Below, piece after piece: positions 1 to 64,000 of a DNA stretch of 64,000 bases (its first letter is position 1; each line of letters begins with the position of its first letter). A model generated the notes under the pieces. The model was given only the letters and a program-made list of their open reading frames with translations. It searched no databases and was not told where the DNA came from. Position numbers and translations under genes: made by a program. Source of the stretch: Flammeovirga sp. SJP92 (GTDB taxonomy: Bacteria > Bacteroidota > Bacteroidia > Cytophagales > Flammeovirgaceae); the NCBI RefSeq assembly GCF_001583495.1, contig NZ_LQAQ01000018.1:186001-250000 (forward strand). Reading direction: 5' to 3'.

Positions 1-545
1 CATAAACAATGTTTTCTTTCAGTTCTCTGCAAGATATCATAGTTTACACAACTTTGACAACCTTTCCAGAACTGCTCATCATCTGTCAACTCAGAAAATG
101 TAACCGGACGGTACCCCAACTCGCTGTTGATTCTCATCACAGGTAAACTTGTCGTCAATCCGAAAAGCTTTGCATCAGGATATTTCTTTCTTGATAATTG
201 GAAAGCCTTTTTCTTAATCGCTTTTGCCAAGCCTGTCCCTCTAAACTTTGGATTTACAATCAAACCCGAGTTCGCCACATACTTGTTGTGTCCCCATGAT
301 TCAATGTAACAAAAGCCCGCAAAGGTGCCATCATCAGCAATGGCAATTACACCTTTCCCTTCCTCGAATTTCTTTTCGATATAGTCCACACTTCTTTTAG
401 CAATACCAGTACCTCTAGCTTTTGCTGATTCCTCAATCTGATGACAGATATCTTTTGCATAGCTTTTATGCTCACTGATACTTGCCTCAATAATTGAAAA
501 ACTTGATATATGTTGCATCTCTTGAATTAGATTCTTAACTGTCAT
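1..545 (-). CDS. GNAT-family N-acetyltransferase (arginine-operon type), cut by left edge
   Basis: The reading frame starts at an ATG at 543-545 (MTVKNLIQEM...) and is open to base 1, so about 181 residues are visible and the C-terminus is missing. The middle holds the GNAT acetyl-CoA loop (GLIVNPKFRGTGLAKAI, R/Q-x-x-G-x-G/A-like) after a beta strand FAGFCYIESW. The visible C-terminal part carries a Cys cluster, FWKGCQSCVNYDIL and later KHCL. From memory, acetyltransferases with this Cys tail are the first gene of arginine biosynthesis operons (before argG) in Bacteroidota; if so the operon continues off the left edge. The substrate is not determined here. The operon assignment is inference because the next gene is outside the window. 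Confidence 0.8.
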   Translation of the reverse strand, partial: MTVKNLIQEMQHISSFSIIEASISEHKSYAKDICHQIEESAKARGTGIAKRSVDYIEKKFEEGKGVIAIADDGTFAGFCYIESWGHNKYVANSGLIVNPKFRGTGLAKAIKKKAFQLSRKKYPDAKLFGLTTSLPVMRINSELGYRPVTFSELTDDEQFWKGCQSCVNYDILQRTERKHCL

Positions 546-878
546 TTCCTTAAAAACTTTATAGAGCAAGCTGTAAGTTAGTTTTTAGACTTCCTCTCGT
601 AAAACTTTGTTTGAAACACTATAATCGCGAGCCGGCTAATCAAAATAGTCATTGTATTTTAGCCGTCAATCAATAGGACTATCGTCGAAAAAAGCGTCCC
701 TTGATGGGGAACTTTTTCATAATTTTTAAACCTGTTATATGTCCTATTTTCTTTGTCATTATTCCTTATTTGATAATCAAAATTAGGAAATTAAATATGA
801 TATATTCAAGTAAACCAGTGAATTATTAATACTTTTTTAAAATATAATTTTCATGGATGAAATATTTTCAAGACACCA

Positions 879-923
879 TGTTAAATTTTGAACACAGCTA
901 TTTAGTGTGTTAAATTTTGAACA
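879..923. repeat. Two direct copies of TGTTAAATTTTGAACA
   Basis: Identical 16-mers at 879-894 and 908-923, start-to-start distance 29 bp. Each unit is an imperfect inverted repeat (TGTT....AACA with A/T-rich centre), which is the usual form of a dimeric regulator site. They lie about 335-380 bp upstream of the leftward acetyltransferase start. An operator role is inference. Confidence 0.5.
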
Positions 924-967
924 TTATGTGAAAAATATTTTTATTGAATTAATAATTTCAGAACATA

Positions 968-1006
968 AAAAAGCTCCTAAAAATTTAATATTCTTAAGAG
1001 CTTTTT
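968..1006 (-). terminator. Terminator of the 6388-1152 leftward operon
   Basis: Stem AAAAAGCTC (968-976) with GAGCTTTTT (998-1006), extendable inward with one mismatch, flanked by A/T tracts in both directions. It lies about 145 bp past the stop at 1152. Confidence 0.5.
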
Positions 1007-1151
1007 ACGATTTAGAACATGTTTTGAATATATATTTTAGAAGTGAAAGTGTTCCATTTTAGGTTGCGTGGAAATTAATAAACTCACGTTCTGAAAAGGT
1101 GAATTTTCACTAAAAGAGATATTCCGAACATGCTCTTAATTGAGGTGATTA

Positions 1152-2864
1152 TTAAAAGTCTTTCAGCACTGTTTCACAAAACTCATCAAGGTTGATATCC
1201 GTATCCAACATTTCTGTAGAATCTATATATAATGAGTCTTCGTAAAACTCGGTTCCCCAATAAAAACCGAAGTAATAAGTAGAATCAATTTTAGGTAATG
1301 ATAAAGTAACTCGGCCTTTGTTTACATATCCTGCGTACTCATAAATTTCAGAGGCATTTTTTCTGTAAAGCCCGACAGATGGTGCTATTTCCCTATTACC
1401 ACAACGCCCCACATACTCAATGGTGACATCTATTTGAGGATTAATTCCTACACTTTGGATAATATCATAAATAGGAACACTTATATCTCCATCACAACCA
1501 TTAAAAGCTTCAGAGCGATAAACTTCTACAAACTCTCCAACATTGGCATCTTCAATCTCAAATGAGTATTGGGTATCATCATCAGGTAAGTTGGGCAATG
1601 GAATTGAGGTTTTCCCAGGTTTTTGAATATAAATTAGTAATTGCATTGATACATTCGGTGCATTTCTAAGTGTCAAATCTGTAGATTTATTATTGATCTT
1701 CCAACCTTTAGTTGCAAAACTACTTACTGGTTGTTTAGAGTTCTCTTGAACAAAAGATAATTTCATATTATAGTTTACATTTGCCGGCAAATTATCTACA
1801 CCTTCTAGTCTGACAATTGACCTTGTTGAAGAACACTTACCTGCAGACTTAAAATCTAAATTATAGGAAGATAAATGGGTTGTAGTATATTCTACTTTAA
1901 AACCTCCTGTATTTGAAAGTGCTACTGGACCATCACCATGATACACCCACTGTCCATCATCATTACTATAAGACCAGATTGGGATAATGTCTCCAACTTT
2001 CAAGTTTTCTCTCGTTTCTGGATTAAAAGTCCCTTTATTAATATTCATTACAATATTAATGGGCTTCGAAAACTTCTTTACCTCTTCGCCACTTAAAAAC
2101 ATATCAATTGAAGTAAACCCAGCTGTAATAAAAGTTGCATCTGTAATTTCTAATCCATTCTCATCAATAATAGAATTCGGTGAAAACCCACCAGGGAAAG
2201 CTTCTAGACTTTCTGTTTCATTATTATCAAAATTGATCACCTGAACTTCCAATTCTCCACCAGTAATTAATTCTCCCGCTGTATTAAAAAATTGAATGCC
2301 TGCTGGTATAGCTATTTCTGTGGATACTTCTAGATTATTTTGAGTATCAGCATTGGCAGTACTTACCACAATTTCTTCACCTGTTGAACCATCTGAATTA
2401 ATAGTGAAGAACTCTCTTTTTATATCAACACCTGTTGGTGGGTTTGAAAGGTTCACGATATTGGCATTAATTTCAAGAAACTTTTCTTCACCTGTAACCT
2501 CAACAGGGATAGTCGTTGTCAAATAATCTTCACCTGAAACCTTCACTGTAAATCTGATTGGTTCTGTGATATCAGAATATTTTTTATTCACAGCAAGATT
2601 AATAATACCGTTTTGAGCCACAAATTCACGACGGCCTGAATTATTCAATATTTTATCCGCATCTGGACCTAATAGCTCCACTGTTAAAGCTTCAGGGTCA
2701 GATAAATTAGAAGGGTTTTCCAAATCATAAACTTGAATGGAAACCTCATAAGATGATAATTCTGGAGAAATTGGTATAAAAACGTTTTCTAAAGGATCCT
2801 GACAAGCATAAAATATTACTATTGCCGATATTAAAGAGGTTATTATATAATAGAACTTTTTCAT
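1152..2864 (-). CDS. Predicted lipoprotein of unknown function, third gene of T9SS-cargo operon
   Basis: 570 residues. The N-terminus MKKFYYIITSL...IFYAC is a lipoprotein signal with lipobox YAC (Cys21). After it come repeated beta-rich stretches without a domain I recognise; a Cys pair in the C-terminal third (FNGCDGDI and VGRCGNREI) could form a disulphide in the periplasm or at the surface. It lies only 14 bp downstream of the outer-membrane barrel gene at 2879-3553, which in turn follows the large T9SS-sorted protein, so the three are probably one transcript. That pairing suggests an envelope assembly, but no function is known. Calling it a lipoprotein is well supported; anything more is inference. 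Confidence 0.85.
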   Translation of the reverse strand: MKKFYYIITSLISAIVIFYACQDPLENVFIPISPELSSYEVSIQVYDLENPSNLSDPEALTVELLGPDADKILNNSGRREFVAQNGIINLAVNKKYSDITEPIRFTVKVSGEDYLTTTIPVEVTGEEKFLEINANIVNLSNPPTGVDIKREFFTINSDGSTGEEIVVSTANADTQNNLEVSTEIAIPAGIQFFNTAGELITGGELEVQVINFDNNETESLEAFPGGFSPNSIIDENGLEITDATFITAGFTSIDMFLSGEEVKKFSKPINIVMNINKGTFNPETRENLKVGDIIPIWSYSNDDGQWVYHGDGPVALSNTGGFKVEYTTTHLSSYNLDFKSAGKCSSTRSIVRLEGVDNLPANVNYNMKLSFVQENSKQPVSSFATKGWKINNKSTDLTLRNAPNVSMQLLIYIQKPGKTSIPLPNLPDDDTQYSFEIEDANVGEFVEVYRSEAFNGCDGDISVPIYDIIQSVGINPQIDVTIEYVGRCGNREIAPSVGLYRKNASEIYEYAGYVNKGRVTLSLPKIDSTYYFGFYWGTEFYEDSLYIDSTEMLDTDINLDEFCETVLKDF

Positions 2865-2878
2865 AGCAGTAAATTTGT

Positions 2879-3553
2879 TTAATTAATTCGGTAAGAGAGT
2901 CTAAACTTTAAAATTGGCAACCAAGAGTAACCTTCCAGATTTTTCTGCAATTGCTCTTCTTGAGAATTCAAATCAGAAAACATGTTAGTACCTGTAAAAG
3001 TAACCTCAGGATTTCCCATATAATAGACTCCCATATCGAATGCCACACCAATTCTTCTTTTGGGAACCGCTCGTCCAAAACCTAAACCAAAATAAGGGGC
3101 AAAGTTGGCCCAATCTCCTTTAAAATAGATCTCACCAATTTCTTCTTGTGTAAAAACTAATTCACCTACCTGAACCTGATTAGCATACATCCCTTTCACC
3201 TCAACATTACTTTGAGGTAAATAGGCTATTCCTGCAAAAAGCTTAAAGCTACTTTTCTTGAAAGGAAGATATTCTGCTTTCAAATCAATATTAAAAGCAC
3301 TCGTGGATAATTTTGTATCCATCAACTCTCCTTGGATCGTCATTGTTCTTTTCAGATCTTTAACCTCCAAGTAATTAAAACCTAATGCTATATTAAAATG
3401 TGAAAAATTTCTTGCTACATCAATACCTCCACCTGATGTTCCTAATGATAAACCAACTGCAAATTTATTTTCATAAGCTGCTTCATCACTTTGTGAATAT
3501 CCTATTAATGTACTACCTAAAAGAAGGTAAAATAATATAAGTGATATTTTCAT
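2879..3553 (-). CDS. Outer-membrane beta-barrel protein (porin-like)
   Basis: 224 residues with a signal peptide (MKISLILFYLLLGSTLIGYSQ, cleavage near Q21). The mature part is a run of amphipathic strands typical of small eight-stranded Bacteroidota barrels: FAVGLSLGTSGGGIDVARN, FNIALGFNYLEV, APYFGLGFGRAVP, IGVAFDMGVYYMG and a final strand LPILKFRLSYRIN ending in an aromatic/charged pattern used for barrel insertion. It sits in the middle of a leftward operon, 48 bp after the T9SS-sorted protein and 14 bp before the lipoprotein. Family membership is by strand pattern only; ligand or pore function is unknown. Confidence 0.8.
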   Translation of the reverse strand: MKISLILFYLLLGSTLIGYSQSDEAAYENKFAVGLSLGTSGGGIDVARNFSHFNIALGFNYLEVKDLKRTMTIQGELMDTKLSTSAFNIDLKAEYLPFKKSSFKLFAGIAYLPQSNVEVKGMYANQVQVGELVFTQEEIGEIYFKGDWANFAPYFGLGFGRAVPKRRIGVAFDMGVYYMGNPEVTFTGTNMFSDLNSQEEQLQKNLEGYSWLPILKFRLSYRIN

Positions 3554-3601
3554 AATGTCTTTTATTAAAATTGAGCTCTTTAAGTCTGATACTTATAACC
3601 T

Positions 3602-6388
3602 TTATCGTATTACTTTTTTAGTAAACGACCCCTTATTGGAATTAAAGCGAAGAATGAGAATTTCTGACTTCTCCGTTGGAATAAATACTTCTCCTTTTTT
3701 CAAATGTGTATTTAGTATCACTTCTCCAACAGTATTATAACCTATCAAATGTGTATCAAAAGGAGTCATTATATTAATTCCATTGGATAGAGTTTTGATC
3801 TTTACTAAAGACGCCAATGTTTCTTCTAGGCTTAGCACATTGCTATTTTTAGGGGTAATAAATAATGAGAAACGCTCGCTATCATCTCTTGAAGCATCAA
3901 ATTGATAACCATCCTTTTGAATAGATTGATTTACGCCTTCCTGATGATCAATAATTTCAATATCAAAATCTTTAAAGCCTTCTATTTTTTCAATTTTAAG
4001 CAGTCCCTTTCCTTCAAAATTTTCAATCATAAGAGGTATTGTATATTCGTCTTGAAGAGGCAAAGCTTGAATAGCAAGATGATTACGATCCTTATCTAAT
4101 GTGGTAAAAGTGGCATTATTTGATCCATTATTAAATGCCAATGCATCCCAACCTGTATCAAAATTTTCAGAGGCCCAATCCATAGTAGCCAATAAAAGCT
4201 CTTTCTTTAATTGGGCTCCTTCTAAAGTCAACCAAAGTCTATTTTGAATATTTCCTTTTCTCAAATAGGCATCTTGAAAAGACTGTCTCATTGAATGGTT
4301 AAAATTTACTTCACCAGTGGTTGCCACATTTACGAAAAAGGCTTGCCCCATTGGGATGCTCCCATTCAAGTTTTCACCATTTCCACCGGTAGACCCTGTT
4401 AAGTTCCATGTGATATAATCACTTGAGCTATAATCCTGACCATCCGTTTCGTCATCATCCCAAAAATAAAGCGCTGAAATATTATCATTCTCATTTAGAA
4501 ACCTTGTTCCTGAAATTGGAGAAGGATAAGGGTTACCAATCAGGTTGTATCCATCTGAATTTGTATTTGTCACCGACACTTTAAAATCTCCAGAGTTTGG
4601 AATTCCTCCTACATTAAACGCTTGTTTTGTCTGATACACAGCATAACCTTTTCCTACAAATAAATCGCCATTCGGCACTTGCCAGTTATCTCCTTTATTT
4701 GGACTTCCTAAGCTTTCATTATAAAGAAACGCTGTCCCTAACACTAAAGAAGATGCATTTTGAACTGGTGAAGAAAAGAAACTATAACCCGTTTTAGATA
4801 ATAAATTAAAGTTTACAGTAAAACTACCTTCTCCAGTGTAAACTTCATGAAACAACGCACTTGACTGATGCATAGTAATATTTCCGTTATTCTCAATTGA
4901 GTCCAGTACTTCAATAAATCCACCAGCTTGAATGTCTAATTGAACATGATTATTGATTACTAAATTTTCGGTAACAAAATCACCATGTGTTGTCGTAGTG
5001 TAATCTTCAGCCAAAATTGCAGGAACATCCCAATAGGGTTTTCCTCGAGTCCAACGTTCATTACTCCAAGTTGTCACATCATCAGGGTAGAATCTAGCTA
5101 CATAATATTCTCCACCAGCAAATCCACTCACAAAATAATCACCGAGATTAGGAGTTTGATTGATTGATGAGTACCCCCCTAAACCTACTGATTGAGATCC
5201 AGTTCTTTTACCAGTGGAGTCTATTAATGTGTAAACTCTACTTTCTTGAAAAAGATACAGGTCGTCATTTATATTAAAAAAAGTACTGGCTTTATATTGG
5301 TCAAAATTACTTTCGAAAAGGTTTAACCAGACTCCTGTTCCATCATTTGCATTGATCTTACTTACCGCTAGATTAGAGGTGAAGTTAGTGATTAAAGAAT
5401 CATTTAAAATTGAATCTAATTGATAAGTGCTTGATAGGTAAATGTCTCCTACAGCATCAATAGTTATCCAATCTGCTGATTGTTGTGACACAATTACGGT
5501 ATCTGGATATAACGATGGCTGAACTGCCCAAGCTAATTCTCCATTGCTATTGAATCTGATTAAATAACCCACTGTATCTGAGTCATTCATAAAACCATTA
5601 AAGCTTTCATTTGTTGATCCACAAACATATACACGTCTGTTTCTATCCAACTTCAAATCATTGATTGTAAATAAAGAATCACCACTTGACCTATTAAATT
5701 GGTAAGCCCAGTTATAATTAAAAACAGTATCTAACTGTAATAAAAAATTGTCTCCTGAAGCATTTGATGCCTGTAAAGAATCATTTTGGGAAGAAGACGG
5801 ATTAAAATCAAATCCACTTTGAATTTCTCTATCAAAACCTCCGGAAAGTAATAATAGATTACCATCAATCATTAGTTTATCAGCATTTTCCACGCCGTCA
5901 CCTCCTAATTGAAGATGTGATTTATAGTTGCCTATTTCATCTAAAACAACAAGCACTAAATCTTCATTATCATTAGAAGTCTTTATACTTACTGTATCTT
6001 GATTAGGATCTAAATCTAAAGAGTCCGTAAAACTTCCATAGACATAAATATAGCCTTTATGGTCAACATCTATGTCCGCAAGACTTAAGTTTCCTAATGT
6101 GTCTTCATAAAATTTAGACCAATTGTAATTACCATGAATATCATAACTAATGATACCATATCCGTTACTCGTTGTTGTATTACCTAGAGAATCATCTAAA
6201 GTATAATAATCAACAATAGTTTCATGCTTGGTTAAAAGTATTAAAGTACTGTCATTATGTACAGTTTGTGCAATAATATGAGTACTATCAGGCAGAGAAT
6301 TAGACCATGCCAACGTTAATTCTTGACCTTTACTAACTAATGATAATTGAAGTAGTAAAAGTAACAGCAGCGTAGCTTTCTGATTCAT
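3602..6388 (-). CDS. Secreted beta-propeller-like protein with T9SS type A sorting domain
   Basis: 928 residues. A signal peptide (MNQKATLLLLLLLQLSLVSKG) is followed by SBBP-like beta-propeller repeats over about residues 30-430 (YDIHGNYNWSKFYED, GYIYVYGSFTDSLDLDP, RRVYVCGSTNESF, IRFNSNGELAWAVQ). Residues about 470-680 hold the module common in Bacteroidota secreted proteins (SIENNGNITM, GYNLIGNPYPSPI, IPMGQAFFVNV). The last about 80 residues end ILILRFNSNKGSFTKKVIR, a T9SS type A C-terminal sorting domain, so it is expected to be exported by type IX secretion and attached to or released from the surface. First gene of a three-gene leftward operon. The adhesin-like or binding role is inference. 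Confidence 0.88.
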   Translation of the reverse strand: MNQKATLLLLLLLQLSLVSKGQELTLAWSNSLPDSTHIIAQTVHNDSTLILLTKHETIVDYYTLDDSLGNTTTSNGYGIISYDIHGNYNWSKFYEDTLGNLSLADIDVDHKGYIYVYGSFTDSLDLDPNQDTVSIKTSNDNEDLVLVVLDEIGNYKSHLQLGGDGVENADKLMIDGNLLLLSGGFDREIQSGFDFNPSSSQNDSLQASNASGDNFLLQLDTVFNYNWAYQFNRSSGDSLFTINDLKLDRNRRVYVCGSTNESFNGFMNDSDTVGYLIRFNSNGELAWAVQPSLYPDTVIVSQQSADWITIDAVGDIYLSSTYQLDSILNDSLITNFTSNLAVSKINANDGTGVWLNLFESNFDQYKASTFFNINDDLYLFQESRVYTLIDSTGKRTGSQSVGLGGYSSINQTPNLGDYFVSGFAGGEYYVARFYPDDVTTWSNERWTRGKPYWDVPAILAEDYTTTTHGDFVTENLVINNHVQLDIQAGGFIEVLDSIENNGNITMHQSSALFHEVYTGEGSFTVNFNLLSKTGYSFFSSPVQNASSLVLGTAFLYNESLGSPNKGDNWQVPNGDLFVGKGYAVYQTKQAFNVGGIPNSGDFKVSVTNTNSDGYNLIGNPYPSPISGTRFLNENDNISALYFWDDDETDGQDYSSSDYITWNLTGSTGGNGENLNGSIPMGQAFFVNVATTGEVNFNHSMRQSFQDAYLRKGNIQNRLWLTLEGAQLKKELLLATMDWASENFDTGWDALAFNNGSNNATFTTLDKDRNHLAIQALPLQDEYTIPLMIENFEGKGLLKIEKIEGFKDFDIEIIDHQEGVNQSIQKDGYQFDASRDDSERFSLFITPKNSNVLSLEETLASLVKIKTLSNGINIMTPFDTHLIGYNTVGEVILNTHLKKGEVFIPTEKSEILILRFNSNKGSFTKKVIR

Positions 6389-6782
6389 ATTGTATTGAAA
6401 ATTGTAAAAGTTAGAAATAAAATGAGTCCTATCAGTTTGCGTTTTTTATATAGAACTGGGTCGACTATCACATATCACATTGATAAGCAGAGAAATAACT
6501 TGATAAAGTTAAGTTAATAAAACTTAAAACAACATACCCATTACTAGGTATTTTTATTCATAATTTAGAAGAATGGCAATTTCAAAGTGTAACTTATTGG
6601 GAAATAATCATCGGTTTTTGAGAATTAAAAACCTTTATTCATCTAGTTTTTATTATGATATTCGCTAAATTAAAATGTGAAGCAGAAATGCATTTCTTAT
6701 TTGGAACAATTAGACAGTTGCACTGTAAAAAACGATAATTTAAACTGTTCATTTACATTATAATATCAAACATCAATTCTCA
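6389..6782. other. 394-bp divergent intergenic region
   Basis: Promoter region between the leftward T9SS cargo gene and the rightward pullulanase gene. It is very A/T-rich. The only structure I see is a small hairpin GGTTTTT/AAAAACC (6613-6633). No consensus TAnnTTTG promoter was found on either strand. Confidence 0.5.
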
Positions 6783-8807
6783 ATGAAAAGATTAATTCTA
6801 TTATTTTCATCCATCATTACTACGTGTATGTTGTTTTCGTCTTGTGATTCAACTCCTGCTGATGGCCATAGCGGGTTTGACGCAAAAGATTTTAATTCCT
6901 ACCCTTATTATGACGGTGATTTAGGAATTCAATATTCAAAAAATGCGACCACTTTTAAGATGTGGTCACCTACAGCTTCCCAAGTAACCGTTCAACTTTA
7001 TGAAAAAGGATTAGGAGGAAAAGCTTCTGAAAGTATCCCTATGCAAGCTACTGAAAAAGGCACGTGGACACTTAAGGTCAATAAAGATTTGCTTGGAAAG
7101 TATTATACTTATCAAGTTCAAATTGGTGATCAAAAACTAGCCGAAACTCCAGGTATTTACGCTACCGCAGTTGGGGTTAATGGAAAAAGAGGACAAATCA
7201 TTGATTTCAATTCAACCAATCCTACAGGTTGGGAAAATGATCAACGTCCTGAACTTAAAGAATTGACCGATGCCATTTTATATGAAATTCATGTAAGGGA
7301 TATAACAATTGCAGAAAACTCTGGAGCAAAGAATAAGGGTAAGTTTTTAGGACTGACAGAAACAGGAACTGTTAGTGATAAAGGTTTAAAAACAGGTATT
7401 GACCATATTGAAGAACTAGGTATTACACACGTACATCTACTTCCTTCTTTTGATTATCATAGTGTTGATGAAACAAAACTAGAAGAAGGAACTTACAATT
7501 GGGGATATGACCCTGAAAATTATAATGTCCCAGAAGGTTCATATTCTACTAATCCTTATGATGCTGCCGTTAGAATTAAAGAGTTCAAACAAATGGTACA
7601 AGCACTTCACCAAAAAGGAATTCGAGTGATCTTGGATGTAGTATATAATCACACTTTCTCTGGTGATGATTCTAATTTTTCGTTAGAAGTTCCTCAATAT
7701 TATTACAGACAAAATGAGAAAGGTGGTTATTCTGATGCTTCTGCCTGTGGAAATGAAACGGCCTCTGAAAGAGTCATGGCTAGAAAGTACATCGTAGAAT
7801 CTGTATTATATTGGGCAAAAGAATACCATTTAGATGGTTTCAGATTTGACCTAATGGGAATTCACGATATCGAGACCATGAATATTTTAGCTAAAAGGTT
7901 AAAAATGGAAGTTGATCCAAGTATCTTAATTTATGGAGAAGGATGGAACGCGGCAGCTTCACCACTTCCTGCTGAAGAGCAAGCTATAAAAGCCAATACT
8001 CCGAAAATGAAAGGAGTAGCCGCATTTAGTGATGACATTCGTGATGGCTTAAAAGGAAGCGTTTTTTATGATGATGAGATTGGTTTTATACAAGGAAATA
8101 AAGAATTGAATGAAACAATCAAATTTGGAATTGTAGCCTCTACAAAGCACCCACAAATTGATTACAGTAAAATCAATTACTCCAAAGCACCATGGGCTCC
8201 TACACCTTCACAAACTGTCACTTATGTATCTTGTCATGATAATCACACCTTATTCGATAAATTGAGTATCTCTCAACCGGATGCTAGTAAGGAAGAAATC
8301 AAAAAAATGCACAAGCTAACTAGTGCTGTTGTACTTACATCTCAAGGTATCCCTTTTATTCATTCAGGGGCAGAGATGTTAAGAACAAAAGGAGGAGAAC
8401 ATAATTCCTATAACAAACCAGACGCTATCAATAAAATCAATTGGGACTGGAAGTTTGAGAACAAAGACATATTTGATTACTACCAAGGTTTAATTGAGAT
8501 CAGAAAAGCACACCCTGCTTTTAGAATGACATCAACAGAGATGATTACTCAGAATTTAAAATTTATAGATTTTAAAGATCCATTGATCGTTGGTTATACG
8601 ATATCAAATAATGCGAATAATGATTCTGCTAAAACAATCGCTGTTATTTTTAATGCTAATAAAACAGCGAAAGATATCAGCAAATTCCTCCCTTCAGGAA
8701 AATGGAAAGTTTTAGTAGATGGAAATAAAGCTTCTTCAAAGGGTATTAAAACAATGAGTTCTGTGAAAATCGAAGGGATTTCAGCATTAGTTTTAATTCA
8801 GGAATAA
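6783..8807 (+). CDS. pulA: Type I pullulanase (GH13), lipoprotein
   Basis: 674 residues. Hydrolyses alpha-1,6 branch linkages in pullulan, glycogen or limit dextrins. Lipoprotein signal MKRLILLFSS...LFSSC with Cys21, so it is membrane-anchored, probably outer membrane. Residues about 45-130 look like a CBM48-type beta-sandwich (TTFKMWSPTASQVTVQLYE). The GH13 catalytic regions are all present: YNWGYDPENYNVPEGSY (pullulanase signature), VILDVVYNH, GFRFDLMGIHD with nucleophile D356, YGEGW with acid/base E386, and YVSCHDNHTLFDKL with D486. Length is normal for type I pullulanase. Monocistronic, ending in a strong terminator. No neighbouring starch-utilisation genes are seen, so it is not part of an obvious polysaccharide locus. 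Confidence 0.95.
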   Translation: MKRLILLFSSIITTCMLFSSCDSTPADGHSGFDAKDFNSYPYYDGDLGIQYSKNATTFKMWSPTASQVTVQLYEKGLGGKASESIPMQATEKGTWTLKVNKDLLGKYYTYQVQIGDQKLAETPGIYATAVGVNGKRGQIIDFNSTNPTGWENDQRPELKELTDAILYEIHVRDITIAENSGAKNKGKFLGLTETGTVSDKGLKTGIDHIEELGITHVHLLPSFDYHSVDETKLEEGTYNWGYDPENYNVPEGSYSTNPYDAAVRIKEFKQMVQALHQKGIRVILDVVYNHTFSGDDSNFSLEVPQYYYRQNEKGGYSDASACGNETASERVMARKYIVESVLYWAKEYHLDGFRFDLMGIHDIETMNILAKRLKMEVDPSILIYGEGWNAAASPLPAEEQAIKANTPKMKGVAAFSDDIRDGLKGSVFYDDEIGFIQGNKELNETIKFGIVASTKHPQIDYSKINYSKAPWAPTPSQTVTYVSCHDNHTLFDKLSISQPDASKEEIKKMHKLTSAVVLTSQGIPFIHSGAEMLRTKGGEHNSYNKPDAINKINWDWKFENKDIFDYYQGLIEIRKAHPAFRMTSTEMITQNLKFIDFKDPLIVGYTISNNANNDSAKTIAVIFNANKTAKDISKFLPSGKWKVLVDGNKASSKGIKTMSSVKIEGISALVLIQE

Positions 8808-8824
8808 AAATATTATTTAGAAAG

Positions 8825-8862
8825 AACACCTGTATTGATTTTCATATATCAATACAGGTGTT
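8825..8862. terminator. Bidirectional terminator, pullulanase / 8864 gene
   Basis: Perfect 15-bp stem AACACCTGTATTGAT / ATCAATACAGGTGTT with an 8-nt loop, T-rich on the right. It lies between two convergent genes and abuts the stop codon of the leftward one. Confidence 0.9.
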
Positions 8863-8863
8863 T

Positions 8864-9331
8864 TTATTTTACATCCTTATTATTACCCTTAGAGACTAAC
8901 TCTTCATGCATTTTCAATTGATCTGATTCTACCGTATACATTACCCTTCCACTTAAATCAAAAAACTGAAGTGTGCATGTAAATTGATCCTCCTTCAATT
9001 TTTTATATTTTATCTGCAACCTTCTAAAAGGTCCTCTATAAAGATTGTACCTAGCGTAACTCACATCATTTTCATCAGAAAAGGATTGAAACTCTAATTT
9101 AAAGCTTTCAGTTTCCTTCTTATTATCAGAAGAAAAATAGATGCAATTATCCTTTACTGTAATACAATTTGCATTTCTAAGTACTTTCAATTCTATGGAG
9201 GGATCAAAATTTACCTTAGGTGATTTTATTGTAAAATCAGCATCTTTCATAGAATCTCCTTGTTTTTCTTGAGCTTGAACCGTGGTAAATGCAGTCAATA
9301 AAGTTATGATGAAGTAAAGAATATTTTTCAT
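8864..9331 (-). CDS. Hypothetical secreted protein
   Basis: 155 residues if translated from the inner Met, which begins a clear signal peptide (MKNILYFIITLLTAFTTVQA, then QEKQG). A start 36 bases further upstream (9367) would place twelve polar residues before the signal peptide, so the inner start is preferred. The mature part is a charged beta-rich domain (IELKVLRNANCITVKDNCIYF, LQIKYKKLKEDQFTCTLQFF) with no family I recognise. It stands alone, convergent with the pullulanase gene and sharing its terminator. A periplasmic or secreted location is supported; function is unknown. Confidence 0.65.
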   Translation of the reverse strand: MKNILYFIITLLTAFTTVQAQEKQGDSMKDADFTIKSPKVNFDPSIELKVLRNANCITVKDNCIYFSSDNKKETESFKLEFQSFSDENDVSYARYNLYRGPFRRLQIKYKKLKEDQFTCTLQFFDLSGRVMYTVESDQLKMHEELVSKGNNKDVK

Positions 9332-9446
9332 ATTGGAATTAATTAGTTTGCTGTTGAAAACGGGCATAAAGCTATTATGTTTTGGAATAGCCCCATCTTT
9401 TAGGAGTAGTTAACCAAATTGTGTATGAATATCGTTAAAAATAAAA

Positions 9447-9473
9447 AGGTCAAGCCTTTATAAGACTTGACCT
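9447..9473 (-). terminator. Terminator of the exbB-exbD operon
   Basis: Stem AGGTCAAG / CTTGACCT with an 11-nt loop; read leftward it is followed by a TTTTTATTTT tract. It lies about 25 bp past the last exbD stop. Confidence 0.85.
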
Positions 9474-9498
9474 CTTAAACATTGATAGCTATGCGATC

Positions 9499-9960
9499 TT
9501 AGAAATTACGTAATTTCTTGTTAGCAGCATAGTTCACTTTCAATGCGTTAGCCTCTCTTAGTTTCTGACGAACGTCAGAGATGATACCCATTTTAGCTTC
9601 TCTATCAATTTTAAGTGACATAGTGATTTTCTCACTATCCTCACCTAATTTGTCTTTTTCCTGAATCACGTGCTGAACAATTTGTTCTGGATCGATCAAT
9701 ACATCGTTCACTTGAATACGTGCTTCTGTGCCATATTTTCTTGTATCACTTGGTTCACCAATGTAGATATAAGAAACTAATGATTTCTTTTCAAGCTTTG
9801 TTAACTCAGATGCTTGAGGCAATGAGTTCTTCACTAATAACTCAGACTCACGGAAAGTCGTTGCAATCATGAAGAAGAACAAAAGCATGAAAATAATATC
9901 TGGCAAGGCTGAAGTAGGAATATCCTGCTTCGTTTTTGTTTTCTTCTTAAACGTTGCCAT
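9499..9960 (-). CDS. exbD: ExbD/TolR biopolymer transport protein (second copy)
   Basis: 153 residues. ExbD partner of an ExbB proton channel that energises TonB-dependent outer-membrane transport. A basic N-terminus (MATFKKKTKTKQ) is followed by one membrane helix LPDIIFMLLFFFMIATTF with the conserved proton-path aspartate at D21, then a periplasmic domain. Conserved ending KVNYAANKKLRNF. Last gene of the four-gene leftward operon; it follows the first exbD after 55 bp that contain a hairpin (9980-10005). It differs strongly from the first copy, so the two probably form a heteromer or serve different partners; that is inference. Confidence 0.92.
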   Translation of the reverse strand: MATFKKKTKTKQDIPTSALPDIIFMLLFFFMIATTFRESELLVKNSLPQASELTKLEKKSLVSYIYIGEPSDTRKYGTEARIQVNDVLIDPEQIVQHVIQEKDKLGEDSEKITMSLKIDREAKMGIISDVRQKLREANALKVNYAANKKLRNF

Positions 9961-9979
9961 AAGGTCAATGTATTTAAAT

Positions 9980-10005
9980 AAACGCCACCACGAATGATGG
10001 CGTTT
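9980..10005. other. Hairpin between the two exbD genes
   Basis: AAACGCCA / TGGCGTTT, extendable to a CGAA tetraloop, in the 55-bp gap between the exbD genes. It lacks a good T tract leftward (TTTATTTAAA only), so it may be an mRNA-processing or partial-termination site that sets the ratio of the two ExbDs. The role is inference. Confidence 0.5.
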
Positions 10006-10015
10006 GTTAGACCAA

Positions 10016-10564
10016 TTATTTTATCTCAGAAGGCTCAGCATCCGATACTTTGTAAGGGATTGCTTTTCTTGCTTTATCAATCTTTTCCTTCTGATCTGGA
10101 TTATCCTTATCCAAATTTTGAAAATCTTCTAAAGGCATTTTCAAATACATGGCACGCATTTCAGCATAAGCGAGTTTCAACTCGTCAATTACGCCAATGT
10201 ACATTTCGTAAGATGTACCACGGTCCGTTTTCAATGAAATAATTGCCTTAGCTGGAGACTCTGATTGGTTTTTGTCCTTACCGTTGTTAAGAACAAATTC
10301 TTTAACCATTGTACGAAGTTTTGGTAAATCTACCATTTCTTCTTGAGCTAACATGTCATCGTTTGAGTTAACAAGAATGTTAAACACGTTACGAGTTTTC
10401 ACCTTAACATCTACGTCTTCAGCTTTTGGAGGTAACATTACTGTTACACCTTTGTCAGATGCAATTGTTGTTGCCACCAAGAAGAAGATCAGCAATAGGA
10501 AGGCGATATCCGCCATTGCTCCACCATTAATTTCTGGTGCGTCTTTTTTCTTCTTCTTTAACAT
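10016..10564 (-). CDS. exbD: ExbD/TolR biopolymer transport protein (first copy)
   Basis: 182 residues. Basic start MLKKKKKD, single membrane helix MADIAFLLLIFFLVATTI with the functional aspartate at D19, then a periplasmic domain with VMLPPKAEDVDVK and a C-terminal charged extension (EDFQNLDKDNPDQKEKIDKARK) that is longer than in E. coli ExbD. It starts 2 bp after the stop of the small membrane protein gene at 10567-10914, so the two are tightly coupled. The gene order ExbB, small membrane protein, ExbD, ExbD is common in Bacteroidota, where it powers TonB-type uptake and sometimes other envelope machines. Confidence 0.93.
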   Translation of the reverse strand: MLKKKKKDAPEINGGAMADIAFLLLIFFLVATTIASDKGVTVMLPPKAEDVDVKVKTRNVFNILVNSNDDMLAQEEMVDLPKLRTMVKEFVLNNGKDKNQSESPAKAIISLKTDRGTSYEMYIGVIDELKLAYAEMRAMYLKMPLEDFQNLDKDNPDQKEKIDKARKAIPYKVSDAEPSEIK

Positions 10565-10566
10565 AA

Positions 10567-10914
10567 CTATCCAATAGATTTAACTACTCTTTGAACAACA
10601 TCTAAAATTACCGCAATACCAGCGATAATGAATAAGTAATAAGTCATGTTGAGGATACCACCGATCTTTTGTGATAATGGCTCATCCACACCGAACTCGT
10701 TTAACTCTCTTGCTGTCACAGAGCTATCTGCTACCGAATAACCGATAAAGAATAATACTACCAAGCCTGCGATTGTAATCAATACTGTGATCGCTGATTT
10801 AGGATCAGTAATGATTGACATCAAGAAGCCGATTACTGTAGCTACTAATGCAATAATGATTAATAGTCCAGTGAAAGGTAGCAAGTATTCTGTAAATATA
10901 GCTTCACCGTTCAT
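10567..10914 (-). CDS. Small membrane protein of the exb operon
   Basis: 115 residues with three hydrophobic helices: about 10-30 (LLPFTGLLIIIALVATVIGF), 37-60 (SAITVLITIAGLVVLFFIGY) and 88-108 (MTYYLFIIAGIAVILDVVQR). A short soluble loop VTARELNEFGVDEPLSQK lies between helices 2 and 3. I do not recognise a named domain. Its fixed place between exbB and exbD in this and, from memory, other Bacteroidota operons suggests a structural or regulatory subunit of the proton-driven motor. It begins 59 bp after exbB and ends 2 bp before exbD. Confidence 0.85.
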   Translation of the reverse strand: MNGEAIFTEYLLPFTGLLIIIALVATVIGFLMSIITDPKSAITVLITIAGLVVLFFIGYSVADSSVTARELNEFGVDEPLSQKIGGILNMTYYLFIIAGIAVILDVVQRVVKSIG

Positions 10915-10973
10915 AACTATGTGTAATTTCTTTAATTCTACAATTACTATTTACAATTTGTAAATAGGTACTA

Positions 10974-11804
10974 CTATTTAGCAGTCAATTCGTTCTTAAC
11001 CAAGATATCGATTAAAGATACAGAAGCTTCTTCCATTTCTAATACGATACCGTCGATTGTAGATACACAATAGTTGTAGAATACTTGAAGGATTACACCA
11101 ACGATTAGACCTGCTACTGTAGTAAGAAGGGCTACTTTAATACCACCTGCTACTAGTGAAGGAGAGATATCACCTGCTGCCTCGATCGCATCGAAGGCAC
11201 CGATCATACCAATTACCGTACCCATGAAACCTAACATTGGTGCCATAGCGATAAATAATGAGATCCATGGTAAACCTTTTTCTAATTTACCCATTTCTAC
11301 TGAACCGTAAGAAACAACTGATTTTTCAACCATGTCGATTCCTTCAGAAGCTCTCATTAAACCTTGTGTAAAGATAGAAGCAACTGGACCTCTTGTAGCT
11401 TTAGCAACTTCTAAAGCTGCATCTGCACCACCTGACTGTAAAGCTTCGTCGATTTTCGTTAAAAGCTTCTTAGTGTTTGTAGTTGAAAGTGATAACGTGA
11501 TCACACGCTCAATAGCGATTGCTAAACCAAGGATTAATGTAAGCAATACAGCTCCCATAAATTCCCAACCACCTTCGATGAATTTTTGCTTCACTGCTTG
11601 AGTGAAAGACAATTCTTCTACTTGTGCCAATTCGTCAGAAGATACTTCTTGAACTGTACTTTCTTCGACTGCTGCAGATGTCTCTTCAACTGCTGCTACT
11701 TCTTCTGTAGCAACTTCTTCTGTTGTTTCATCTTGCGCATACGACTGTGCGATACCTAAAGTAAGTGCACAGAAAAACATCAATAACGCGAATACTTTTT
11801 TCAT
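10974..11804 (-). CDS. exbB: MotA/TolQ/ExbB proton channel protein
   Basis: 276 residues. It begins with a signal-like segment (MKKVFALLMFFCALTLGIAQSYA) and an Ala/Glu-rich linker (about residues 24-60, ETTEEVATEEVAAVEE), then the ExbB core: helix MGAVLLTLILGLAIAIERV, cytoplasmic part, and two closing helices with the conserved GFMGTVIGMIGAFDAI and GIKVALLTTVAGLIVGVILQ motifs. It forms the pentameric proton channel around ExbD. The N-terminal signal plus acidic linker is an addition to the E. coli form. First gene of the four-gene leftward operon. Confidence 0.93.
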   Translation of the reverse strand: MKKVFALLMFFCALTLGIAQSYAQDETTEEVATEEVAAVEETSAAVEESTVQEVSSDELAQVEELSFTQAVKQKFIEGGWEFMGAVLLTLILGLAIAIERVITLSLSTTNTKKLLTKIDEALQSGGADAALEVAKATRGPVASIFTQGLMRASEGIDMVEKSVVSYGSVEMGKLEKGLPWISLFIAMAPMLGFMGTVIGMIGAFDAIEAAGDISPSLVAGGIKVALLTTVAGLIVGVILQVFYNYCVSTIDGIVLEMEEASVSLIDILVKNELTAK

Positions 11805-12062
11805 AACTCTCTAACGTTCAGATTGCGATTAAATAAACTAAAATCACAGAACTGATACTGTAATAATAAATTTGTTTTGACTATCATCCGTAATCGTTGA
11901 GCAATTTAGTACTAATCTTTCGATTTCGTACTTTTTTTGATAGTTTTTAACGACTACTGACTCGCAAAGAAATATATAATTATACTTATATACAAATTGA
12001 TTATTCATTTATAAATGCCAAAATCACACTATTAAGCCCTATAAATGTTACATTTCGTTAAT

Positions 12063-13142
12063 TTACTGAGTCAATTCACCCTTTAACGGTATGCCTACAA
12101 GCTCTTTGACCCTGTTCACGTCTTTATACTTTGTTAACAAACACATGAGTTTAGTTACGCTTGCTTCAGTGGTCATATCCTTACCGGAAAGGACACCTAT
12201 CTCATTGAGTTTCGTGCTCGTAGCATAGTGCCCTTGCATCACCATCCCTCCTGTACACTGTGAAATATTGACCACTACAACCCCTCTTTTCACCGTCTCT
12301 TCTAGCAGTTCAATAAACCAATCTGAGGTAGGTACATTACCCGATCCATAGGTTTCCAACACCACTCCCTGTAATTTTCGATTTTTTAGCATTTGCATTA
12401 TGAAATCTTTAGGCATTCCAGGGAAAATTTTCAGCACAATAACATTAGCATCAAACTTTTTCATAGCTCGGATAGGACCTGTAATTGGGTCCTTCCAAAA
12501 CATCTCTTTTTTATATTCAATAAAAATTCCTGCCTCTGCTAAAGAAGGGTAATTATAAGACCTAAACGCCGTAAAATTAAAATTCTGTGCTTTCTTAGCT
12601 CTGTTGCCTCTTAAAAGTTTGCTATTGAAACAAATACAAACCTCTTGAATAAGCATTTCTCCGTTAGCATCACGAGCAGAGCACATTTCTAATGCAGACA
12701 TCAAGTTTTCGCGTGCATCTGTTCTTTTTTCACCAATAGGAAGTTGAGAACCTGTCAAAATGATAGGTTTATGTACCCCGTCCAACATAAAGCTCAAAGC
12801 TGAGGCTGTAAAAGCCATCGTATCTGTACCATGAAGAATGACGAAGCCATCGAAGTCCTCATAAAAGTCTTCGATCAAGTTACCGAGTTGAATCCAATGA
12901 TCCGGTGTGACATCTGACGAATCAATCAATGGATCCAATGAAAAGACGGTCAATTCAAAATCAAACCCTTTCAACTCAGGTACAGCATCTATTATTTTTT
13001 CAAAATCAAATGGTGTCAAACTTCCGTTTTCTGGATGGCGGTCCATTCCAATTGTTCCTCCTGTATAAATGATAAGTATGGATGTATCTGATGTTTTTGG
13101 GCCTGTGGAATTAATGTTTACAGTTTTATAATAATCTCTCAT
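12063..13142 (-). CDS. ansA: Type I L-asparaginase
   Basis: 359 residues. Hydrolyses L-asparagine to aspartate and ammonia; the lack of a signal peptide places it in the cytoplasm. Both catalytic threonine motifs are present: IIYTGGTIGM (residues 24-33) and VILHGTDTMAFTASAL, together with LTGSQLPIGEKRTDARENL and the allosteric-domain region GVVLETYGSGNVP. Length is normal for the cytoplasmic AnsA group. It starts 5 bp after tatD, so the two genes are one operon, an arrangement seen often in Bacteroidota. Substrate specificity beyond the family is assumed. Confidence 0.95.
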   Translation of the reverse strand: MRDYYKTVNINSTGPKTSDTSILIIYTGGTIGMDRHPENGSLTPFDFEKIIDAVPELKGFDFELTVFSLDPLIDSSDVTPDHWIQLGNLIEDFYEDFDGFVILHGTDTMAFTASALSFMLDGVHKPIILTGSQLPIGEKRTDARENLMSALEMCSARDANGEMLIQEVCICFNSKLLRGNRAKKAQNFNFTAFRSYNYPSLAEAGIFIEYKKEMFWKDPITGPIRAMKKFDANVIVLKIFPGMPKDFIMQMLKNRKLQGVVLETYGSGNVPTSDWFIELLEETVKRGVVVVNISQCTGGMVMQGHYATSTKLNEIGVLSGKDMTTEASVTKLMCLLTKYKDVNRVKELVGIPLKGELTQ

Positions 13143-13147
13143 CTTGC

Positions 13148-13927
13148 TTATTTCTTTAGATATTCCTCTATTTTAAATAGGTCATATGAATTCTTATCTG
13201 TTATTTCTTCTATTTCTTGACCACTTTTACCGGTCAAATCTGCCACTTTATCACAAACGTGAGTGGTGTATAAAGGCTGGTTTCTTTTTCCTCTGTAAGG
13301 TTTTGGCGCTAGGTAAGGACTGTCTGTTTCTAAAACGACCTGAGATAAATCTACGTGAGGAATCACTTTATCTAATCCGCCATTTTTGAAAGTTACAACT
13401 CCTCCAATGCCAATTTTAAAGTTGATTGCTTCTAATCTTTTTACATCATCGACTGTTCCTGTAAAACAATGAAGTACTCCAAACAATTCTTCAGAAGCTA
13501 CTTCCTCTAAAACATCTAATGTTTCTGCCATGGCATCTCTTGCATGAATCACTAATGGCAACTGATGTTTCTTGGCTAGTTCTGCTTGAATCTTGAAAGC
13601 TTCAATTTGTTGTTCCTTGTAAGTTTTGTCCCAATATAAGTCTAATCCCATTTCACCTACTGCCACAAACTTTCTTTTGGACAGCCAATCCTCTACTATG
13701 TAAAGTTCTTTTTCAAAGTTTTGATCCACATGACATGGATGCAGTCCCATCATCGAAAGGCATTTGCCTGGATATTTTTCTTCTAGTTCCAACATACCAT
13801 CAATAGAAGTATGATCGATATTTGGCATTAAAATGTGCTTGAGTCCTGCGTTGAAAGCGTCACTTAAAATTTTGTCAATATCTGCACTAAATTTGTCTGA
13901 GTATATATGCGCGTGAGTATCTATCAT
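13148..13927 (-). CDS. tatD: TatD-family metal-dependent hydrolase
   Basis: 259 residues. TIM-barrel metallohydrolase (DNase/exonuclease group). Metal ligands are visible: IDTHAHIYSDKF (HxH), VGEMGLDLYWD (Glu), PLVIHARDA, GVLHCFTG and LETDSPYLAPKPYRGKRNQP (Asp). Length is typical. First gene of the tatD-ansA leftward operon; upstream there is a leftward TATGTTTG -7 element (13953-13960) and a short palindrome TAGGTTTTAACCTA. The physiological substrate of this subgroup is not settled. Confidence 0.93.
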   Translation of the reverse strand: MIDTHAHIYSDKFSADIDKILSDAFNAGLKHILMPNIDHTSIDGMLELEEKYPGKCLSMMGLHPCHVDQNFEKELYIVEDWLSKRKFVAVGEMGLDLYWDKTYKEQQIEAFKIQAELAKKHQLPLVIHARDAMAETLDVLEEVASEELFGVLHCFTGTVDDVKRLEAINFKIGIGGVVTFKNGGLDKVIPHVDLSQVVLETDSPYLAPKPYRGKRNQPLYTTHVCDKVADLTGKSGQEIEEITDKNSYDLFKIEEYLKK

Positions 13928-13952
13928 AATTTTAATTATTTGGTATTCCGCA

Positions 13953-13960
13953 CAAACATA
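13953..13960 (-). promoter_or_regulatory. Predicted -7 element of tatD-ansA
   Basis: Reads TATGTTTG leftward, matching TAnnTTTG, about 26 bp before the tatD start codon. No good -33 TTTG at the expected spacing, so moderate support only. Confidence 0.4.
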
Positions 13961-14075
13961 ACAGCTTAGGTTTTAACCTATAAAAAATCCAAATCGAATT
14001 TTTTTAATAGGTTGGTCTTATTTCCATAATTATGACTAATATTGAAATTAATTATTAAGTAATTCATATAATTCT

Positions 14076-14906
14076 ATGAGACTGAATAAAAAAAACATAA
14101 TAATAACTTGCTCTTGTATATTCTTTGGAATAGCCGCTTTTGGCTTTAAAACACAACAAGATCTTCCAAAAGACACGTCTATTACTTTCGAACAAGGTGA
14201 AACATTAACGTATGTTGCAGGCTATTCAGTTTTTGAAGCTGGAGAAGCTGTGGTCCATTTGGATAAAAAATTTCACGAAGTAAATGGTAAAAAATGTTAT
14301 AAAGTAGACGTTCATGGAAAAAGTATCGGCATGTTTGGCATGGGCATGAAAATCCGTGACCTATGGCAAAGTTACTTTGATCCTGAAACAATATTGCCTG
14401 TTCAGTTCAACCGTGATATTCTTGAAGGTGGTTACACATTAGAAGAGAAAATTGATTTTGACCAAGTCAATGGGAAGGCGAAAGTGGAATGGAAGAAAAA
14501 AGACAAACCTGAGATTCATAATGAGGAATATGAAATGGCTCCTGGTTCTTTTGATGTCATTTCTGGTTACTACCTCCTAAGAACTTTAGATTACGAGCAG
14601 TATACTAAAGGGGATACCATCACAATGAATACCTTCTGGGAAAACAAAGGCTATAGTTTTGATATCGTTTATTTAGGAGTGGAAAAATGCCACACAAAAT
14701 TCGGAAGAATTGAGTCATATGTGATGTCTCCTATAATGCCTGAAAATCAACTTTTCTCAGGAACTCACCCTATTAAGTTCTGGGTTTCAAAAGACGTTAA
14801 TAGAATTCCTTTGAAAATACAAGCTGAGCTTATTGTTGGAGCTGTCAATGTTGATTTGGTGAGATACAAAGGCTTAAAACAGAAATTAAAGAAGTCCAAG
14901 GGATAA
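14076..14906 (+). CDS. DUF3108 domain protein, exported
   Basis: 276 residues. The N-terminus (MRLNKKNIIITCSCIFFGIAAFGF) is a signal peptide or anchor. The rest matches the DUF3108 family by its start (FEQGETLTYVAGYSVFEAGEAVVHL), the DLWQSYFDPETILPVQF block and the ending FWVSKDVNRIPLKIQAELIVGAV. DUF3108 proteins are periplasmic, of unknown function and structurally related to lipid-binding envelope proteins. Monocistronic, ending in a strong bidirectional terminator shared with the convergent aroK operon. Confidence 0.88.
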   Translation: MRLNKKNIIITCSCIFFGIAAFGFKTQQDLPKDTSITFEQGETLTYVAGYSVFEAGEAVVHLDKKFHEVNGKKCYKVDVHGKSIGMFGMGMKIRDLWQSYFDPETILPVQFNRDILEGGYTLEEKIDFDQVNGKAKVEWKKKDKPEIHNEEYEMAPGSFDVISGYYLLRTLDYEQYTKGDTITMNTFWENKGYSFDIVYLGVEKCHTKFGRIESYVMSPIMPENQLFSGTHPIKFWVSKDVNRIPLKIQAELIVGAVNVDLVRYKGLKQKLKKSKG

Positions 14907-14929
14907 TACTCTTGAGTTATATAAGATAC

Positions 14930-14968
14930 AAAAAGAGCATGTTTGATAATTTCAAACATGCTCTTTTT
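14930..14968. terminator. Bidirectional terminator, DUF3108 / aroK
   Basis: Perfect 17-bp stem (AAAAAGAGCATGTTTGA and complement) with a 5-nt loop, A and T tracts on either side. It lies between convergent genes. Confidence 0.93.
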
Positions 14969-14970
14969 GA

Positions 14971-15480
14971 TTATTTTTTTAAAACTTGCTTTATTTCCAA
15001 GGCCAATTCAGAAGGGGTTTTAGTACCTGCTTCTATTGTAAATTCAGCTTTGGAATAATAAGGAAAGCGACTTTCTCTTTTTTCTTTGATTGCCGTATAA
15101 ACCTCGTCCTTCTCGTCCTGAGCCAACAAAGGCCGTGTTCCCTGCTGTTCCCAAACTCTTTCTACTAATACATCTTCATGTACATCCACAAAGACCGTCA
15201 CACCATTTTTTAGCATAAAGTCCATATTATCAAAAAAGCAAGGCGCTCCACCACCTGTTGCAAGAATGGCGTTGTCCGGCATAAAAGTATGTACTACCTC
15301 CTTCTCTACAACTCTAAAATAATCTTCCCCTTTTTCAGTAAATATATCTGGGATACTCTTCTTCTCTCTTTCTTCGATTTCTGTATCCATATCATAATAC
15401 GGCAACGAAAGTAGAGTCGAAAGTTCTTTTGCCAAAGTAGATTTCCCACTACCGGGCATTCCTATTAAATAAATTCGCAT
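14971..15480 (-). CDS. aroK: Shikimate kinase
   Basis: 169 residues. Phosphorylates shikimate at the 3-hydroxyl in the pathway to chorismate. Walker A GMPGSGKS (residues 7-14), substrate-binding DMDTEIE and FR in GEDYFRVVE, the GGGAP loop (ATGGGAPCF) and the lid region EQQGTRPLL are present. Last gene of the leftward DUF1599 - BT_3928 - permease - aroK operon, 6 bp after the permease gene. Chorismate synthase (aroC) is also in this window (26882-27970) but in a separate unit. Confidence 0.96.
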   Translation of the reverse strand: MRIYLIGMPGSGKSTLAKELSTLLSLPYYDMDTEIEEREKKSIPDIFTEKGEDYFRVVEKEVVHTFMPDNAILATGGGAPCFFDNMDFMLKNGVTVFVDVHEDVLVERVWEQQGTRPLLAQDEKDEVYTAIKEKRESRFPYYSKAEFTIEAGTKTPSELALEIKQVLKK

Positions 15481-15486
15481 GATTTG

Positions 15487-16542
15487 TTAGTGTAATCTTA
15501 CCTTTGGATCAACAATAGCATATAAAATATCTACAAAAATATTTACTACAACGAATCCAAAAGCGATCAATATTGTAGAGCCCATCACAACAGGTAAATC
15601 CAAATACTCTACTGCTTGAATGGTTTTGAAGCCCAAACCTTTCCATTTAAAAATATACTCAATAAAAAAGGCTCCAGCCATCATAGTAGCCAACCATCCA
15701 GAAACTGCTGTGATTACAGGATTCAATGCATTTCTAAGCGTGTGCATAAATATCACTCTTAAAAAACCTGCTCCTTTTGCCATTGCTGTTCTAATGTAAT
15801 CTTGAGACATTACATCTAGCATTGAGCTTCTTGTGAGCTGAATGATAATAGCCAAAGGCCTTGTTGCAAGCGTAAATGCTGGCAAGATCAGATTCTCTAA
15901 GTGTAAAACTCGACCTTTTAAAGGATCATTCATCCAAAGTGAACCTGTCATATTCAGATTCGTAAAATCAGATAAATAGTACCCAAAAGTAATTGCCATC
16001 ACAATAGCCAGTACAAATGAAGGCATTGAAATGAACACTACTGATCCCCCAACAATAAAATGGTCTATTTTAGAACCAAAATTAACGGCTGCGGTTACTC
16101 CTAAAAGTACACCAAATGTAGTGGCAATGATTATAGCTGCTAAAGCTAACCAAAAGGTGCCTGGAATACTTTCTATTAATATTTCATCTACCCTTTTGTT
16201 GGTCTGAAAAGACTTCCTCAAGTAGGGGTATTTTAAAACAAGTGCTCTTCCTCCTAAAGGTATAAGCTTAAAATAATTATATTTTGCTTGTGCCTCAGGG
16301 GTATTTTTCTCAATGGATATAGGTAGTAAATCGCCAATATATCTTCCGTACTGCACCATCAAAGGGTCATCTAATCCCAATTCATGGCGAATCAACTCTC
16401 TTGTTTCTAAATCTGCATGCTGTCCAGACATTAAATCGACAGGATCTCCAGGTAATGCATGAAAAAGCATGAAAACCACTGTGATCACTCCCCATATTAC
16501 TAAGAGGCCATATAAAAATCGATTAATAATAAACTGTAGCAC
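15487..16542 (-). CDS. ABC transporter permease, OppB/DppB type
   Basis: 351 residues, six membrane helices. N-terminal signature FIINRFLYGLLVIWGVITVVF followed by LPGDPVDLMSGQ is typical of the OppB/DppB permease of peptide/nickel importers, and the ABC-contact loop is RTAMAKGAGFLRVIFMHTLRNALNP. The periplasmic insert between helix 1 and 2 (about residues 60-125) is longer than in E. coli DppB. Its OppC partner, ATPases and binding protein are not nearby; it is wedged between a BT_3928-like gene and aroK with gaps of 6-9 bp. The transported substrate is unknown. Confidence 0.9.
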   Translation of the reverse strand: MLQFIINRFLYGLLVIWGVITVVFMLFHALPGDPVDLMSGQHADLETRELIRHELGLDDPLMVQYGRYIGDLLPISIEKNTPEAQAKYNYFKLIPLGGRALVLKYPYLRKSFQTNKRVDEILIESIPGTFWLALAAIIIATTFGVLLGVTAAVNFGSKIDHFIVGGSVVFISMPSFVLAIVMAITFGYYLSDFTNLNMTGSLWMNDPLKGRVLHLENLILPAFTLATRPLAIIIQLTRSSMLDVMSQDYIRTAMAKGAGFLRVIFMHTLRNALNPVITAVSGWLATMMAGAFFIEYIFKWKGLGFKTIQAVEYLDLPVVMGSTILIAFGFVVVNIFVDILYAIVDPKVRLH

Positions 16543-16551
16543 TTTCTATAA

Positions 16552-17706
16552 TTAATTTAAGAGTTGAGAGATTTCGTCAGCAGTTGGTATATCATTATAA
16601 TGCCACTTCCCTAATATTGTTCCATTATCAATTAAAAGAATACCTGGATTAGATCTTACCATTGCCAATAAAACGGTAGCATCGGCATAATAGTAAGGAA
16701 TGTTCCATTGGGAATCATGCATGAACTTCTCAAAGTTATTTGCATCACTAGTAACTACCATTGAACCTACTGTACTTTCCAAAGAAGTCAACATTTTCTT
16801 AATTGACGTAATTTCTTCTTTTTCAATTTCAGAAACATTTTGAACAATCACTAATAATCGCGTTGCATTTGTAGTCAAAGCTGTAAAGTCTTCTCCCTCA
16901 GCATTCGAAATATAATAATCAGGAATCAAAGATTTACATTCTTCCTCATTCGTTATTTCCATTCTAACAAATTTCCATGAAGGATCTGTTGGATAAGTAG
17001 TGAACATCTTTTCTTCACCGTCTTTTTCCATGTAATAAACACTTTCACAAGGAACATCCGGAGACATCATTTTCTGAATATTCGCTCCTACTTTATAAGG
17101 ACGGAAATCTACAGGGGGTAAGTGATTTAATGCATAATAACATGTTCCCAAAGAAAACACAGAAGCAATAACTACTACAATAAATTTCCAAGCTGGGCTA
17201 GATTTTTTAACAGTATAGGAATTACCGTACATGCCATATTGAGTGAGCGACTTTTTAGGCTTTAATAGCATGGCTCCTAAAAGCAAGACCAGTAGAATTA
17301 CGTCCTTAGTGAAACTGCCCCAAGGAGTAAACTTTACAGCATCTCCAAAACAACCACAGTCTGTGACTTTATTAAACCAAGCTGAATAAAAGGTCAACAA
17401 TCCAAAAAACAACAATAAGGCTAAAGTAGCTCTCATTGAGAACTTCTCCTTATACCCCACTACCAAAGCAACTCCCAATACTAATTCAAAAGAAGAAAAC
17501 AATACAGACATTGGCAAAGCCCAATCAGCAAGGAACAAGAAAAACATCTCCAAAGCACCTATGGTACCTGAAACATCATCTGCAAAAACGTGAAAATATT
17601 CTTCAAACTTGATTGCTGTTCCGGTAGGATCATCCACTTTCACCAAACCAGAAACAATAAAAACTAGGCCTACAATTATTGCTAAAAATCTATATAAATT
17701 CTTCAT
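16552..17706 (-). CDS. BT_3928-like membrane protein (DoxX/MauE-type plus thioredoxin-like C-terminus)
   Basis: 384 residues. Residues 1-about 150 form a four-helix DoxX/MauE-like membrane domain with VSGLVKVDDP and a Cys motif TDCGCFGDAVKF typical of MauE-type redox proteins. A fifth helix lies near 175-195, then a periplasmic domain that ends in a thioredoxin-like strand pattern (PGILLIDNGTILGKWHYND) lacking a CxxC. From memory this matches the BT_3928 family, which sits beside DUF1599 genes in Bacteroidota. Likely role in envelope redox or disulphide chemistry; inference. The gap to the DUF1599 gene is 54 bp. Confidence 0.82.
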   Translation of the reverse strand: MKNLYRFLAIIVGLVFIVSGLVKVDDPTGTAIKFEEYFHVFADDVSGTIGALEMFFLFLADWALPMSVLFSSFELVLGVALVVGYKEKFSMRATLALLLFFGLLTFYSAWFNKVTDCGCFGDAVKFTPWGSFTKDVILLVLLLGAMLLKPKKSLTQYGMYGNSYTVKKSSPAWKFIVVVIASVFSLGTCYYALNHLPPVDFRPYKVGANIQKMMSPDVPCESVYYMEKDGEEKMFTTYPTDPSWKFVRMEITNEEECKSLIPDYYISNAEGEDFTALTTNATRLLVIVQNVSEIEKEEITSIKKMLTSLESTVGSMVVTSDANNFEKFMHDSQWNIPYYYADATVLLAMVRSNPGILLIDNGTILGKWHYNDIPTADEISQLLN

Positions 17707-17760
17707 AGAATTATTTGTGTATTGTTATGTTGTTAGTTACTCTTTGTGCAGTACAAAAAA

Positions 17761-18315
17761 TTATTTATTAACAAATTCCGATAATATTAGAGCAAAAATA
17801 GAATAATTAATCATATCCTGATAGTTTGCATCTACTCCTTCAGACACTAGCGTTTGTCCGTCATTTCCTTCGATCTGTTTTACTCTCAATAATTTCATAA
17901 GAATAATATCTGTGATACTAGAAACTCTCATCATTCTCCAAGCCTCACCATAGTCGTGGTTTTTATCAAACATTAAATGCATTGTATTGGATGCATGCTT
18001 ATCATAATGACTCATTACTTCTTCAGGAGTCAACTCCATGCGATCATCATTATACAATTCAAGTTGCGTTAAAGCCATCAGGCAGTAATTTATTATAGCA
18101 ATAAACTCGCCTAAAATGTCTTCATCAATTTTTTGCTCTCCTTTTTCCTGAATAGAACGAATTCTCATCGCTTTTATATATATCTGATCAGTTATAGAAG
18201 GCAATCTTAAGATCCTCCAAGCAGTACCATAATCTACTGTCTTCTTCTCAAATAAGGCTCTACACTTTTCAATTACCGCCTTAAACTCTTGTTCTGTTTT
18301 TTCCGCTTGCGTCAT
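17761..18315 (-). CDS. DUF1599 protein with two tandem domain copies
   Basis: 184 residues made of two copies of one domain: KKTVDYGTAWRILRLPSITD (about 25-45) and KNHDYGEAWRMMRVSSITD (about 118-137), each followed by an IKAMR/LLRVKQIE helix and a final INYCLMALTQLE / INYSIFALILSE helix. DUF1599 is also called nucleotide modification associated domain 1; it is all-helical and of unproven function. First gene of the leftward operon that ends with aroK, divergent from folP and sharing a palindromic promoter with it (18328-18391). The conserved folP neighbourhood hints at a folate or nucleotide link; inference. Confidence 0.88.
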   Translation of the reverse strand: MTQAEKTEQEFKAVIEKCRALFEKKTVDYGTAWRILRLPSITDQIYIKAMRIRSIQEKGEQKIDEDILGEFIAIINYCLMALTQLELYNDDRMELTPEEVMSHYDKHASNTMHLMFDKNHDYGEAWRMMRVSSITDIILMKLLRVKQIEGNDGQTLVSEGVDANYQDMINYSIFALILSEFVNK

Positions 18316-18327
18316 ATCTAAACTATC

Positions 18328-18391
18328 TTTCTTAACTGACTTTTTTCAGCTAACTTTGCACAAAGTTAGAGTAAACCTATACAACCTCAAA
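18328..18391. promoter_or_regulatory. Symmetric, overlapping divergent promoters of DUF1599 and folP
   Basis: The palindrome CTAACTTTGCACAAAGTTAG (18350-18369) contains TAACTTTG on both strands, i.e. two TAnnTTTG -7 elements facing away from each other with overlapping cores. Rightward: TTTC at 18328-18331, 19 bp, TAACTTTG at 18351-18358. Leftward: TTTG (CAAA at 18388-18391), 19 bp, TAACTTTG at 18361-18368. The arrangement is exactly symmetric about 18359.5. Predicted starts give leaders of about 30 nt to folP (18396) and about 40 nt to DUF1599 (18315). Confidence 0.8.
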
Positions 18392-18395
18392 CTAA

Positions 18396-19244
18396 ATGAT
18401 AAAATCACAGCATCTTTCCATCAAAATAAGTCAAAATATTTTAGCATTCGACACCCCTAAAGTAATGGGAATTATTAATGCTACACCAGATTCTTTTTAT
18501 AATAACAGCAGAAAAATATATGTAGATGACGCACTGATACAAGTAGAACAAATGCTTAAAGACGGTGCTGACATTTTAGATATTGGCGGTTACTCTTCTA
18601 GGCCAGGTGCCGAGCATATCAAAGTGCAAGAAGAACTAAATAGAGTATTACCAATTATTGAGAAAATAAAAGAAGAATTCCCTGAAACCATTATCTCCAT
18701 TGACACTTTCAGAAGCGAAGTTGCAAGGGAAGCTGTCAGAAAAGGAGCAGCCATTATTAATGATATTTCAGGAGGTAGTCTAGATGATAAAATGTACGAC
18801 ACCGTCAATCAAATGGGCGTTCCTTACATCTTAATGCACATGAGAGGAAATCCTCAAACAATGTCAGAGCTGACTGAATATCCAAACGGGGTGACTCATG
18901 AAGTCATTAAGTATTTTTCTGAGAAAAAAGCAGAATTCATTAGCAATGGAGACAATGACTTAATTATTGATCCAGGATTCGGTTTTGCTAAAACTTTAGA
19001 ACAAAACTATGAACTACTGCATAACCTTGAATTACTACAGTCACTTCAGTTGCCTATCCTTGTTGGGGTTTCAAGAAAATCGATGATTAATAAAGTCATC
19101 AATGTCACTCCTCAAGAAGCTTTAAATGGTACTACAGTCATCAATACAATCGCTTTAAGTAAAAAAGCGAATATTTTGAGAGTTCATGATGTTAAACCTG
19201 CTGTAGAATGTGTAAAACTTATGCAACAAACCGTTTCATTTTAA
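18396..19244 (+). CDS. folP: Dihydropteroate synthase
   Basis: 282 residues. Condenses p-aminobenzoate with dihydropterin pyrophosphate in folate synthesis; target of sulfonamides. Signature motifs are intact: VMGIINATPDSFYNNSR, GADILDIGGYSSRPGA, ISIDTFRSEVA, INDISGG, LMHMRGNPQTM, IIDPGFGFAKTLEQNYELL, LVGVSRKSMI and the closing LRVHDVKPA. Rightward, followed by a strong terminator and then cdaA; DUF1599-folP-cdaA is a recurring neighbourhood in Bacteroidota. Confidence 0.97.
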   Translation: MIKSQHLSIKISQNILAFDTPKVMGIINATPDSFYNNSRKIYVDDALIQVEQMLKDGADILDIGGYSSRPGAEHIKVQEELNRVLPIIEKIKEEFPETIISIDTFRSEVAREAVRKGAAIINDISGGSLDDKMYDTVNQMGVPYILMHMRGNPQTMSELTEYPNGVTHEVIKYFSEKKAEFISNGDNDLIIDPGFGFAKTLEQNYELLHNLELLQSLQLPILVGVSRKSMINKVINVTPQEALNGTTVINTIALSKKANILRVHDVKPAVECVKLMQQTVSF

Positions 19245-19260
19245 AAGAAAGACTCTATTT

Positions 19261-19294
19261 TTGTATTGAGAAGTAGTTTTACTTCTTAATACAA
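19261..19294 (+). terminator. Terminator of folP
   Basis: Stem of 15 bp (TTGTATTGAGAAGTA / TACTTCTTAATACAA, one G-T pair), GTTT loop, followed by ATTTTTCTT. It implies that cdaA downstream has its own promoter or is reached only by read-through. Confidence 0.85.
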
Positions 19295-19345
19295 ATTTTT
19301 CTTATTATAATAGAAGAGGGCAAAGTAGGAATTTCAGATTAAATT

Positions 19346-19410
19346 CACTTTTGGAACAGTTAAACTTGACGAAGATTATTCACTAAATAAAAAAATCAGT
19401 TCCCAAAGTG
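19346..19410 (+). other. Inverted repeat in the cdaA upstream region
   Basis: CACTTTTGGAAC (19346-19357) and GTTCCCAAAGTG (19399-19410) are complementary except one position, with 41 nt between. They end about 50 nt before the cdaA start. This may form a long-loop hairpin in the cdaA leader or be a paired regulator site; the role is unknown. Confidence 0.4.
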
Positions 19411-19461
19411 GTATGTTTATCTATAGTGCTCAAAGCAATTCACATCTCGAACAATAAATAA

Positions 19462-20283
19462 ATGTTATTATTTACAGTAGGATTTTTAGATATTAATTTC
19501 GTTGATGTACTCGATATTCTTTTAGTATCGGTATTGCTTTTTCATCTATATAAACTAATCAAAGGAAGCGTTGCCTTAAAAATCTTTGTAGGGGGATTAT
19601 CAATTTATCTTACTTACTTAGTTGTAAAAGCAACTGACATGGAATTACTCTCTGAGATTCTAAGTCAGTTTATTGATGTGGGGGTAATTGCCGCTATTAT
19701 ACTTTTCCAGCAAGAAATTAGAAAGTTCCTTTTGATCATTGGTAAATCAACAGACTTTAAAAACTTTCCAATTTTCCAGTTGTTTAGAGGAAAAGGTAAA
19801 CATGAGGAAATAAACCTTGACATCTTGGCAATCATTGATGCCATGAAAGACATGTCGGGAACAAATACTGGTGCTTTGATTGTAATCTCTAAAGACAGTG
19901 ATTTACAATTTTATGCAGACACAGGAGATTATGTAGATGCAAAGATTTCAAAAAGACTCCTTCTCTCTATTTTCTTCAAAAACTCCCCTATGCACGATGG
20001 TGCTTGCCTGATTTACAATAATAGAATTCAAGCAGCAAGATGCATTTTACCAGTCTCAGAAAACCCCAATATACCAGCAACCATGGGATTGAGACACAGA
20101 GCAGGAATTGGCATGACAGAAAACACAAATGCAATTGTTTTAATTGTATCTGAGGAAACCGGACAAATGTCATTTATAAAGAGTGGTAAGATTGACCACA
20201 ATTTATCAGCAATGGAATTAAGGACCAAAATTCGTAGTTATATGAGTGACGGTCAGGAAGAGCAAGCTCAGAAGACAGCTTAA
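19462..20283 (+). CDS. cdaA: Diadenylate cyclase, CdaA type
   Basis: 273 residues. Makes cyclic di-AMP from two ATP. Three N-terminal membrane helices (about residues 15-95: VDVLDILLVSVLLFHLYKL, IFVGGLSIYLTYLVV, IDVGVIAAIILF) precede the DAC domain. Catalytic motifs are the DGA of MHDGACLIYNNRI (D179) and RHR of MGLRHRAGIG (R211-R213), with GTNTGALIVISKD before them. Length and layout equal firmicute CdaA. It follows folP, but a strong terminator lies between; no CdaR or GlmM partner is in the window. A 12-bp inverted repeat lies in its leader. Confidence 0.95.
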   Translation: MLLFTVGFLDINFVDVLDILLVSVLLFHLYKLIKGSVALKIFVGGLSIYLTYLVVKATDMELLSEILSQFIDVGVIAAIILFQQEIRKFLLIIGKSTDFKNFPIFQLFRGKGKHEEINLDILAIIDAMKDMSGTNTGALIVISKDSDLQFYADTGDYVDAKISKRLLLSIFFKNSPMHDGACLIYNNRIQAARCILPVSENPNIPATMGLRHRAGIGMTENTNAIVLIVSEETGQMSFIKSGKIDHNLSAMELRTKIRSYMSDGQEEQAQKTA

Positions 20284-20547
20284 CTCAATATATAAGTACT
20301 GAGACAAATTTATTGCATAGTAATATTTACTATTGTTTTGCGATCACTTCTTTTCAAAATTATTAAACAACACTACTATGAATTCACTTTTCAAGTATCG
20401 CAGACACGAAGTATAGAAAAAGAATTACTTATCTATTTATTTTTGACTTAACACTTAAAGTACTCATAATCATATTTTTAAAAAATCAAACTTTCTATTA
20501 CAAATTAACGTTATGAAAGTGTAAACCTATTTTACTTTATATACAAC

Positions 20548-21429
20548 ATGAAGACATCTAAAAAATTTTTGCTCACTTTCGCTCTGTTAGGACTTTTTTC
20601 TTTCACCTTCAACAACGACCCTAATACTTTCCTTAATAAAGGCCTAAATAACATTGCAAAAGAAGATTACTTACAAGCTATTAGTAATTTTACAATGGCA
20701 ATCAGTATACAAAACGATTTAGCAGAAGCTTATTACCATAGAGCTATCAGTAAAGACCTTTTTGGCAAAAAACAAGGTTTCTATAACTCTGATTTTTGTC
20801 TGGATTTTATAGACGCTATGAAATATGGCTACAATCCAGCCATTGAAAAACTTTATGAATTAGGGAGATCAGAATGCTTTCTTTTGAAGTCAGCAGCATT
20901 AATGCCCGACAAAGCCTTTTGTATTGATATTTCATCACAAAACATCAATAGCATTTCCAATCAGTTTAGTGAATTCGGGAATTTAGTTTCCCTTAATGCA
21001 TCCAATAATGGACTGCAAGACTTAGGCACCATTTATAATTCATGCCCATACATTATAGCTTTAGATTTAGGAGACAATGACATTTCATATATCCCTTCTG
21101 ATTTATCAAAGCTTCAATATTTATATGAATTAAACCTAAGCAATAACAGTATTGAAAATATTCCTGATGAATTAACACAATTAGAAGCGGTTACATTTCT
21201 GAATTTAAGAGGCAACAAATTGACCTCTATTCCAAAAGATATCGGAAATATGAAATCAATAAAGCTTTTGGACCTTTCTCTTAATAAAATCGAAAAGCTT
21301 CCGAAAAGCATTTCAGCGCTAGAAAATCTAGAGACATTGGTACTTTCTGGCAACCCCATTTCGAAAACCGAAATAAAAAGGTTAGAAACCGATTTGCCCA
21401 ATACTAAAATAATGTTTGATGTTCAGTAA
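20548..21429 (+). CDS. Secreted TPR and leucine-rich-repeat protein
   Basis: 293 residues. Signal peptide MKTSKKFLLTFALLGLFSFTF. Residues about 25-70 look like one TPR unit (LNNIAKEDYLQAISNFTMAI, AEAYYHRAISKDLFG). Residues about 135-285 contain at least six LRR units of the LxxLxLxxNxI type (LVSLNASNNGLQDL, IIALDLGDNDISYIP, LYELNLSNNSIENIP, VTFLNLRGNKLTSIP, IKLLDLSLNKIEKLP, LETLVLSGNPI). Likely a periplasmic or surface protein-binding scaffold. It stands alone between cdaA and rodA; partner unknown. Confidence 0.88.
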   Translation: MKTSKKFLLTFALLGLFSFTFNNDPNTFLNKGLNNIAKEDYLQAISNFTMAISIQNDLAEAYYHRAISKDLFGKKQGFYNSDFCLDFIDAMKYGYNPAIEKLYELGRSECFLLKSAALMPDKAFCIDISSQNINSISNQFSEFGNLVSLNASNNGLQDLGTIYNSCPYIIALDLGDNDISYIPSDLSKLQYLYELNLSNNSIENIPDELTQLEAVTFLNLRGNKLTSIPKDIGNMKSIKLLDLSLNKIEKLPKSISALENLETLVLSGNPISKTEIKRLETDLPNTKIMFDVQ

Positions 21430-21442
21430 GCATTAAAAAATT

Positions 21443-21477
21443 AAAAGGACCACGCTTTTGAAAAACGTGATCCTTTT
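21443..21477. terminator. Bidirectional terminator, LRR gene / rodA
   Basis: Stem AAAAGGACCACG with CGTGATCCTTTT (one mismatch), loop 11 nt, flanked by A and T runs, between convergent genes. Confidence 0.85.
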
Positions 21478-21479
21478 TT

Positions 21480-22760
21480 TTAAGCTCTGCTCAACATTTG
21501 AGATCGATGACTGTCTAATTTTATAAAGGTAAATAGCAATAATGTAAAGGCCCACAAGGAGGAACCTCCATAACTGAAGAAAGGCAATGGAATACCAATT
21601 ACAGGAAAAATCCCTATGGTCATCCCCATATTAATCATGAAGTGAATGAAAAATATACTTGCCGCACTATAGCCATACACTCTAGCAAAACGAGACTTCT
21701 GCCGTTCTGATAATATGATAAGCCGTATAATTAAAGCGGTAAACAACCCAATTGTCACCATACTTCCAATCCATCCATGCTCCTCACCAATTGTACAGAA
21801 AATGAAATCGGTACTTTGCTCTGGCACGAAATTGAATTTCGTTTGCGTTCCTTCCAAAAAACCTTTTCCTAGAAGTCCACCTGAACCGATGGCAATTTTG
21901 GATTGAGTCACTTGATAGCCCACCCCTAAAGGATCAATATTTGGATTTACCAAAACTTCAATTCTTTTTCTTTGGTGAGGTCTCATGATATCATATAATA
22001 TATAATCGATTCCTTCCGTAAATAGGAATGAGACGCCTCCAAACATACAAATCATGAAGATCAATGATTTATTCTTTTTGGTATAGATCACAAAAATAAT
22101 TGCTAAAATCCCTAAGGTCAGCAATATCATTCCAGCAATAAATGAGTCTGTCACAAGGGCTGTCACAAAAAGGAACACAAACCAAAGTCCCAACAACATG
22201 ATATACTGTGGCATTCCTTCTCTATAAAGCATCAAGAAGAAAGCACTAAATACCATAGCAGAACCTGTATCTTTTTGTAATAATACCAATACAGTAGGCA
22301 TACCAATTATGGCGAAAGCTTGAAGTAAACCGCCAGTCCACTTATCAATTCTTACGGTTGGATTATCTATATATTTTGCCAAAGCTAATGCCAAGGCATA
22401 TTTTGCAAATTCAGAAGGCTGGATTCGTATAAAACCTAATTTAAACCAGGAAGTATTACCACCCGCGGAGTGTCCAATTACTAATACACCAAGTAATGCG
22501 ATCAGCGTTACCCCAAAAATGGGATAAGCAAAAGTGTTGAAAAACTTGAAATCAATCAACATGATGGAAATCGCAATGATAAATGCCCCTCCAATCCACA
22601 TCAACTGTTTTCCAGAATTCAGACTTAATGAAAATATACTGGTTGGTGCATCAGGCTGATACACTGCAGCGTATATATTAAGCCAGCCAACCACTACCAT
22701 GGTTGTGTATAAAAATATGGTTAACCAATCTATATTCCGCTTGCCGGTACTTTCTCGCAT
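21480..22760 (-). CDS. rodA: Rod-shape SEDS peptidoglycan polymerase
   Basis: 426 residues with about ten membrane helices. SEDS glycosyltransferase that polymerises lipid II during elongation. Family motifs: NTSWFKLGFIRIQPSEFAKYALALALAK, VLVLLQKDTGSAMVF, the IDPLGVGYQVTQSKIAIGSGGLLGKG block and TDFIFCTIGEEHGWIGS, and a closing IPLPFFSYGGSSLWAF (quotations shortened to their cores where long: WFKLGFIRIQPSEFAKYA and YQVTQSKIAIGSGGLLGKG). PBP2 is usually adjacent (mrdA) but is not seen here; the upstream neighbour is accD. RodA rather than FtsW is inferred from the N-terminal layout and the extra 190-250 region. Confidence 0.93.
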   Translation of the reverse strand: MRESTGKRNIDWLTIFLYTTMVVVGWLNIYAAVYQPDAPTSIFSLSLNSGKQLMWIGGAFIIAISIMLIDFKFFNTFAYPIFGVTLIALLGVLVIGHSAGGNTSWFKLGFIRIQPSEFAKYALALALAKYIDNPTVRIDKWTGGLLQAFAIIGMPTVLVLLQKDTGSAMVFSAFFLMLYREGMPQYIMLLGLWFVFLFVTALVTDSFIAGMILLTLGILAIIFVIYTKKNKSLIFMICMFGGVSFLFTEGIDYILYDIMRPHQRKRIEVLVNPNIDPLGVGYQVTQSKIAIGSGGLLGKGFLEGTQTKFNFVPEQSTDFIFCTIGEEHGWIGSMVTIGLFTALIIRLIILSERQKSRFARVYGYSAASIFFIHFMINMGMTIGIFPVIGIPLPFFSYGGSSLWAFTLLLFTFIKLDSHRSQMLSRA

Positions 22761-22839
22761 AGGTTTTAATTCAAAATTCGGCTAAATCATTAACCTTGTA
22801 AAAAAATGAGGATAATCAGTCCCTCTATCTTACAAAAAA

Positions 22840-22875
22840 AAGTCCTCAGAATTTATAAAACAATTCTGAGGACTT
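22840..22875 (-). terminator. Terminator of accD
   Basis: Perfect 14-bp stem AAGTCCTCAGAATT / AATTCTGAGGACTT with an 8-nt loop; leftward it runs into TTTTTTT. It lies 22 bp past the accD stop. Confidence 0.93.
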
Positions 22876-22897
22876 GAATATTTGATTTATTGACAAA

Positions 22898-23740
22898 TTA
22901 GTTTTGAATCATCTTCAAGAATGTTGTCAATTTTCTTTTCAGCTCTCTTCTGTTCACGATCATATCAACAAAACCGTGCTCTTGTAAGAACTCAGCACTT
23001 TGGAATCCTTTCGGTAAATCTTTACCGATTGTCTCACGGATTACACGTGGACCTGCGAAACCAATCAATGCACCAGGTTCAGCGATATTAATATCACCCA
23101 ACATAGCATATGATGCCGTTACACCTCCTGTAGTTGGATCAGTCAGTAAACTGATATAAGGTAAACCTGCCTCGTCTAATAATGCTAGTTTAGCAGAAGT
23201 TTTTGCCATTTGCATTAAAGAGAAACCTGCTTCCATCATACGAGCACCTCCAGATTTAGAGATCATCATAAAAGGAATCTTGTTTGCCAATGCATGGTCA
23301 ATACCTCTTGCAATTTTTTCACCAACAACAGAACCCATTGAACCGCCAATAAAGCTGAAGTCCATACAACTCACTACTAAGTCAAGACCGTTTACTTTAC
23401 CCACTACAGTTCTACAAGCATCTTTAAGTTCTGTTTTCTTCTGGCTCGCCGCAATTCTATCCTCATAAGTTTTGCTATCCTTAAATGATAAAGGGTTACC
23501 AGAAGTCATGTTTTCATCTAGTTCAGTGAATGTGTTGTCATCAAAAATGATTTCAAAATATTCTTTAGAACCAATTCTAACATGGAATTCATCGTCAGGA
23601 CAAACGTAAGCATTCTCACGTAATTCCTGCATATGTATAATCTTTCCCTGGTTTGTTTTATACCAAAGACCATCAGGTGAATCTTTCTTTTCACTAGTAG
23701 GGGTTTGTATCCCCTGTTCTTTTCTTTTGAACCAAGCCAT
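22898..23740 (-). CDS. accD: Acetyl-CoA carboxylase carboxyltransferase subunit beta, with degenerate zinc finger
   Basis: 280 residues. Beta subunit that transfers the carboxyl group from biotin to acetyl-CoA for fatty acid synthesis. The start [15 protein letters not shown] and the crotonase-like core ([70 protein letters not shown]) are typical. The N-terminal Cys4 zinc ribbon is degraded: by alignment from memory the ligands correspond to T29, G32, C47 and D50, so only one Cys remains. Frame and length are intact, so this is not a sequencing break. Alone between rodA and the aldolase gene. Confidence 0.95.
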
Positions 23741-24060
23741 AAGAAACTATATATTCTGTATAGAGATAATATTCTTTATTATACTAATTGTATAAGAGTT
23801 GTAAAGATATTCATAAAGAACACAATGCAAAAACTTAAATGTATGTTCGCCTACTTTTTTTAGTTTTTTTTTCTAAATAAGAGAGAGAAATCATCCAAAC
23901 ACACCGTTTTACAACTATTTCAAACATATGTAAATATTGATAAATTTTCTAATTATGTGTCAATTTTACACGCTGTAAATCAAGTGAAATTGATCCAAAT
24001 ACTTGAATTAAGCATACTAAAATCACCAAAATCATTCTATAAAAAACGATTTTAGGTTTG

Positions 24061-24068
24061 TATCTTTG
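24061..24068 (+). promoter_or_regulatory. Predicted -7 element of the aldolase gene
   Basis: TATCTTTG matches TAnnTTTG, 60 bp before the ATG. No exact -33 TTTG about 19 bp upstream. Confidence 0.5.
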
Positions 24069-24079
24069 TGAGGCAAATT

Positions 24080-24099
24080 TGCATAAAGTGTTTTATGCA
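24080..24099 (+). other. Leader hairpin of the aldolase gene
   Basis: TGCATAAA GTGT TTTATGCA forms a perfect 8-bp stem with a 4-nt loop just after the predicted transcription start. At the 5' end of a highly expressed mRNA such a hairpin may protect it from decay; inference. Confidence 0.5.
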
Positions 24100-24128
24100 T
24101 AGTATCACAAATTATTCAAAATAATATT

Positions 24129-25214
24129 ATGTCTTTTAATATCAACGACATCAAACCAGGTGTAATCACTGGTGAAGACGTAGAAAAAGTATATCAGTAC
24201 GCGCTAGAAAAAGGTTTTGCTCTTCCAGCTGTTAACTGTGTAGGTACTAACTCAGTGAACGCGGTAATGGAAACTGCAGCTAAATTAAAAGCTCCAGTAA
24301 TTATTCAATTCTCAAACGGTGGTGCTTCTTTCTACGCTGGTAAAGGCATTAAAGGTGAAGGTCAAGCGGCTGCTATTGCTGGTGCAATCGCTGGTGCTAA
24401 GCACGTTCACGAATTGGCTGCAAAATATGGTGCTCGTGTTATCTTGAATACTGACCACTGTGCTAAAAAATTATTACCTTGGATCGACGGTTTATTAGAC
24501 GCTTCTGAGCAGTTCATGAAAGAAACTGGTAAGCCTTTATTCTCTTCTCATATGATTGACCTTTCTGAAGAGTCTATCGAGGAGAACATGGAAATCTCTG
24601 GTAAGTACTTCGAGCGTATGGCTAAAATGGGTCAAACTCTTGAAATCGAATTAGGTATCACAGGTGGTGAAGAAGATGGTGTTGACAACTCTGATGTTGA
24701 TCCTTCACGTCTTTACACTCAACCTTCAGAAGTTGATTACGCTTACGAAAAATTAGGTGCAATCGACCATAAATTCTTAGTAGCTGCGTCTTTCGGTAAC
24801 GTACACGGTGTATACAAGCCAGGTAACGTGAAGTTGACTCCAACTATCTTAGATGATTCTCAAAAGTTCATCACTGAGAAGCATGGTACTGATACTGACA
24901 AGCCAGTGAAATTCGTATTCCACGGTGGTTCAGGATCATCATTAGAAGAAATTCGTGAAGGTATCTCTTACGGTGTTATCAAAATGAACATCGATACTGA
25001 TACTCAGTGGGCAACTTGGGATGGTATCCGTGGTTACGATGCTAAATACCATGATTACTTACAAGGTCAAATCGGTAACCCAGAAGGTGCTGATGAGCCA
25101 AACAAAAAATACTATGATCCTCGTAAGTGGTTACGTGTATCTGAAGAGTCTATGATCACTCGTTTAGAAAAAACGTTTGAAGACTTGAATGACGTAAACA
25201 TCTTCGAAGACTAA
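24129..25214 (+). CDS. fbaA: Class II fructose-bisphosphate aldolase
   Basis: 361 residues. Zinc-dependent cleavage of fructose-1,6-bisphosphate in glycolysis and gluconeogenesis. Metal and substrate motifs: ILNTDHCAKKLLPWIDGL (DHC), EIELGITGGEEDGVD, FGNVHGVYKPGNVKL (His ligand), FVFHGGSGSS and KMNIDTDTQWATW. It belongs to the longer class IIa (E. coli FbaA) group by length and the EEDGVDN insert. Codon use is strongly biased (many GGT, GCT, GTA, CGT codons) compared with neighbours, as expected for a highly expressed gene. Monocistronic with its own terminator. Confidence 0.97.
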   Translation: MSFNINDIKPGVITGEDVEKVYQYALEKGFALPAVNCVGTNSVNAVMETAAKLKAPVIIQFSNGGASFYAGKGIKGEGQAAAIAGAIAGAKHVHELAAKYGARVILNTDHCAKKLLPWIDGLLDASEQFMKETGKPLFSSHMIDLSEESIEENMEISGKYFERMAKMGQTLEIELGITGGEEDGVDNSDVDPSRLYTQPSEVDYAYEKLGAIDHKFLVAASFGNVHGVYKPGNVKLTPTILDDSQKFITEKHGTDTDKPVKFVFHGGSGSSLEEIREGISYGVIKMNIDTDTQWATWDGIRGYDAKYHDYLQGQIGNPEGADEPNKKYYDPRKWLRVSEESMITRLEKTFEDLNDVNIFED

Positions 25215-25232
25215 GAATAGTTAGTTTCTATT

Positions 25233-25269
25233 AAAAAGGTTGTTCCATTTTTTATGGGACAACCTTTTT
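25233..25269 (+). terminator. Terminator of fbaA
   Basis: Stem AAAAAGGTTGTTCCAT / ATGGGACAACCTTTTT (one G-T pair), short T loop, followed by T run. Confidence 0.92.
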
Positions 25270-25312
25270 TTATGGTATTCTTTGCAGATACACCTTTTAT
25301 TAAGATCTTAGT

Positions 25313-25517
25313 TAAGTACTAGAACAAAAGAAAAGGGATAAAAATAGCGTGCACCACGACTAAAGTCATGGGCAAGTGATATTGACTCCAACACCACTAA
25401 AGTGTTGCTTACGTTGTGACCCTTCAAGACTTTAGTCTTGATTAGGTTTAATTATCACCTGCCCATAGTTTTAACTATGGTGTACGAAACACCCATCTTT
25501 TTCTATCTTAATACTTA
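25313..25517. repeat. REP/MITE-like palindromic element, copy A
   Basis: 205 bp bounded by TAAGTACTA (25313-25321) and TAATACTTA (25509-25517), which are near-perfect inverted ends; the similarity continues inward for about 70 bp (GTGCACCACGACTAAAGTC against the complement of the right arm). Inside are four small hairpins: CCACGACTAAAGTCATGG, an AACAC..GTGTT stem around CACTAAAGTG, CAAGACTTTAGTCTTG and CCATAGTTTTAACTATGG; the first two carry an AA loop and the last two TT, so they form two units in opposite orientation, as in BIME elements. No ORF inside. A related copy lies at 55591-55840. Mobilisation by a REP-associated transposase is inference. Confidence 0.75.
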
Positions 25518-25545
25518 TTTCTCCAAATAATACTTTAAAAATAAA

Positions 25546-26718
25546 ATGAGCAAACACACTTTATCTTCAACCGCAAACAAGGTTCTATTTCTATTCATCT
25601 GTGTATTTCCCCTATTTGCTTCAGCACAAAACCTGCATAAGTATAATCTCAAGTGGGGGTATGAAAAATTTTGGGCTACAATGGGACTATTGAATACACA
25701 GAAAGAACTTCCTAACGCCGGATCGGGTTTCATGATTAATTCTGCACCTGTTAAAGGTAAAAACGAAATCGTTTTCTCTGTCTATTATACTGGAATGTAC
25801 AGTGTCAGTTTAAAAACGGGAGAGTTACTATGGGCTTCTTCAGATCATTCTTTGTTTACATGTGGTACTTCTAACCAAATTATTTATTTTTCAGCGAAAA
25901 AAAATGCAATTATTTCCAAAAACATATCCGATGGAAAAGTGAATTGGGAATATAAATTTGAAGTAAAAGAAGAAGGTGCGTATGTATCAGCAAATGAAAA
26001 CATAGTTGTATTTGCTACTTTTGATGGCAAAATCTATTCATTAAACTCTAAAACTGGAAAGGTCAATTGGATCAAAGATGATAAACAACAAAAAATTGAA
26101 GGAGTTTATGGTTTTTCAGGATTGACTAAAAGTTCTATTACCCTATGTACATGGTCGCAAGAAAACGGTCAGAATTTTATTTTGACTAATTTAGATTATG
26201 ACGGTAATGTCAAATGGTCTAAAACTTTTAAGGGATGGAAAAAACAAGAATTTGGGCAAATTGCATCTAAGCCATTAATTGAAAATGACATTATATATGT
26301 TAGCACGGGTACTAATATAATGTATGCCATAAACATTACTTCTGGAGAAATAGAATGGGAGTATAAAATAAAAGATAATCAACCTATTTACTGCACTCCT
26401 TATAAAGTGGGTAACAGGCTCTATTTCAATACAAGAAATGACCTATTTTGTTATGATGTAAATAAGAAGGAATTGATCTGGGAGGAAACTTCAGGAGTAC
26501 AATATGATCATTACTCTTCTCCTATAATTATTGATGATGTTGTATTATATAGCAGCAGTAGAGGTCTAAAAACAAGAAATGCTCTTACTGGAGAAATTAT
26601 TGAAGGGTACTTGCCACCCTATTTAACACTGATGACAGCTGCTATAAAACATAAAGACCTACTGATTTTACCTAGTCAAGAAGGCTTATTTATCTATAAA
26701 GAAAATACAAATCAATAA
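25546..26718 (+). CDS. Exported PQQ-like beta-propeller repeat protein
   Basis: 390 residues. Signal peptide within MSKHTLSSTANKVLFLFICVFPLFASAQ. The mature part is a propeller of PQQ-like repeats of the form W-x-x-x-x-x-x-x-x-x-P and A/S-L-x-x-x-T-G-x-x-x-W: YSVSLKTGELLWASS, YSLNSKTGKVNWIKD, YAINITSGEIEWEYKI, FCYDVNKKELIWEE, KTRNALTGEIIEG. Similar to BamB-like and quinoprotein-like folds, without quinoprotein active-site residues that I can identify. Likely a periplasmic binding scaffold. Stands alone; converges on aroC with a shared terminator. Confidence 0.85.
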   Translation: MSKHTLSSTANKVLFLFICVFPLFASAQNLHKYNLKWGYEKFWATMGLLNTQKELPNAGSGFMINSAPVKGKNEIVFSVYYTGMYSVSLKTGELLWASSDHSLFTCGTSNQIIYFSAKKNAIISKNISDGKVNWEYKFEVKEEGAYVSANENIVVFATFDGKIYSLNSKTGKVNWIKDDKQQKIEGVYGFSGLTKSSITLCTWSQENGQNFILTNLDYDGNVKWSKTFKGWKKQEFGQIASKPLIENDIIYVSTGTNIMYAINITSGEIEWEYKIKDNQPIYCTPYKVGNRLYFNTRNDLFCYDVNKKELIWEETSGVQYDHYSSPIIIDDVVLYSSSRGLKTRNALTGEIIEGYLPPYLTLMTAAIKHKDLLILPSQEGLFIYKENTNQ

Positions 26719-26754
26719 AGTGTTGATTAAAGTCTGATTTAAAGTTGATGATAT

Positions 26755-26773
26755 AGCTTAGCAGGGCTAAGCT
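26755..26773 (+). terminator. Small hairpin after the PQQ-propeller gene
   Basis: AGCTTAGC / GCTAAGCT, 8-bp perfect stem with a 3-nt loop, 37 bp past the stop; followed by TCTAC rather than a T run, so weak as a terminator. Confidence 0.4.
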
Positions 26774-26811
26774 TCTACAGGACTGAATTAGGCATTAAAA
26801 TTTTCACATAA

Positions 26812-26852
26812 AAAGACGGCAGTTATTTCACTCAAAAACAACTGCCGTCTTT
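26812..26852. terminator. Bidirectional terminator, PQQ gene / aroC
   Basis: Perfect 13-bp stem AAAGACGGCAGTT / AACTGCCGTCTTT with a 15-nt loop and A/T tracts on both sides, between convergent genes. Confidence 0.92.
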
Positions 26853-26881
26853 ACTTTATCTTTTCACTTCGCAAGGATAAA

Positions 26882-27970
26882 TTATTTCAACTGCTCCAAT
26901 CGATTTGAATTGGCTCTGATCATCATATCTGCAATAGTCAATGCGGCCATTGCTTCCACGATAGGCACTGCTCTTGGAACAACACAAGGGTCGTGACGTC
27001 CTTTACCTGAAACAGTTGCTTCATTTCCTTCCTTATCAATCGAATCCTGATCTACCATAATAGTAGCTACAGGTTTGAAGGCTGTTTTGAAATAAATATC
27101 TTCACCATTAGAAATACCGCCTTGGATACCTCCAGAAAGGTTTGTCTTTGTTCTTACTTTACCGTCTTCTTCCGTATAGAAAGCGTCGTTGTGTTGAGAA
27201 CCTCTTAGCTTAGTACCGGCAAAACCGCTTCCGTATTCGAAACCTTTACAAGCATTGATGCTCAACATTGCCTTTCCTAATTCAGCATTTAAACGATCAA
27301 AAACTGGCTCGCCTAATCCTGCTGGAACACCACTGATAACACAAGAAACAATTCCTCCGATAGTATCTCTGTCTTTTCTCACCTGATCGATCAACTCAAT
27401 CATTTGCTCCGCTTTTTCAGCATCAGGACATCTGACAATATTTTTTTCTATCTCTGAGAAATCTAAAGTAGAATAGTCTTCGCTTACTTTAATGTCTCCC
27501 ACCTCAGAAACATAAGCATGGAAAGAAATGCCCATCGCCTCTAAAAACTGCTTTGCTACTGCACCTGCCGCTACTCTTGCCGCTGTTTCTCTTGCAGAAC
27601 TTCTTCCTCCTCCTCTATAATCACGCACACCATATTTAGCATGGTATGTATAGTCTGCATGTGATGGTCTGAAGACATCTTTAATATGAGAATAATCTTT
27701 ACTTCTTTGATCTTGATTCCAAATCAATAAAGCTATAGGTGTTCCTGTTGTTACATCTTCGAAAACACCCGATAAAACTTCTACGGAATCTGCTTCCTTT
27801 CTTTGAGTTGTAATTTTAGATTGACCCGGCTTTCTTCTGTCCAATTCTTCTTGAATTTTTTCCAAGCTGAAAGGTACGCCTGCAGGGCATCCGTCTATTG
27901 TAACTCCAATCGCTCTACCATGAGATTCACCGAAAGTGGTAATCCTAAATTGTTTTCCAAATGTATTCAT
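26882..27970 (-). CDS. aroC: Chorismate synthase
   Basis: 362 residues. Converts 5-enolpyruvylshikimate-3-phosphate to chorismate, using reduced FMN. Family signatures: [20 protein letters not shown] at the N-terminus, [49 protein letters not shown], and [46 protein letters not shown]. Length normal. Monocistronic, leftward; the final shikimate-pathway step, with aroK in another operon of this window. Confidence 0.97.
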
Positions 27971-28098
27971 TACCTTTTTTGTTAGTTATAAGCTGCAAAT
28001 ATCTATTTTTTTTCTTATTAATTTTAAAGAATTGCGCTTAAATGCTCGAAGTTAGAATAAAATTATAATTAGTTACAGTTTCCTAACTATCTACAAGT

Positions 28099-28106
28099 TA
28101 TATTTG
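28099..28106 (+). promoter_or_regulatory. Predicted -7 element of STAS-purA
   Basis: TATATTTG matches TAnnTTTG, 31 bp before the STAS gene start. The -33 region is not a good match. Confidence 0.45.
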
Positions 28107-28137
28107 TGAGGTTTTTCACGAAAAACAAAAATTACAC

Positions 28138-28488
28138 ATGGAATACAGCTTCTTTATTTACGACGGAATCATTAATGTAAAACTTAAAGGTGATTTTTTA
28201 GGTTTACCAAAAGAAAAGATTTTGATCCGAGATGCAAAGGCTTTTACGAGATCAGGAAATACTGATTTTGTAATCGACGCTTCTGAAGTAAACCATATGA
28301 ACAGTGGAGGCCTAAGCATGTTGGTACGTTTGTATACTGACATTTCTACTCACAATGGAAGGATGTTATTGATCACTCCACCCGAACAATTAGCCAAACT
28401 GCTTCGCATTACTAAACTGGATAAAGTGTTTCAAACCAGTGGCCGAAGAGGTGAGGCAATGCAAAAATTACGACTGAGTAGAGCGTAA
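28138..28488 (+). CDS. STAS-domain protein (anti-anti-sigma factor-like)
   Basis: 116 residues, a single STAS domain. The helix that carries the phospho-serine in SpoIIAA and RsbV reads DASEVNHMNSGGLSMLVRLY; Ser56 aligns with the phosphorylated Ser56 of B. subtilis RsbV, while the preceding Asp is Asn. The ending LAKLLRITKLDKVFQTSGRR is typical. Probably an element of a partner-switching pathway in which a kinase and an SpoIIE-type phosphatase set its phosphorylation; such a phosphatase is encoded 2 kb away (30420-31868). The start of purA is 50 bp downstream, so the two genes are probably cotranscribed. Confidence 0.85.
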   Translation: MEYSFFIYDGIINVKLKGDFLGLPKEKILIRDAKAFTRSGNTDFVIDASEVNHMNSGGLSMLVRLYTDISTHNGRMLLITPPEQLAKLLRITKLDKVFQTSGRRGEAMQKLRLSRA

Positions 28489-28538
28489 TCACTACTTTTA
28501 GAAAAATTAATACAGATCTATAATAAATTCTATTAAGA

Positions 28539-29807
28539 ATGGATATTCTTTTAGGTATGCAATGGGGAGATGAAGGAAAAGGCAAAGTTGTCGACGTCCT
28601 TGCTCCAAAATATGATGTGGTTGCTCGTTTCCAAGGCGGACCTAACGCTGGGCACACATTAGAGTTTGATGGTAAAAAATTCGTACTACACCAAATCCCT
28701 TCAGGTGTATTTCAAGAAGGCACTTCAAATATTATTGGTAATGGTGTTGTTCTTGATATCCGTATTTTCCGTGAAGAGATTGAAAAGTTAGAAGCTGCTG
28801 GCTTCTCTGACATCAAAAGTAAAATCCTTCTTTCTAAGAAAACACACTTGATTATCCCTACGCATAGATTGCTTGACGCAGCTTATGAGAAAAGTAAAGG
28901 TGATCAAAAAATTGGATCTACATTAAAAGGTATCGGCCCAACTTACCAAGACAAGTCTGCTCGTGTTGGTTTAAGAACAGGTGATTTATTTGCTGAGGAT
29001 TTTGAAGCAAAATACAACGCTTTAAAAAACAAGCATATCGAAATCTTGAAATTCTACGATTTCGATTACACGGAGCAACTTCCTGAAATGGAAAAAGAAT
29101 TCTTCTCTGCAGTTGATTTCTTAAAAACAATGTCATTCGTAAACAGCGAATACTTTGTGAACAATGCGCTGAAAGATGGAAAGAAAGTTTTAGCGGAAGG
29201 TGCTCAAGGTACTTTATTGGATGTTGACTTCGGTTCATATCCTTTCGTTACTTCTTCAAACACTTTTGCGGCAGGTGCTTCAACTGGTTTAGGTGTAGCT
29301 CCTAATTCGCAAAAGAACATCTACGGTATCTTCAAAGCTTACTGTACACGTGTGGGTTCTGGTCCATTCCCTACAGAATTATTTGATGAAACTGGTGAAG
29401 CATTACAAAACTTGGGTCACGAGTTTGGTGCTACTACAGGCCGTAGACGTAGATGTGGATGGTTAGACCTTCCTATCTTGAAGTACGCTGTAATGATCAA
29501 CGGTGCTACAGAATTATTTATGATGAAAGCAGACGTAATGAACACGTTTGAAGAAATCAGCATCTGTACAGAGTACTTGTTGAAAGACGGAACGAAAACG
29601 AAAGAGGTTCCTTACGATTTAGAAGACATCAAAGAACCTATCTATACTACATTAAAAGGATGGAATCAAGAAGTTGATCCTAAACTTTCTTTTGAGGAAC
29701 TTCCTCAAGAATTGATGGAGTATATCAAGTTCATTGAAGATTATATTGAAGTGCCTATTACAATGGTTTCTCTTGGTCCAGACCGTGAGGAAACAATTAT
29801 GAAATAG
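28539..29807 (+). CDS. purA: Adenylosuccinate synthetase
   Basis: 422 residues. GTP-dependent conversion of IMP and aspartate to adenylosuccinate, first committed step to AMP. P-loop GMQWGDEGKGKVVD at residues 6-19, GGPNAGHT, IGNGVVLDI, KGIGPTYQDKSARVGLRTGD, EGAQGTLLDVDFGSYPFVTSS and TTGRRRRCGWLD are all intact, with a closing VSLGPDREETI. It follows the STAS gene by 50 bp and ends in a strong terminator. Codon use is biased like that of highly expressed genes. Confidence 0.97.
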   Translation: MDILLGMQWGDEGKGKVVDVLAPKYDVVARFQGGPNAGHTLEFDGKKFVLHQIPSGVFQEGTSNIIGNGVVLDIRIFREEIEKLEAAGFSDIKSKILLSKKTHLIIPTHRLLDAAYEKSKGDQKIGSTLKGIGPTYQDKSARVGLRTGDLFAEDFEAKYNALKNKHIEILKFYDFDYTEQLPEMEKEFFSAVDFLKTMSFVNSEYFVNNALKDGKKVLAEGAQGTLLDVDFGSYPFVTSSNTFAAGASTGLGVAPNSQKNIYGIFKAYCTRVGSGPFPTELFDETGEALQNLGHEFGATTGRRRRCGWLDLPILKYAVMINGATELFMMKADVMNTFEEISICTEYLLKDGTKTKEVPYDLEDIKEPIYTTLKGWNQEVDPKLSFEELPQELMEYIKFIEDYIEVPITMVSLGPDREETIMK

Positions 29808-29830
29808 TATTTCTAATAGAATATAGAAGG

Positions 29831-29863
29831 AGAGGCCAATATTTATGATGAATATTGGTCTCT
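29831..29863 (+). terminator. Terminator of purA
   Basis: Stem AGAGGCCAATATT / AATATTGGTCTCT (one G-T pair), 7-nt loop, followed by TTTTTTT. Confidence 0.9.
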
Positions 29864-30170
29864 TTTTTTATCTCCTTTTAAATAATGTCTGAAACTGAAA
29901 ATCAAAAAAAAGCGATAAGCATAAGAAACACTTTGCTGAACATGAGGCAGCTTAAAATATTTAAACCCTTCAAACAAAACAGTTCTCATTGAGTTCATTT
30001 TATACCTTCTTTTTCAAAGGAAACATTAAGGGTAAGTGAAGTTTGATTCTGATTATGATCATAGTAATAGTTTTGGCTGAATACTTGCGATTCAATTAAA
30101 TGAACTAAATAAGGTTCAAAAACGTTATATATATTACCCTAATTTATTTTTTCACTTAAACGCTAAAAAC
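29864..30170. other. 307-bp intergenic region before a small gene
   Basis: A/T-rich, no ORF of note, no repeat; presumably holds the promoter for the 69-residue gene at 30171. No consensus promoter was recognised. Confidence 0.45.
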
Positions 30171-30380
30171 ATGGAGTTTGAAAAAATAAAGGAACAAGCC
30201 ATTGAGTGTTTCAAAACATTCAAAGAATCAAAAGTAATTTTCTCATCACAGGATGGGAAGCTGATTGTTCCTCAAACCGAGCAAGAGGCAATTTCCTTAA
30301 ATGAACAAGGTTATATTGCCATTTTCAAAGAAGACCTAAAAAAAGACCTTGGAACGGATGGTCTAGGCCTTTTCTACTAA
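30171..30380 (+). CDS. Small hypothetical protein
   Basis: 69 residues, MEFEKIKEQAIECF..., ending in TDGLGLFY. Predicted mixed alpha/beta, soluble, acidic and without signal peptide. I do not recognise a family. Support as a real gene: a clear hairpin terminator directly after it and a clean intergenic space before it, plus normal codon use for the region. It lies between purA and the convergent SpoIIE-type phosphatase gene. Confidence 0.6.
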   Translation: MEFEKIKEQAIECFKTFKESKVIFSSQDGKLIVPQTEQEAISLNEQGYIAIFKEDLKKDLGTDGLGLFY

Positions 30381-30390
30381 TGTTGAACGT

Positions 30391-30412
30391 GCCCTACACG
30401 AAAGTATAGGGC
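30391..30412. terminator. Bidirectional terminator, small gene / phosphatase gene
   Basis: GCCCTA-C-AC GAAA GT-A-TAGGGC hairpin, followed by TTTATTTTT rightward; between convergent genes whose stops flank it. Confidence 0.8.
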
Positions 30413-30419
30413 TTTATTT

Positions 30420-31868
30420 TTACAATTTTACGCCTACCACTAATACATCATCTGTTTGCTTGCCCTCCCCTTTCCAAATGGTGAAAATTTTGTGCAGTTC
30501 CTCTTTCTGGGTGCGAAGTGGTAAGTGATGATGATCTATCAAACTATTTTTATATCGTTTTCTTAAAAACTTTTTATCTTTTTTCCCTCCAAACTGATCT
30601 TGAAAACCATCTGATTGAAGATACAACAAATCACCTTTTTGGTAGCCAAAAGATTGCTTCATAAAACGTTTATTATCAATACTGTTCCCTCCAACACTAA
30701 ACTTATCTCCTTTATATTCTATCAATTCCCCGTCCGAAATTCTGTGAAGGTTTTGTTTAGCTCCGGCAAAATCTACTTCGTATTCATTCTCATTGACCCT
30801 AATGATCGAAATATCCATTCCATCTTCAACATACCCCTTTTCTCTTTTGCTCGTTAAGCGTTGAATATTTTGATCCAAGAAAATAATCAAATGCCTAGGG
30901 TCTGACATTCTCAAATAATGTGCGGCTTCATTTAAAATATCATTGGCCATAATGGTGAGAAAAGAACCCGGAACACCATGACCTGTACAGTCGATGCAAG
31001 CCAAAACTTTAACTCCATCACCATAATCACACATCCAATAAAAATCACCGCCAACAATATCTCTTGGTTTCCAATACACAAAAGCATCCGAAAAATATTT
31101 CTTCAGTTCTTCTTCCTTAGACATTATACTCTGCTGAATTCGGCTGGCATATTGAATACTTCCACTGAGTTTGTTGTTCACTTCTTCCAAAGTCATCGAC
31201 CTTTCATTCAGTAACTCCCTTTGGGTTGAGATTTCTTCATTCTGTTGATGCAATTCCTCATGATTGGCCAAAAGTGCTTTATGTTGTTCATTCATTTTTA
31301 CCACAGCCCTGCGTTTCCAGTTTTCATAGGTAATAATCACTACAAAATAATACAGCATGATCCCCATCAACATCACCCCTGCATAAAAAGAGTAGACCTC
31401 CTCGGGCATTTGGCTTTCTGGCAAAAGATCTAATGAATCTGTAATAAAAATAAAGAGCACATCCAAGGTGGTGATAATAAACCATAGTATACCTGACAGT
31501 CGATTAGCATACCAAAATGCACTGACAATAACGCACAAAAACCAAGCAATAACAGGTGCTTCAATCCCTCCTGAATAAATAGCAATGATGCTTAACCCCA
31601 AAAGAACCAAGAATGAAAAGGCATTGCCAATAATATAAAATTGAACTTTTAATTTTAACAGAACAAAAAGAAGAAAATGTACCGCTATAAAGTAAAGACA
31701 AACTAATTCACCCACTTTAAAACGCATCACATATTTTGACAGGAAAAAGTAAGTCACACTTATAGCCAGCGTCGTTATCAAAGATATTTTCAGAAATCTA
31801 ATTTTATCACGAGCGCTTTCATCTTGTAAAGTAGTAAATGTAGTTGTTTGAAGTAAGTTGTCATCCAT
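30420..31868 (-). CDS. Membrane-anchored SpoIIE-type PP2C serine phosphatase
   Basis: About 482 residues from the preferred start at 31868 (MDDNLLQTTTF); a start 54 bases upstream would add 18 residues (MISLIITGRF...) before a soluble segment and is less likely. Six membrane helices lie in the first 180 residues, then a coiled coil (EQHKALLANHEELHQQNEEI), then the PP2C/SpoIIE domain with YWKPRDIVGGDFYW, CIDCTGHGVPGSFLTIMAND, YVEDGMDISII and LYLQSDGFQDQFGG metal-binding motifs. Likely senses a membrane or envelope signal and dephosphorylates a STAS-type partner; the STAS protein at 28138 is a candidate. Convergent with the small gene at 30171. Confidence 0.92.
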   Translation of the reverse strand: MDDNLLQTTTFTTLQDESARDKIRFLKISLITTLAISVTYFFLSKYVMRFKVGELVCLYFIAVHFLLFVLLKLKVQFYIIGNAFSFLVLLGLSIIAIYSGGIEAPVIAWFLCVIVSAFWYANRLSGILWFIITTLDVLFIFITDSLDLLPESQMPEEVYSFYAGVMLMGIMLYYFVVIITYENWKRRAVVKMNEQHKALLANHEELHQQNEEISTQRELLNERSMTLEEVNNKLSGSIQYASRIQQSIMSKEEELKKYFSDAFVYWKPRDIVGGDFYWMCDYGDGVKVLACIDCTGHGVPGSFLTIMANDILNEAAHYLRMSDPRHLIIFLDQNIQRLTSKREKGYVEDGMDISIIRVNENEYEVDFAGAKQNLHRISDGELIEYKGDKFSVGGNSIDNKRFMKQSFGYQKGDLLYLQSDGFQDQFGGKKDKKFLRKRYKNSLIDHHHLPLRTQKEELHKIFTIWKGEGKQTDDVLVVGVKL

Positions 31869-32130
31869 ATTCAAGTACACAATTAGTAGGGTAAATCTAC
31901 CTGTAATTATAAGTGAGATCAAAAATAGAAAAATTAAAGCAGACCCTTCTTAAAATCAAAAGTGTTAACAACTGATGCTAAAATTTAAAGATAATTATTA
32001 AGGTTTTATAGATTTTCACGACTAACATTTAACAAGTTGTTCAATCATTGATATTATTGAATAGCTATAAAACAATATGAAAGCCCGAAGGGTTAATAAG
32101 AAAAAAACTCAATAAATACTTTTTAACACT

Positions 32131-32619
32131 ATGAAAAACCTATTCCGAGTATTGCTCCTTTTGTCTATGGCCTTTACGGCTTGTGAAAGTGACAGCGTTG
32201 ATCCTAATAATGGTACAACTCCACCTCAAAATCTTCCTTCTGTAGGTGATAACGAAGTTTCTTTTACAAAAGCAGCCAATACTGATCCTAACAGCGAAGC
32301 CAACCAAGATAGAATTACAGATAATGTATGGATCACTAGAGGAAACGATGGAGGTCAAATTTTTAATATAAAAGAAAATTCTACTTATAGTAAAAATAGC
32401 AGTCCGGTGGGAACTGAATGGGCTGTGGGTACAGTGGAAAATAAAGATAACTTAACCTTTGCTCCATTTAGAACTGCTGTTAAACCCAAAGAAGTAGTAG
32501 GGCAAAGTTTGGTTGTTCACCTCATTCAAGACAATATTTATCTGAATATAAGATTCACTTCCTGGTCAACAAGTAAGAGCGGTGGTTTTGCTTATGTCAG
32601 AGATGCAGTTCCAGAATAA
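32131..32619 (+). CDS. Lipoprotein with VWITR/TEWA-type domain
   Basis: 162 residues. Lipoprotein signal MKNLFRVLLLLSMAFTAC (Cys18) followed by acidic ESDS, which in Bacteroidota favours surface export. The domain QDRITDNVWITRGNDGGQIF ... GTEWAVGTV ... IRFTSWSTSKSGGFAYVRD recurs in Bacteroidota secreted proteins, often next to YceI or cytochrome genes; function unknown. First gene of a tight operon: the YceI-like gene begins 2 bp downstream. Confidence 0.85.
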   Translation: MKNLFRVLLLLSMAFTACESDSVDPNNGTTPPQNLPSVGDNEVSFTKAANTDPNSEANQDRITDNVWITRGNDGGQIFNIKENSTYSKNSSPVGTEWAVGTVENKDNLTFAPFRTAVKPKEVVGQSLVVHLIQDNIYLNIRFTSWSTSKSGGFAYVRDAVPE

Positions 32620-32621
32620 TT

Positions 32622-33170
32622 ATGAATTCTGTCATTAAAATAGCGTTTTTATTCGCCTCCTTTTTCAGTATTAATCAAAGCTTTGGACAGTCTTATTTAA
32701 TTGATAAAAATGGGACAACTACTTTTTTCTCAGATGCATTAATTGAGGATATTACAGCCACCAGTACATCCTCTATGGGAATTATGGATACTGCTACTCA
32801 CAAGGTGGCGGTATCTATTCTTATGACTTCTTTTGAATTCAAACTTTCATTGATGCAAGAGCATTTTAATGAAAATTATGTAGAGTCTGAGAAATTCCCT
32901 AAAGCAACTTTTTCGGGGCAATTATCCACTCCTCCTGATTTAAATCAAAATGGACAACAGGAAATGCAGGTAAAAGGCAAACTGAGTATTCATGGTAAAA
33001 CAAAGCCACTTGAAGCAAAAATTACCTTTAATATTTCAGATCATCAAATAGAAGCTCAAACTACTTTTAACGTTGCACTGGAAGATTTCGATATTGAAAT
33101 TCCGCAAATTATGTTCAACAAAATTGCTGAAGTAGTCAAAGTCACTTCTACTTTTTCTTTTAAAAAATGA
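32622..33170 (+). CDS. YceI-family exported protein
   Basis: 182 residues. Signal peptide MNSVIKIAFLFASFFSINQSFG. YceI features: SYLIDKNGTTTFFSDALIED, a central FNENYVESEKFPKATFSGQL, VKGKLSIHGKTKPLEAKITF and a C-terminal strand LEDFDIEIPQIMFNKIAEVV. YceI proteins are lipocalin-like barrels that bind isoprenoids or similar lipids in the periplasm. It overlaps the next gene by 4 bp (ATGA at 33167-33170), so translation is coupled. Confidence 0.92.
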   Translation: MNSVIKIAFLFASFFSINQSFGQSYLIDKNGTTTFFSDALIEDITATSTSSMGIMDTATHKVAVSILMTSFEFKLSLMQEHFNENYVESEKFPKATFSGQLSTPPDLNQNGQQEMQVKGKLSIHGKTKPLEAKITFNISDHQIEAQTTFNVALEDFDIEIPQIMFNKIAEVVKVTSTFSFKK

Positions 33171-34051
33171 AAACAATCTATCTCTTCTCTATTTTTTTAT
33201 TGATTTCTCTAACTTCTTATACTCAAGATGACCTTTTGGATGTATTGGAACAAGAAACCGACACGACACCCACTTATGTGTATGCCACTTTCAAAGGGTC
33301 AAGATTAATCAATGGGCATACGCTCGAAACACGTGGACAAAATGAATTGGAATTTTTGATTTCTCATCGCTTTGGACCTGTGAGTGATGGAAGTTATGAA
33401 TTATTTGGTCTCGATCAAGCCAATATCAGACTGGGCTTAAGTTATGGTATCAACGATCGGCTGACAGTAGGTTTAGGCAGAAGCTCTTTTGAAAAAACGT
33501 ATGATGGGTATTTGAAATACAGACTGCTCCGTCAGGCAAGCAGTGGTAAAAGCACACCTATCTCAATTACTCTTTTTGGTTCCGCCACTTATATTACGTT
33601 AAGAGATCCAATCTATGAAACAGCTTCCAACCGAATGACCTATACCACACAAGCTTTAATAGCCAGGAAGTTCAGTTCCTCTTTCTCTCTCCAACTTATG
33701 CCCACGTATATTCATTTTAACCTGACCACTACCACTCAACTTGATCAAGATCTTTTTGCATTAGGTATTGGCGGAAGGCTAAAATTAACTAGGCGACTTT
33801 CTATCAATGCTGAATATTATCCAAGACTCAATGCGACAAGTACAGTCTATTATGATGCGTTTGCGGTAGGTTTTGATATTGAAACGGGTGGTCATGTTTT
33901 TCAATTTCATGTGACCAACAGCAGACCAATGATTGAAAAAGGGTTTATTGCAGAAACCACAGAGGATTTCTTTTCTGGAGATATCAGATTGGGTTTCAAT
34001 ATTTCCAGAAGTTTTGTGTTAGGCAAAAAGAAGAAGAAGCAATGGGATTAA
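33167..34051 (+). CDS. DUF5777-family beta-barrel protein
   Basis: 294 residues. Signal peptide MKTIYLFSIFLLISLTSYTQ, then a sequence characteristic of the DUF5777 group: TYVYATFKGSRLINGHTLET, ELEFLISHRFGPVSDGSYELFGLDQANIRLGL (core LISHRFGPVSDGSYELFGLD) and successive amphipathic strands to the C-terminus, ending with a basic tail KKKKKQ. An outer-membrane barrel is likely. Coupled to the YceI-like gene by ATGA overlap. Lipoprotein - YceI - DUF5777 sets accompany membrane electron transfer or lipid carriers in Bacteroidota; role here is inference. Confidence 0.88.
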   Translation: MKTIYLFSIFLLISLTSYTQDDLLDVLEQETDTTPTYVYATFKGSRLINGHTLETRGQNELEFLISHRFGPVSDGSYELFGLDQANIRLGLSYGINDRLTVGLGRSSFEKTYDGYLKYRLLRQASSGKSTPISITLFGSATYITLRDPIYETASNRMTYTTQALIARKFSSSFSLQLMPTYIHFNLTTTTQLDQDLFALGIGGRLKLTRRLSINAEYYPRLNATSTVYYDAFAVGFDIETGGHVFQFHVTNSRPMIEKGFIAETTEDFFSGDIRLGFNISRSFVLGKKKKKQWD

Positions 34052-34235
34052 GGAATATTTTTGTCAATCCTCCATTGATATTTCTTTAAGCTTTTCCCTT
34101 CAAGACTAGAGGGAGTACTACCAAACTATAATGGTAGAAAGCTCAATGGCGCGAATGTTAAGCGTTAGTGTCATTCGTGTCATTCAGATCATCAGAAATC
34201 TCCTGATTTCTAAATACTAAATAGTTTACAATGTA
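34052..34235. other. Intergenic hairpins between DUF5777 gene and xerD
   Basis: Contains CGAATG/CATTCG (34152-34177) and AGAAATC TCCT GATTTCT (34194-34211) hairpins between convergent genes. They lack long T runs; they may act as weak terminators. Confidence 0.35.
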
Positions 34236-35144
34236 CTAATTCGCCCTAGGGTGAAACTCTGTTATGACCTGCTGTAGATATTCTTTATTTAAATGGGTGT
34301 AGATTTCGGTTGTAGTGATAGATTCATGTCCCAACATTTCTTGAACCGCTCTTAAATCTGCACCACCTTCCACCATATGAGAGGCAAAAGAATGCCTGAA
34401 TGTGTGAGGACTGATATTTTTCCCCAATTGGATGGCCTCCGCTAACCTCTTGATAATGGTAAAAATCATTACTCTTGTCAGCTTTGCTCCTCTCCTATTC
34501 AAGAAAATAATATTCTCAGATCCTTTTTTAGGCGTTTTTGTAATACGATCTTTTTCAATGTAAAGTGTAATTTGGAAAGCCGCTTCCTCTCCAATAGGTA
34601 CAAAGCGTTCCTTGTCTCCTTTTCCAACCACTTTGATAAAGCCTTCGGCCAAAAACAGATCCTCCAAACTTAAATTGATCAACTCAGAAACCCTAAGACC
34701 ACAACCATACAACACCTCCAAAATAGCGTGATTTCGTCTTCCCTCATAAGTAGTATGGTCAATCGCTTCTATCAGTAAATCAATTTCCTCAACCTCCAAC
34801 GTATCAGGAAGTTTTTGAGTCAAACGCGGAGTTTCAATCAATTCAACAGGGTTATTTTCCGTTTGATCGGACTCATTGAGGTAGGTATAAAAAGATTTCA
34901 AACCTGATAAAATCCTAGCTTGTGTTCTTGTTGAGAGGTGAACCTCTTGTTGTAAATACATCAAAAACGAAACAACATTCTCTCTTGTTACATTTTGAGG
35001 CTTAAGGTTGTTATCCACCAAATCCGCATATTCAACAAACTTAGAGACATCTCTCAGATAAGCTTCAATTGTATTTTTGGACATCCCTCTTTCCAACCTC
35101 AAATAAAGAGCATAATCCTTTACCGTTACTTTCCAGTTCATCAA
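34236..35144 (-). CDS. xerD: Tyrosine recombinase, XerD type
   Basis: 302 residues. Site-specific recombinase, probably for chromosome dimer resolution at dif. SAM-like N-terminal domain (YALYLRLERGMSKNTIEAYLRDV) and catalytic domain with the first Arg in EVLYGCGLRVSELINLS, HTFRHSFASHMVEGG (H-x-x-R), MLGHESITTTEIYTHL (His and the nucleophilic Tyr). Length exactly that of housekeeping XerD. No dif site, integrase-type accessory gene or attC was seen beside it, so it is not taken as a mobile-element integrase. A small gene lies 2 bp upstream in the same direction. Confidence 0.94.
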   Translation of the reverse strand: MMNWKVTVKDYALYLRLERGMSKNTIEAYLRDVSKFVEYADLVDNNLKPQNVTRENVVSFLMYLQQEVHLSTRTQARILSGLKSFYTYLNESDQTENNPVELIETPRLTQKLPDTLEVEEIDLLIEAIDHTTYEGRRNHAILEVLYGCGLRVSELINLSLEDLFLAEGFIKVVGKGDKERFVPIGEEAAFQITLYIEKDRITKTPKKGSENIIFLNRRGAKLTRVMIFTIIKRLAEAIQLGKNISPHTFRHSFASHMVEGGADLRAVQEMLGHESITTTEIYTHLNKEYLQQVITEFHPRAN

Positions 35145-35146
35145 AA

Positions 35147-35440
35147 TTATAAATTAGACCACCTTTCACGCATTTTGTACTTTTCCCATTCCCTTCTCAG
35201 GGCCAACCTTGCCAATGCATCTGCAATATCTTCAATACTCCCCAAGGCAAAAGCTTCTTTGACCAACTCCTCCTTTACATCTATACGATACAGTCCATTC
35301 ATTAATTTGCTGGAATCATTGCGTAATAAATGCTCAAAATACTGGGAAAGTTTATCCGCTGCATCTCCAAAAGTAGGCGGATTGTACTCCTCCTCTATCT
35401 CAAAACGGTCTCTTATTTTATTCCATGTTTCTAAATACAT
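35147..35440 (-). CDS. Conserved small protein before xerD
   Basis: 97 residues, all-helical by composition: MYLETWNKIRDRFEIEEEYN..., a middle SQYFEHLLRNDSSKLMNGLYR and a basic end LRREWEKYKMRERW. No signal peptide, no family I recognise. It stops 2 bp before the xerD start and reads in the same direction, so it is translationally linked with xerD. That position is the only hint to function. Confidence 0.65.
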   Translation of the reverse strand: MYLETWNKIRDRFEIEEEYNPPTFGDAADKLSQYFEHLLRNDSSKLMNGLYRIDVKEELVKEAFALGSIEDIADALARLALRREWEKYKMRERWSNL

Positions 35441-35586
35441 AGCGAAAGATAGTTAGAAAAAGGATCAATATCAGTAATTACTAACAATAAGCATTTACTG
35501 TTTGATTAAATTCAGGGGAAAAGACAATAACTATTTTTAATAGGAAGTTAATGTAATATTTTCTTCACAAAAGAATATTACAACTT

Positions 35587-36702
35587 TTAGTTATAAATAA
35601 TTTTATTGAAATTTTTTATCAATTGTTGAATTATCCCAATTGTTATAGGCAGAAAAATACCTAAAAAGGTTGAACTATACATGAAATTATAAGGCCATGT
35701 ATTTAACTCACTAATTTCTTTGTCAATATTTTTTAGCTTTAAATAATAGTTATCTAAAAATTCAATTTCATCTTTGGTTGAAGACTCATTTGTATCTAAT
35801 GAAAACATAAAATCAGTCAAATATCTTAGCCTATTTCTTACTTTTATCAGTTCATTTACCTTATATTCTTTTAAAAGAACATGCAATTTTTTTACAGGTA
35901 CAATAAATACTATACCTGATAAAATAAATGGGAAAACTTTCCAAAAATGCATAATCGAATATACATATAAGTTTTTATCATCACTTTTCAAATTTACCCA
36001 TTCATAATGACCGATAAAAAAATATATCATCACTCCTATGATTATAAAATAAATTGCAAATACAAACAATATATTTCCAATAAATAATGTTCCTGCACAC
36101 TTATCAGGGTATAAGTAATCTAACTTCAACGTTTTTGCAAAAGATACTTTCTTTATCAATTTTACAATTACTATAGTAGCATTTACAGTTATCCCTCCAA
36201 TAAAACCAATTGAAAATATTTGAAAAAAAAATGTGCTGACTAAATAATAATCTTTATCAAATAGATATTTCACCCCAAATAAATAAGCAAAAAATACATT
36301 TATACAACCAAAAGAGAATGCAAAAAATAATGTCCTATTACCCAGAAAATCTTTTTTGTAGGTCTCATTTAAATCAGAATTATTTGCTTTTGTAAGATGG
36401 ATAAGGTTTGCTAAAAATCGCCTTAGTCTTTTTGTTGCACTTATCACTAGGTAAGCTCCTACAGAATTCATTGCTGATAAAAAGAAAGACATATCTTTTA
36501 TTATTAAATACTTAGTCGTCTCCTCTTCTAATACTGAAGCTATTAAGTGAAGTGAAAATAAAATTAGACCAAAAACCAAAGAGAATAATAGAGGATCCCA
36601 ATTCAGGTATCTTAAAAATTTTTCATAAAATGTTAGAATGTCAAAAGACAAATCATTTTCATCGTGAGCATTATTACTATTGAAAATTTCAATATTCCCC
36701 AT
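35587..36702 (-). CDS. Polytopic membrane protein of unknown function
   Basis: 371 residues, about eight hydrophobic helices (for example LLFSLVFGLILFSLHLIASV, TLFFAFSFGCINVFFAYLFG, STFFFQIFSIGFIGGITVNA, LFVFAIYFIIIGVMIYFFIG, FILSGIVFIVPV, and FLGIFLPITIGIIQQLI near the end) with charged loops and a helical region (EFLDNYYLKLKNIDKEISEL) before the last helix. Higher A/T than neighbours. No family recognised. Alone, with wide intergenic spaces on both sides, next to an IS30-type HTH gene; possibly acquired. Confidence 0.7.
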   Translation of the reverse strand: MGNIEIFNSNNAHDENDLSFDILTFYEKFLRYLNWDPLLFSLVFGLILFSLHLIASVLEEETTKYLIIKDMSFFLSAMNSVGAYLVISATKRLRRFLANLIHLTKANNSDLNETYKKDFLGNRTLFFAFSFGCINVFFAYLFGVKYLFDKDYYLVSTFFFQIFSIGFIGGITVNATIVIVKLIKKVSFAKTLKLDYLYPDKCAGTLFIGNILFVFAIYFIIIGVMIYFFIGHYEWVNLKSDDKNLYVYSIMHFWKVFPFILSGIVFIVPVKKLHVLLKEYKVNELIKVRNRLRYLTDFMFSLDTNESSTKDEIEFLDNYYLKLKNIDKEISELNTWPYNFMYSSTFLGIFLPITIGIIQQLIKNFNKIIYN

Positions 36703-37166
36703 TTTTTAGCTTAAAGTAAGAGTTAATTAGTCTTATTTATTATGAGAATTCACAAAATTTATTCCAACAAATAAAACTCTTATTACTAATGAATAATAAA
36801 GAAAAAAATAGCAAACATGATATGATTATTACAACATATGTCATTATAAATATCTCTATCATTTAGGGCCTTTAATAGAATTTATCACAGTTCGTTTTAT
36901 AAAGAATTTTCGAAATATGATAGACTTAAAAGAACAGTATTAAAAACTTATTTTTGTTTAAGAGAAAGAATGACTCATTTTTTAATTTATAATTCGTGAG
37001 TAAATGCGAAACCTACTCTCACATTCCAAAAAAACATAAAATGTCACCCCAAAATCATAATCATTCCCTCCTTTTTTATTGGGATGTCAATACAAACTCT
37101 CTATTAGCGTGAAAAATTGATTGGGAACTCTCTTGAAAAAGAGTAAAATGATATAGTTGTTCCCTT
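36703..37166. other. 464-bp intergenic region, nothing recognised
   Basis: A/T-rich spacer between two leftward genes. I looked for transposon ends flanking the HTH gene to its right and found no convincing inverted repeats. It presumably contains the promoter of the membrane protein gene. Confidence 0.4.
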
Positions 37167-37997
37167 TTAAGCGACGATTGAATACACTTCTCTCAGGATT
37201 ACAGGTAATATTACGTTCTCCGATAGCAGTGTTTTTATATTCTTCTGATTTTTTTTGACAGGTTGAAAAATAACTTCAGGGTATTCTATTAAAAGCTGAA
37301 AGTACTGCCAATCATTTTTAAAGTGGTAAAGCTTTGGCAGAGATAATCGAAGAGCATAAATGTGATACTTAAACCCTTTCTTTTGGAAAACAAATTTGTA
37401 TTTTCTTCTCTCTCTTGAACTATCGGAACGCCAAAAAATTTCACGGCGTTCAGCATATAAAAAATATTTGGAACGGAAAGTAAAAGAGGTTTTACTGGGT
37501 TTTGTTTTCGACATGCTTCCCACAACTTTCTTTCGGGTTTTAGCAAATTGATGGGCTGTTATGGCTTGATATTTTTGGTGCTTTGTATTTCTTTTTATCT
37601 CTCTATAGATAGTTGAAATATGTACGTTCAATGCTTCTGCAATCTTAGTTTTAGAAATGCCTGCATCCAATAATATTTGAAGGTATTTTCGATGAACAAT
37701 CGTCAGGTGAGGTTGCCTTTTCTCCAAAAGATCTAGTTCTAATTCAATTTCGCTGAGTTGGGCTATTAATAATAACCGGTTGGTTTCTAAAGCTTTCTTC
37801 ATTTCTGAAGACTGTTGAAGTGACTCCAATGAGGAAGTGATACTTTTCAAATCATTGTCCTTCTTTCTATATAAATACAATAGATTTTCTCTTTTACGCT
37901 CTTGTTCAGATGTAACATAAATGTCCAACTCATATTGAATGAGTTGTAATAACGTTTTTTGAGTGGCTGGAGATATCGTTTTGCAGTGAGCGTTCAT
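37167..37997 (-). CDS. IS30-type helix-turn-helix protein without transposase catalytic domain
   Basis: 276 residues. Residues about 1-95 are helical (coiled-coil-like). Residues about 98-140 form the HTH found at the N-terminus of IS30-family transposases: VHRKYLQILLDAGISKTKIA and ALNVHISTIYREIKRN. After it (about 150-276) there is a basic region (KYFLYAERREIFWRSDSSRERR) and no DDE motifs, while IS30 transposases need about 200 more residues of integrase core. So this is either a remnant or a domesticated DNA-binding protein; the frame is clean, which favours a maintained gene. No inverted repeats at its borders. Confidence 0.6.
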   Translation of the reverse strand: MNAHCKTISPATQKTLLQLIQYELDIYVTSEQERKRENLLYLYRKKDNDLKSITSSLESLQQSSEMKKALETNRLLLIAQLSEIELELDLLEKRQPHLTIVHRKYLQILLDAGISKTKIAEALNVHISTIYREIKRNTKHQKYQAITAHQFAKTRKKVVGSMSKTKPSKTSFTFRSKYFLYAERREIFWRSDSSRERRKYKFVFQKKGFKYHIYALRLSLPKLYHFKNDWQYFQLLIEYPEVIFQPVKKNQKNIKTLLSENVILPVILREVYSIVA

Positions 37998-38143
37998 TAA
38001 TTAATCTTTGGATAACATTATTTACGTTATATTAAAACTTAAAAGCTCTAATTCCAAATAAATAGCTTCGTTGTATTACAAATAAAAGAAAAATCATACT
38101 ATTTCTTCTTCAAAAAAATTACCAAACCTTGCTCTATTTTCCT

Positions 38144-38151
38144 TAACTTTG
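38144..38151 (+). promoter_or_regulatory. Predicted -7 element of first paralogous lipoprotein
   Basis: TAACTTTG matches TAnnTTTG, 62 bp before the start at 38214. No exact -33 TTTG at the right spacing. Confidence 0.4.
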
Positions 38152-38213
38152 CATTACATAAAAGAAGCAGACTGACTTTTATTTTTAAGTAATCTTATTA
38201 ATTTTTTTCATCA

Positions 38214-39953
38214 ATGTTTAAACAAAGCAAACTTCTCATTATAGGGCTACTCATCTCTATATTAGGCTCTTCTTGCGAACAAGAAGAAGTTCAAACCACC
38301 ATAGAAAATCTACCTACTCTAACGTTGGACTCAACAGGTTTTCTTAGAGGCACATCTACTCTACAGTTATCTATAGAAAAGGAAGATGACATAGAGGTAA
38401 CTGAGGTTATTTTCACTGCCAATGGACAATCACTTAATGTCGATACAAAACAAGAAAATGGACAATGGCTCTTTACTTTTGATTCAAAGCAGTTGGAAGA
38501 GGGGTATCAGGAAATCACTTTTGAAGCCTTACTTGCCAGTGAAAAAAAATTACCACAGAGTTCCGTAAAAGAATCTTTTGAGATTGAGGTGGATAATTAC
38601 CTTCCAACATACCTAGTAAGAGCTGGGTTTGTCACTGACAAAAATTATCAAGGTCATCTCAGGGATAGATATGAAAGTCAGGAAACAATTATGTTCTTTG
38701 ATAAAAATCAAGAACCTATATCTGAACCCATCTATTTGAATGATTTTGCAGGGGAATTAAAAATACTAATCCCTGAAGACAATCGTGATCAAGTTTTCTA
38801 CAAAGGCATTTTATATTCATACATCAATGAATATAAAATTGAACTATATACAACAAATAAACTTGATTATTGTACATTAAATTATACTGAAGTTCTTTCA
38901 CAATCCACTGAATTAAATACTGAATACAACCGTAAAAGAATTCAGGATAGAAAAACAGTAACAGTGGCCTATCCAAATAATTCAATAACTGTTAGTAGTT
39001 TCAGATCCCAAGAAATGGGCTATACTTTTGAAACTATTAATGGTATAAATTATTATACTTTAGTTCTAAATGAATATGATGATCAACACAACCAACAATA
39101 TACTAGTATTGACTATTTTTATCTCAAACATTATGAAACCAACAAAAGTATATCAATTCTAACAGAAATAATGAACGATGGGGATACATTAATGATAACA
39201 GAAGAAGATATTCTCAATTCACCCGCGCAAACTATTATTACAACCTCAACTCCACCTGACGAAAGACTTTACTATTACCTTTATTTCACCATCAACGGTA
39301 AAAACTATTTTGATTATATTTATGAAGAATATGATGACGAGGGAAATTCCTTTGTAAGAATACCTTCTGCTTATTATAATGTTCCAGATATAGATATAAA
39401 ATATTGTGTTTTTAATCGTAAATATGAACAAAATGGGTATAGTGAAATCAATACATTGATAGAAGACCCATCTAATAAGAACTTTAATATTCCCTACCCA
39501 ATTAACTACCTCAACCATACTCTTAATGGTAGTGAAATATCAATTGCCACCACAAATGAAATTGATGAAAACTATTTTAAAAGAAGCGGAGTAACTTATA
39601 CTATCTCAAATCCTGAAGAAAAAGTGAACTATATATATCGTCAAAGTGTACTATCTTACTTGGAGGAAGAATTGAAATTCGACTTTTCTAAAATACACAA
39701 ATCATTTTTAGAAGCACACAATGGAAAATTCCAGAAGGTAGTAAATAGCACTGTGAACTATAGAGACTATACTTTAGGGAATACAAAAGGAGGAATTACT
39801 CAACCTTACTTCTTGATGAAGAATACTATTTACGAAAACTCTAATACAAGAATGAACGGTCCTTACACCATAACTGAAATGGACAGGCAATATCATGAGC
39901 GACAAATAGAGCATGACTTAAGAGAAAAAGGTGTTACAATACATTACAAATAG
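38214..39953 (+). CDS. Tandem surface lipoprotein paralog 1
   Basis: 579 residues. Lipoprotein signal with Cys21 (LGSSC) followed by EQEEVQTT; an acidic stretch right after the Cys is the kind of signal that sends lipoproteins to the cell surface in Bacteroidota. Residues about 30-130 form an Ig-like module (VTEVIFTANGQSL, WLFTFDSKQLEEGYQEITF). The C-terminal part is beta-rich with landmarks shared by the two downstream paralogs: ILIPEDNRDQ, SISILTEIMNDGDTLMITEE, LKFDFSKIHKSFLEAHNGKF and YENSNTRM. Monocistronic with its own terminator. Function unknown; ligand binding or adhesion is a guess. Confidence 0.85.
   Translation: MFKQSKLLIIGLLISILGSSCEQEEVQTTIENLPTLTLDSTGFLRGTSTLQLSIEKEDDIEVTEVIFTANGQSLNVDTKQENGQWLFTFDSKQLEEGYQEITFEALLASEKKLPQSSVKESFEIEVDNYLPTYLVRAGFVTDKNYQGHLRDRYESQETIMFFDKNQEPISEPIYLNDFAGELKILIPEDNRDQVFYKGILYSYINEYKIELYTTNKLDYCTLNYTEVLSQSTELNTEYNRKRIQDRKTVTVAYPNNSITVSSFRSQEMGYTFETINGINYYTLVLNEYDDQHNQQYTSIDYFYLKHYETNKSISILTEIMNDGDTLMITEEDILNSPAQTIITTSTPPDERLYYYLYFTINGKNYFDYIYEEYDDEGNSFVRIPSAYYNVPDIDIKYCVFNRKYEQNGYSEINTLIEDPSNKNFNIPYPINYLNHTLNGSEISIATTNEIDENYFKRSGVTYTISNPEEKVNYIYRQSVLSYLEEELKFDFSKIHKSFLEAHNGKFQKVVNSTVNYRDYTLGNTKGGITQPYFLMKNTIYENSNTRMNGPYTITEMDRQYHERQIEHDLREKGVTIHYK
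38339..38503 (+). repeat. Near-identical 165-bp block shared with paralog 3
   Basis: 38339-38503 and 42111-42275 are collinear; 38339-38398 (60 bp) and 38421-38503 (83 bp) are identical to the other copy, with about six differences in the 22 bp between. The rest of the two genes is much more diverged, which points to recent gene conversion or a recombination. Confidence 0.85.
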
Positions 39954-40004
39954 TACTTAATTAACGCATCAATCATCATTAATAAAAAAGCATTTTTCAT
40001 TAAA

Positions 40005-40038
40005 AAAGTGGTCCTTTTCTTCAACAGAGGATCACTTT
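40005..40038 (+). terminator. Terminator-like hairpin after lipoprotein paralog 1
   Basis: AAAGTGGTCCT / AGGATCACTTT (one G-T pair), 12-nt loop, followed by a modest T content. Confidence 0.65.
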
Positions 40039-40112
40039 CAATTTCATAAACCTTAATATAAATGTCACTCTCTTTTCTACAGTAGTGGTCTATACTTATC
40101 ATTTTTCAAACT

Positions 40113-41819
40113 ATGGTCTTTCAAAACAAACTTTTGAGTATTGGGATGATTATCTCTTTACTATTCTCTTCTTGTGCACAAGAAGAAATTCAAACTACTT
40201 CTGAAAATCTACCTACCCTGAAATTGGAATCAACAGAGTTCCTTAGAGGAAACTCTACATTAAGCATCACCACAGAGAAGCGTGATTCTATGTCAATTCA
40301 TAATATCATATTATCTGTCAATGGGAAAACACTTGATCACGTTTCAAAACTTGAAAATGACCAATGGAAAGTAACTTTTGATTCAAAGCAATTAGAAGAT
40401 GGGTTTCAAGACATTACATTTGAAGCTTTATTATCCAGTGAGTTTGCATTACCTCAGACTTCTGTTAAACAATCTTTTGAGATTGAAGTGGATAATTACA
40501 TAGAACCTTACTTTGTAAAAGAAGGGCTTATTGATAGTTTAAATTATGACAATGGTGGTATTAGTAAAAGTAATGCGGAAGAAACCGTTATATTTCTTGA
40601 CCAAGATCAAAACCTGATTGGAGAACCTTTGTACTTGAACAACTTCTCTGGCAATGTCAAAATTCTTATCCCTGAGAACAATAGAGATAGAACTTTCTAT
40701 TCTGGAAAAGCATCATCTCATAGATTAACTTTTTATAATTATCCGAACAATATTCATTTTGAAGAAGCTGCTGTCATTCGATATTCAAAAGTTCAATCTA
40801 ATAGTACTATTATTAAAGATTATTACACATCAATAAATTTTGATAAAGAATACGACACCAAAAGTGTAACAATTGGATTTCCTACAGATTTAGACAGATA
40901 CCTTGTAAAAAACTATGACCATATTAATAACTCTGTAGTTATGAACGAGGATAATGATATGAAGTATATTTCATTTAAAATAAATATAAATGAAAGTAGT
41001 ACATACCCCAATGCTTTTAGAGCATATCATTTCAGCTTAGAGAAAAGTATTCATATTCTAACAGAACTTATGAATGACGGAGATACAATTATTTTTAACA
41101 AAGAAGATATTCTTAATCAACCTGACGAAGATGAAATTAATTATCCTAAACCTAACGAAAGCCAATCCATACGCTACTTTCAAATATTAGAACTTGAAGA
41201 AAAACAGTTTATTAGATATTCTAATACTTATGAATACGTTGGAGATAAAGTATTAGAAAAATTTACATCAACCTACTTCAATGCTCCTTCCATAAAAATA
41301 AAATATTTGGTTGAAAAGCGTAACATTGAAGAAGATGGCATTTCAGAAAAAGAAACTATTATAGATAAGATTACGGATTCATATGATGAACCATACCCGC
41401 TTAATTATATAAAATATACTCATAACCAAGGTTCTGTATCCGTATTACCCAATGATGTTTTGGAAGGTAAATATTATAAACAAGCTACTATTGATTATTC
41501 TTTTACTCAAAAAAATAACCAATATCGTTCTTATCAAGCTGTGTCAAATAACCAACAAAATGAGTTTGTGTTTGATTTCTCAAAAATTGATAATTCATTC
41601 TTAACTGCTCATGGAGGTAAGTTTAAAGTACTTTTTGAGAAACCTATACAATTCAAAGAGTTTTCATATTTATCATTAACTGATGCTACATTTCAAAATA
41701 GATTTTATATGAGAAAAAAAGTATATGAAAATTCTAATACTCGAATGACAATAGATCATTCTAATGCAGAAAGGAGTCTATCAAACAGGTATGATGACTT
41801 TGACAAACCAATTCAATAA
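40113..41819 (+). CDS. Tandem surface lipoprotein paralog 2
   Basis: 568 residues. Same layout as paralog 1: signal with Cys21 (LFSSC) then AQEEIQTT, Ig-like module at about 30-130 (LPTLKLESTEFLRGNSTL, WKVTFDSKQLEDGFQDITF), then the diverged beta-rich region with ILIPENNRDR, SIHILTELMNDGDTIIFNKE, FVFDFSKIDNSFLTAHGGKF and YENSNTRM. Its N-terminal region is clearly homologous but does not have the near-identical DNA block seen in paralogs 1 and 3, so it is the older diverged copy or escaped conversion. Own hairpin terminator downstream. Confidence 0.85.
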   Translation: MVFQNKLLSIGMIISLLFSSCAQEEIQTTSENLPTLKLESTEFLRGNSTLSITTEKRDSMSIHNIILSVNGKTLDHVSKLENDQWKVTFDSKQLEDGFQDITFEALLSSEFALPQTSVKQSFEIEVDNYIEPYFVKEGLIDSLNYDNGGISKSNAEETVIFLDQDQNLIGEPLYLNNFSGNVKILIPENNRDRTFYSGKASSHRLTFYNYPNNIHFEEAAVIRYSKVQSNSTIIKDYYTSINFDKEYDTKSVTIGFPTDLDRYLVKNYDHINNSVVMNEDNDMKYISFKININESSTYPNAFRAYHFSLEKSIHILTELMNDGDTIIFNKEDILNQPDEDEINYPKPNESQSIRYFQILELEEKQFIRYSNTYEYVGDKVLEKFTSTYFNAPSIKIKYLVEKRNIEEDGISEKETIIDKITDSYDEPYPLNYIKYTHNQGSVSVLPNDVLEGKYYKQATIDYSFTQKNNQYRSYQAVSNNQQNEFVFDFSKIDNSFLTAHGGKFKVLFEKPIQFKEFSYLSLTDATFQNRFYMRKKVYENSNTRMTIDHSNAERSLSNRYDDFDKPIQ

Positions 41820-41828
41820 AAAAATAAA

Positions 41829-41861
41829 AAAAGCGATTTTCTTCCTCTAGAGATCGCTTTT
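41829..41861 (+). terminator. Terminator after lipoprotein paralog 2
   Basis: AAAAGCGAT / ATCGCTTTT stem, 15-nt loop, T run after. Confidence 0.8.
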
Positions 41862-41985
41862 CTTCACAGAAAAAATAAGTTCAATTTGTTATTCCATCTT
41901 CTGTTCCTCAATTTTGTAATACATCGATAGAAACATCAGGCTTCTTTTTTTCTTATGCGATTTAAATCTTATAATTTTTTCAACG

Positions 41986-43698
41986 ATGATCAAACATAAC
42001 AAACTATTGATTATTGGGATTATTATCTCATTATTTCTCTCTTCTTGTACACAAGAAGAAGTTCAAACTACCATAGAAAATCTTCCAACACTAAGGTTAG
42101 AATCAAAAGATTTTCTTAGAGGCACATCTACTCTACAGTTATCTATAGAAAAGGAAGATGACATAGAGGTCACTGAGGTGATATTTACCGCTAATGGACA
42201 ATCACTTAATGTCGATACAAAACAAGAAAATGGACAATGGCTCTTTACTTTTGATTCAAAGCAGTTGGAAGAGGGATATCATAATTTCACTTTTGAGGCC
42301 TTACTTTCTAGTGAAAAAGAATTGCCACAGAGTTCTGTAAAAGAATCTTTTGAGATTGAGGTAGATAATTATTTACCTACTTATCTGGTTGGTAGTGGTG
42401 TAATTGAAAGCTTTAACTATCAAGATTATTTTTATTCTGTAAAGAATACTGAAATCACATTGATGTTTTTAGATAAAAATCAAAACCCTATCTCTGATGC
42501 TTTTTATCTCAATGATTTTTCTGGAGAAATAAAGGTTTTGATACCTGAAGATAACAGAGATCAATACTTCTATCAATGCAGGGCTTTATCACGTACTGAT
42601 ACAAAAACATTTAACACTAATGAAGAAAGCGTCGCCTACGTTAGCTATATTGAAATCTCTTCTTCTAATACAGAAATAAATGATTTTTACAGCCAACAAA
42701 AACCCAAGCCTCAAAGGAAAGAAATTACAATTGGTTTCCCTTCCAACATCGAATCTTCTCTTGTTATCAATCATAGATCTGCAATTTTCTTTTATAAAAG
42801 AAATGAAGAGAATGATATGATCTATTTGACTTTTGATTTAGATACAAGAGAAACTTATGAAAGTCGTGATCACTACTTCTTTTTGGCAACCCATAAAGAA
42901 TTGGATAAAAGTATTTTTATTATGACTGAAATAATGAATGATGGGGATACAATTTCTTTTAACAAAGATGACATTAACACGCAACCTAAAGATGTAATAG
43001 TGAAATCCAATTTTCTTGAATTTAACCATACGCATTACTTCTTCTTTCAACACGCAATAGTAGATGGAAAAAGTTACTACTTCGATATTCCAATATACAC
43101 TGAAAAAAAAGTTGATAACAAATTCATTTATAGATATACTACTTCATACTTTAATGCCACACCATCCCAAATTGAATATTCTGTACAACAACATAATTAC
43201 AATATTGGCAAGGGGGAAATATCAAGAAGAACCTCAATTATTGCTGATGTTGCTAATAGTTTTAATGACACCTACCCCATTGAGTATCTTCTTTATGAAA
43301 ACAATAATTCTATTAATTCAATATTTCCGACTGACGCTGTTGAATATGAATACTCTCAAATAAATTTAAAGTATGAATCGGAATCAATTGCAGAAAGGTA
43401 TGTTCTATCTTTCAGGAAAGATACTATTGACTTTGATTTCTCTAAAACGGATAGTTTAATTGTAAATGCTCATAATGGCAAGTTTAAAGAGATCTATGAA
43501 GCACCTGTAAATTCAACAACTTTTACTATTGGCAACTTAGGAAACACATTAAAAGATAGTTCTTTTTATATCTCAAAAACAGTATATAAAAATTCAATTT
43601 CTACCCCCATTAGAGCTTACTCTGATGACGAAATCCGTCGTAAACAAGAACTTGAACAAATACATTATTTAAAAGGCTTGAAGCTTTATCAAGACTAG
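41986..43698 (+). CDS. Tandem surface lipoprotein paralog 3
   Basis: 570 residues. Signal with Cys21 (FLSSC) then TQEEVQTT, Ig-like module nearly identical to that of paralog 1 in residues about 42-97, then a diverged C-terminal part that keeps VLIPEDNRDQ, SIFIMTEIMNDGDTISFNKD, IDFDFSKTDSLIVNAHNGKF and a YKNSIS motif in place of YENSNT. A strong bidirectional terminator follows. The three genes point the same way with 160-170 bp gaps, each with its own terminator, so they can be expressed separately. Confidence 0.85.
   Translation: MIKHNKLLIIGIIISLFLSSCTQEEVQTTIENLPTLRLESKDFLRGTSTLQLSIEKEDDIEVTEVIFTANGQSLNVDTKQENGQWLFTFDSKQLEEGYHNFTFEALLSSEKELPQSSVKESFEIEVDNYLPTYLVGSGVIESFNYQDYFYSVKNTEITLMFLDKNQNPISDAFYLNDFSGEIKVLIPEDNRDQYFYQCRALSRTDTKTFNTNEESVAYVSYIEISSSNTEINDFYSQQKPKPQRKEITIGFPSNIESSLVINHRSAIFFYKRNEENDMIYLTFDLDTRETYESRDHYFFLATHKELDKSIFIMTEIMNDGDTISFNKDDINTQPKDVIVKSNFLEFNHTHYFFFQHAIVDGKSYYFDIPIYTEKKVDNKFIYRYTTSYFNATPSQIEYSVQQHNYNIGKGEISRRTSIIADVANSFNDTYPIEYLLYENNNSINSIFPTDAVEYEYSQINLKYESESIAERYVLSFRKDTIDFDFSKTDSLIVNAHNGKFKEIYEAPVNSTTFTIGNLGNTLKDSSFYISKTVYKNSISTPIRAYSDDEIRRKQELEQIHYLKGLKLYQD
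42111..42275 (+). repeat. Near-identical 165-bp block shared with paralog 1
   Basis: Partner of 38339-38503; see that entry. About 159 of 165 positions agree by eye. Confidence 0.85.
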
Positions 43699-43722
43699 TG
43701 CATTGTAAATTAGTGATAAAAC

Positions 43723-43762
43723 AAAAAAGCGATCTCCTTCACAAAAAAGAGATCGCTTTTTT
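43723..43762. terminator. Bidirectional terminator, lipoprotein 3 / TrpF-like gene
   Basis: Perfect 14-bp stem AAAAAAGCGATCTC / GAGATCGCTTTTTT with a 12-nt loop between convergent genes. Its AGCGATC core recurs in the terminator at 41829-41861. Confidence 0.92.
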
Positions 43763-43781
43763 AATATCTAAAAGTCAGGAA

Positions 43782-44393
43782 TTAATCCCACTCGTCAGCT
43801 TCGATTGCTTCAATCACTTCTACCAATCCATCAAAAGTATTTACACCCACTGAAACTTCTGAACCGCCTTTTAGAGCGATACCTTCAGGGTTTACAGTTT
43901 CTAATACATCATTGATAGAGTTTTCGTCAAAACCACCTGCGATTAAGATTTTATATTCCTCTGTGAATGTTTTTAATTGCTTTAATGTTTCCTCAGATAA
44001 CGTTTCTTCAAACTCCAATTGGAACATTTCCACTTGTTGTTCCAGCATTGACATTTGCTGTTCGATTTCTGAAAGGTTATTTTCTACTTTAATTCTGAAA
44101 ATTAAAGGCTTTCCTAATTTCGATAAATCATTGACTAAAGCAGGATTGTCTGTCACTAAAACATCAATAGCTTCGTATTCCTCCAGGTTCACATCAGCAG
44201 ATTCGTATAATTCACCAGCGAATTTGATACCCGCTAACCAACTTGCAATTTCTTTAAACTTATCAGGAGACACATAACGTTTGTGTGATGCCTCAATGGG
44301 AAAGCCAATCAATTCTACTCCCATTCCTGCACAGTATCTTCCATCTCCTAAATTATCTACATCAGAAACAAAAACGCGTGTATTCAGTGCCAT
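43782..44393 (-). CDS. TrpF-like (phosphoribosylanthranilate isomerase-like) barrel lacking the catalytic Cys
   Basis: 203 residues, the normal TrpF length. The N-terminus aligns without gaps to the PRAI pattern K-I-C-G-x-T-N-L-x-D ... G-x-x-x-x-G-F: here FVSDVDNLGD then GMGVELIGF, so the catalytic Cys is Ser10 and the following Gly is Asp11. KRYVSPDKFKEI matches the SPRxVSPE block, and ILIAGGFDENSINDVLE with SEVSVGVNTFD matches the phosphate-binding end. The middle (about 105-145) is Glu/Gln-rich and lacks the usual active-site Asp context. Probably no longer a normal isomerase; a paralog with another role. Divergent from hisE. Confidence 0.75.
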   Translation of the reverse strand: MALNTRVFVSDVDNLGDGRYCAGMGVELIGFPIEASHKRYVSPDKFKEIASWLAGIKFAGELYESADVNLEEYEAIDVLVTDNPALVNDLSKLGKPLIFRIKVENNLSEIEQQMSMLEQQVEMFQLEFEETLSEETLKQLKTFTEEYKILIAGGFDENSINDVLETVNPEGIALKGGSEVSVGVNTFDGLVEVIEAIEADEWD

Positions 44394-44735
44394 ATCTTCA
44401 ATCGTTATTATTGGAAGTGTATTCCTGTTAGTGAATCCACTTGAATGTTATAATAAATTTATTTTTGCAAAGGTTGTAAAATTGATCGAAACCAAAAAGC
44501 CCCTTTCATAGTTTATTTCAAAAGGAACAATTTGTTCTCTTTTTTTAGGAGATCAATGGAGCCAAAATAGGTGGCGTTTATGAATAAAACATGTAATTAC
44601 TCTCTGCCGTATTATTTTTCCATTGATTCATAGGAGAATTTGAAATTCTGAAAAATAAAATCTGTACCTTTGCGCTTAAGAAAGAGTGTATTAGATTAAG
44701 ATTACACTAAGTTAACAAAACAATTACACGTTACT
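44394..44735. other. 342-bp divergent intergenic region TrpF-like / hisE
   Basis: Holds the hisE promoter (44639-44672) on the right. Nothing else recognised; the TrpF-like promoter on the other strand was not identified. Confidence 0.55.
44639..44672 (+). promoter_or_regulatory. Promoter of hisE
   Basis: TTTG (44639-44642), 22 bp spacer, TACCTTTG (44665-44672): a good match to the Bacteroidota consensus. The start codon follows 63 bp later. Confidence 0.7.
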
Positions 44736-45020
44736 ATGTCGATAAAATTTCTTGAGGCTTTAGAGCAGACCATCAAAGACAGACATGATTCTCCTTCAGA
44801 TACTTCTTATACAAGTAGTCTTTTTGCAAAAGGAATCAATAAGGTTGCTCAAAAAGTAGGTGAAGAAGCGGTAGAATTAGTCATCGAGGCGAAGGATGAT
44901 AATGAAGAATTATTCCTAAATGAGGCGGCCGATTTACTGTACCATTATATTGTACTTTTACGTGCTAAAGGTTATGGTTTAGAAGATGTTACGAAAATTT
45001 TAGAAGAACGTCACAAGTAA
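44736..45020 (+). CDS. hisE: Phosphoribosyl-ATP pyrophosphatase, stand-alone
   Basis: 94 residues. Hydrolyses phosphoribosyl-ATP to phosphoribosyl-AMP, second step of histidine synthesis. MazG-like all-alpha fold with KVAQKVGEEAVELVIEAKDD (E-E-x-x-E metal motif) and LNEAADLLYHYIVLLRAKGY (ExxD). Most Bacteroidota carry this activity fused as HisIE; here it is a separate gene away from any his cluster. The short flanking gap to the 45087 gene (66 bp, no terminator) suggests joint transcription with that small membrane protein. Confidence 0.95.
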   Translation: MSIKFLEALEQTIKDRHDSPSDTSYTSSLFAKGINKVAQKVGEEAVELVIEAKDDNEELFLNEAADLLYHYIVLLRAKGYGLEDVTKILEERHK

Positions 45021-45086
45021 ATTATTAAGTATGCTTGATTTTGATTAAATTACTATTACAAAACAACATACTACCCAAGAAAACAC

Positions 45087-45437
45087 ATGAAAACCTTAGA
45101 GTCTATATCATTTCGAAATTTCGAGCTCATAGAGGAGTACCTCAATGGAAAACTGAGTCCTGTAGAAAGCCAAACGCTTTTGAGACGACTTACGATTGAC
45201 CATGAACTGAGGGAGGATTTTGATTTGGTAGTGGAGATGAGCACAGACATGGTTTCTTGGCCAATCGAAAAAAAGAATAGAATACGAATTGCTTTTGCTA
45301 CAAGACATTCCAAAGCTGTAGTTTCTCAAAACAAGGCCAACCTTGCTAAAGATCTAGTGGCTTACGGCACTGCAACTATTGCGGCGGCAGGTTTATTGGT
45401 ATTTGTCAGTGGCTTATTTGTATTCTTCGCTTCATAA
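45087..45437 (+). CDS. Small anti-sigma-like protein with one membrane helix
   Basis: 116 residues. The N-terminal half (FELIEEYLNGKLSPVESQTL, LRRLTIDHELREDFDLV) has the YLxGxLSxxExxxxxxxLxxDxxLxxD pattern of anti-sigma factor cytoplasmic domains, without a zinc-binding H-x-x-x-C-x-x-C. A single C-terminal membrane helix (TATIAAAGLLVFVSGLFVFF) ends the protein, so no periplasmic sensor follows. No sigma factor gene is adjacent. Follows hisE by 66 bp; strong terminator after. Anti-sigma function is inference. Confidence 0.7.
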   Translation: MKTLESISFRNFELIEEYLNGKLSPVESQTLLRRLTIDHELREDFDLVVEMSTDMVSWPIEKKNRIRIAFATRHSKAVVSQNKANLAKDLVAYGTATIAAAGLLVFVSGLFVFFAS

Positions 45438-45450
45438 ATTCGTTATATCG

Positions 45451-45483
45451 AAAAAGGCTACCTTCTGAAAAGGTAGCCTTTTT
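45451..45483 (+). terminator. Terminator after the anti-sigma-like gene
   Basis: Perfect 14-bp stem AAAAAGGCTACCTT / AAGGTAGCCTTTTT with a 5-nt loop and T run. Confidence 0.93.
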
Positions 45484-45683
45484 TTGAAAACGAAAAATTA
45501 TATATCTGATTATCAGCGTAAAATATCTTACTGAGTAGAAATTCTTACAGTAACAAATCAGTGTTTTGTTATTTGATATTACAAACTTAAGAAAACGAAA
45601 TACTAAATGAAAGCGAAAATTCGCAAAAAATCCGATTTTTCATTAAATCTGTGCTATTTTTACATTTATTAGCCACCATAAAG

Positions 45684-45691
45684 TATTTTTG
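45684..45691 (+). promoter_or_regulatory. Possible -7 element of the XRE regulator gene
   Basis: TATTTTTG matches TAnnTTTG, about 145 bp before the preferred GTG start and 20 bp before the alternative ATG. Confidence 0.35.
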
Positions 45692-45836
45692 ATCGTTATC
45701 AGATAGTATCTTGTTGCTATTGAATAGAGGAGGAGGTACTTCTACAAATGTTTTTCGAGTGTTGTGGATCATTTGTATTGGTGCTGAGTGTTTTATAAAA
45801 ATCAAATTTGAAACCAAGTTAGTCAATATACATCCT

Positions 45837-47342
45837 GTGATATTAGAAGAAAATATACGCCTTATTTTCGGTTTGAAGGTCCGAATGCATAGGCAAGAAC
45901 AGAAATTATCATTATCGGAATTAGCAAAAAAGGCTGAAATGTCCGTTTCCTACATCAACGAAATTGAGAAAGGAAAGAAGTACCCTAAAAGAAATAAAAT
46001 AACATCACTGGCGGCTGCTTTAAAAGTATCTTATGATGAGTTGGTTTCTTTGAAGATCTCCAAAAAACTAGGGGCTATTTCAAAGTTATTGAACTCTAAT
46101 ATTCTTCAGGAACTTCCTCTAGATGTTTTTGGTCTTGAACCAAGAAACCTCTTAGAGCTGATGTCAGATGCTCCATCCAAACTTTCTGCCTTCATCAATA
46201 CTATTGTTGAGATTTCAAGAAATTACAACCTTACAGTAGAAAACTTTTACTTTTCGGTGTTACGTTCTTATCAAGAAATCCATGATAACTATTTTGAAGA
46301 AGTAGAAATTGCGGCAAAGGAATTCAGAAGAAAGATCATAGATGACGACAAGCCGTTGGAGATCCAACTACGTCAGTACTTGACAACGTTCTGCAATTAT
46401 AGAATTGATGAAGAAAGCCTTTCGGAACATGAAGCTTTAGACACATTGAGAACGGTCATTAAAGTTGAAGATGACGGCACAAATGTCTTGATGATCAATA
46501 AAAAGCTGAATGCCAGAAGACGTACGTTTATATATGCTCGTGAAGCAGCCTTTCAGGTGTTGAACCTTCAGGAAAGATCAATGACTTATTCATGGATGCA
46601 AGTCAAATCTTTCGACATGCTTTTCAATGATTACATGGCCACTTATTTTGCTGGAGCCTTTTTAGTACCTGAAGAAGCATTGGTAGAAGATCTGCAAGAG
46701 ATTGTGCACAGCAATAGTTTCTCTAACGAGAAAATGTTAGACCTCATTGCAAAGCATAATACTTCTCCTGAGACTTTCCTTCACCGTCTGACAAGTATTC
46801 TTCCAAAGCATTTTGGCTTAAGCAAAATTTTCTTCCTGCGTCTGGATCATATTCCTGGTTCCAACCGCTACTCATTGACCAAAGAACTTCACCTTGATGG
46901 ATTACATAGCCCTCACGGTACGGTACTGAGTGAACATTACTGTAGAAGATGGGTTTCTTTAAAGATTTTTGAAGACCTAGAACAAGCGAGATCAGAAGGC
47001 AAGGAAGATGAATATATTTGTGATGCTCAAACTTCAAGGTATATCACTTCCGGTAAAGAATACTTCTGTATCAGCGTTGCAAGAGCATTGCCATTGGTAG
47101 ATGAAACTATTGATACAAGTATTACAATTGGATTCTTGATCAATGATAATTTCAGAGAAAAATCCAAATTGTGGCAGTCCGAAAAAGTAAGGATGGAGTT
47201 CGTAAATGAAACCTGCGAACGTTGTCCATCAGTAGACTGTCAGGTAAGGGCTTCTGATTCTATTGTATTGAAAAAAGAACAGCAAGAAAAAGAAAGAATT
47301 GCTGCTTTAGAAGCAATTTTAGGAAAACCTGTTGTATCTTAG
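45837..47342 (+). CDS. XRE-family regulator of the COG3800 (ScfR/RamB-like) type
   Basis: 501 residues from a GTG at 45837 (read as MILEENIRLIFGLKVR), the start that fits family N-termini; an ATG at 45711 would add 42 residues with an odd hydrophobic stretch. HTH: LSLSELAKKAEMSVSYINEI then EKGKKYPKRNKI. The middle is the large ImmA/IrrE-like region, but the metal site HExxH is not present: the expected place reads IYAREAAFQVL. The C-terminus has the Cys cluster CERCPSVDCQVRA characteristic of the DUF2083 end. Members regulate short-chain acyl metabolism in actinobacteria and proteobacteria; the target here is unknown. Monocistronic. Confidence 0.85.
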   Translation: MILEENIRLIFGLKVRMHRQEQKLSLSELAKKAEMSVSYINEIEKGKKYPKRNKITSLAAALKVSYDELVSLKISKKLGAISKLLNSNILQELPLDVFGLEPRNLLELMSDAPSKLSAFINTIVEISRNYNLTVENFYFSVLRSYQEIHDNYFEEVEIAAKEFRRKIIDDDKPLEIQLRQYLTTFCNYRIDEESLSEHEALDTLRTVIKVEDDGTNVLMINKKLNARRRTFIYAREAAFQVLNLQERSMTYSWMQVKSFDMLFNDYMATYFAGAFLVPEEALVEDLQEIVHSNSFSNEKMLDLIAKHNTSPETFLHRLTSILPKHFGLSKIFFLRLDHIPGSNRYSLTKELHLDGLHSPHGTVLSEHYCRRWVSLKIFEDLEQARSEGKEDEYICDAQTSRYITSGKEYFCISVARALPLVDETIDTSITIGFLINDNFREKSKLWQSEKVRMEFVNETCERCPSVDCQVRASDSIVLKKEQQEKERIAALEAILGKPVVS

Positions 47343-47400
47343 GCGGTGAATAATTCTACTGTTAAGGTTTTTATAGATCAATTGCATCTAATAACATACT

Positions 47401-47455
47401 AAAAAGGCGAAGAGATTCAAGGAATTATTCAATTCTTAGAGTTTCTTCGCTTTTT
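47401..47455 (+). terminator. Terminator of the XRE regulator gene
   Basis: AAAAAGGCGAAGA pairs with TCTTCGCTTTTT with one bulged G, long loop with a smaller inner hairpin, T run at end. Confidence 0.75.
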
Positions 47456-47572
47456 GAGCTCTACATCAATTTTGAAACCTCAATATTAGATGGATTTCAA
47501 GGTATACTCTTATAATTTAAATTGAGATCACTCAATCTCTAGTACTGTAGATTTTTTTATCGTCAAATCTTA

Positions 47573-50221
47573 GTGACTTTACACACAAAACATATCTTCT
47601 TTTTCATTCTTTTCATTTTTATGAATGGCACCCTCCTTTTTGCTCAAAATAGAGGGAAGGAAAAGTATGATTTTGATTTTGATGAAGTCAGCTGGGCAGA
47701 GGCGATTACAATGCTTTCTGAAGCACATGATTTAAATTTCATCTACAGTGATGATAACCTTCCGGTGGTCAACCGTTTTACCTTCCAAAAGAAAAACGCC
47801 AAACTTGATGAAGTGCTTACGGCTTTATTCAATGGACAATTTTTAGGCTATAGAATCGATGGCAGTGATGTAATTATCTCTGTGAACCGAATACCGCTTG
47901 ATTCAAGGGAAGGGCGAAGACTCACCCGATATCCAGTCAATGGTATCATAAGGGATTTATACTCTAAAGAAACAGTTATTGGCGCCACGATCTTCTTTGA
48001 AGATATCTCCATTGGTACTGTAAGCAACGTCAATGGCTTCTATTCCATTTCTGTTCCAGAAGGAAAATACCTCGTTTCTATCAAATCTTTGGGCTATACA
48101 AATGTAGATACACTCATTGAAGTAAAGGGGGAAACGGAATTGAACCTTAACCTGAAAATCAAAGAGACAAAGTTAAGAGAGATTGTAGTGCTTTCGAGTA
48201 ACTCCGAAATCTATGACGGTATTTTGCAACTGAGTAATATTACGACTGTTACTCCCGAAGCCACCAATGAACTTCCACTTATTTTGGGTGAGGGAGATGT
48301 AATGAAATCGTTGCAGCTCATGCCAGGCTTCAAGAGTGCCAATGAAGGAAGTTCAGAAATTTCCGTACGCGGTGGCGGCACAGATCAGAACTTATTTTTA
48401 ATTGATAATGTGCCTATTTACAACGCCACTCACAGTTTAGGGTTTTATTCTATTTTCAATACCAACTCATTGAAAAATGTTCAAACCTACAAAAGTGGTA
48501 TTCCAGCTCAGTACGGTGGCAGAGGTTCTTCTGTCATCGATGTGCATCTGAAAGAAGGTAATAATCAGAATTATCGATTTTCTGGTGGAATAGGTACCAT
48601 GTCGGCAAATGCCACTATTGAAGGACCTATCATTAAAGACAAAGCTTCATTTATTATATCTGGTAGAAGACCTTACACGGACTTACTTTCAAGTACTACA
48701 AGAGGTGACATCAATACGGTTCTTTTCTATGATCTAAGTTCAAAGCTTAAGTTCCAACTCAATAAGAAAAACGTACTGACGGTGTCAGGGTATTTCAGCA
48801 GAGATAAATTGGCCTTCCAAAATGTTTCTTCTAGTGAATGGGGCAACAAAACAGCCAATGTAACTTGGTCTTCTTTGCTTTCTCCTAAAACATATAGCAA
48901 TCTTACTTTTTGGTACACCAACTATGATGTAGCTAATATTGTGAATACCATTCCAGAAACGAGTTATAGAACTACCTACGCATTGGATGATTATGGATTA
49001 AAATACAAAGTGGAACAGTATTTCACCCCTGACATGACGCTAAAAACAGGTGTTGAGAGCATTCTCCACACCTATAACCAAGGTAGTATTACACCTTTTG
49101 ATGAAGAATCTATTGTGACACCCAATGATCCTCAGGACATCAGAGCAGTGGAATCGGGTCTATTTGCTGACTTTGAATGGAACATGAATGAGAAAGTGAA
49201 AGTAGGACTTGGAGTACGTTATTCAAGGTTTGATAATGTCAGAAACGAAAGAGAGTACATTTATGATATTGAACCCTTCCAGCTTTCTGCCGATAGTATT
49301 ACGGATGGCAATATTGTAGATACAGTACGGAATTCGGGCATCAGCTTTGACCATTCTCATCACAGTATTGACCCTAGGGTTTCTGTCAGCGTGGCCTTGA
49401 CTCCACAGCAGTCGGTTCGAATTGCCTATGATAGAATGACGCAATATGCACAAGAATTAGCATTGACTACTCTTCCTAGTAACTCTGGTGTATGGATTCC
49501 TTCCAACAAATACATAAAACCATTGATCAACAACCAGTATTCAATTGGTTACCTCACAAAATCAAGAGACAATATGTATGACTTCTCATTGGATGCTTAT
49601 TATAAAACATCTGATGATATTCTGGAATTTAAACCCAACGGAAGGTATGTTGTCACCGATCATGTGGAAACAGACGTCACTTCGGGTACTGGACAGAGTT
49701 ATGGGGTTGAATCAATTTTTAGAAAAAGAAAAGGAAAACTAACGGGATCTGTCTCCTATACTTACAGTTTTTCTTTTATCAAAATACCTCAAATCAATGA
49801 TGGCAACTGGTATCCTACAGATCAGGATCAACGGCATGTTTTCAACATATTAGCCTCTTTCCAAATCTCAAAACAGATACAGTTCTCTGCTGTATGGAAT
49901 TATGCCTCAGGGCGTCCATTTACCGCTCCAATCGGAAAATATTATAAAGAAGGTTATGTGGTACCTATTTATGGGGATCGAAATGGTGCAAGACTGCCAA
50001 GTACACATCACTTAGATATTTCTTTAACTTTTTATAGGAAAATGAGTGAACAGAAGAAAAATGAAAGTAGTTTCAACTTTTCTATCTATAATGTTTACGC
50101 TCGTAAAAATACCTATTCTTATATTTTTAGAAGTAAAAGAAACAACCCTGAAGAATTGGAAACTGTGAAGGTTTACTTATTTAGTATTATTCCTTCCTTC
50201 AGTTACAACTTTAAATTCTAA
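47573..50221 (+). CDS. TonB-dependent receptor with STN and carboxypeptidase-like domains
   Basis: 882 residues, GTG start (the first ATG would cut the signal peptide HTKHIFFFILFIFMNGTLLFAQ). Order: STN domain (about 30-95, VSWAEAITMLSEAHDLNFIY), carboxypeptidase-regulatory-like domain (about 115-190, GIIRDLYSKETVIGATIFFE), plug (about 215-330, VMKSLQLMPGFKSANEGSSE, SVRGGGTDQNLFLIDNVPIY), and a barrel to the end with final strand IIPSFSYNFKF. The STN domain is typical of receptors that signal to FecR-type anti-sigma factors, but no FecR/FecI pair adjoins. Paired with a DUF4249 lipoprotein 6 bp downstream. Ligand unknown. Confidence 0.93.
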   Translation: MTLHTKHIFFFILFIFMNGTLLFAQNRGKEKYDFDFDEVSWAEAITMLSEAHDLNFIYSDDNLPVVNRFTFQKKNAKLDEVLTALFNGQFLGYRIDGSDVIISVNRIPLDSREGRRLTRYPVNGIIRDLYSKETVIGATIFFEDISIGTVSNVNGFYSISVPEGKYLVSIKSLGYTNVDTLIEVKGETELNLNLKIKETKLREIVVLSSNSEIYDGILQLSNITTVTPEATNELPLILGEGDVMKSLQLMPGFKSANEGSSEISVRGGGTDQNLFLIDNVPIYNATHSLGFYSIFNTNSLKNVQTYKSGIPAQYGGRGSSVIDVHLKEGNNQNYRFSGGIGTMSANATIEGPIIKDKASFIISGRRPYTDLLSSTTRGDINTVLFYDLSSKLKFQLNKKNVLTVSGYFSRDKLAFQNVSSSEWGNKTANVTWSSLLSPKTYSNLTFWYTNYDVANIVNTIPETSYRTTYALDDYGLKYKVEQYFTPDMTLKTGVESILHTYNQGSITPFDEESIVTPNDPQDIRAVESGLFADFEWNMNEKVKVGLGVRYSRFDNVRNEREYIYDIEPFQLSADSITDGNIVDTVRNSGISFDHSHHSIDPRVSVSVALTPQQSVRIAYDRMTQYAQELALTTLPSNSGVWIPSNKYIKPLINNQYSIGYLTKSRDNMYDFSLDAYYKTSDDILEFKPNGRYVVTDHVETDVTSGTGQSYGVESIFRKRKGKLTGSVSYTYSFSFIKIPQINDGNWYPTDQDQRHVFNILASFQISKQIQFSAVWNYASGRPFTAPIGKYYKEGYVVPIYGDRNGARLPSTHHLDISLTFYRKMSEQKKNESSFNFSIYNVYARKNTYSYIFRSKRNNPEELETVKVYLFSIIPSFSYNFKF

Positions 50222-50227
50222 ACATCA

Positions 50228-51079
50228 ATGAATTATAAAAACCTAATTATAGTAGTAGTATTGGCAATATGGGGTTGTGAAGAACCCATTAGGCTGGATC
50301 TTCCGAGTGGTGAGCCAAGCACTATTATTGATGCCAATATCTCAGAAAGTAATGTGGTTTCAAGGGTTGTCCTGTCCAAGTCTTTAGGTTTTAATGATAC
50401 CATTGATTTCCCTCCTATTGAAAATGCCAGTGTGGTATTGCAGCATACAAAAAGTGAAACCTCCTTTTCATTCAATTACGTCAATACACTAAGTGTTGGT
50501 GCTGTCTATGAAGCACAGAATGAAGTACAGCTTATCACTAACGACTTTTATTTTTTCTCCGTTTACTTACCTGGCAGTATTGAGGACCCCGATACACTGT
50601 ATCAAGCAACGATGAAAATGCCTACCAAAGTCCCTGTGGATGGAATTGGCTTTAGAAAATTGGATAATGAAGTAGATCAGCATGTTTTAAGGATATTTTT
50701 CACGGATCCAGAAGGAGAAAGAAATTTTTACAGCTGGAGGGTTTCTCAGAAAATTAATGGGGAGTTTGTCATCTTATCAACCACTAAAGTACCACTTTAT
50801 ACCGACCAGGGAATTGATGGAAAATCGGTATTTGTAGAATTCAGTGGAAAGAATTTTTCACTCAATGATACGCTTCAAGTGCATTTCAAGTCACTGACCA
50901 GAGATGCTTATGATTATTATAGATCGCTGAATAATTTGATTGATGTTTCGGGAACCAACACCTCTGCGGATAATCCTAGAAGTAATTTTGTGAGCAGTGC
51001 CGGCGATAGATCCTTCGGTTATTATTCTTTGGAAGGAGTTGACGACACTGAAATTTTTGCAGTAATTGATTCTCTATAA
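50228..51079 (+). CDS. DUF4249-family lipoprotein
   Basis: 283 residues. Lipoprotein signal MNYKNLIIVVVLAIWGC (Cys17), then DUF4249 landmarks: STIIDANISESNVVSRVVLS, a middle NASVVLQHTKSETSFSFNY and VGAVYEAQNEVQLITNDFYF, and the end DRSFGYYSLEGVDDTEIFAV. DUF4249 proteins go with TonB receptors in Bacteroidota and are probably surface lids or binding partners. It follows the receptor by 6 bp. Its last 6 bp overlap the 3' end of the convergent gene at 51074, with no terminator between. Confidence 0.9.
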   Translation: MNYKNLIIVVVLAIWGCEEPIRLDLPSGEPSTIIDANISESNVVSRVVLSKSLGFNDTIDFPPIENASVVLQHTKSETSFSFNYVNTLSVGAVYEAQNEVQLITNDFYFFSVYLPGSIEDPDTLYQATMKMPTKVPVDGIGFRKLDNEVDQHVLRIFFTDPEGERNFYSWRVSQKINGEFVILSTTKVPLYTDQGIDGKSVFVEFSGKNFSLNDTLQVHFKSLTRDAYDYYRSLNNLIDVSGTNTSADNPRSNFVSSAGDRSFGYYSLEGVDDTEIFAVIDSL

Positions 51080-51616
51080 AGACAACCGTTTAAAATATTT
51101 TTTCAAAAAAGGCTGAGCAAACTTATACACCTTAAAGCCTCCTCGGATCAGATATGGACTGATATACTCTTTGATTTTTTTTCTGAATTGAACTGAAACA
51201 TAAGCCATCACAGCGGTGACAATGATTTGCACCATATTTTCATATTTCAAAGCATAAAGCATTGAGATAGTGTTGGCTAATGTCATTAGAAAATAAGACA
51301 ACGCATCCCAAAATTCCTGATTGGTTTGCATCTTGAAAAAAGCAAACTCCACCTCATACCAATGCCTTCTTAAAGTCCTTTTTATTTGGCTGGAATTCAG
51401 TTGAATTTCTGAATCTGTCATCTTAGGAATATAATTAAAGACATCAGCATCCAATTGAATCACAGTCATGAAACTGTACTCCCCTCCTGTTTTTAAAAGC
51501 AGAGGGGTATTGATCTCTACCCCTCCGTTTTGGAAAGTTTCAACCAGCATCTCCGCCGCATCTTTTGAAGCTTTGAGTTGCTTAAGTTTTTCATTAAATA
51601 CCTTCCAATTCACCAT
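51074..51616 (-). CDS. GDV-motif operon protein C, membrane
   Basis: 180 residues. Not a family I recognise. It carries MTVIQLDADVFNYIPKM (residues 50-66), which matches TVVQIDGDVTSYLTPKF in the upstream gene product. After the motif come a charged helical part (HWYEVEFAFFKMQTNQEF) and two close membrane helices (about 104-122 and 128-146: LSYFLMTLANTISMLYAL, MVQIIVTAVMAYVSVQF), then a basic amphipathic tail (LKKYFKRLSL). Last gene of a three-gene leftward operon, 2 bp after gene B. Probably the membrane partner of a complex formed by the three proteins; inference. Confidence 0.75.
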   Translation of the reverse strand: MVNWKVFNEKLKQLKASKDAAEMLVETFQNGGVEINTPLLLKTGGEYSFMTVIQLDADVFNYIPKMTDSEIQLNSSQIKRTLRRHWYEVEFAFFKMQTNQEFWDALSYFLMTLANTISMLYALKYENMVQIIVTAVMAYVSVQFRKKIKEYISPYLIRGGFKVYKFAQPFLKKYFKRLSL

Positions 51617-51618
51617 AT

Positions 51619-52482
51619 CTATGATTCAGTTGTTTTGTTATTTCCAAAAATGGATGAAAATGCTTTTCCTGTTAAATCTGTGAGAACTTTGAAGAACGAA
51701 GACCAGTGACCTGTTGCTTCATTGGTAGAATTTTGATGAAAATTCATCACCATTGTTCTCAACTCTGGAGGAAGCTTTACAAACTTTGGTGTCAGGTAGG
51801 AAGTTACGTCTCCATCAATCTGCACTACAGTTTGAAGCAAAACCTGCTGTGTACCCAATTCCCAAGCTTTACGGATCTGCGTAATTTGTTCGGTTCCAAA
51901 ATCCAATTCTTCCACTTCGTTCATTTCACGAAGCAAAATATCATTGTTCCATTTATGAGAGCCAATCTGTGAAGGATACCTATCATATTGCCCCACACCA
52001 CCATCATTGAATTCAGCATCATAACCTCTTTGCCCTTGCTTTGTTTCAATGGCTAACTTCGTACGTTGCATTTTGAACATTCCAATAAAGTTGGCACTTT
52101 GCCTTTCAATTCTGTAAAGCATCTGAATCCTTTCTTTCAAACTTTCAGATTGCTCTTCCGTTTGCATTCTAGGCAACAGTGACTCGTAGTATCTCTTTCC
52201 TTCCTGAGCAGCTCTTTTCACTTCATAAAAAGAATATTCACCCGCTCCTTCAAAACGCAACAGAAACTTCTCTTTTCCTGAAGCATCCACACAAGCAGGA
52301 ACACCTTTGGCTTTTTCACAAATACCAAACTCAATCAGTGTTTTTCTATACCTTTCTATGATATCTCTTAATGCCAAACGCTTGTTGACGGGCATTTTAG
52401 CACCTGTTGTATTCTCCTTTAAAATGGTATTAACTTCCAGCGTTAATAACTCATTGGCGATAGACTTTAGGGATTTCTCCAT
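51619..52482 (-). CDS. GDV-motif operon protein B
   Basis: 287 residues, soluble, no signal peptide. N-terminus IANELLTLEVNTILKENTTG (8-27) resembles the N-terminal NNLVTLDIKTIV of protein A. The middle (about 80-150) is helical (LKERIQMLYRIERQSANFIG). The motif TVVQIDGDVTSYLTPKF lies at 218-234, preceded by IRKAWELGTQQVLLQ and followed by MVMNFHQNSTNEATGHW; protein A has the same FHxxxxxxGH arrangement after its motif. No known domain. It begins 6 bp after protein A and ends 2 bp before protein C. Function unknown. Confidence 0.75.
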   Translation of the reverse strand: MEKSLKSIANELLTLEVNTILKENTTGAKMPVNKRLALRDIIERYRKTLIEFGICEKAKGVPACVDASGKEKFLLRFEGAGEYSFYEVKRAAQEGKRYYESLLPRMQTEEQSESLKERIQMLYRIERQSANFIGMFKMQRTKLAIETKQGQRGYDAEFNDGGVGQYDRYPSQIGSHKWNNDILLREMNEVEELDFGTEQITQIRKAWELGTQQVLLQTVVQIDGDVTSYLTPKFVKLPPELRTMVMNFHQNSTNEATGHWSSFFKVLTDLTGKAFSSIFGNNKTTES

Positions 52483-52488
52483 TGTATT

Positions 52489-53160
52489 CTATTCTTCCTC
52501 TTTTTTAGTATCCTCCTCATTATTGTCTTCTGAAGCTGATTGGTCGTCAGAAGAAGTGGCTGCAGGGGCATCATAATCAATTGGAGGAGTATCCAATGCT
52601 GGTGCGTCAGCTGTAGGTGCAGCCGCTGTAGAAGCTGGGTCAAACGCTGCTGCTTCATAATCAGGGGCTGCTGCCGCAGTCTGAGACGGGTCAAACGCTG
52701 TTTCTTCAGGATTGTATGACAACACCGGCTGTGCAGGTGCAGAAGGGAAAGCCTGTTGTGGAGTAGCCGCTGCACTGCTGTAAAATGAATCCGCAGGAGG
52801 AACGTCTATTCCTTTGGTCTTGGCATAAAGCTCAAACAAACTATAAACGGCCTTGATGTTGTCATTAATAATAGCATGTCCATGTTGTTCTTTTTGGGCA
52901 TGAAAATCACGAACCCATGCATATCTATCTTGAACCAGATCATTACTTACATAAGAGGTCACATCACCTTTCAGTAAATGAATTTTACTATTCATTACTT
53001 TATAGTCCGTTCCTTCTTTTTTGACGATCTCGTCTTTTTCTCCATTGACATGGAAATCACCTACAATGGTTTTTATATCTAGAGTAACTAAGTTGTTGAT
53101 ATAATCTTCAATATTGTTGACAAAGTTCTGAAAGAACCCAACATTTTCCTGATCTGACAT
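52489..53160 (-). CDS. GDV-motif operon protein A with disordered acidic Ala/Pro tail
   Basis: 223 residues, no signal peptide. Folded part 1-120: NNLVTLDIKTIVGDF (22-36), the motif HLLKGDVTSYVSNDLV (61-76), then DFHAQKEQHGHAIINDNIKA (85-104), which parallels protein B. Residues about 121-205 are Ala/Pro-rich with repeated FDPSQTAAAAP / FDPASTAAAP units, and the last 18 residues are strongly acidic (SEDNNEEDTKKEEE), so this part is likely disordered. First gene of the operon. An out-of-frame ORF on the same strand within the tail is an artefact of its low complexity. No known family. Confidence 0.75.
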   Translation of the reverse strand: MSDQENVGFFQNFVNNIEDYINNLVTLDIKTIVGDFHVNGEKDEIVKKEGTDYKVMNSKIHLLKGDVTSYVSNDLVQDRYAWVRDFHAQKEQHGHAIINDNIKAVYSLFELYAKTKGIDVPPADSFYSSAAATPQQAFPSAPAQPVLSYNPEETAFDPSQTAAAAPDYEAAAFDPASTAAAPTADAPALDTPPIDYDAPAATSSDDQSASEDNNEEDTKKEEE

Positions 53161-53296
53161 AGATATGTATTAAGGGGTTAGAATTTGATTATAAAAATGC
53201 GTATATAAATTTGAATCAATTGGATGAATTTTCCAAAAATTTAAGATAAAGTAATCATTTAGGAAATACTCACAATTATTATTGACCTCACTATAG

Positions 53297-53304
53297 TATA
53301 TTTG
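53297..53304 (+). promoter_or_regulatory. Predicted -7 element of hpt
   Basis: TATATTTG matches TAnnTTTG, 62 bp before the hpt start; no good -33 match. Confidence 0.4.
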
Positions 53305-53365
53305 TCTTTTACTTTCTTAATCTATAAAGAAAGATTAATCAAAATAGTCTTATAGAGAAACACTC

Positions 53366-53914
53366 ATGGCTAAAGTCACAAAAGTATTAGATAAAGAATT
53401 CGTTCCTTTTATCAGTAAAGAGGAAATTGCGAAACGTAATCAAGAGATTGGACAACAAATCACAAAAGATTACGAAGGAAAAGATGTATTGATGGTCAGC
53501 GTTTTGAATGGCTCATTCATGTTCACATCAGACCTTGCAAAAGAGATTGATTTAGAAATTGACATCTCATTTGTAAAATATTCCTCTTACCAAGGTACTG
53601 AGAGTACTGGTAAAGTAAAACAATTGATCGGTTTTAATGAAGCTGACGTTAGAGGTAAACACGTGATCATCGTAGAGGATATTGTGGATACTGGACGTAC
53701 TATGCAAGCTTTATTGAAAGATCTTGAGGTAATGGAACCTGCCTCTGTAAAAGTTGCCGCTTTACTTTACAAGCCTGAAGCTTTGAAAATTCCTATCACA
53801 ATTGATTATGTTGGTTTTGAAATCGACCCTCGCTTTGTTGTAGGTTATGGATTGGACTATGATCACTTCGGTAGAAATATTCCTGAGATTTTAGTTTTGA
53901 AAGACAAAGCATAA
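53366..53914 (+). CDS. hpt: Hypoxanthine phosphoribosyltransferase
   Basis: 182 residues. Salvages hypoxanthine (and probably guanine) with PRPP. PRPP loop HVIIVEDIVDTGRTMQALL, early VLMVSVLNGSFMFTSDLAKE, and ending region YVGFEIDPRFVVGYGLDYD are typical. Length as in bacterial Hpt. Monocistronic with a strong terminator. Its purine-salvage role complements purA in the same window. Confidence 0.96.
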   Translation: MAKVTKVLDKEFVPFISKEEIAKRNQEIGQQITKDYEGKDVLMVSVLNGSFMFTSDLAKEIDLEIDISFVKYSSYQGTESTGKVKQLIGFNEADVRGKHVIIVEDIVDTGRTMQALLKDLEVMEPASVKVAALLYKPEALKIPITIDYVGFEIDPRFVVGYGLDYDHFGRNIPEILVLKDKA

Positions 53915-53936
53915 GCCTCTCTAAAAACGATATATT

Positions 53937-53975
53937 AAAAAGGCTTTCAGATTTATATTTTCTGAAAGCCTTTTT
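53937..53975 (+). terminator. Terminator of hpt
   Basis: Perfect 15-bp stem AAAAAGGCTTTCAGA / TCTGAAAGCCTTTTT with a 9-nt A/T loop and T run. Confidence 0.94.
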
Positions 53976-54049
53976 GTATTTCTAAATGCTCCTAATATTG
54001 TACACTCGTCGATTATTTAGAATTTACAACCATAGGTTCGTTCATTTCA

Positions 54050-54988
54050 TTAAAGTGGTTTTACAATATATTCATGAATTTTCACTCTGCCATCTCGAGT
54101 AATTTCCACTTTCCAATCTTCCTTGACATTCAAATTTAAAGGTTCTCCACTTGTTAATTCAGCTTCTAAGCTCACATTTAAATCAACATTATAAAGACCA
54201 TTACTTTCTGTAACGACAATCGATTTGATTGAATGCTTGTTATTCGGTTTTATTGTTTTTCTGATGCCGTCGTACCACTCTTTAAAACCTTCATGACCAA
54301 TAAATTTTCCTTCAGGAAATTGTAAAACTGTATCTTTTAGAAGATGGTTAGTGAAATACCCTTCATCACCTAAAACATCAAACTGAGCAAACCACTCTTT
54401 GATAAAATCTTTAATTTTTTGTTCTGGATCAGCATTCGATAAAGTATTTAATGCTTCAATAATGCTATTCAATTGTTTCTCGGCTCTTTGCTCTACAATC
54501 TCTTGCGTATTATAAACACCAGGCACGTAAACCATTCCATGCACATAAATTGGGTCTAAATAATTCATCTGAGCCATATAAGCCGACTGTTCTAATGGCT
54601 TGAAGAAATCTTCAATTCTAAAATGATTATACCCTAATGGTGAATATGAATCACTTGGTCCTCCTACTGTAATGCTTAGTAAAAAGTTTTTATTTTTTAA
54701 TTTGTCTCCTTCAGGTCCATAAGCAAAATTAAAGGAAAACACCTCATCAAACCATAATTTTAATATGGCAGGCATATTATACCAATAGAAAGGGTATTGG
54801 AAAATAACCGTATCTGCTTTTAATAATGCTTCTTGTTCCGCCTCCACATCAATTTTATAATCAGGATATAAACTAAATATATCTCTCACCTCTACCTCTT
54901 CTACTTTATCTTTTAAGTTTGCTGATATGTATTTGTTGGCAATTGATTTTTCTAAATCTGGGTGTGCTACAATCATTAATGTTTTCAT
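54050..54988 (-). CDS. Flavodoxin-fold NAD(P)H oxidoreductase fused to a SnoaL-like domain
   Basis: 312 residues. Residues 1-about 180 are a Flavodoxin_2/KefF-MdaB-type quinone reductase: MKTLMIVAHPDLEKSIANKY, VIFQYPFYWYNMPAILKLWFDEV, LLSITVGGPSDSYSPLGYN and MVYVPGVYN. Residues about 190-312 look like a SnoaL/NTF2-like cone (IKDFIKEWFAQFDVLGDEGY, GHEGFKEWYDGIRKTI, NLNVKEDWKVEITRDGRVKI). The fusion is unusual; the two usually occur apart. It is 62 bp downstream of marR in the same direction, with its own TTGTACATACAA operator at 55006-55017. Likely reduces quinones or other electrophiles under MarR control. Confidence 0.88.
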   Translation of the reverse strand: MKTLMIVAHPDLEKSIANKYISANLKDKVEEVEVRDIFSLYPDYKIDVEAEQEALLKADTVIFQYPFYWYNMPAILKLWFDEVFSFNFAYGPEGDKLKNKNFLLSITVGGPSDSYSPLGYNHFRIEDFFKPLEQSAYMAQMNYLDPIYVHGMVYVPGVYNTQEIVEQRAEKQLNSIIEALNTLSNADPEQKIKDFIKEWFAQFDVLGDEGYFTNHLLKDTVLQFPEGKFIGHEGFKEWYDGIRKTIKPNNKHSIKSIVVTESNGLYNVDLNVSLEAELTSGEPLNLNVKEDWKVEITRDGRVKIHEYIVKPL

Positions 54989-55005
54989 GTCATTTTTATT
55001 TTTAG

Positions 55006-55017
55006 TTGTACATACAA
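55006..55017 (-). promoter_or_regulatory. Predicted MarR operator before the oxidoreductase gene
   Basis: Palindrome TTGTACATACAA in the 62-bp gap between marR and the oxidoreductase; centre about 24 bp before the start codon. The same 12-mer (C/T at one position) occurs at 55529-55540 and 63544-63555. Confidence 0.7.
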
Positions 55018-55050
55018 ATATTTTTATAAAAAAATAGAGAGTTGATTTCT

Positions 55051-55500
55051 CTATTCGTTTTCTCCTAAAGCTTGATTGGCTTTGTGAATGTCTGCAGTCA
55101 ATTTAACAGCTGTTTCTTTTCCTAAAACCTCACAATATTTATCAAAAAGATCTGCCAATGCTTGATCTAATTTCGGCTTCATTTTAATCCCTTCATCTGT
55201 TGGGTGAATGTATACTGTTCTACCTTCTTGCGAACGCTGCACATATCCCATCGTAATCAACTTATCAATAAACCGAGTAATTGTAGAAGGTTTCAAATTC
55301 ATTTTATGACTGATTTCACCTTGGCTCAAACCTGGTTCCTCGATAATCAACAATAACAAATGAGCATAAGAAGTCTGCAAACCCGTCACTCTAAATGCAT
55401 CATTAGCAATGTTTCCGATGAATCGGGAAAGAGAATTGGCTACGAAATACAAACAGCATTCCTGAAAAGATTTACTTTGATCACCCATCATGTTTATCAT
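55051..55500 (-). CDS. MarR-family transcriptional regulator
   Basis: 149 residues. Winged HTH: LLLIIEEPGLSQGEISHKM, LKPSTITRFIDKLITMGYVQ (recognition helix) and wing RSQEGRTVYIHPTDEG. N- and C-terminal helices form the dimer interface. Two Cys residues near the N-terminus (FQECCLYF) could be a thiol sensor, as in OhrR-type members; inference. It lies upstream of the flavodoxin-type oxidoreductase, and its own promoter region contains TTGTATATACAA overlapping a leftward TATATTTG -7 element, so autorepression is likely. Confidence 0.93.
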   Translation of the reverse strand: MINMMGDQSKSFQECCLYFVANSLSRFIGNIANDAFRVTGLQTSYAHLLLLIIEEPGLSQGEISHKMNLKPSTITRFIDKLITMGYVQRSQEGRTVYIHPTDEGIKMKPKLDQALADLFDKYCEVLGKETAVKLTADIHKANQALGENE

Positions 55501-55528
55501 TTGATTGATACAAAACTACACAAATTAG

Positions 55529-55545
55529 TTGTATATACAAATATA
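55529..55545 (-). promoter_or_regulatory. Predicted MarR operator overlapping the marR promoter
   Basis: TTGTATATACAA at 55529-55540, overlapping a leftward -7 element TATATTTG (55538-55545). Start codon 29 bp away. Binding would block transcription. Confidence 0.7.
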
Positions 55546-55590
55546 TTTATGTTAATCACTTAAAAATAAAGTGATACCTCTATATTAATA

Positions 55591-55840
55591 TAAGGAATAG
55601 AAGAAATAAGTTAAAATCCGTGCACCATGACTGAAAGTCATGGGCTTATGGGAAGCTGTTCTATTTTTCAACTTTCATAATAAACTTGGCATATCCAAAT
55701 ACTTACAGTTTTTATAAACATTAAAATCCGGATAAGTCAAATATTATAATAAAAAGTGGATAGATGAGTTATTTTCCCAAAAGCCCTTAACTTCAATTAT
55801 GGGTCTATGAGACACCCGTTTTTACTTGTCCTAATACTTA
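55591..55840. repeat. REP/MITE-like palindromic element, copy B
   Basis: About 250 bp from TAAGGAATA (55591) to TAATACTTA (55832-55840). The left arm contains GTGCACCATGACTGAAAGTC and GGGCTTATGGGAA; the right arm contains the complements of GGGCTTTTGGGAA and of the same end sequence, giving imperfect inverted arms of about 70 bp. The left arm and the right end match copy A at 25313-25517 (GTGCACCAyGACT, GACACCCGT against AACACCCAT, TAATACTTA), while the centre differs. No ORF. The left boundary is approximate. Confidence 0.65.
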
Positions 55841-55921
55841 AAAATTTGGAGAGTTTTATGATGTGATAGTTCATAAGCCACAAGACATTGTTGCTCTTCA
55901 ATTGAAATTTCAAGCAAAAAA

Positions 55922-55949
55922 AGTCCCACAATTTTACAATCATGGGACT
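55922..55949 (-). terminator. Terminator of the helicase operon
   Basis: AGTCCCA / TGGGACT stem with an inner A/T stem, leftward followed by TTTTTTTGC. It lies 29 bp past the helicase stop. Confidence 0.85.
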
Positions 55950-55977
55950 CTATTTTATCTTCAAAAGAAACCGAAAG

Positions 55978-57264
55978 TTACTTTTTATTTCTCTTTGCTA
56001 ATTTCTTTTTCTCTTTCTTTCTGTTGGATCTCTTTTTGATTTCCTTGTAATCTGTTTGGTCTTGAGCGATTTCTTTCATCACAGATTTCCAGTCAGTAGA
56101 TTGTTCCGCAGAGAAACCTACAATATTGGCATAATCACCTCTTTCTAATCTATGAACGGCGATTTCTTTGCCCATAAAGTCTTCAATCTCTTCCTTCAAT
56201 TCTTTCTCCTGTTCATCACAGAATGAAATAGCATCTCCTTTTTCCATCCCTCTACCTGTACGACCAACACGGTGAACATAGTTTTCAGGAACGTCAGGCA
56301 TATCATAGTTCACTACAATCTGAACGTTTGGAATATCGATACCACGAGCAGAAACATCAGTAGCAATCAGCACTTTTACCTTGCCTTCTTTGAAGGTTTT
56401 CATGGCATGAGTACGTGCTTTTTGGTCTTTGTCACCGTGAATCGTCACCGTTTCCAACCCTACTCTTTCCATGGCTTTATGTACTCTCTCAGCTCTTACT
56501 TTTGTTCTTACAAAAACAAGAATTTTCTTTTCTGGGTGTTCACGGATAATGTTTTCCAAGAAGAAACGCTTGTCATCCATTTTCACATAGCTCAATGCAT
56601 GACGTACATTTTTAGAAACAGGATCTTTTGGGGAGATCTGAATTCTAATCGCATTTTTCACTAAAGAATAAGCTAATTTTTTGATTTGCTCATCAATAGT
56701 CGCTGAGAAGAAAAGCGTCTGTCTGTGCTTTGGTAAAAAGCGAATGACATCTTTGATATCCTTGATAAAACCTTTCTCCAACATGTGATCGGCTTCATCC
56801 AATACCAAGATTTCTGTTCTGCTTAAATCCACGTAGCCTTGATGCTGTAAATCAAACATACGGCCTGGAGTGGCAATCAGGATATCAACACCAGATTCTA
56901 ATTTTTCAATCTGTTTGTCTTGTTCTACACCACCATAAATACATAAAATATCTAGTTTAGTGTATTTGCCAATCGTTTCGAATACCTCTGTGATTTGCTG
57001 AGCGAGTTCCCTTGTAGGAGCCATCACCAAAGTACGAATACTCTTCTTTCTATTTCCTTTGTTTGGTTTGTTCAACAGGCGTTCCATTACAGGAATAGCA
57101 AACGCTGCCGTTTTACCAGTACCGGTTTGGGCAATAGCCAGCACATCCTCTCCTCTTAAGATAGGAGGGATAGATTTAAACTGAATATCTGTTGGTTTCT
57201 TAAAACCTTTTTCTTCTAAGCTTCTCTTTAAGCTCGAGGAAATACTGTATTTTTCAAACTTCAT
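55978..57264 (-). CDS. DEAD-box ATP-dependent RNA helicase
   Basis: 428 residues. All helicase motifs present: Q motif (GFKKPTDIQFKSIPPILRG), AQTGTGKT (I), APTRELAQQI (Ia), ATPGRMFDL (Ib), LDEADHMLEKGF (II), FFSAT (III), LVFVRTKVRAERV (IV), ATDVSARGIDIPNV (V) and HRVGRTGRGMEKGD (VI). The C-terminus is a short basic tail (KKRSNRKKEKKKLAKRNKK). Probably a cold-shock or ribosome-assembly helicase of the RhlE/CshA type. Last gene of the leftward SlyD-SlyD-YwbE-helicase group, 24 bp after the YwbE gene. Confidence 0.95.
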   Translation of the reverse strand: MKFEKYSISSSLKRSLEEKGFKKPTDIQFKSIPPILRGEDVLAIAQTGTGKTAAFAIPVMERLLNKPNKGNRKKSIRTLVMAPTRELAQQITEVFETIGKYTKLDILCIYGGVEQDKQIEKLESGVDILIATPGRMFDLQHQGYVDLSRTEILVLDEADHMLEKGFIKDIKDVIRFLPKHRQTLFFSATIDEQIKKLAYSLVKNAIRIQISPKDPVSKNVRHALSYVKMDDKRFFLENIIREHPEKKILVFVRTKVRAERVHKAMERVGLETVTIHGDKDQKARTHAMKTFKEGKVKVLIATDVSARGIDIPNVQIVVNYDMPDVPENYVHRVGRTGRGMEKGDAISFCDEQEKELKEEIEDFMGKEIAVHRLERGDYANIVGFSAEQSTDWKSVMKEIAQDQTDYKEIKKRSNRKKEKKKLAKRNKK

Positions 57265-57288
57265 TATGAATGTACTTTGGAGTGGTTA

Positions 57289-57498
57289 TTAAAACTCTCC
57301 GTCTTCAAGGATTTCTTTTACTCTTCCTACCTCACCCGTTTCCAATCTCACTTTAATACCGTGAGGGTGAAAAGAAGATTTTGTCAATATTTTTTCAACC
57401 CAACCTTCAGTCAATTCACCTGTTCTCTGATCTGCCTTGAGAACAATATTTACATGACCTCCAATCTTAATGTTGTTTCTTTTTCTTCCGTCGTCCAT
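57289..57498 (-). CDS. YwbE-family protein (DUF2196)
   Basis: 69 residues. Matches the YwbE/DUF2196 family along its whole length: GGHVNIVLKADQRTGELTEG, WVEKILTKSSFHPHGIKVRL and GEVGRVKEIL. Small beta-rich protein of unknown function, possibly RNA-binding. Lies between an FKBP gene (gap 9 bp) and a DEAD-box helicase gene (gap 24 bp); the helicase neighbour supports an RNA-related role, by inference. Confidence 0.9.
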   Translation of the reverse strand: MDDGRKRNNIKIGGHVNIVLKADQRTGELTEGWVEKILTKSSFHPHGIKVRLETGEVGRVKEILEDGEF

Positions 57499-57507
57499 AA
57501 AAGCGTT

Positions 57508-58029
57508 TTATTTTGAAGGCATAATTTCAACCCCCTCACCATCAAAATCAGATTCTTCTTTTGTTGGTTTTCTTACTTCTACAATCTCTCCGTCAAAGAA
57601 TAAATCCATTCCTGCCAACTCATGATTCAAATCCATGATCACATCTTTTTTGTTGATCTTGGTGATTTTTCCATCATAAACATCACCATCCTGATCTGCC
57701 ACAGAAAGGATATGCCCTACTTGAAGCATAGCTTCCTCTTCTTCCTCATCAGCAAAACCAAAAGCATTTTTCGCCACTTTTACTTCGCTGTATTCTTTGA
57801 TTACTTTACCGTAAGCATCTTCTGCTTTTAGCGAAATTTGAAATTTATCTCCTTGTTTTTTACCTAAGAGAGCATTTTCAAATTTTGGAAGCACACCACC
57901 TGCTCCTACATAAAATAAGAACGGATCATCTTTAGGTGCTTCTTCTATAAAATTCCCTTCAGCACTATCTCTATATAACTTATAAGTCAGTGCTACTACT
58001 AATCCTTCTGAAATACTTAATTCTCCCAT
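57508..58029 (-). CDS. SlyD-like FKBP peptidyl-prolyl isomerase (second copy)
   Basis: 173 residues from the preferred start MGELSISEGL at 58029; an upstream Met would add a basic 12-residue extension (MFCIRIKNIKSL) that is not in the family. SlyD layout: FKBP strands (VVALTYKLYRDSAEG, FYVGAGGVLPKFENALLGKK), an insert-in-flap chaperone domain (about 70-130), then DLNHELAGMDLFFDGEIVEV. No His-rich metal tail. Prolyl isomerase and holdase, cytoplasmic. It is a diverged paralog of the gene at 58126; a hairpin lies between the two. Confidence 0.92.
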   Translation of the reverse strand: MGELSISEGLVVALTYKLYRDSAEGNFIEEAPKDDPFLFYVGAGGVLPKFENALLGKKQGDKFQISLKAEDAYGKVIKEYSEVKVAKNAFGFADEEEEEAMLQVGHILSVADQDGDVYDGKITKINKKDVIMDLNHELAGMDLFFDGEIVEVRKPTKEESDFDGEGVEIMPSK

Positions 58030-58062
58030 TAGACTTTTTATATTCTTAATCCTAATACAAAA

Positions 58063-58103
58063 CAAAGCTTTCTTTCGAATAAATCCCTCGGAAGAAAGCT
58101 TTG
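58063..58103 (-). terminator. Hairpin between the two SlyD-like genes
   Basis: 12-bp stem CAAAGCTTTCTT / AAGAAAGCTTTG; leftward it is followed by TTTTGTATT. A partial terminator that could lower expression of the downstream genes. Confidence 0.65.
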
Positions 58104-58125
58104 CATTATTTGTGTTATACCACTT

Positions 58126-58644
58126 CTATTGAAGACCTTCCAAACCTTCCATGTTATCCACTTGAACGGCTTCTTCTAATTCTTCTTTTGTTGCGTCTCT
58201 AACGTCAATAATTTCACCTGTGAAATACAAGTTAGTACCTGCTAATGGGTGGTTGAAATCCATCACTACATGATCATCATGTACTTCAGTTACTTCACCT
58301 TCCATTGGCATTTCGTCAGGACCAACCATTGGCAATACATTACCAACTTTCAAAATTTCGTTTTGATCTATTTCGTCTTCGATATTAAAAACTTCCTTAG
58401 GAACTTTTACTACCGCAGCGTCTTGTCTCTCACCATAAGCATTCTCCTTAGAGATGCCAAAAGAAAACGTATATCCTGCTTCTTTTCCTTCTAATTCAGT
58501 TTCGAATTCTGGCAACACATCCATGTGACCAAATAAGAATTCAAATGGATCGTCTTTTTCTACTTTTTGTAAAAGAGTTCCTTCTGCAGTTTCCTCACTT
58601 AAGCTATACACTAAAGTGACAACTTTATCTTTTGTTGCTTTCAT
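58126..58644 (-). CDS. SlyD-like FKBP peptidyl-prolyl isomerase (first copy)
   Basis: 172 residues. FKBP core KVVTLVYSLSEETAEGTLLQ and FLFGHMDVLPEFETELEGKE, insert-in-flap domain with NAYGERQDAAVVKVPKEVF, and the signature MDFNHPLAGTNLYFTGEIID. Acidic C-terminus (EELEEAVQVDNMEGLEG), no His-rich tail. First gene of the leftward group. Two neighbouring SlyD copies suggest specialised clients; inference. Confidence 0.93.
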   Translation of the reverse strand: MKATKDKVVTLVYSLSEETAEGTLLQKVEKDDPFEFLFGHMDVLPEFETELEGKEAGYTFSFGISKENAYGERQDAAVVKVPKEVFNIEDEIDQNEILKVGNVLPMVGPDEMPMEGEVTEVHDDHVVMDFNHPLAGTNLYFTGEIIDVRDATKEELEEAVQVDNMEGLEGLQ

Positions 58645-58775
58645 TTTATATTTTTTTTGTAAAGGTACTAAGAATTAATCTGTTGAGTTAAGATTTTATT
58701 CGATAAGAAAGATTTATTGTGAATTAAGGAAGGATTTGAGGGGAAAAATGCTGTTGGGATTGAGGAAAAATAAAA

Positions 58776-58811
58776 AATAGGTAAACATCTTCGCCTGAAT
58801 GTCTACCTATT
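58776..58811 (-). terminator. Terminator of the small secreted paralog pair
   Basis: AATAGGTAAACAT / ATGTCTACCTATT with one mismatch; leftward followed by TTTTTATTTTTCC. It lies about 120 bp past the stop at 58932. Confidence 0.75.
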
Positions 58812-58931
58812 AGTGGGTAAAGATCAATTTCTTACCGTTCCGGTAATAGTTAATTGCCTATTTAATACTACTTGCTTATGCTAAGTTCATAAAATATCTA
58901 ATGTAAAAACATCCCCACTTTTGGGTATTTT

Positions 58932-59372
58932 TTAGATTTTATTGATCATAAAAACCAAGCTCGAGTAAGAAAAATCTCCGTCAAACTCATCTATGGTAAT
59001 CACAACGTTACAGCCATTGTATTTCAGTTTGTAATGTTGCTTTTTTTGAGCAGTATCAATGGTCCTTTCAAAACCTGATTGATAATATTGTTCCATGAAA
59101 GATTTGAAGCGAATGAAATCTCCTTTCATTACTTTGGAAGGATTAATTCCTCCATCTCTTGAGGGCACAAATCCCATTGATCTTATTACTTTATTTTTAT
59201 GGGTATAAATAAAAAGTGTTCCGGGCAATCCTCCTATATCCATATTGACCATATCTTTTCCTTCTAACTTTTCCCCTATTTTATAATCTGAGAATTCCTG
59301 GGCATATAAAACTGTAGAATAAGAAATTTGAATTACTAGTAGCAGTACTATTGTTTTAAAGACTCTATTCAT
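58932..59372 (-). CDS. Small exported protein, paralog 2 of a pair
   Basis: 146 residues. Signal peptide MNRVFKTIVLLLVIQISYSTVLYA. The mature part shares with the upstream gene product the pattern DYKIGEKLEGKDMVNMDIGG, GFVPSRDGGINPSKV, DFIRFKSFMEQYY, FERTIDTAQKK and a final YSSLVFMINKI. No family recognised. It overlaps the upstream gene by 4 bp (59369-59372), so the two are translationally coupled. Function unknown; periplasmic or secreted. Confidence 0.75.
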   Translation of the reverse strand: MNRVFKTIVLLLVIQISYSTVLYAQEFSDYKIGEKLEGKDMVNMDIGGLPGTLFIYTHKNKVIRSMGFVPSRDGGINPSKVMKGDFIRFKSFMEQYYQSGFERTIDTAQKKQHYKLKYNGCNVVITIDEFDGDFSYSSLVFMINKI

Positions 59373-59794
59373 AATTTATTAAGCATCATACTCATTGAGT
59401 AAAGGTAAGGAGGAGAATTTATTTCATAATCACAAGTGATAACAATCTGATTCCCTTCATGTTTACCATAATAATAAATTTTATTTTGAGTATGGTCAAT
59501 ATTCGATTTGAAATCTGTATTGTATTTACTCTTTATGTCATCAAAAAAACTATCGAAATCCTGACTTGATACTTTTGACGGATTTTTTCCATCATTGGAA
59601 GGTACAAACCCTAGTGCATAGATGTAGCCGTATTCGTTTGGATATAAAAAAACAACACCTTTTACTCTTCCAATTGTCATGTGAATCATATCTGCACCTT
59701 CCAACTTCATTCCTAGTTTATAGTCGGCAATATTTTGTGCACTGCTAAAAATAGATATAAAAATAAACAGGCTTATCAATAATAGGTTTTTCAT
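59369..59794 (-). CDS. Small exported protein, paralog 1 of a pair
   Basis: 141 residues. Signal peptide MKNLLLISLFIFISIFSSAQ. Mature part: DYKLGMKLEGADMIHMTIGR, GFVPSNDGKNPSKV, DFDSFFDDIKSKYN, FKSNIDHTQNK and final YSMSMMLNKL, parallel to the downstream paralog but with low overall identity, so an old tandem duplication. No family recognised. First gene of the pair; upstream is the convergent-terminated acyltransferase region. Confidence 0.75.
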   Translation of the reverse strand: MKNLLLISLFIFISIFSSAQNIADYKLGMKLEGADMIHMTIGRVKGVVFLYPNEYGYIYALGFVPSNDGKNPSKVSSQDFDSFFDDIKSKYNTDFKSNIDHTQNKIYYYGKHEGNQIVITCDYEINSPPYLYSMSMMLNKL

Positions 59795-59981
59795 GATGAT
59801 ATCAAAAATAATTTGCTGAAAGATTTGGAACCTAGAAAGATGGAGAAGGAAAAATAATGTGTACTAAAACATGAAATCATGTATCTGCTTCCTAATAGCA
59901 TCTTTCTACTACTTAAGTATCAAAACAGATAGATTTTCTTTTTGTAATGATACTTCAAACACTGTCAACCAAAGTAACAAA

Positions 59982-60015
59982 AAAGGGAACAAGATTTTCA
60001 AATCTTACTCCCTTT
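59982..60015 (-). terminator. Terminator of the acyltransferase gene
   Basis: AAAGGGA-AC-AAGATT TTCA AATCTT-AC-TCCCTTT, 13 paired bases with a small internal loop; leftward followed by TTTTTTG. Directly after the stop at 60019. Confidence 0.85.
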
Positions 60016-60018
60016 CTA

Positions 60019-60891
60019 CTACGTCTTTTCTACTTCATTTCGAGTATATTTCCATCGATTATGCGACCAAAGCCAATCTGCAGGTGATTCTTTGATATTG
60101 GCTTCGAGTAATTCAGCATATCGCCTTGTAATCTGACTGCTTCCTTTTACAAATTCATCTCCTTCTTGAAAGACAGGAATGATTCTCCCTTCATAATATC
60201 CTCTTTTTGTTCTTGTGATGTGTGCATAATAGACCGGCATTTTTGTCATTTGAGTGATAATTTCAGGTCCTGAAAAAAAGGCTGTCTCCTGACCGAAAAA
60301 AGGTACCCACTCTCTTTTTTTATCATAACCCGGAGGCGATTGATCTGCCACAAGACCAAAGGAGAACATTTCTTTACGTTTCATCCTCACCAAAATCTCT
60401 CTCATTGTTTTAGCCATTGGAATGGGGTATCCACCAAAGTTGGCTCTGATGTCTAGCATTAATTCATCAGTGAATTTACTTGACAAAGGCTTATAAACTC
60501 CACCGAAATTGAAATTCAACTGGCTTGCATAACCCGAAAGTTGCCATTCCCAGTTGGTTATATGACCTGCCAGTAATAAAAAGGGTTCATTGTTTTTGAT
60601 GTGTTCTTCCATTTTTTCAGGATTCTGCACTTTAAACCTTTTCTGCATCTGTTCCCTTGTCATACTGTAGGATTTGATGGATTCGAAGCCCACGTCTGTC
60701 AGATTAAGGTAAAATTTGAATAGTAACTTCTTTCTTTGCAAGGCTGACTTTTCAGGAAATGCGATCTTTAAATTATGTAGTATCAGCGACCTTCTATAAC
60801 GAATAATGCTGCCCATAAAAAATGCAATACTGTAAGAAAGAAAGTGTATAAAGAAAAATGGTAAACGAGAAAAAAGTTTAATAAAAATCAT
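60019..60891 (-). CDS. Lipid A acyltransferase, LpxL/HtrB family
   Basis: About 290 residues from the preferred start MIFIKLFSRLPFFF at 60891, which matches family N-termini; a Met 36 bases upstream (60927) is possible. An N-terminal membrane anchor (FFFIHFLSYSIAFFMG) precedes the acyltransferase core with the catalytic H-x4-D/E motif in LLLAGHITNWEW (His and Glu), then VADQSPPG and FFSGPEIITQMTKMPVYYAH. Adds a secondary acyl chain to lipid A on the inner membrane. Monocistronic. Confidence 0.9.
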   Translation of the reverse strand: MIFIKLFSRLPFFFIHFLSYSIAFFMGSIIRYRRSLILHNLKIAFPEKSALQRKKLLFKFYLNLTDVGFESIKSYSMTREQMQKRFKVQNPEKMEEHIKNNEPFLLLAGHITNWEWQLSGYASQLNFNFGGVYKPLSSKFTDELMLDIRANFGGYPIPMAKTMREILVRMKRKEMFSFGLVADQSPPGYDKKREWVPFFGQETAFFSGPEIITQMTKMPVYYAHITRTKRGYYEGRIIPVFQEGDEFVKGSSQITRRYAELLEANIKESPADWLWSHNRWKYTRNEVEKT

Positions 60892-60927
60892 TAGTCTATG
60901 TCTAAAAATTAAGTACTCTAACATCAT

Positions 60928-61224
60928 GTTATAGTACTCTTAGGTTATTTTCCGGTATCTATTTCTATTATTAACTGAAGATAATTAAATTATAAATAGC
61001 AAGGATGATAGATAAGCTTACATAAAATATAACAAAGCTCAATACCCTCAAAATTAACCAAAAAAAAATTAATTATTAGCTAATAACAAAGTCTGAAAAC
61101 CGATATTTATTCCATTGATGTATTCAAAAACATCAAACTGACACCACATAAACGTGAAATGATCCTGCCTTGTTTCGCAGAAGAAAGTGAAGAAAAAAGA
61201 ACACCTGCTCAATAACACAGCGAT
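60928..61224. other. 297-bp intergenic region, nothing recognised
   Basis: A/T-rich left part and a purine-rich right part. No hairpin terminator after the MATE gene and no consensus promoter for the acyltransferase gene were found. Confidence 0.4.
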
Positions 61225-62619
61225 TTATCGATAAAACAAACCTTGAATATCGCTTTTATAATCTTTCCAGATTTCGGCATTCTGTAAGTCAGAATTCATT
61301 TCTTTGTATTTTTTTCTCATGAAAATACTCGCGTATATTCCTCCTAAAATATTACTTAAACTCAAGCCAATAAAGATCCCTTCGATAGCAAAGAAATATG
61401 ATCCAATTAATGTTAGAGGCACAGTCATGGCAAATGATTTGATCAGCATAATTTTTAAAGAATCTTTGGTCATTTGTAATCCATTGAATGTAGAAGAGGT
61501 CATAATAAAGAATCCATAAAATACGTAAGAGGCCCCCACCAAACGGAAATAAGAAATAGTATAATCAATAATAGCTGTGTCTTCACTGAAAAGAGAGGCC
61601 AAAGGAGCGATGAAAAGGTATAAACCAACAGCCAAAGCTATTCCTAAATACGTTGATGTTTTTCCACCAAAAACAATAGCCTCATCAATTCTTTTATTTT
61701 GTTTTGCTCCAAGATTTTGAGCAATAAAAGGTGTCAATGCTGTTCCTACTCCTAAAATTCCTATCAACATCAACATTTCAATTCTACTACTCACACCAAA
61801 CGCACCCACGGCCAAAGCTGAATGGGAGGCAATAATATAAGTTAAATACATCTGAGTGACGGGAGCCACCATTTGTGTTAAAGTGGTCGGTAAACCCACT
61901 TTCATAATTTGCTGAATTAAGTGTCGAACGGGCAATGTTGCAATGGGGTATGAAAACTTTATCACTCTATCTCCTAAAAACAAAATGAACATTCCGATAA
62001 TCATAAAAAACCATGACAATACGGTAGCATATGCAGCGCCACTGATACCATACTCTGGAAAACCAAATTCACCAAAAATTAGAGCGTAGTCAAAAAACAA
62101 ATTAACCACTCCTGCCAACGCCATGATCACTTCCGGCATCACTACATTTCCTGTAGATCTTAGAATACTTCCTGCCATAATTCCAGTGGTTAGAAATGCA
62201 ATTCCTGTTAGCAATGGCAATATGTATTGGTCTATCAAAGGTAAAATTTCTTGAGGTGCACCCAACATTAAGAAAATGGGGTTAGAAAAATAATACACTA
62301 TTGAAGCCACTCCTACGGTCAGGATAAAACACATCAATAAACCAATTAAGGCATACTGTTCTTTTGCAGTGTCGTTCTTTTCTCCAACAGCTTTTCCTAC
62401 TAATGTGGAAACTCCTACTGCTAGCCCCATAAATAAACCTACAATGATAAAATAGAGTACAGATGAAAAGCTTAACGCGGCCAAAGCTTCCCCGCCTAAT
62501 TTTCCTACGAAGTAGGTATCAATAACTTGAAATAAAAACGTTGAGAGCATTCCGATACTGATAGGAAAGCTCATTTTGAGTAATACTTTACTGGTTTTAT
62601 CTTTTAATATATCTGCCAT
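61225..62619 (-). CDS. MATE-family efflux transporter
   Basis: 464 residues, twelve membrane helices in two halves. N-terminal MSFPISIGMLSTFLFQVIDT (substrate and cation site region), first-half GLAVGVSTLVGKAVGEKND, second-half KVGLPTTLTQMVAPVTQMYL and GVGTALTPFIAQNLGAKQNK. Na+ or H+-driven export of cationic drugs or metabolites. It follows the pirin gene in the same direction after about 53 bp, so it may belong to the same transcription unit and hence the predicted MarR regulon; inference. Confidence 0.94.
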   Translation of the reverse strand: MADILKDKTSKVLLKMSFPISIGMLSTFLFQVIDTYFVGKLGGEALAALSFSSVLYFIIVGLFMGLAVGVSTLVGKAVGEKNDTAKEQYALIGLLMCFILTVGVASIVYYFSNPIFLMLGAPQEILPLIDQYILPLLTGIAFLTTGIMAGSILRSTGNVVMPEVIMALAGVVNLFFDYALIFGEFGFPEYGISGAAYATVLSWFFMIIGMFILFLGDRVIKFSYPIATLPVRHLIQQIMKVGLPTTLTQMVAPVTQMYLTYIIASHSALAVGAFGVSSRIEMLMLIGILGVGTALTPFIAQNLGAKQNKRIDEAIVFGGKTSTYLGIALAVGLYLFIAPLASLFSEDTAIIDYTISYFRLVGASYVFYGFFIMTSSTFNGLQMTKDSLKIMLIKSFAMTVPLTLIGSYFFAIEGIFIGLSLSNILGGIYASIFMRKKYKEMNSDLQNAEIWKDYKSDIQGLFYR

Positions 62620-62672
62620 GAGTGAAAGTAGATGAAGTGTTTTTTAAAAGTGGATGAGATAATAAAAATGAA

Positions 62673-63536
62673 TTAGAAAGTAGTAATGGCACCGAATAAT
62701 CCTTTTTGGTAATCGATATTGGCCTGGGTGATTTCATTTTGAGAGCTCATTACAAAAGGTCCCCCATAAACTACGGGTTCTTGCAATGGTAAACCTCCTA
62801 AGATTAGAACTTGAGCACCTTTTTCTGTTTCAATTGCTAGTTGATTTCCCTCTTCAGAGAGCGTTGCGGTTTGGAACTCAAATAACGTTTCTCCATTGAT
62901 TTTCACTTTTCCTTCTAAAACATAAACCATAAAATGGTAACCTTCTTTCAAGCCTGTGATCAGCATATGACTGTTAGGTTGTCCGATCCAATGTGCAATT
63001 TGTGTTTTGGATTTGGTAGAAATTTTCCCTTCTATTTCATTCAATGTACCAGTGATGATCCTCAAAGTACTTTTTCCTTGTTCCAAAACAGGAATTTCGT
63101 TTGTGGAAAGATTTTGAATTCCAGGAGCAGAAAGCTTCTCATTTTTTGGATTATTGATCCAAAGCTGTACTTCATGAAACCTCCCTGTATTAGGATCACT
63201 GAACATGTCTCCTCCATGAATAATTCCCGATCCAGCATTCATCAATTGTACTCCTCCTGATTTCAAAATGGCTCTGTTACCCAATGAATCCCTATGGTTC
63301 ATTCTTCCTTCAAGCATAAAAGTGATCGTTTCAAAACCTCTATGTGGATGATCATGTCCATCTCCATTTAATACAAAATCCTTTCCCACAAACTCAGGAC
63401 CTATGTGATCCAGCATTAAAAAAGGATCGGTAGTTCTCATGGCATTCGTTGGAAATGCCCTTTGTCCTCTGACGCCAGGGATAAGGCCGTCTATATTGGC
63501 ATATCCCTGGACTGATTTAATTTCTTTACTTAACAT
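62673..63536 (-). CDS. Pirin-family protein
   Basis: 287 residues from the preferred start MLSKEIKSVQGYANIDG at 63536; the Met at 63551 lies inside the operator palindrome. Cupin metal ligands are in NGDGHDHPHRGFETITFMLEG (core HDHPHRGFET) and NAGSGIIHGGDMF (H-x-E position is His-Gly here), with FLMLDHIGPE before them, and the C-terminal EPVVYGGPFVMSSQNEI. Pirins are iron cupins, some with quercetin dioxygenase activity, often induced by electrophile or oxidative stress. Second pirin of a tandem; operator TTGTACATACAA 8 bp upstream. Confidence 0.93.
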   Translation of the reverse strand: MLSKEIKSVQGYANIDGLIPGVRGQRAFPTNAMRTTDPFLMLDHIGPEFVGKDFVLNGDGHDHPHRGFETITFMLEGRMNHRDSLGNRAILKSGGVQLMNAGSGIIHGGDMFSDPNTGRFHEVQLWINNPKNEKLSAPGIQNLSTNEIPVLEQGKSTLRIITGTLNEIEGKISTKSKTQIAHWIGQPNSHMLITGLKEGYHFMVYVLEGKVKINGETLFEFQTATLSEEGNQLAIETEKGAQVLILGGLPLQEPVVYGGPFVMSSQNEITQANIDYQKGLFGAITTF

Positions 63537-63543
63537 ACAACTA

Positions 63544-63555
63544 TTGTACATACAA
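63544..63555 (-). promoter_or_regulatory. Predicted MarR operator before the pirin gene
   Basis: TTGTACATACAA, identical to the site at 55006-55017, in the 38-bp gap between the two pirin genes and 8 bp before the preferred start codon. Confidence 0.6.
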
Positions 63556-63574
63556 TTGTTATGATAAAAAAAGG

Positions 63575-64000
63575 CTAAGCTAATTCCATTGCTATTTTTT
63601 GGATACGTTTTTTTGAATTATTCAAAGCCTGTATAGAAGAGTGAATGGAACCCGCTCCAACTACAATGTGCTGTTCTGATGGAACTGTCAAGCCTACCAC
63701 AAATTGTGCATCTTGTTCTGCTTTGAAATGCAATTCGCCTTCATTTTCTTCCAAAATACTAAGGTATCCCAAAGAGATTTCCTCGTTATGTAATGTAACT
63801 TTTCCTTCTCTTGGAAAAACAAAACCTCTTGACTGGCCTTTTGGTGTTGGAATACTAATTTCTTCCCCCGCTTTCAATGTTACATCAAGATAGGTTAAAT
63901 CATAAGGTACTTTTAATGTTGCTTTATGACCTTGGTATTCACCTGCAATGATTTTCACATTATCCACCACTTTCATCTCTTCTGGCTGAACATTTTGATA
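63575..64000 (-). CDS. Second pirin-family protein, N-terminal half outside the window
   Basis: 142 residues are visible; the frame is open to the right edge (YQNVQPEEMKVVDNV...), so the internal Met at 63976 is not taken as the start. The sequence is the C-terminal cupin half of pirin: VKIIAGEYQGHKATLKVPYD, LTYLDVTLKAGEEISIPTPK, SRGFVFPREGKVTL and IVVGAGSIHSSIQALNNSKK. The N-terminal metal-binding half is beyond the edge. It precedes the first pirin by 38 bp in the same direction. Confidence 0.8.
   Translation of the reverse strand, partial: YQNVQPEEMKVVDNVKIIAGEYQGHKATLKVPYDLTYLDVTLKAGEEISIPTPKGQSRGFVFPREGKVTLHNEEISLGYLSILEENEGELHFKAEQDAQFVVGLTVPSEQHIVVGAGSIHSSIQALNNSKKRIQKIAMELA

Follow-up and report, generated by a model that had tools for sequence, protein, structure and literature searches.

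Three small neighboring genes raise two questions: whether the proteins that they encode (A, B and C) are copies of one another, and what they could do together. They lie in a 64,000-nucleotide stretch of the Flammeovirga sp. SJP92 genome, here called the window, where the first-pass annotation had described a tight leftward operon. The open reading frame (ORF) list bears this out: A, B and C are intact minus-strand frames over 51074-53160, with intergenic gaps of 6 bp (A-B) and 2 bp (B-C), and each of the motifs that the annotation quoted for them is found in the sequence (Table 1). Profile comparison shows A, B and C to be diverged relatives with one strand-and-helix unit in common, and they would most likely be obligate partners in a membrane-tethered complex. 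Our overall explanation, which we hold with a probability of about one half, is that the three proteins are subunits of a hetero-oligomer, with C anchoring it, that possibly restrains an effector.

Table 1. Genes and features of the A-B-C operon (positions in the window)
Feature	Position	Strand	Basis and remarks
Gene A, 223 aa	52489..53160	(-)	ORF list; ~120-aa N-terminal domain and disordered-looking tail
A Thr31, strand 1 of shared domain	53068..53070	(-)	37/37 rows
A Gly65-Asp66, end of strand 2	52963..52968	(-)	Gly 37/37, Asp 36/37 rows
A His87, helix after strand 2	52900..52902	(-)	37/37 rows
A Ala/Pro-rich acidic tail, residues 123-223	52492..52794	(-)	Composition
Gene B, 287 aa	51619..52482	(-)	ORF list, alignments, hhalign; apparently A's domain, interrupted by an insertion that is mostly helical
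B Thr19 (LEVNTI)	52426..52428	(-)	38/40 rows; aligns with A Thr31
B insertion between strands 1 and 2, ~residues 29-202	51877..52398	(-)	Insertion-free hhalign
B Gly224-Asp225 (QTVVQIDGD)	51808..51813	(-)	39/40 rows each, one gap
B His249	51736..51738	(-)	39/40 rows, remaining row a gap
Gene C, 180 aa	51074..51616	(-)	ORF list, alignments, hhalign; shared strand-helix part, probable membrane hairpin, basic tail
C Thr37, preceding strand	51506..51508	(-)	30/33 rows
C Asp56-x-Asp58, end of strand 2	51443..51451	(-)	30/33 rows each
C His85	51362..51364	(-)	32/33 rows
C probable membrane hairpin, ~residues 105-144	51185..51304	(-)	Hydropathy, family survey

We compared the three families as profiles, using enlarged alignments (40 B, 37 A and 33 C proteins) and 200 column-shuffles for each profile pair as a chance control. 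The profile score was 52 for B-A, 51 for B-C and 25 for A-C, versus shuffle maxima of 24, 17.5 and 13.6, and hhalign returned E-values of 3.2e-7, 3.3e-7 and 0.0021 for the same pairs. These matches beat every column-shuffle, in agreement with the annotation's proposal of one domain in all three proteins. The first, smaller alignments had given a strong match for B-C (E = 2.3e-6), a weak one for B-A that covered the N-terminal block only (E = 0.0054) and a weak one for A-C (E = 0.0088). When B's insertion columns were removed, the B-A match improved from E = 3.2e-7 to 4.3e-13 and ran over 102 columns, nearly full length, with the Thr, the Gly-Asp and the His in register. Because the insertion-free match is so much stronger, B appears to be A's domain with a mostly helical stretch of about 170 residues set between its two strands. 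The N-terminal block that had been noticed in both A and B is the preceding strand, which carries the Thr in both proteins, in register.

The shared unit has two extents. In the profile alignments, all three proteins have in common a strand with Gly-Asp at its end and, after it, a helix that carries a conserved His. A and B have the complete unit in common: helix, Thr strand, Gly-Asp strand and His helix. Secondary structure was taken from averaged propensities, a crude measure that served as a picture only. In a fused A-B-C alignment, the three domains aligned onto one another. The equivalence of C Thr37 to A Thr31 is suggestive only: MAFFT aligns the residue with the Thr strand that A and B share, but it lies outside the B-C profile alignments and an early A-C alignment puts it elsewhere. 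An FHxxxxxxGH pattern had also been proposed as common to A and B; its first His, the only one that stands out as conserved (37 A rows, 40 B rows), survives, while the fixed spacing does not, with 6 residues in A and 8 in B. Further conserved residues of B are E16 (40/40 rows), K29 (36/40), R124 (39/40), R204 (36/40) and K205 (40/40).

In Pfam and NCBIfam, no match of the three proteins rises over a curated cutoff, and PADLOC matches none of them. At E 0.01, the A, B and C proteins of the window and of a second locus (L083) have no PHROGs match, and PHROGs likewise returned nothing for A' and D, two proteins of a longer form of the operon that is described below. Weak Pfam and NCBIfam matches to RuBisCO small chain, presenilin, aminotransferase and others fell far under the curated cutoffs and were rejected; among the matches listed for the 37 A members in Pfam (25 of 27 families), no family occurred in more than three members. 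Sequence profile searches of the PDB gave scattered weak matches only and no convincing relative, the best being a designed TIM barrel found with the C profile (E = 0.0012), which covered only 23 residues and had no stretch passing alone. A clear match to an unrelated known family, which the annotation had named as a refutation of its reading, was not found in Pfam, NCBIfam, PADLOC, PHROGs or the PDB. We found no description of the trio in the literature searched, whose coverage is thin for subscription journals. Three related, co-inherited proteins escape every curated library searched here.

These searches bear on whether the shared domain is an active site. In each of the three families the polar residues hardly vary, and five more, listed above, are found in B; Thr, Asp and His could form a catalytic or metal-binding site, and the trio would be an enzyme at the membrane whose sites lie inside single subunits or between them. 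We consider such an enzyme unlikely, as no enzyme family exceeded its cutoff and the PDB offered no convincing relative, the conserved Gly-Asp turns and His may be purely structural, and, by eye, the pattern fades in the C proteins of some Alphaproteobacteria (L088, L097).

The three genes travel together. They are present in the identical 21 of 58 related genomes and in 9/9 genomes of the window's genus, and they occur across six phyla (genomes and bins), usually in the order A-B-C. Hosts include Flammeovirga, Flexithrix, Azospirillum and Sphingomonas genomes, as well as bins named as anammox bacteria, Desulfobacterales, Thiomargarita and Anaerolineae, and the distribution is patchy. In Azospirillum brasilense Sp7, AMK58_RS24010 is A, RS24015 is B and RS24020, assigned by position only, is C. 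Of 45 loci found through B, 39 have A no more than 250 bp upstream of B and 34 have C no more than 250 bp downstream of it, as judged by profile. Four extra C-like frames were seen by eye near B (L088, L091, L093, L097), the four loci without A near B carry A elsewhere in the genome (L061, L070, L075, L076), and a search at the locus only found no C beside B in L069, L074 and L079. Both the co-occurrence and the gene order kept across phyla show that the linkage anticipated for other genomes is conserved. One could still suppose that three small unrelated genes share a motif by coincidence, given that the motif is short, that the A-C similarity is weak and that the A-B similarity was also weak with small alignments. 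The shuffle controls, the co-occurrence and the conserved gene order largely refute this supposition, which we regard as extremely improbable.

Two parts outside the shared domain were also described in the first-pass annotation, and each description stands in part. A's Ala/Pro-rich, acidic tail is present in the window (~100 aa), but the family alignments show it to be lineage-specific and not a general component: it is missing or dissimilar in many relatives, and some A relatives are only 109-116 aa in total. The membrane hairpin of C is a moderately supported prediction. We calculated mean hydropathy over 19-residue segments with a threshold of 1.4. Adjacent segments of the window's C peak at 1.39 and 1.23, slightly below the threshold. 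In 29 of the 33 C family rows, one or more segments reach 1.4; 14 rows have two, and in 4 of those 14 one segment is located ahead of the Gly-Asp strand. Any segment of at least 1.4 occurs in only 3/40 B rows and 3/37 A rows.

From these properties we infer how the complex might be arranged. A, B and C would form a single obligate hetero-oligomer on the cytoplasmic side of the inner membrane, where C would be the anchor subunit, because it is the only one of the three in which hydrophobic segments are frequent. B, in which invariant polar residues are most numerous (E16, K205, D225, H249 and others), may be the core or ligand-binding subunit, and A a small soluble one. As a guess, the complex could be a switch or scaffold that restrains an envelope- or protein-cleaving effector.

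Support for the guess that the trio controls an effector cleaving the wall or proteins is weak. No effector gene lies directly beside the operon in the window's ORF list. A selection of 61 near-neighbor proteins from loci L058-L098 matched 83 families, the commonest of which, among the 25 listed, was common to 4; this scatter indicates no constant partner outside the trio. Near the trio are a caspase and a TIR-like protein recognized by eye (L181, the same locus as L082), papain-like proteins (L080, L083), CHAT proteins (L070, L090, L096) and a trypsin-like NAL1 protein (L178). A queried effector type was present in 12/49 test loci versus 1/40 control regions, a comparison biased by effector queries that came from the test loci themselves. 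Together with the patchy distribution, these neighbors would suit a conflict or cell-death module that recruits exchangeable peptidase effectors, a type described for multicellular bacteria. We judge such a module improbable: 37 of the 49 loci are without any queried effector, A, B and C have no PADLOC match and no recognized NTPase, and the trio is carried by every sampled genome of the window's genus.

A cell-wall theme is suggested by the longer relative of the trio, which has the order A'-D-A-B-C, and by enzymes behind the trio. PG_binding_1 matches an L136 protein that is D by position only (E = 5.7e-4, 20.5 bits) and a D-like protein of L135 (E = 0.012, 16.2 bits), both under the Pfam cutoff of 23 bits, and these two proteins are divergent; the family is not matched by D of L044, L099 and L104 at E up to 1 or by D of L100 at E up to 0.001. 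The evidence that A'-D-A-B-C may include a peptidoglycan-binding part is weak. A C-terminal copy of the shared domain in D has marginal support only versus the C and A' profiles and none versus those of B or A. CHAP and peptidoglycan-binding (PGBD) enzymes immediately follow C, or the gene in C's position, in two loci, L093 and L100, one in a Bacteroidota genome and the other in a Sphingomonas genome. A PGBD regular expression matched 3 ORFs in 0.52 Mb of test loci versus 0 in 0.80 Mb of control (40 regions), a weak, post hoc excess because the pattern was written after L100 and L093 were known.

The L093 and L100 hydrolases have no obvious signal sequence at their start (by eye), and in PHROGs they match endolysins and a tail lysozyme family. 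Combined with the predicted C hairpin, this could indicate a holin-like or export machine that handles cell-wall hydrolases without a signal sequence, a reading which we nevertheless consider highly unlikely, given that PHROGs recognizes none of A, B and C and that a hydrolase adjoins the trio in few loci only. Viral contigs contain no relatives of B, D or A', and phage records contain none when one B (L083) is the query; a viral origin of the trio found no support in these searches.

The hetero-oligomer that we favor also has a broader form, which we advance tentatively and at clearly less than even odds: an undescribed, phylum-crossing machine, with one domain duplicated into anchor, core and soluble subunit and an A'-D-A-B-C version with peptidoglycan-binding parts, that would control cell-wall cleavage or a membrane effector. 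The trio's parts are small and defined, and cultured species carry them, so that a one-domain envelope complex is open to direct test by knockout and structure.

We compare the trio with three known systems. NTP-dependent conflict systems of multicellular bacteria have peptidase and peptidoglycan-attacking effectors, as described by Kaur et al. 2020 (PMC7159879), whose main text contains none of the terms Flammeovirga, Brocadia and three-gene. Like the systems described there, the trio is patchy and some of its loci are near caspase, CHAT, papain-like, trypsin-like or hydrolase genes; unlike them, A, B and C have no recognized NTPase, EAD or Death-like domain, and at Pfam and NCBIfam cutoffs and in PADLOC the operon shows no core NTPase, effector or adaptor domain. 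Phage lysis cassettes (endolysin and holin) resemble the trio in its small, probable-hairpin protein and in the adjoining PGBD/CHAP enzyme of L093 and L100. They differ in that the trio consists of three related subunits, that neither these nor A' and D have PHROGs or (for B, D and A') viral relatives, and that holin or endolysin families match only the neighboring L093 and L100 hydrolases and not A, B or C. The gas vesicle shell protein GvpA and its paralogues, of which several are encoded, are small helix-strand-strand-helix proteins. GvpA is absent from the Pfam matches of A, B and C and from those listed for the 37 A members (25 of 27 families), and the trio departs from it in B's large insertion, C's probable membrane hairpin and the lack of a Pfam match. 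By analogy only, A, B and C may be seen as a comparable set of helix-strand-strand-helix-type paralogues.

A, B and C, the three proteins of the operon (223, 287 and 180 aa, C with a probable membrane hairpin), share one domain, as the first-pass annotation had proposed from their motifs. We compared family alignments of B (40 proteins), A (37) and C (33), taken from the window and from loci found through B, and profile comparison related B to A (E = 3.2e-7), B to C (3.3e-7) and A to C (0.0021; E-values for single comparisons). The respective scores of 52, 51 and 25 exceed every one of 200 column-shuffles per pair (maxima 24, 17.5 and 13.6), and column-reversed profile controls scored 15-17. 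Earlier, smaller alignments gave weak values for B-A (E = 0.0054) and A-C (0.0088). In all three pairs the second-strand Gly-Asp and a His in the following helix are in register.

The conserved positions are nearly invariant within each family. By alignment columns, the second strand carries Gly-Asp in A (G65 37/37, D66 36/37) and in B (G224 and D225, 39/40 each) and Asp-x-Asp in C (D56 and D58, 30/33 each), and the helix His is found in 37/37, 39/40 and 32/33 proteins of A, B and C. A first-strand Thr is likewise conserved (A T31 37/37, B T19 38/40, C T37 30/33), and the Thr strands of A and B align in the profile comparison. The Thr strand of C is matched to them by MAFFT, lies outside the B-C profile alignments and is placed elsewhere by the A-C alignment with smaller sets, which weakens the equivalence of the C Thr without affecting how the C profile matches those of B and A. 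Omitting the B columns for residues 29-202, a cut picked on the hypothesis of an insertion, raised the B-A match to a score of 73 (E = 4.3e-13, 40-shuffle maximum 16) over 102 columns, in which the two strands and the final helix line up. The omitted part is mostly helix by crude propensities, and the B-C match improved in E-value only (1.2e-8, score 47). Judged from these alignments, B is the A domain plus a putative insert.

The three ORFs are intact and lie where they were first placed, with gaps of 6 and 2 bp, and C overlaps a convergent ORF by 6 bp. That lipoprotein-like gene and a TonB-receptor-like gene lie downstream of a regulator-like ORF (table).

Coordinates of the operon and of genes near it or near its relatives
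Feature	Sequence	Position	Strand
Operon A-B-C	window	51074-53160	minus
Convergent lipoprotein-like ORF overlapped by C	window	end 51079	
HTH regulator with ImmA/IrrE-type region, by eye	window	45711-47342	
Small protein between A and B (Cytophagales), by eye secreted, heavy-metal-binding, HMA-like	L065	5641-5988	
659-aa protein, papain-like N-terminal domain	L080	3572-5551	
659-aa protein, papain-like N-terminal domain	L083	10535-12514	
Caspase-DUF7379 gene and, by eye, TIR-like gene (L082 locus, Brocadia bin)	L181	1-4656	same strand

The linkage of A, B and C is conserved in other genomes. Among 58 related genomes, which are non-independent samples, single-sequence searches found A and B in an identical set of 21 and C in 16, two of them borderline and one of these (G041) not confirmed; a C profile recovered the same 21, and an A profile 22, the extra genome (G016) holding only A', the A-like protein of a related operon. 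Across 45 loci, every one located via B, profiles placed A upstream of B, at a distance of 250 bp or less, in 39. A is also adjacent to B at L096, where the B ORF is called too long, is separated from B by a single gene at L065, and is located elsewhere in the same genome at L061, L070, L075 and L076. A single A match was found in each of 13 genomes identified through their loci; A was already known in most of them, so only L075 and L076 count as independent evidence. By profile, C lies at most 250 bp downstream of B in 34 of the 45 loci, a count in which L094 and L098 stop at a contig end and L081 could not be judged. C-like frames are visible by eye at L088, L091, L093 and L097, C is on a separate contig at L061, and no C was found next to B at L069, L074 and L079. 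At L081, a Desulfobacterales bin, B is followed by repeat-like DNA in which every frame gives the same peptide strings.

Some Bacteroidota have a second operon type, in which A' and a larger protein, D (~540-605 aa), stand alone or precede some or all of the trio. The order is A'-D-A-B-C in G009 (L044), A'-D-A-B plus a gene in the C place, C-like by eye and unmatched by the C profile, in G103 (L100) and G181 (L099), A'-D-A in G011 (L104), A'-D in G231 (L135), and A'-D up to a contig end in G016 (L138); in G366 (L136), A' stands beside a gene taken for D by position only. A' carries the same domain as A (profile comparison, E = 7.7e-9). A possible C-terminal copy in D is marginal against C and A' (E 0.002-0.003, 0/40 shuffles as high) and unsupported against A (1/40) and B (13/40). 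PG_binding_1, a peptidoglycan-binding domain (PGBD), matched D weakly and below cutoff at L136 (E = 5.7e-4) and L135 (0.012), and did not match four other D proteins.

B is patchily distributed. Of 395 genomes sampled from the window's phylum 3 have it, as do 5 of 75 from the class to which the Loosdrechtia genome belongs and 20 of 82 from the order that includes Azospirillum halopraeferens, the own or centre genome counted each time. The genome holding the window is 8.49 Mb, and the closest B proteins among named genomes are from Flammeovirga (95% identical). A B tree of 43 rows (L096, over-called, and L098, short, were dropped) groups largely by phylum, with 7 changes for 6 groups where the minimum is 5, several rows being long branches and many records being bins whose names may be wrong. 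The B proteins of L058 and L060, recorded as Thalassobius and Thalassovita, group with Flexithrix, and these names are probably wrong. Searches of viral contigs for B, D and A' found no relative, and phage records yielded none for the one B used as query. With window, Azospirillum, Sphingomonas and L100 queries, only seven Azospirillum plasmid records matched, and the four regions read carry genes annotated as hypothetical in the position of the trio. This distribution fits old inheritance with many losses, perhaps with some transfer, and is proof of neither.

Varied enzymes lie near the trio: PGBD/CHAP enzymes (L093, and L100 behind the A'-D type operon), a GH19-like enzyme with PGBD 3.4 kb away (L097), M23 with SH3 (L089), SH3 by Pfam with an M23-like region by similarity (L085), papain-like proteins (L080, L083), CHAT (L070, L090, and L096 by similarity), trypsin-like NAL1 (L178) and, behind the trio, the L181 gene pair. 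The L080 and L083 proteins, from two anammox genomes, are related, lie on opposite sides of the trio and have, by eye, a hydrolase-like C-terminal half. Of 49 test loci (0.52 Mb), 12 contain a queried effector type; of 40 control regions (0.80 Mb), taken from mostly trio-bearing genomes and in part from the very same contigs, 1 does. This comparison serves as a lead rather than a test, because the queries originate in the test loci. For the same reason, and because 61 near-neighbour proteins include no constant partner, a role for the trio as an effector-controlling membrane complex is our guess.

Against known families, neither Pfam nor NCBIfam gave A, B or C a match above curated cutoffs, PADLOC and PHROGs gave zero matches, and a profile search of PDB sequences gave no convincing relative. 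The literature searched holds no description of the trio, including the covered passages of PMC7159879, and a term search of PMC8195603 had no match. The structures of A, B and C may yet reveal a known fold. No known family or system could be assigned to the A-B-C trio.
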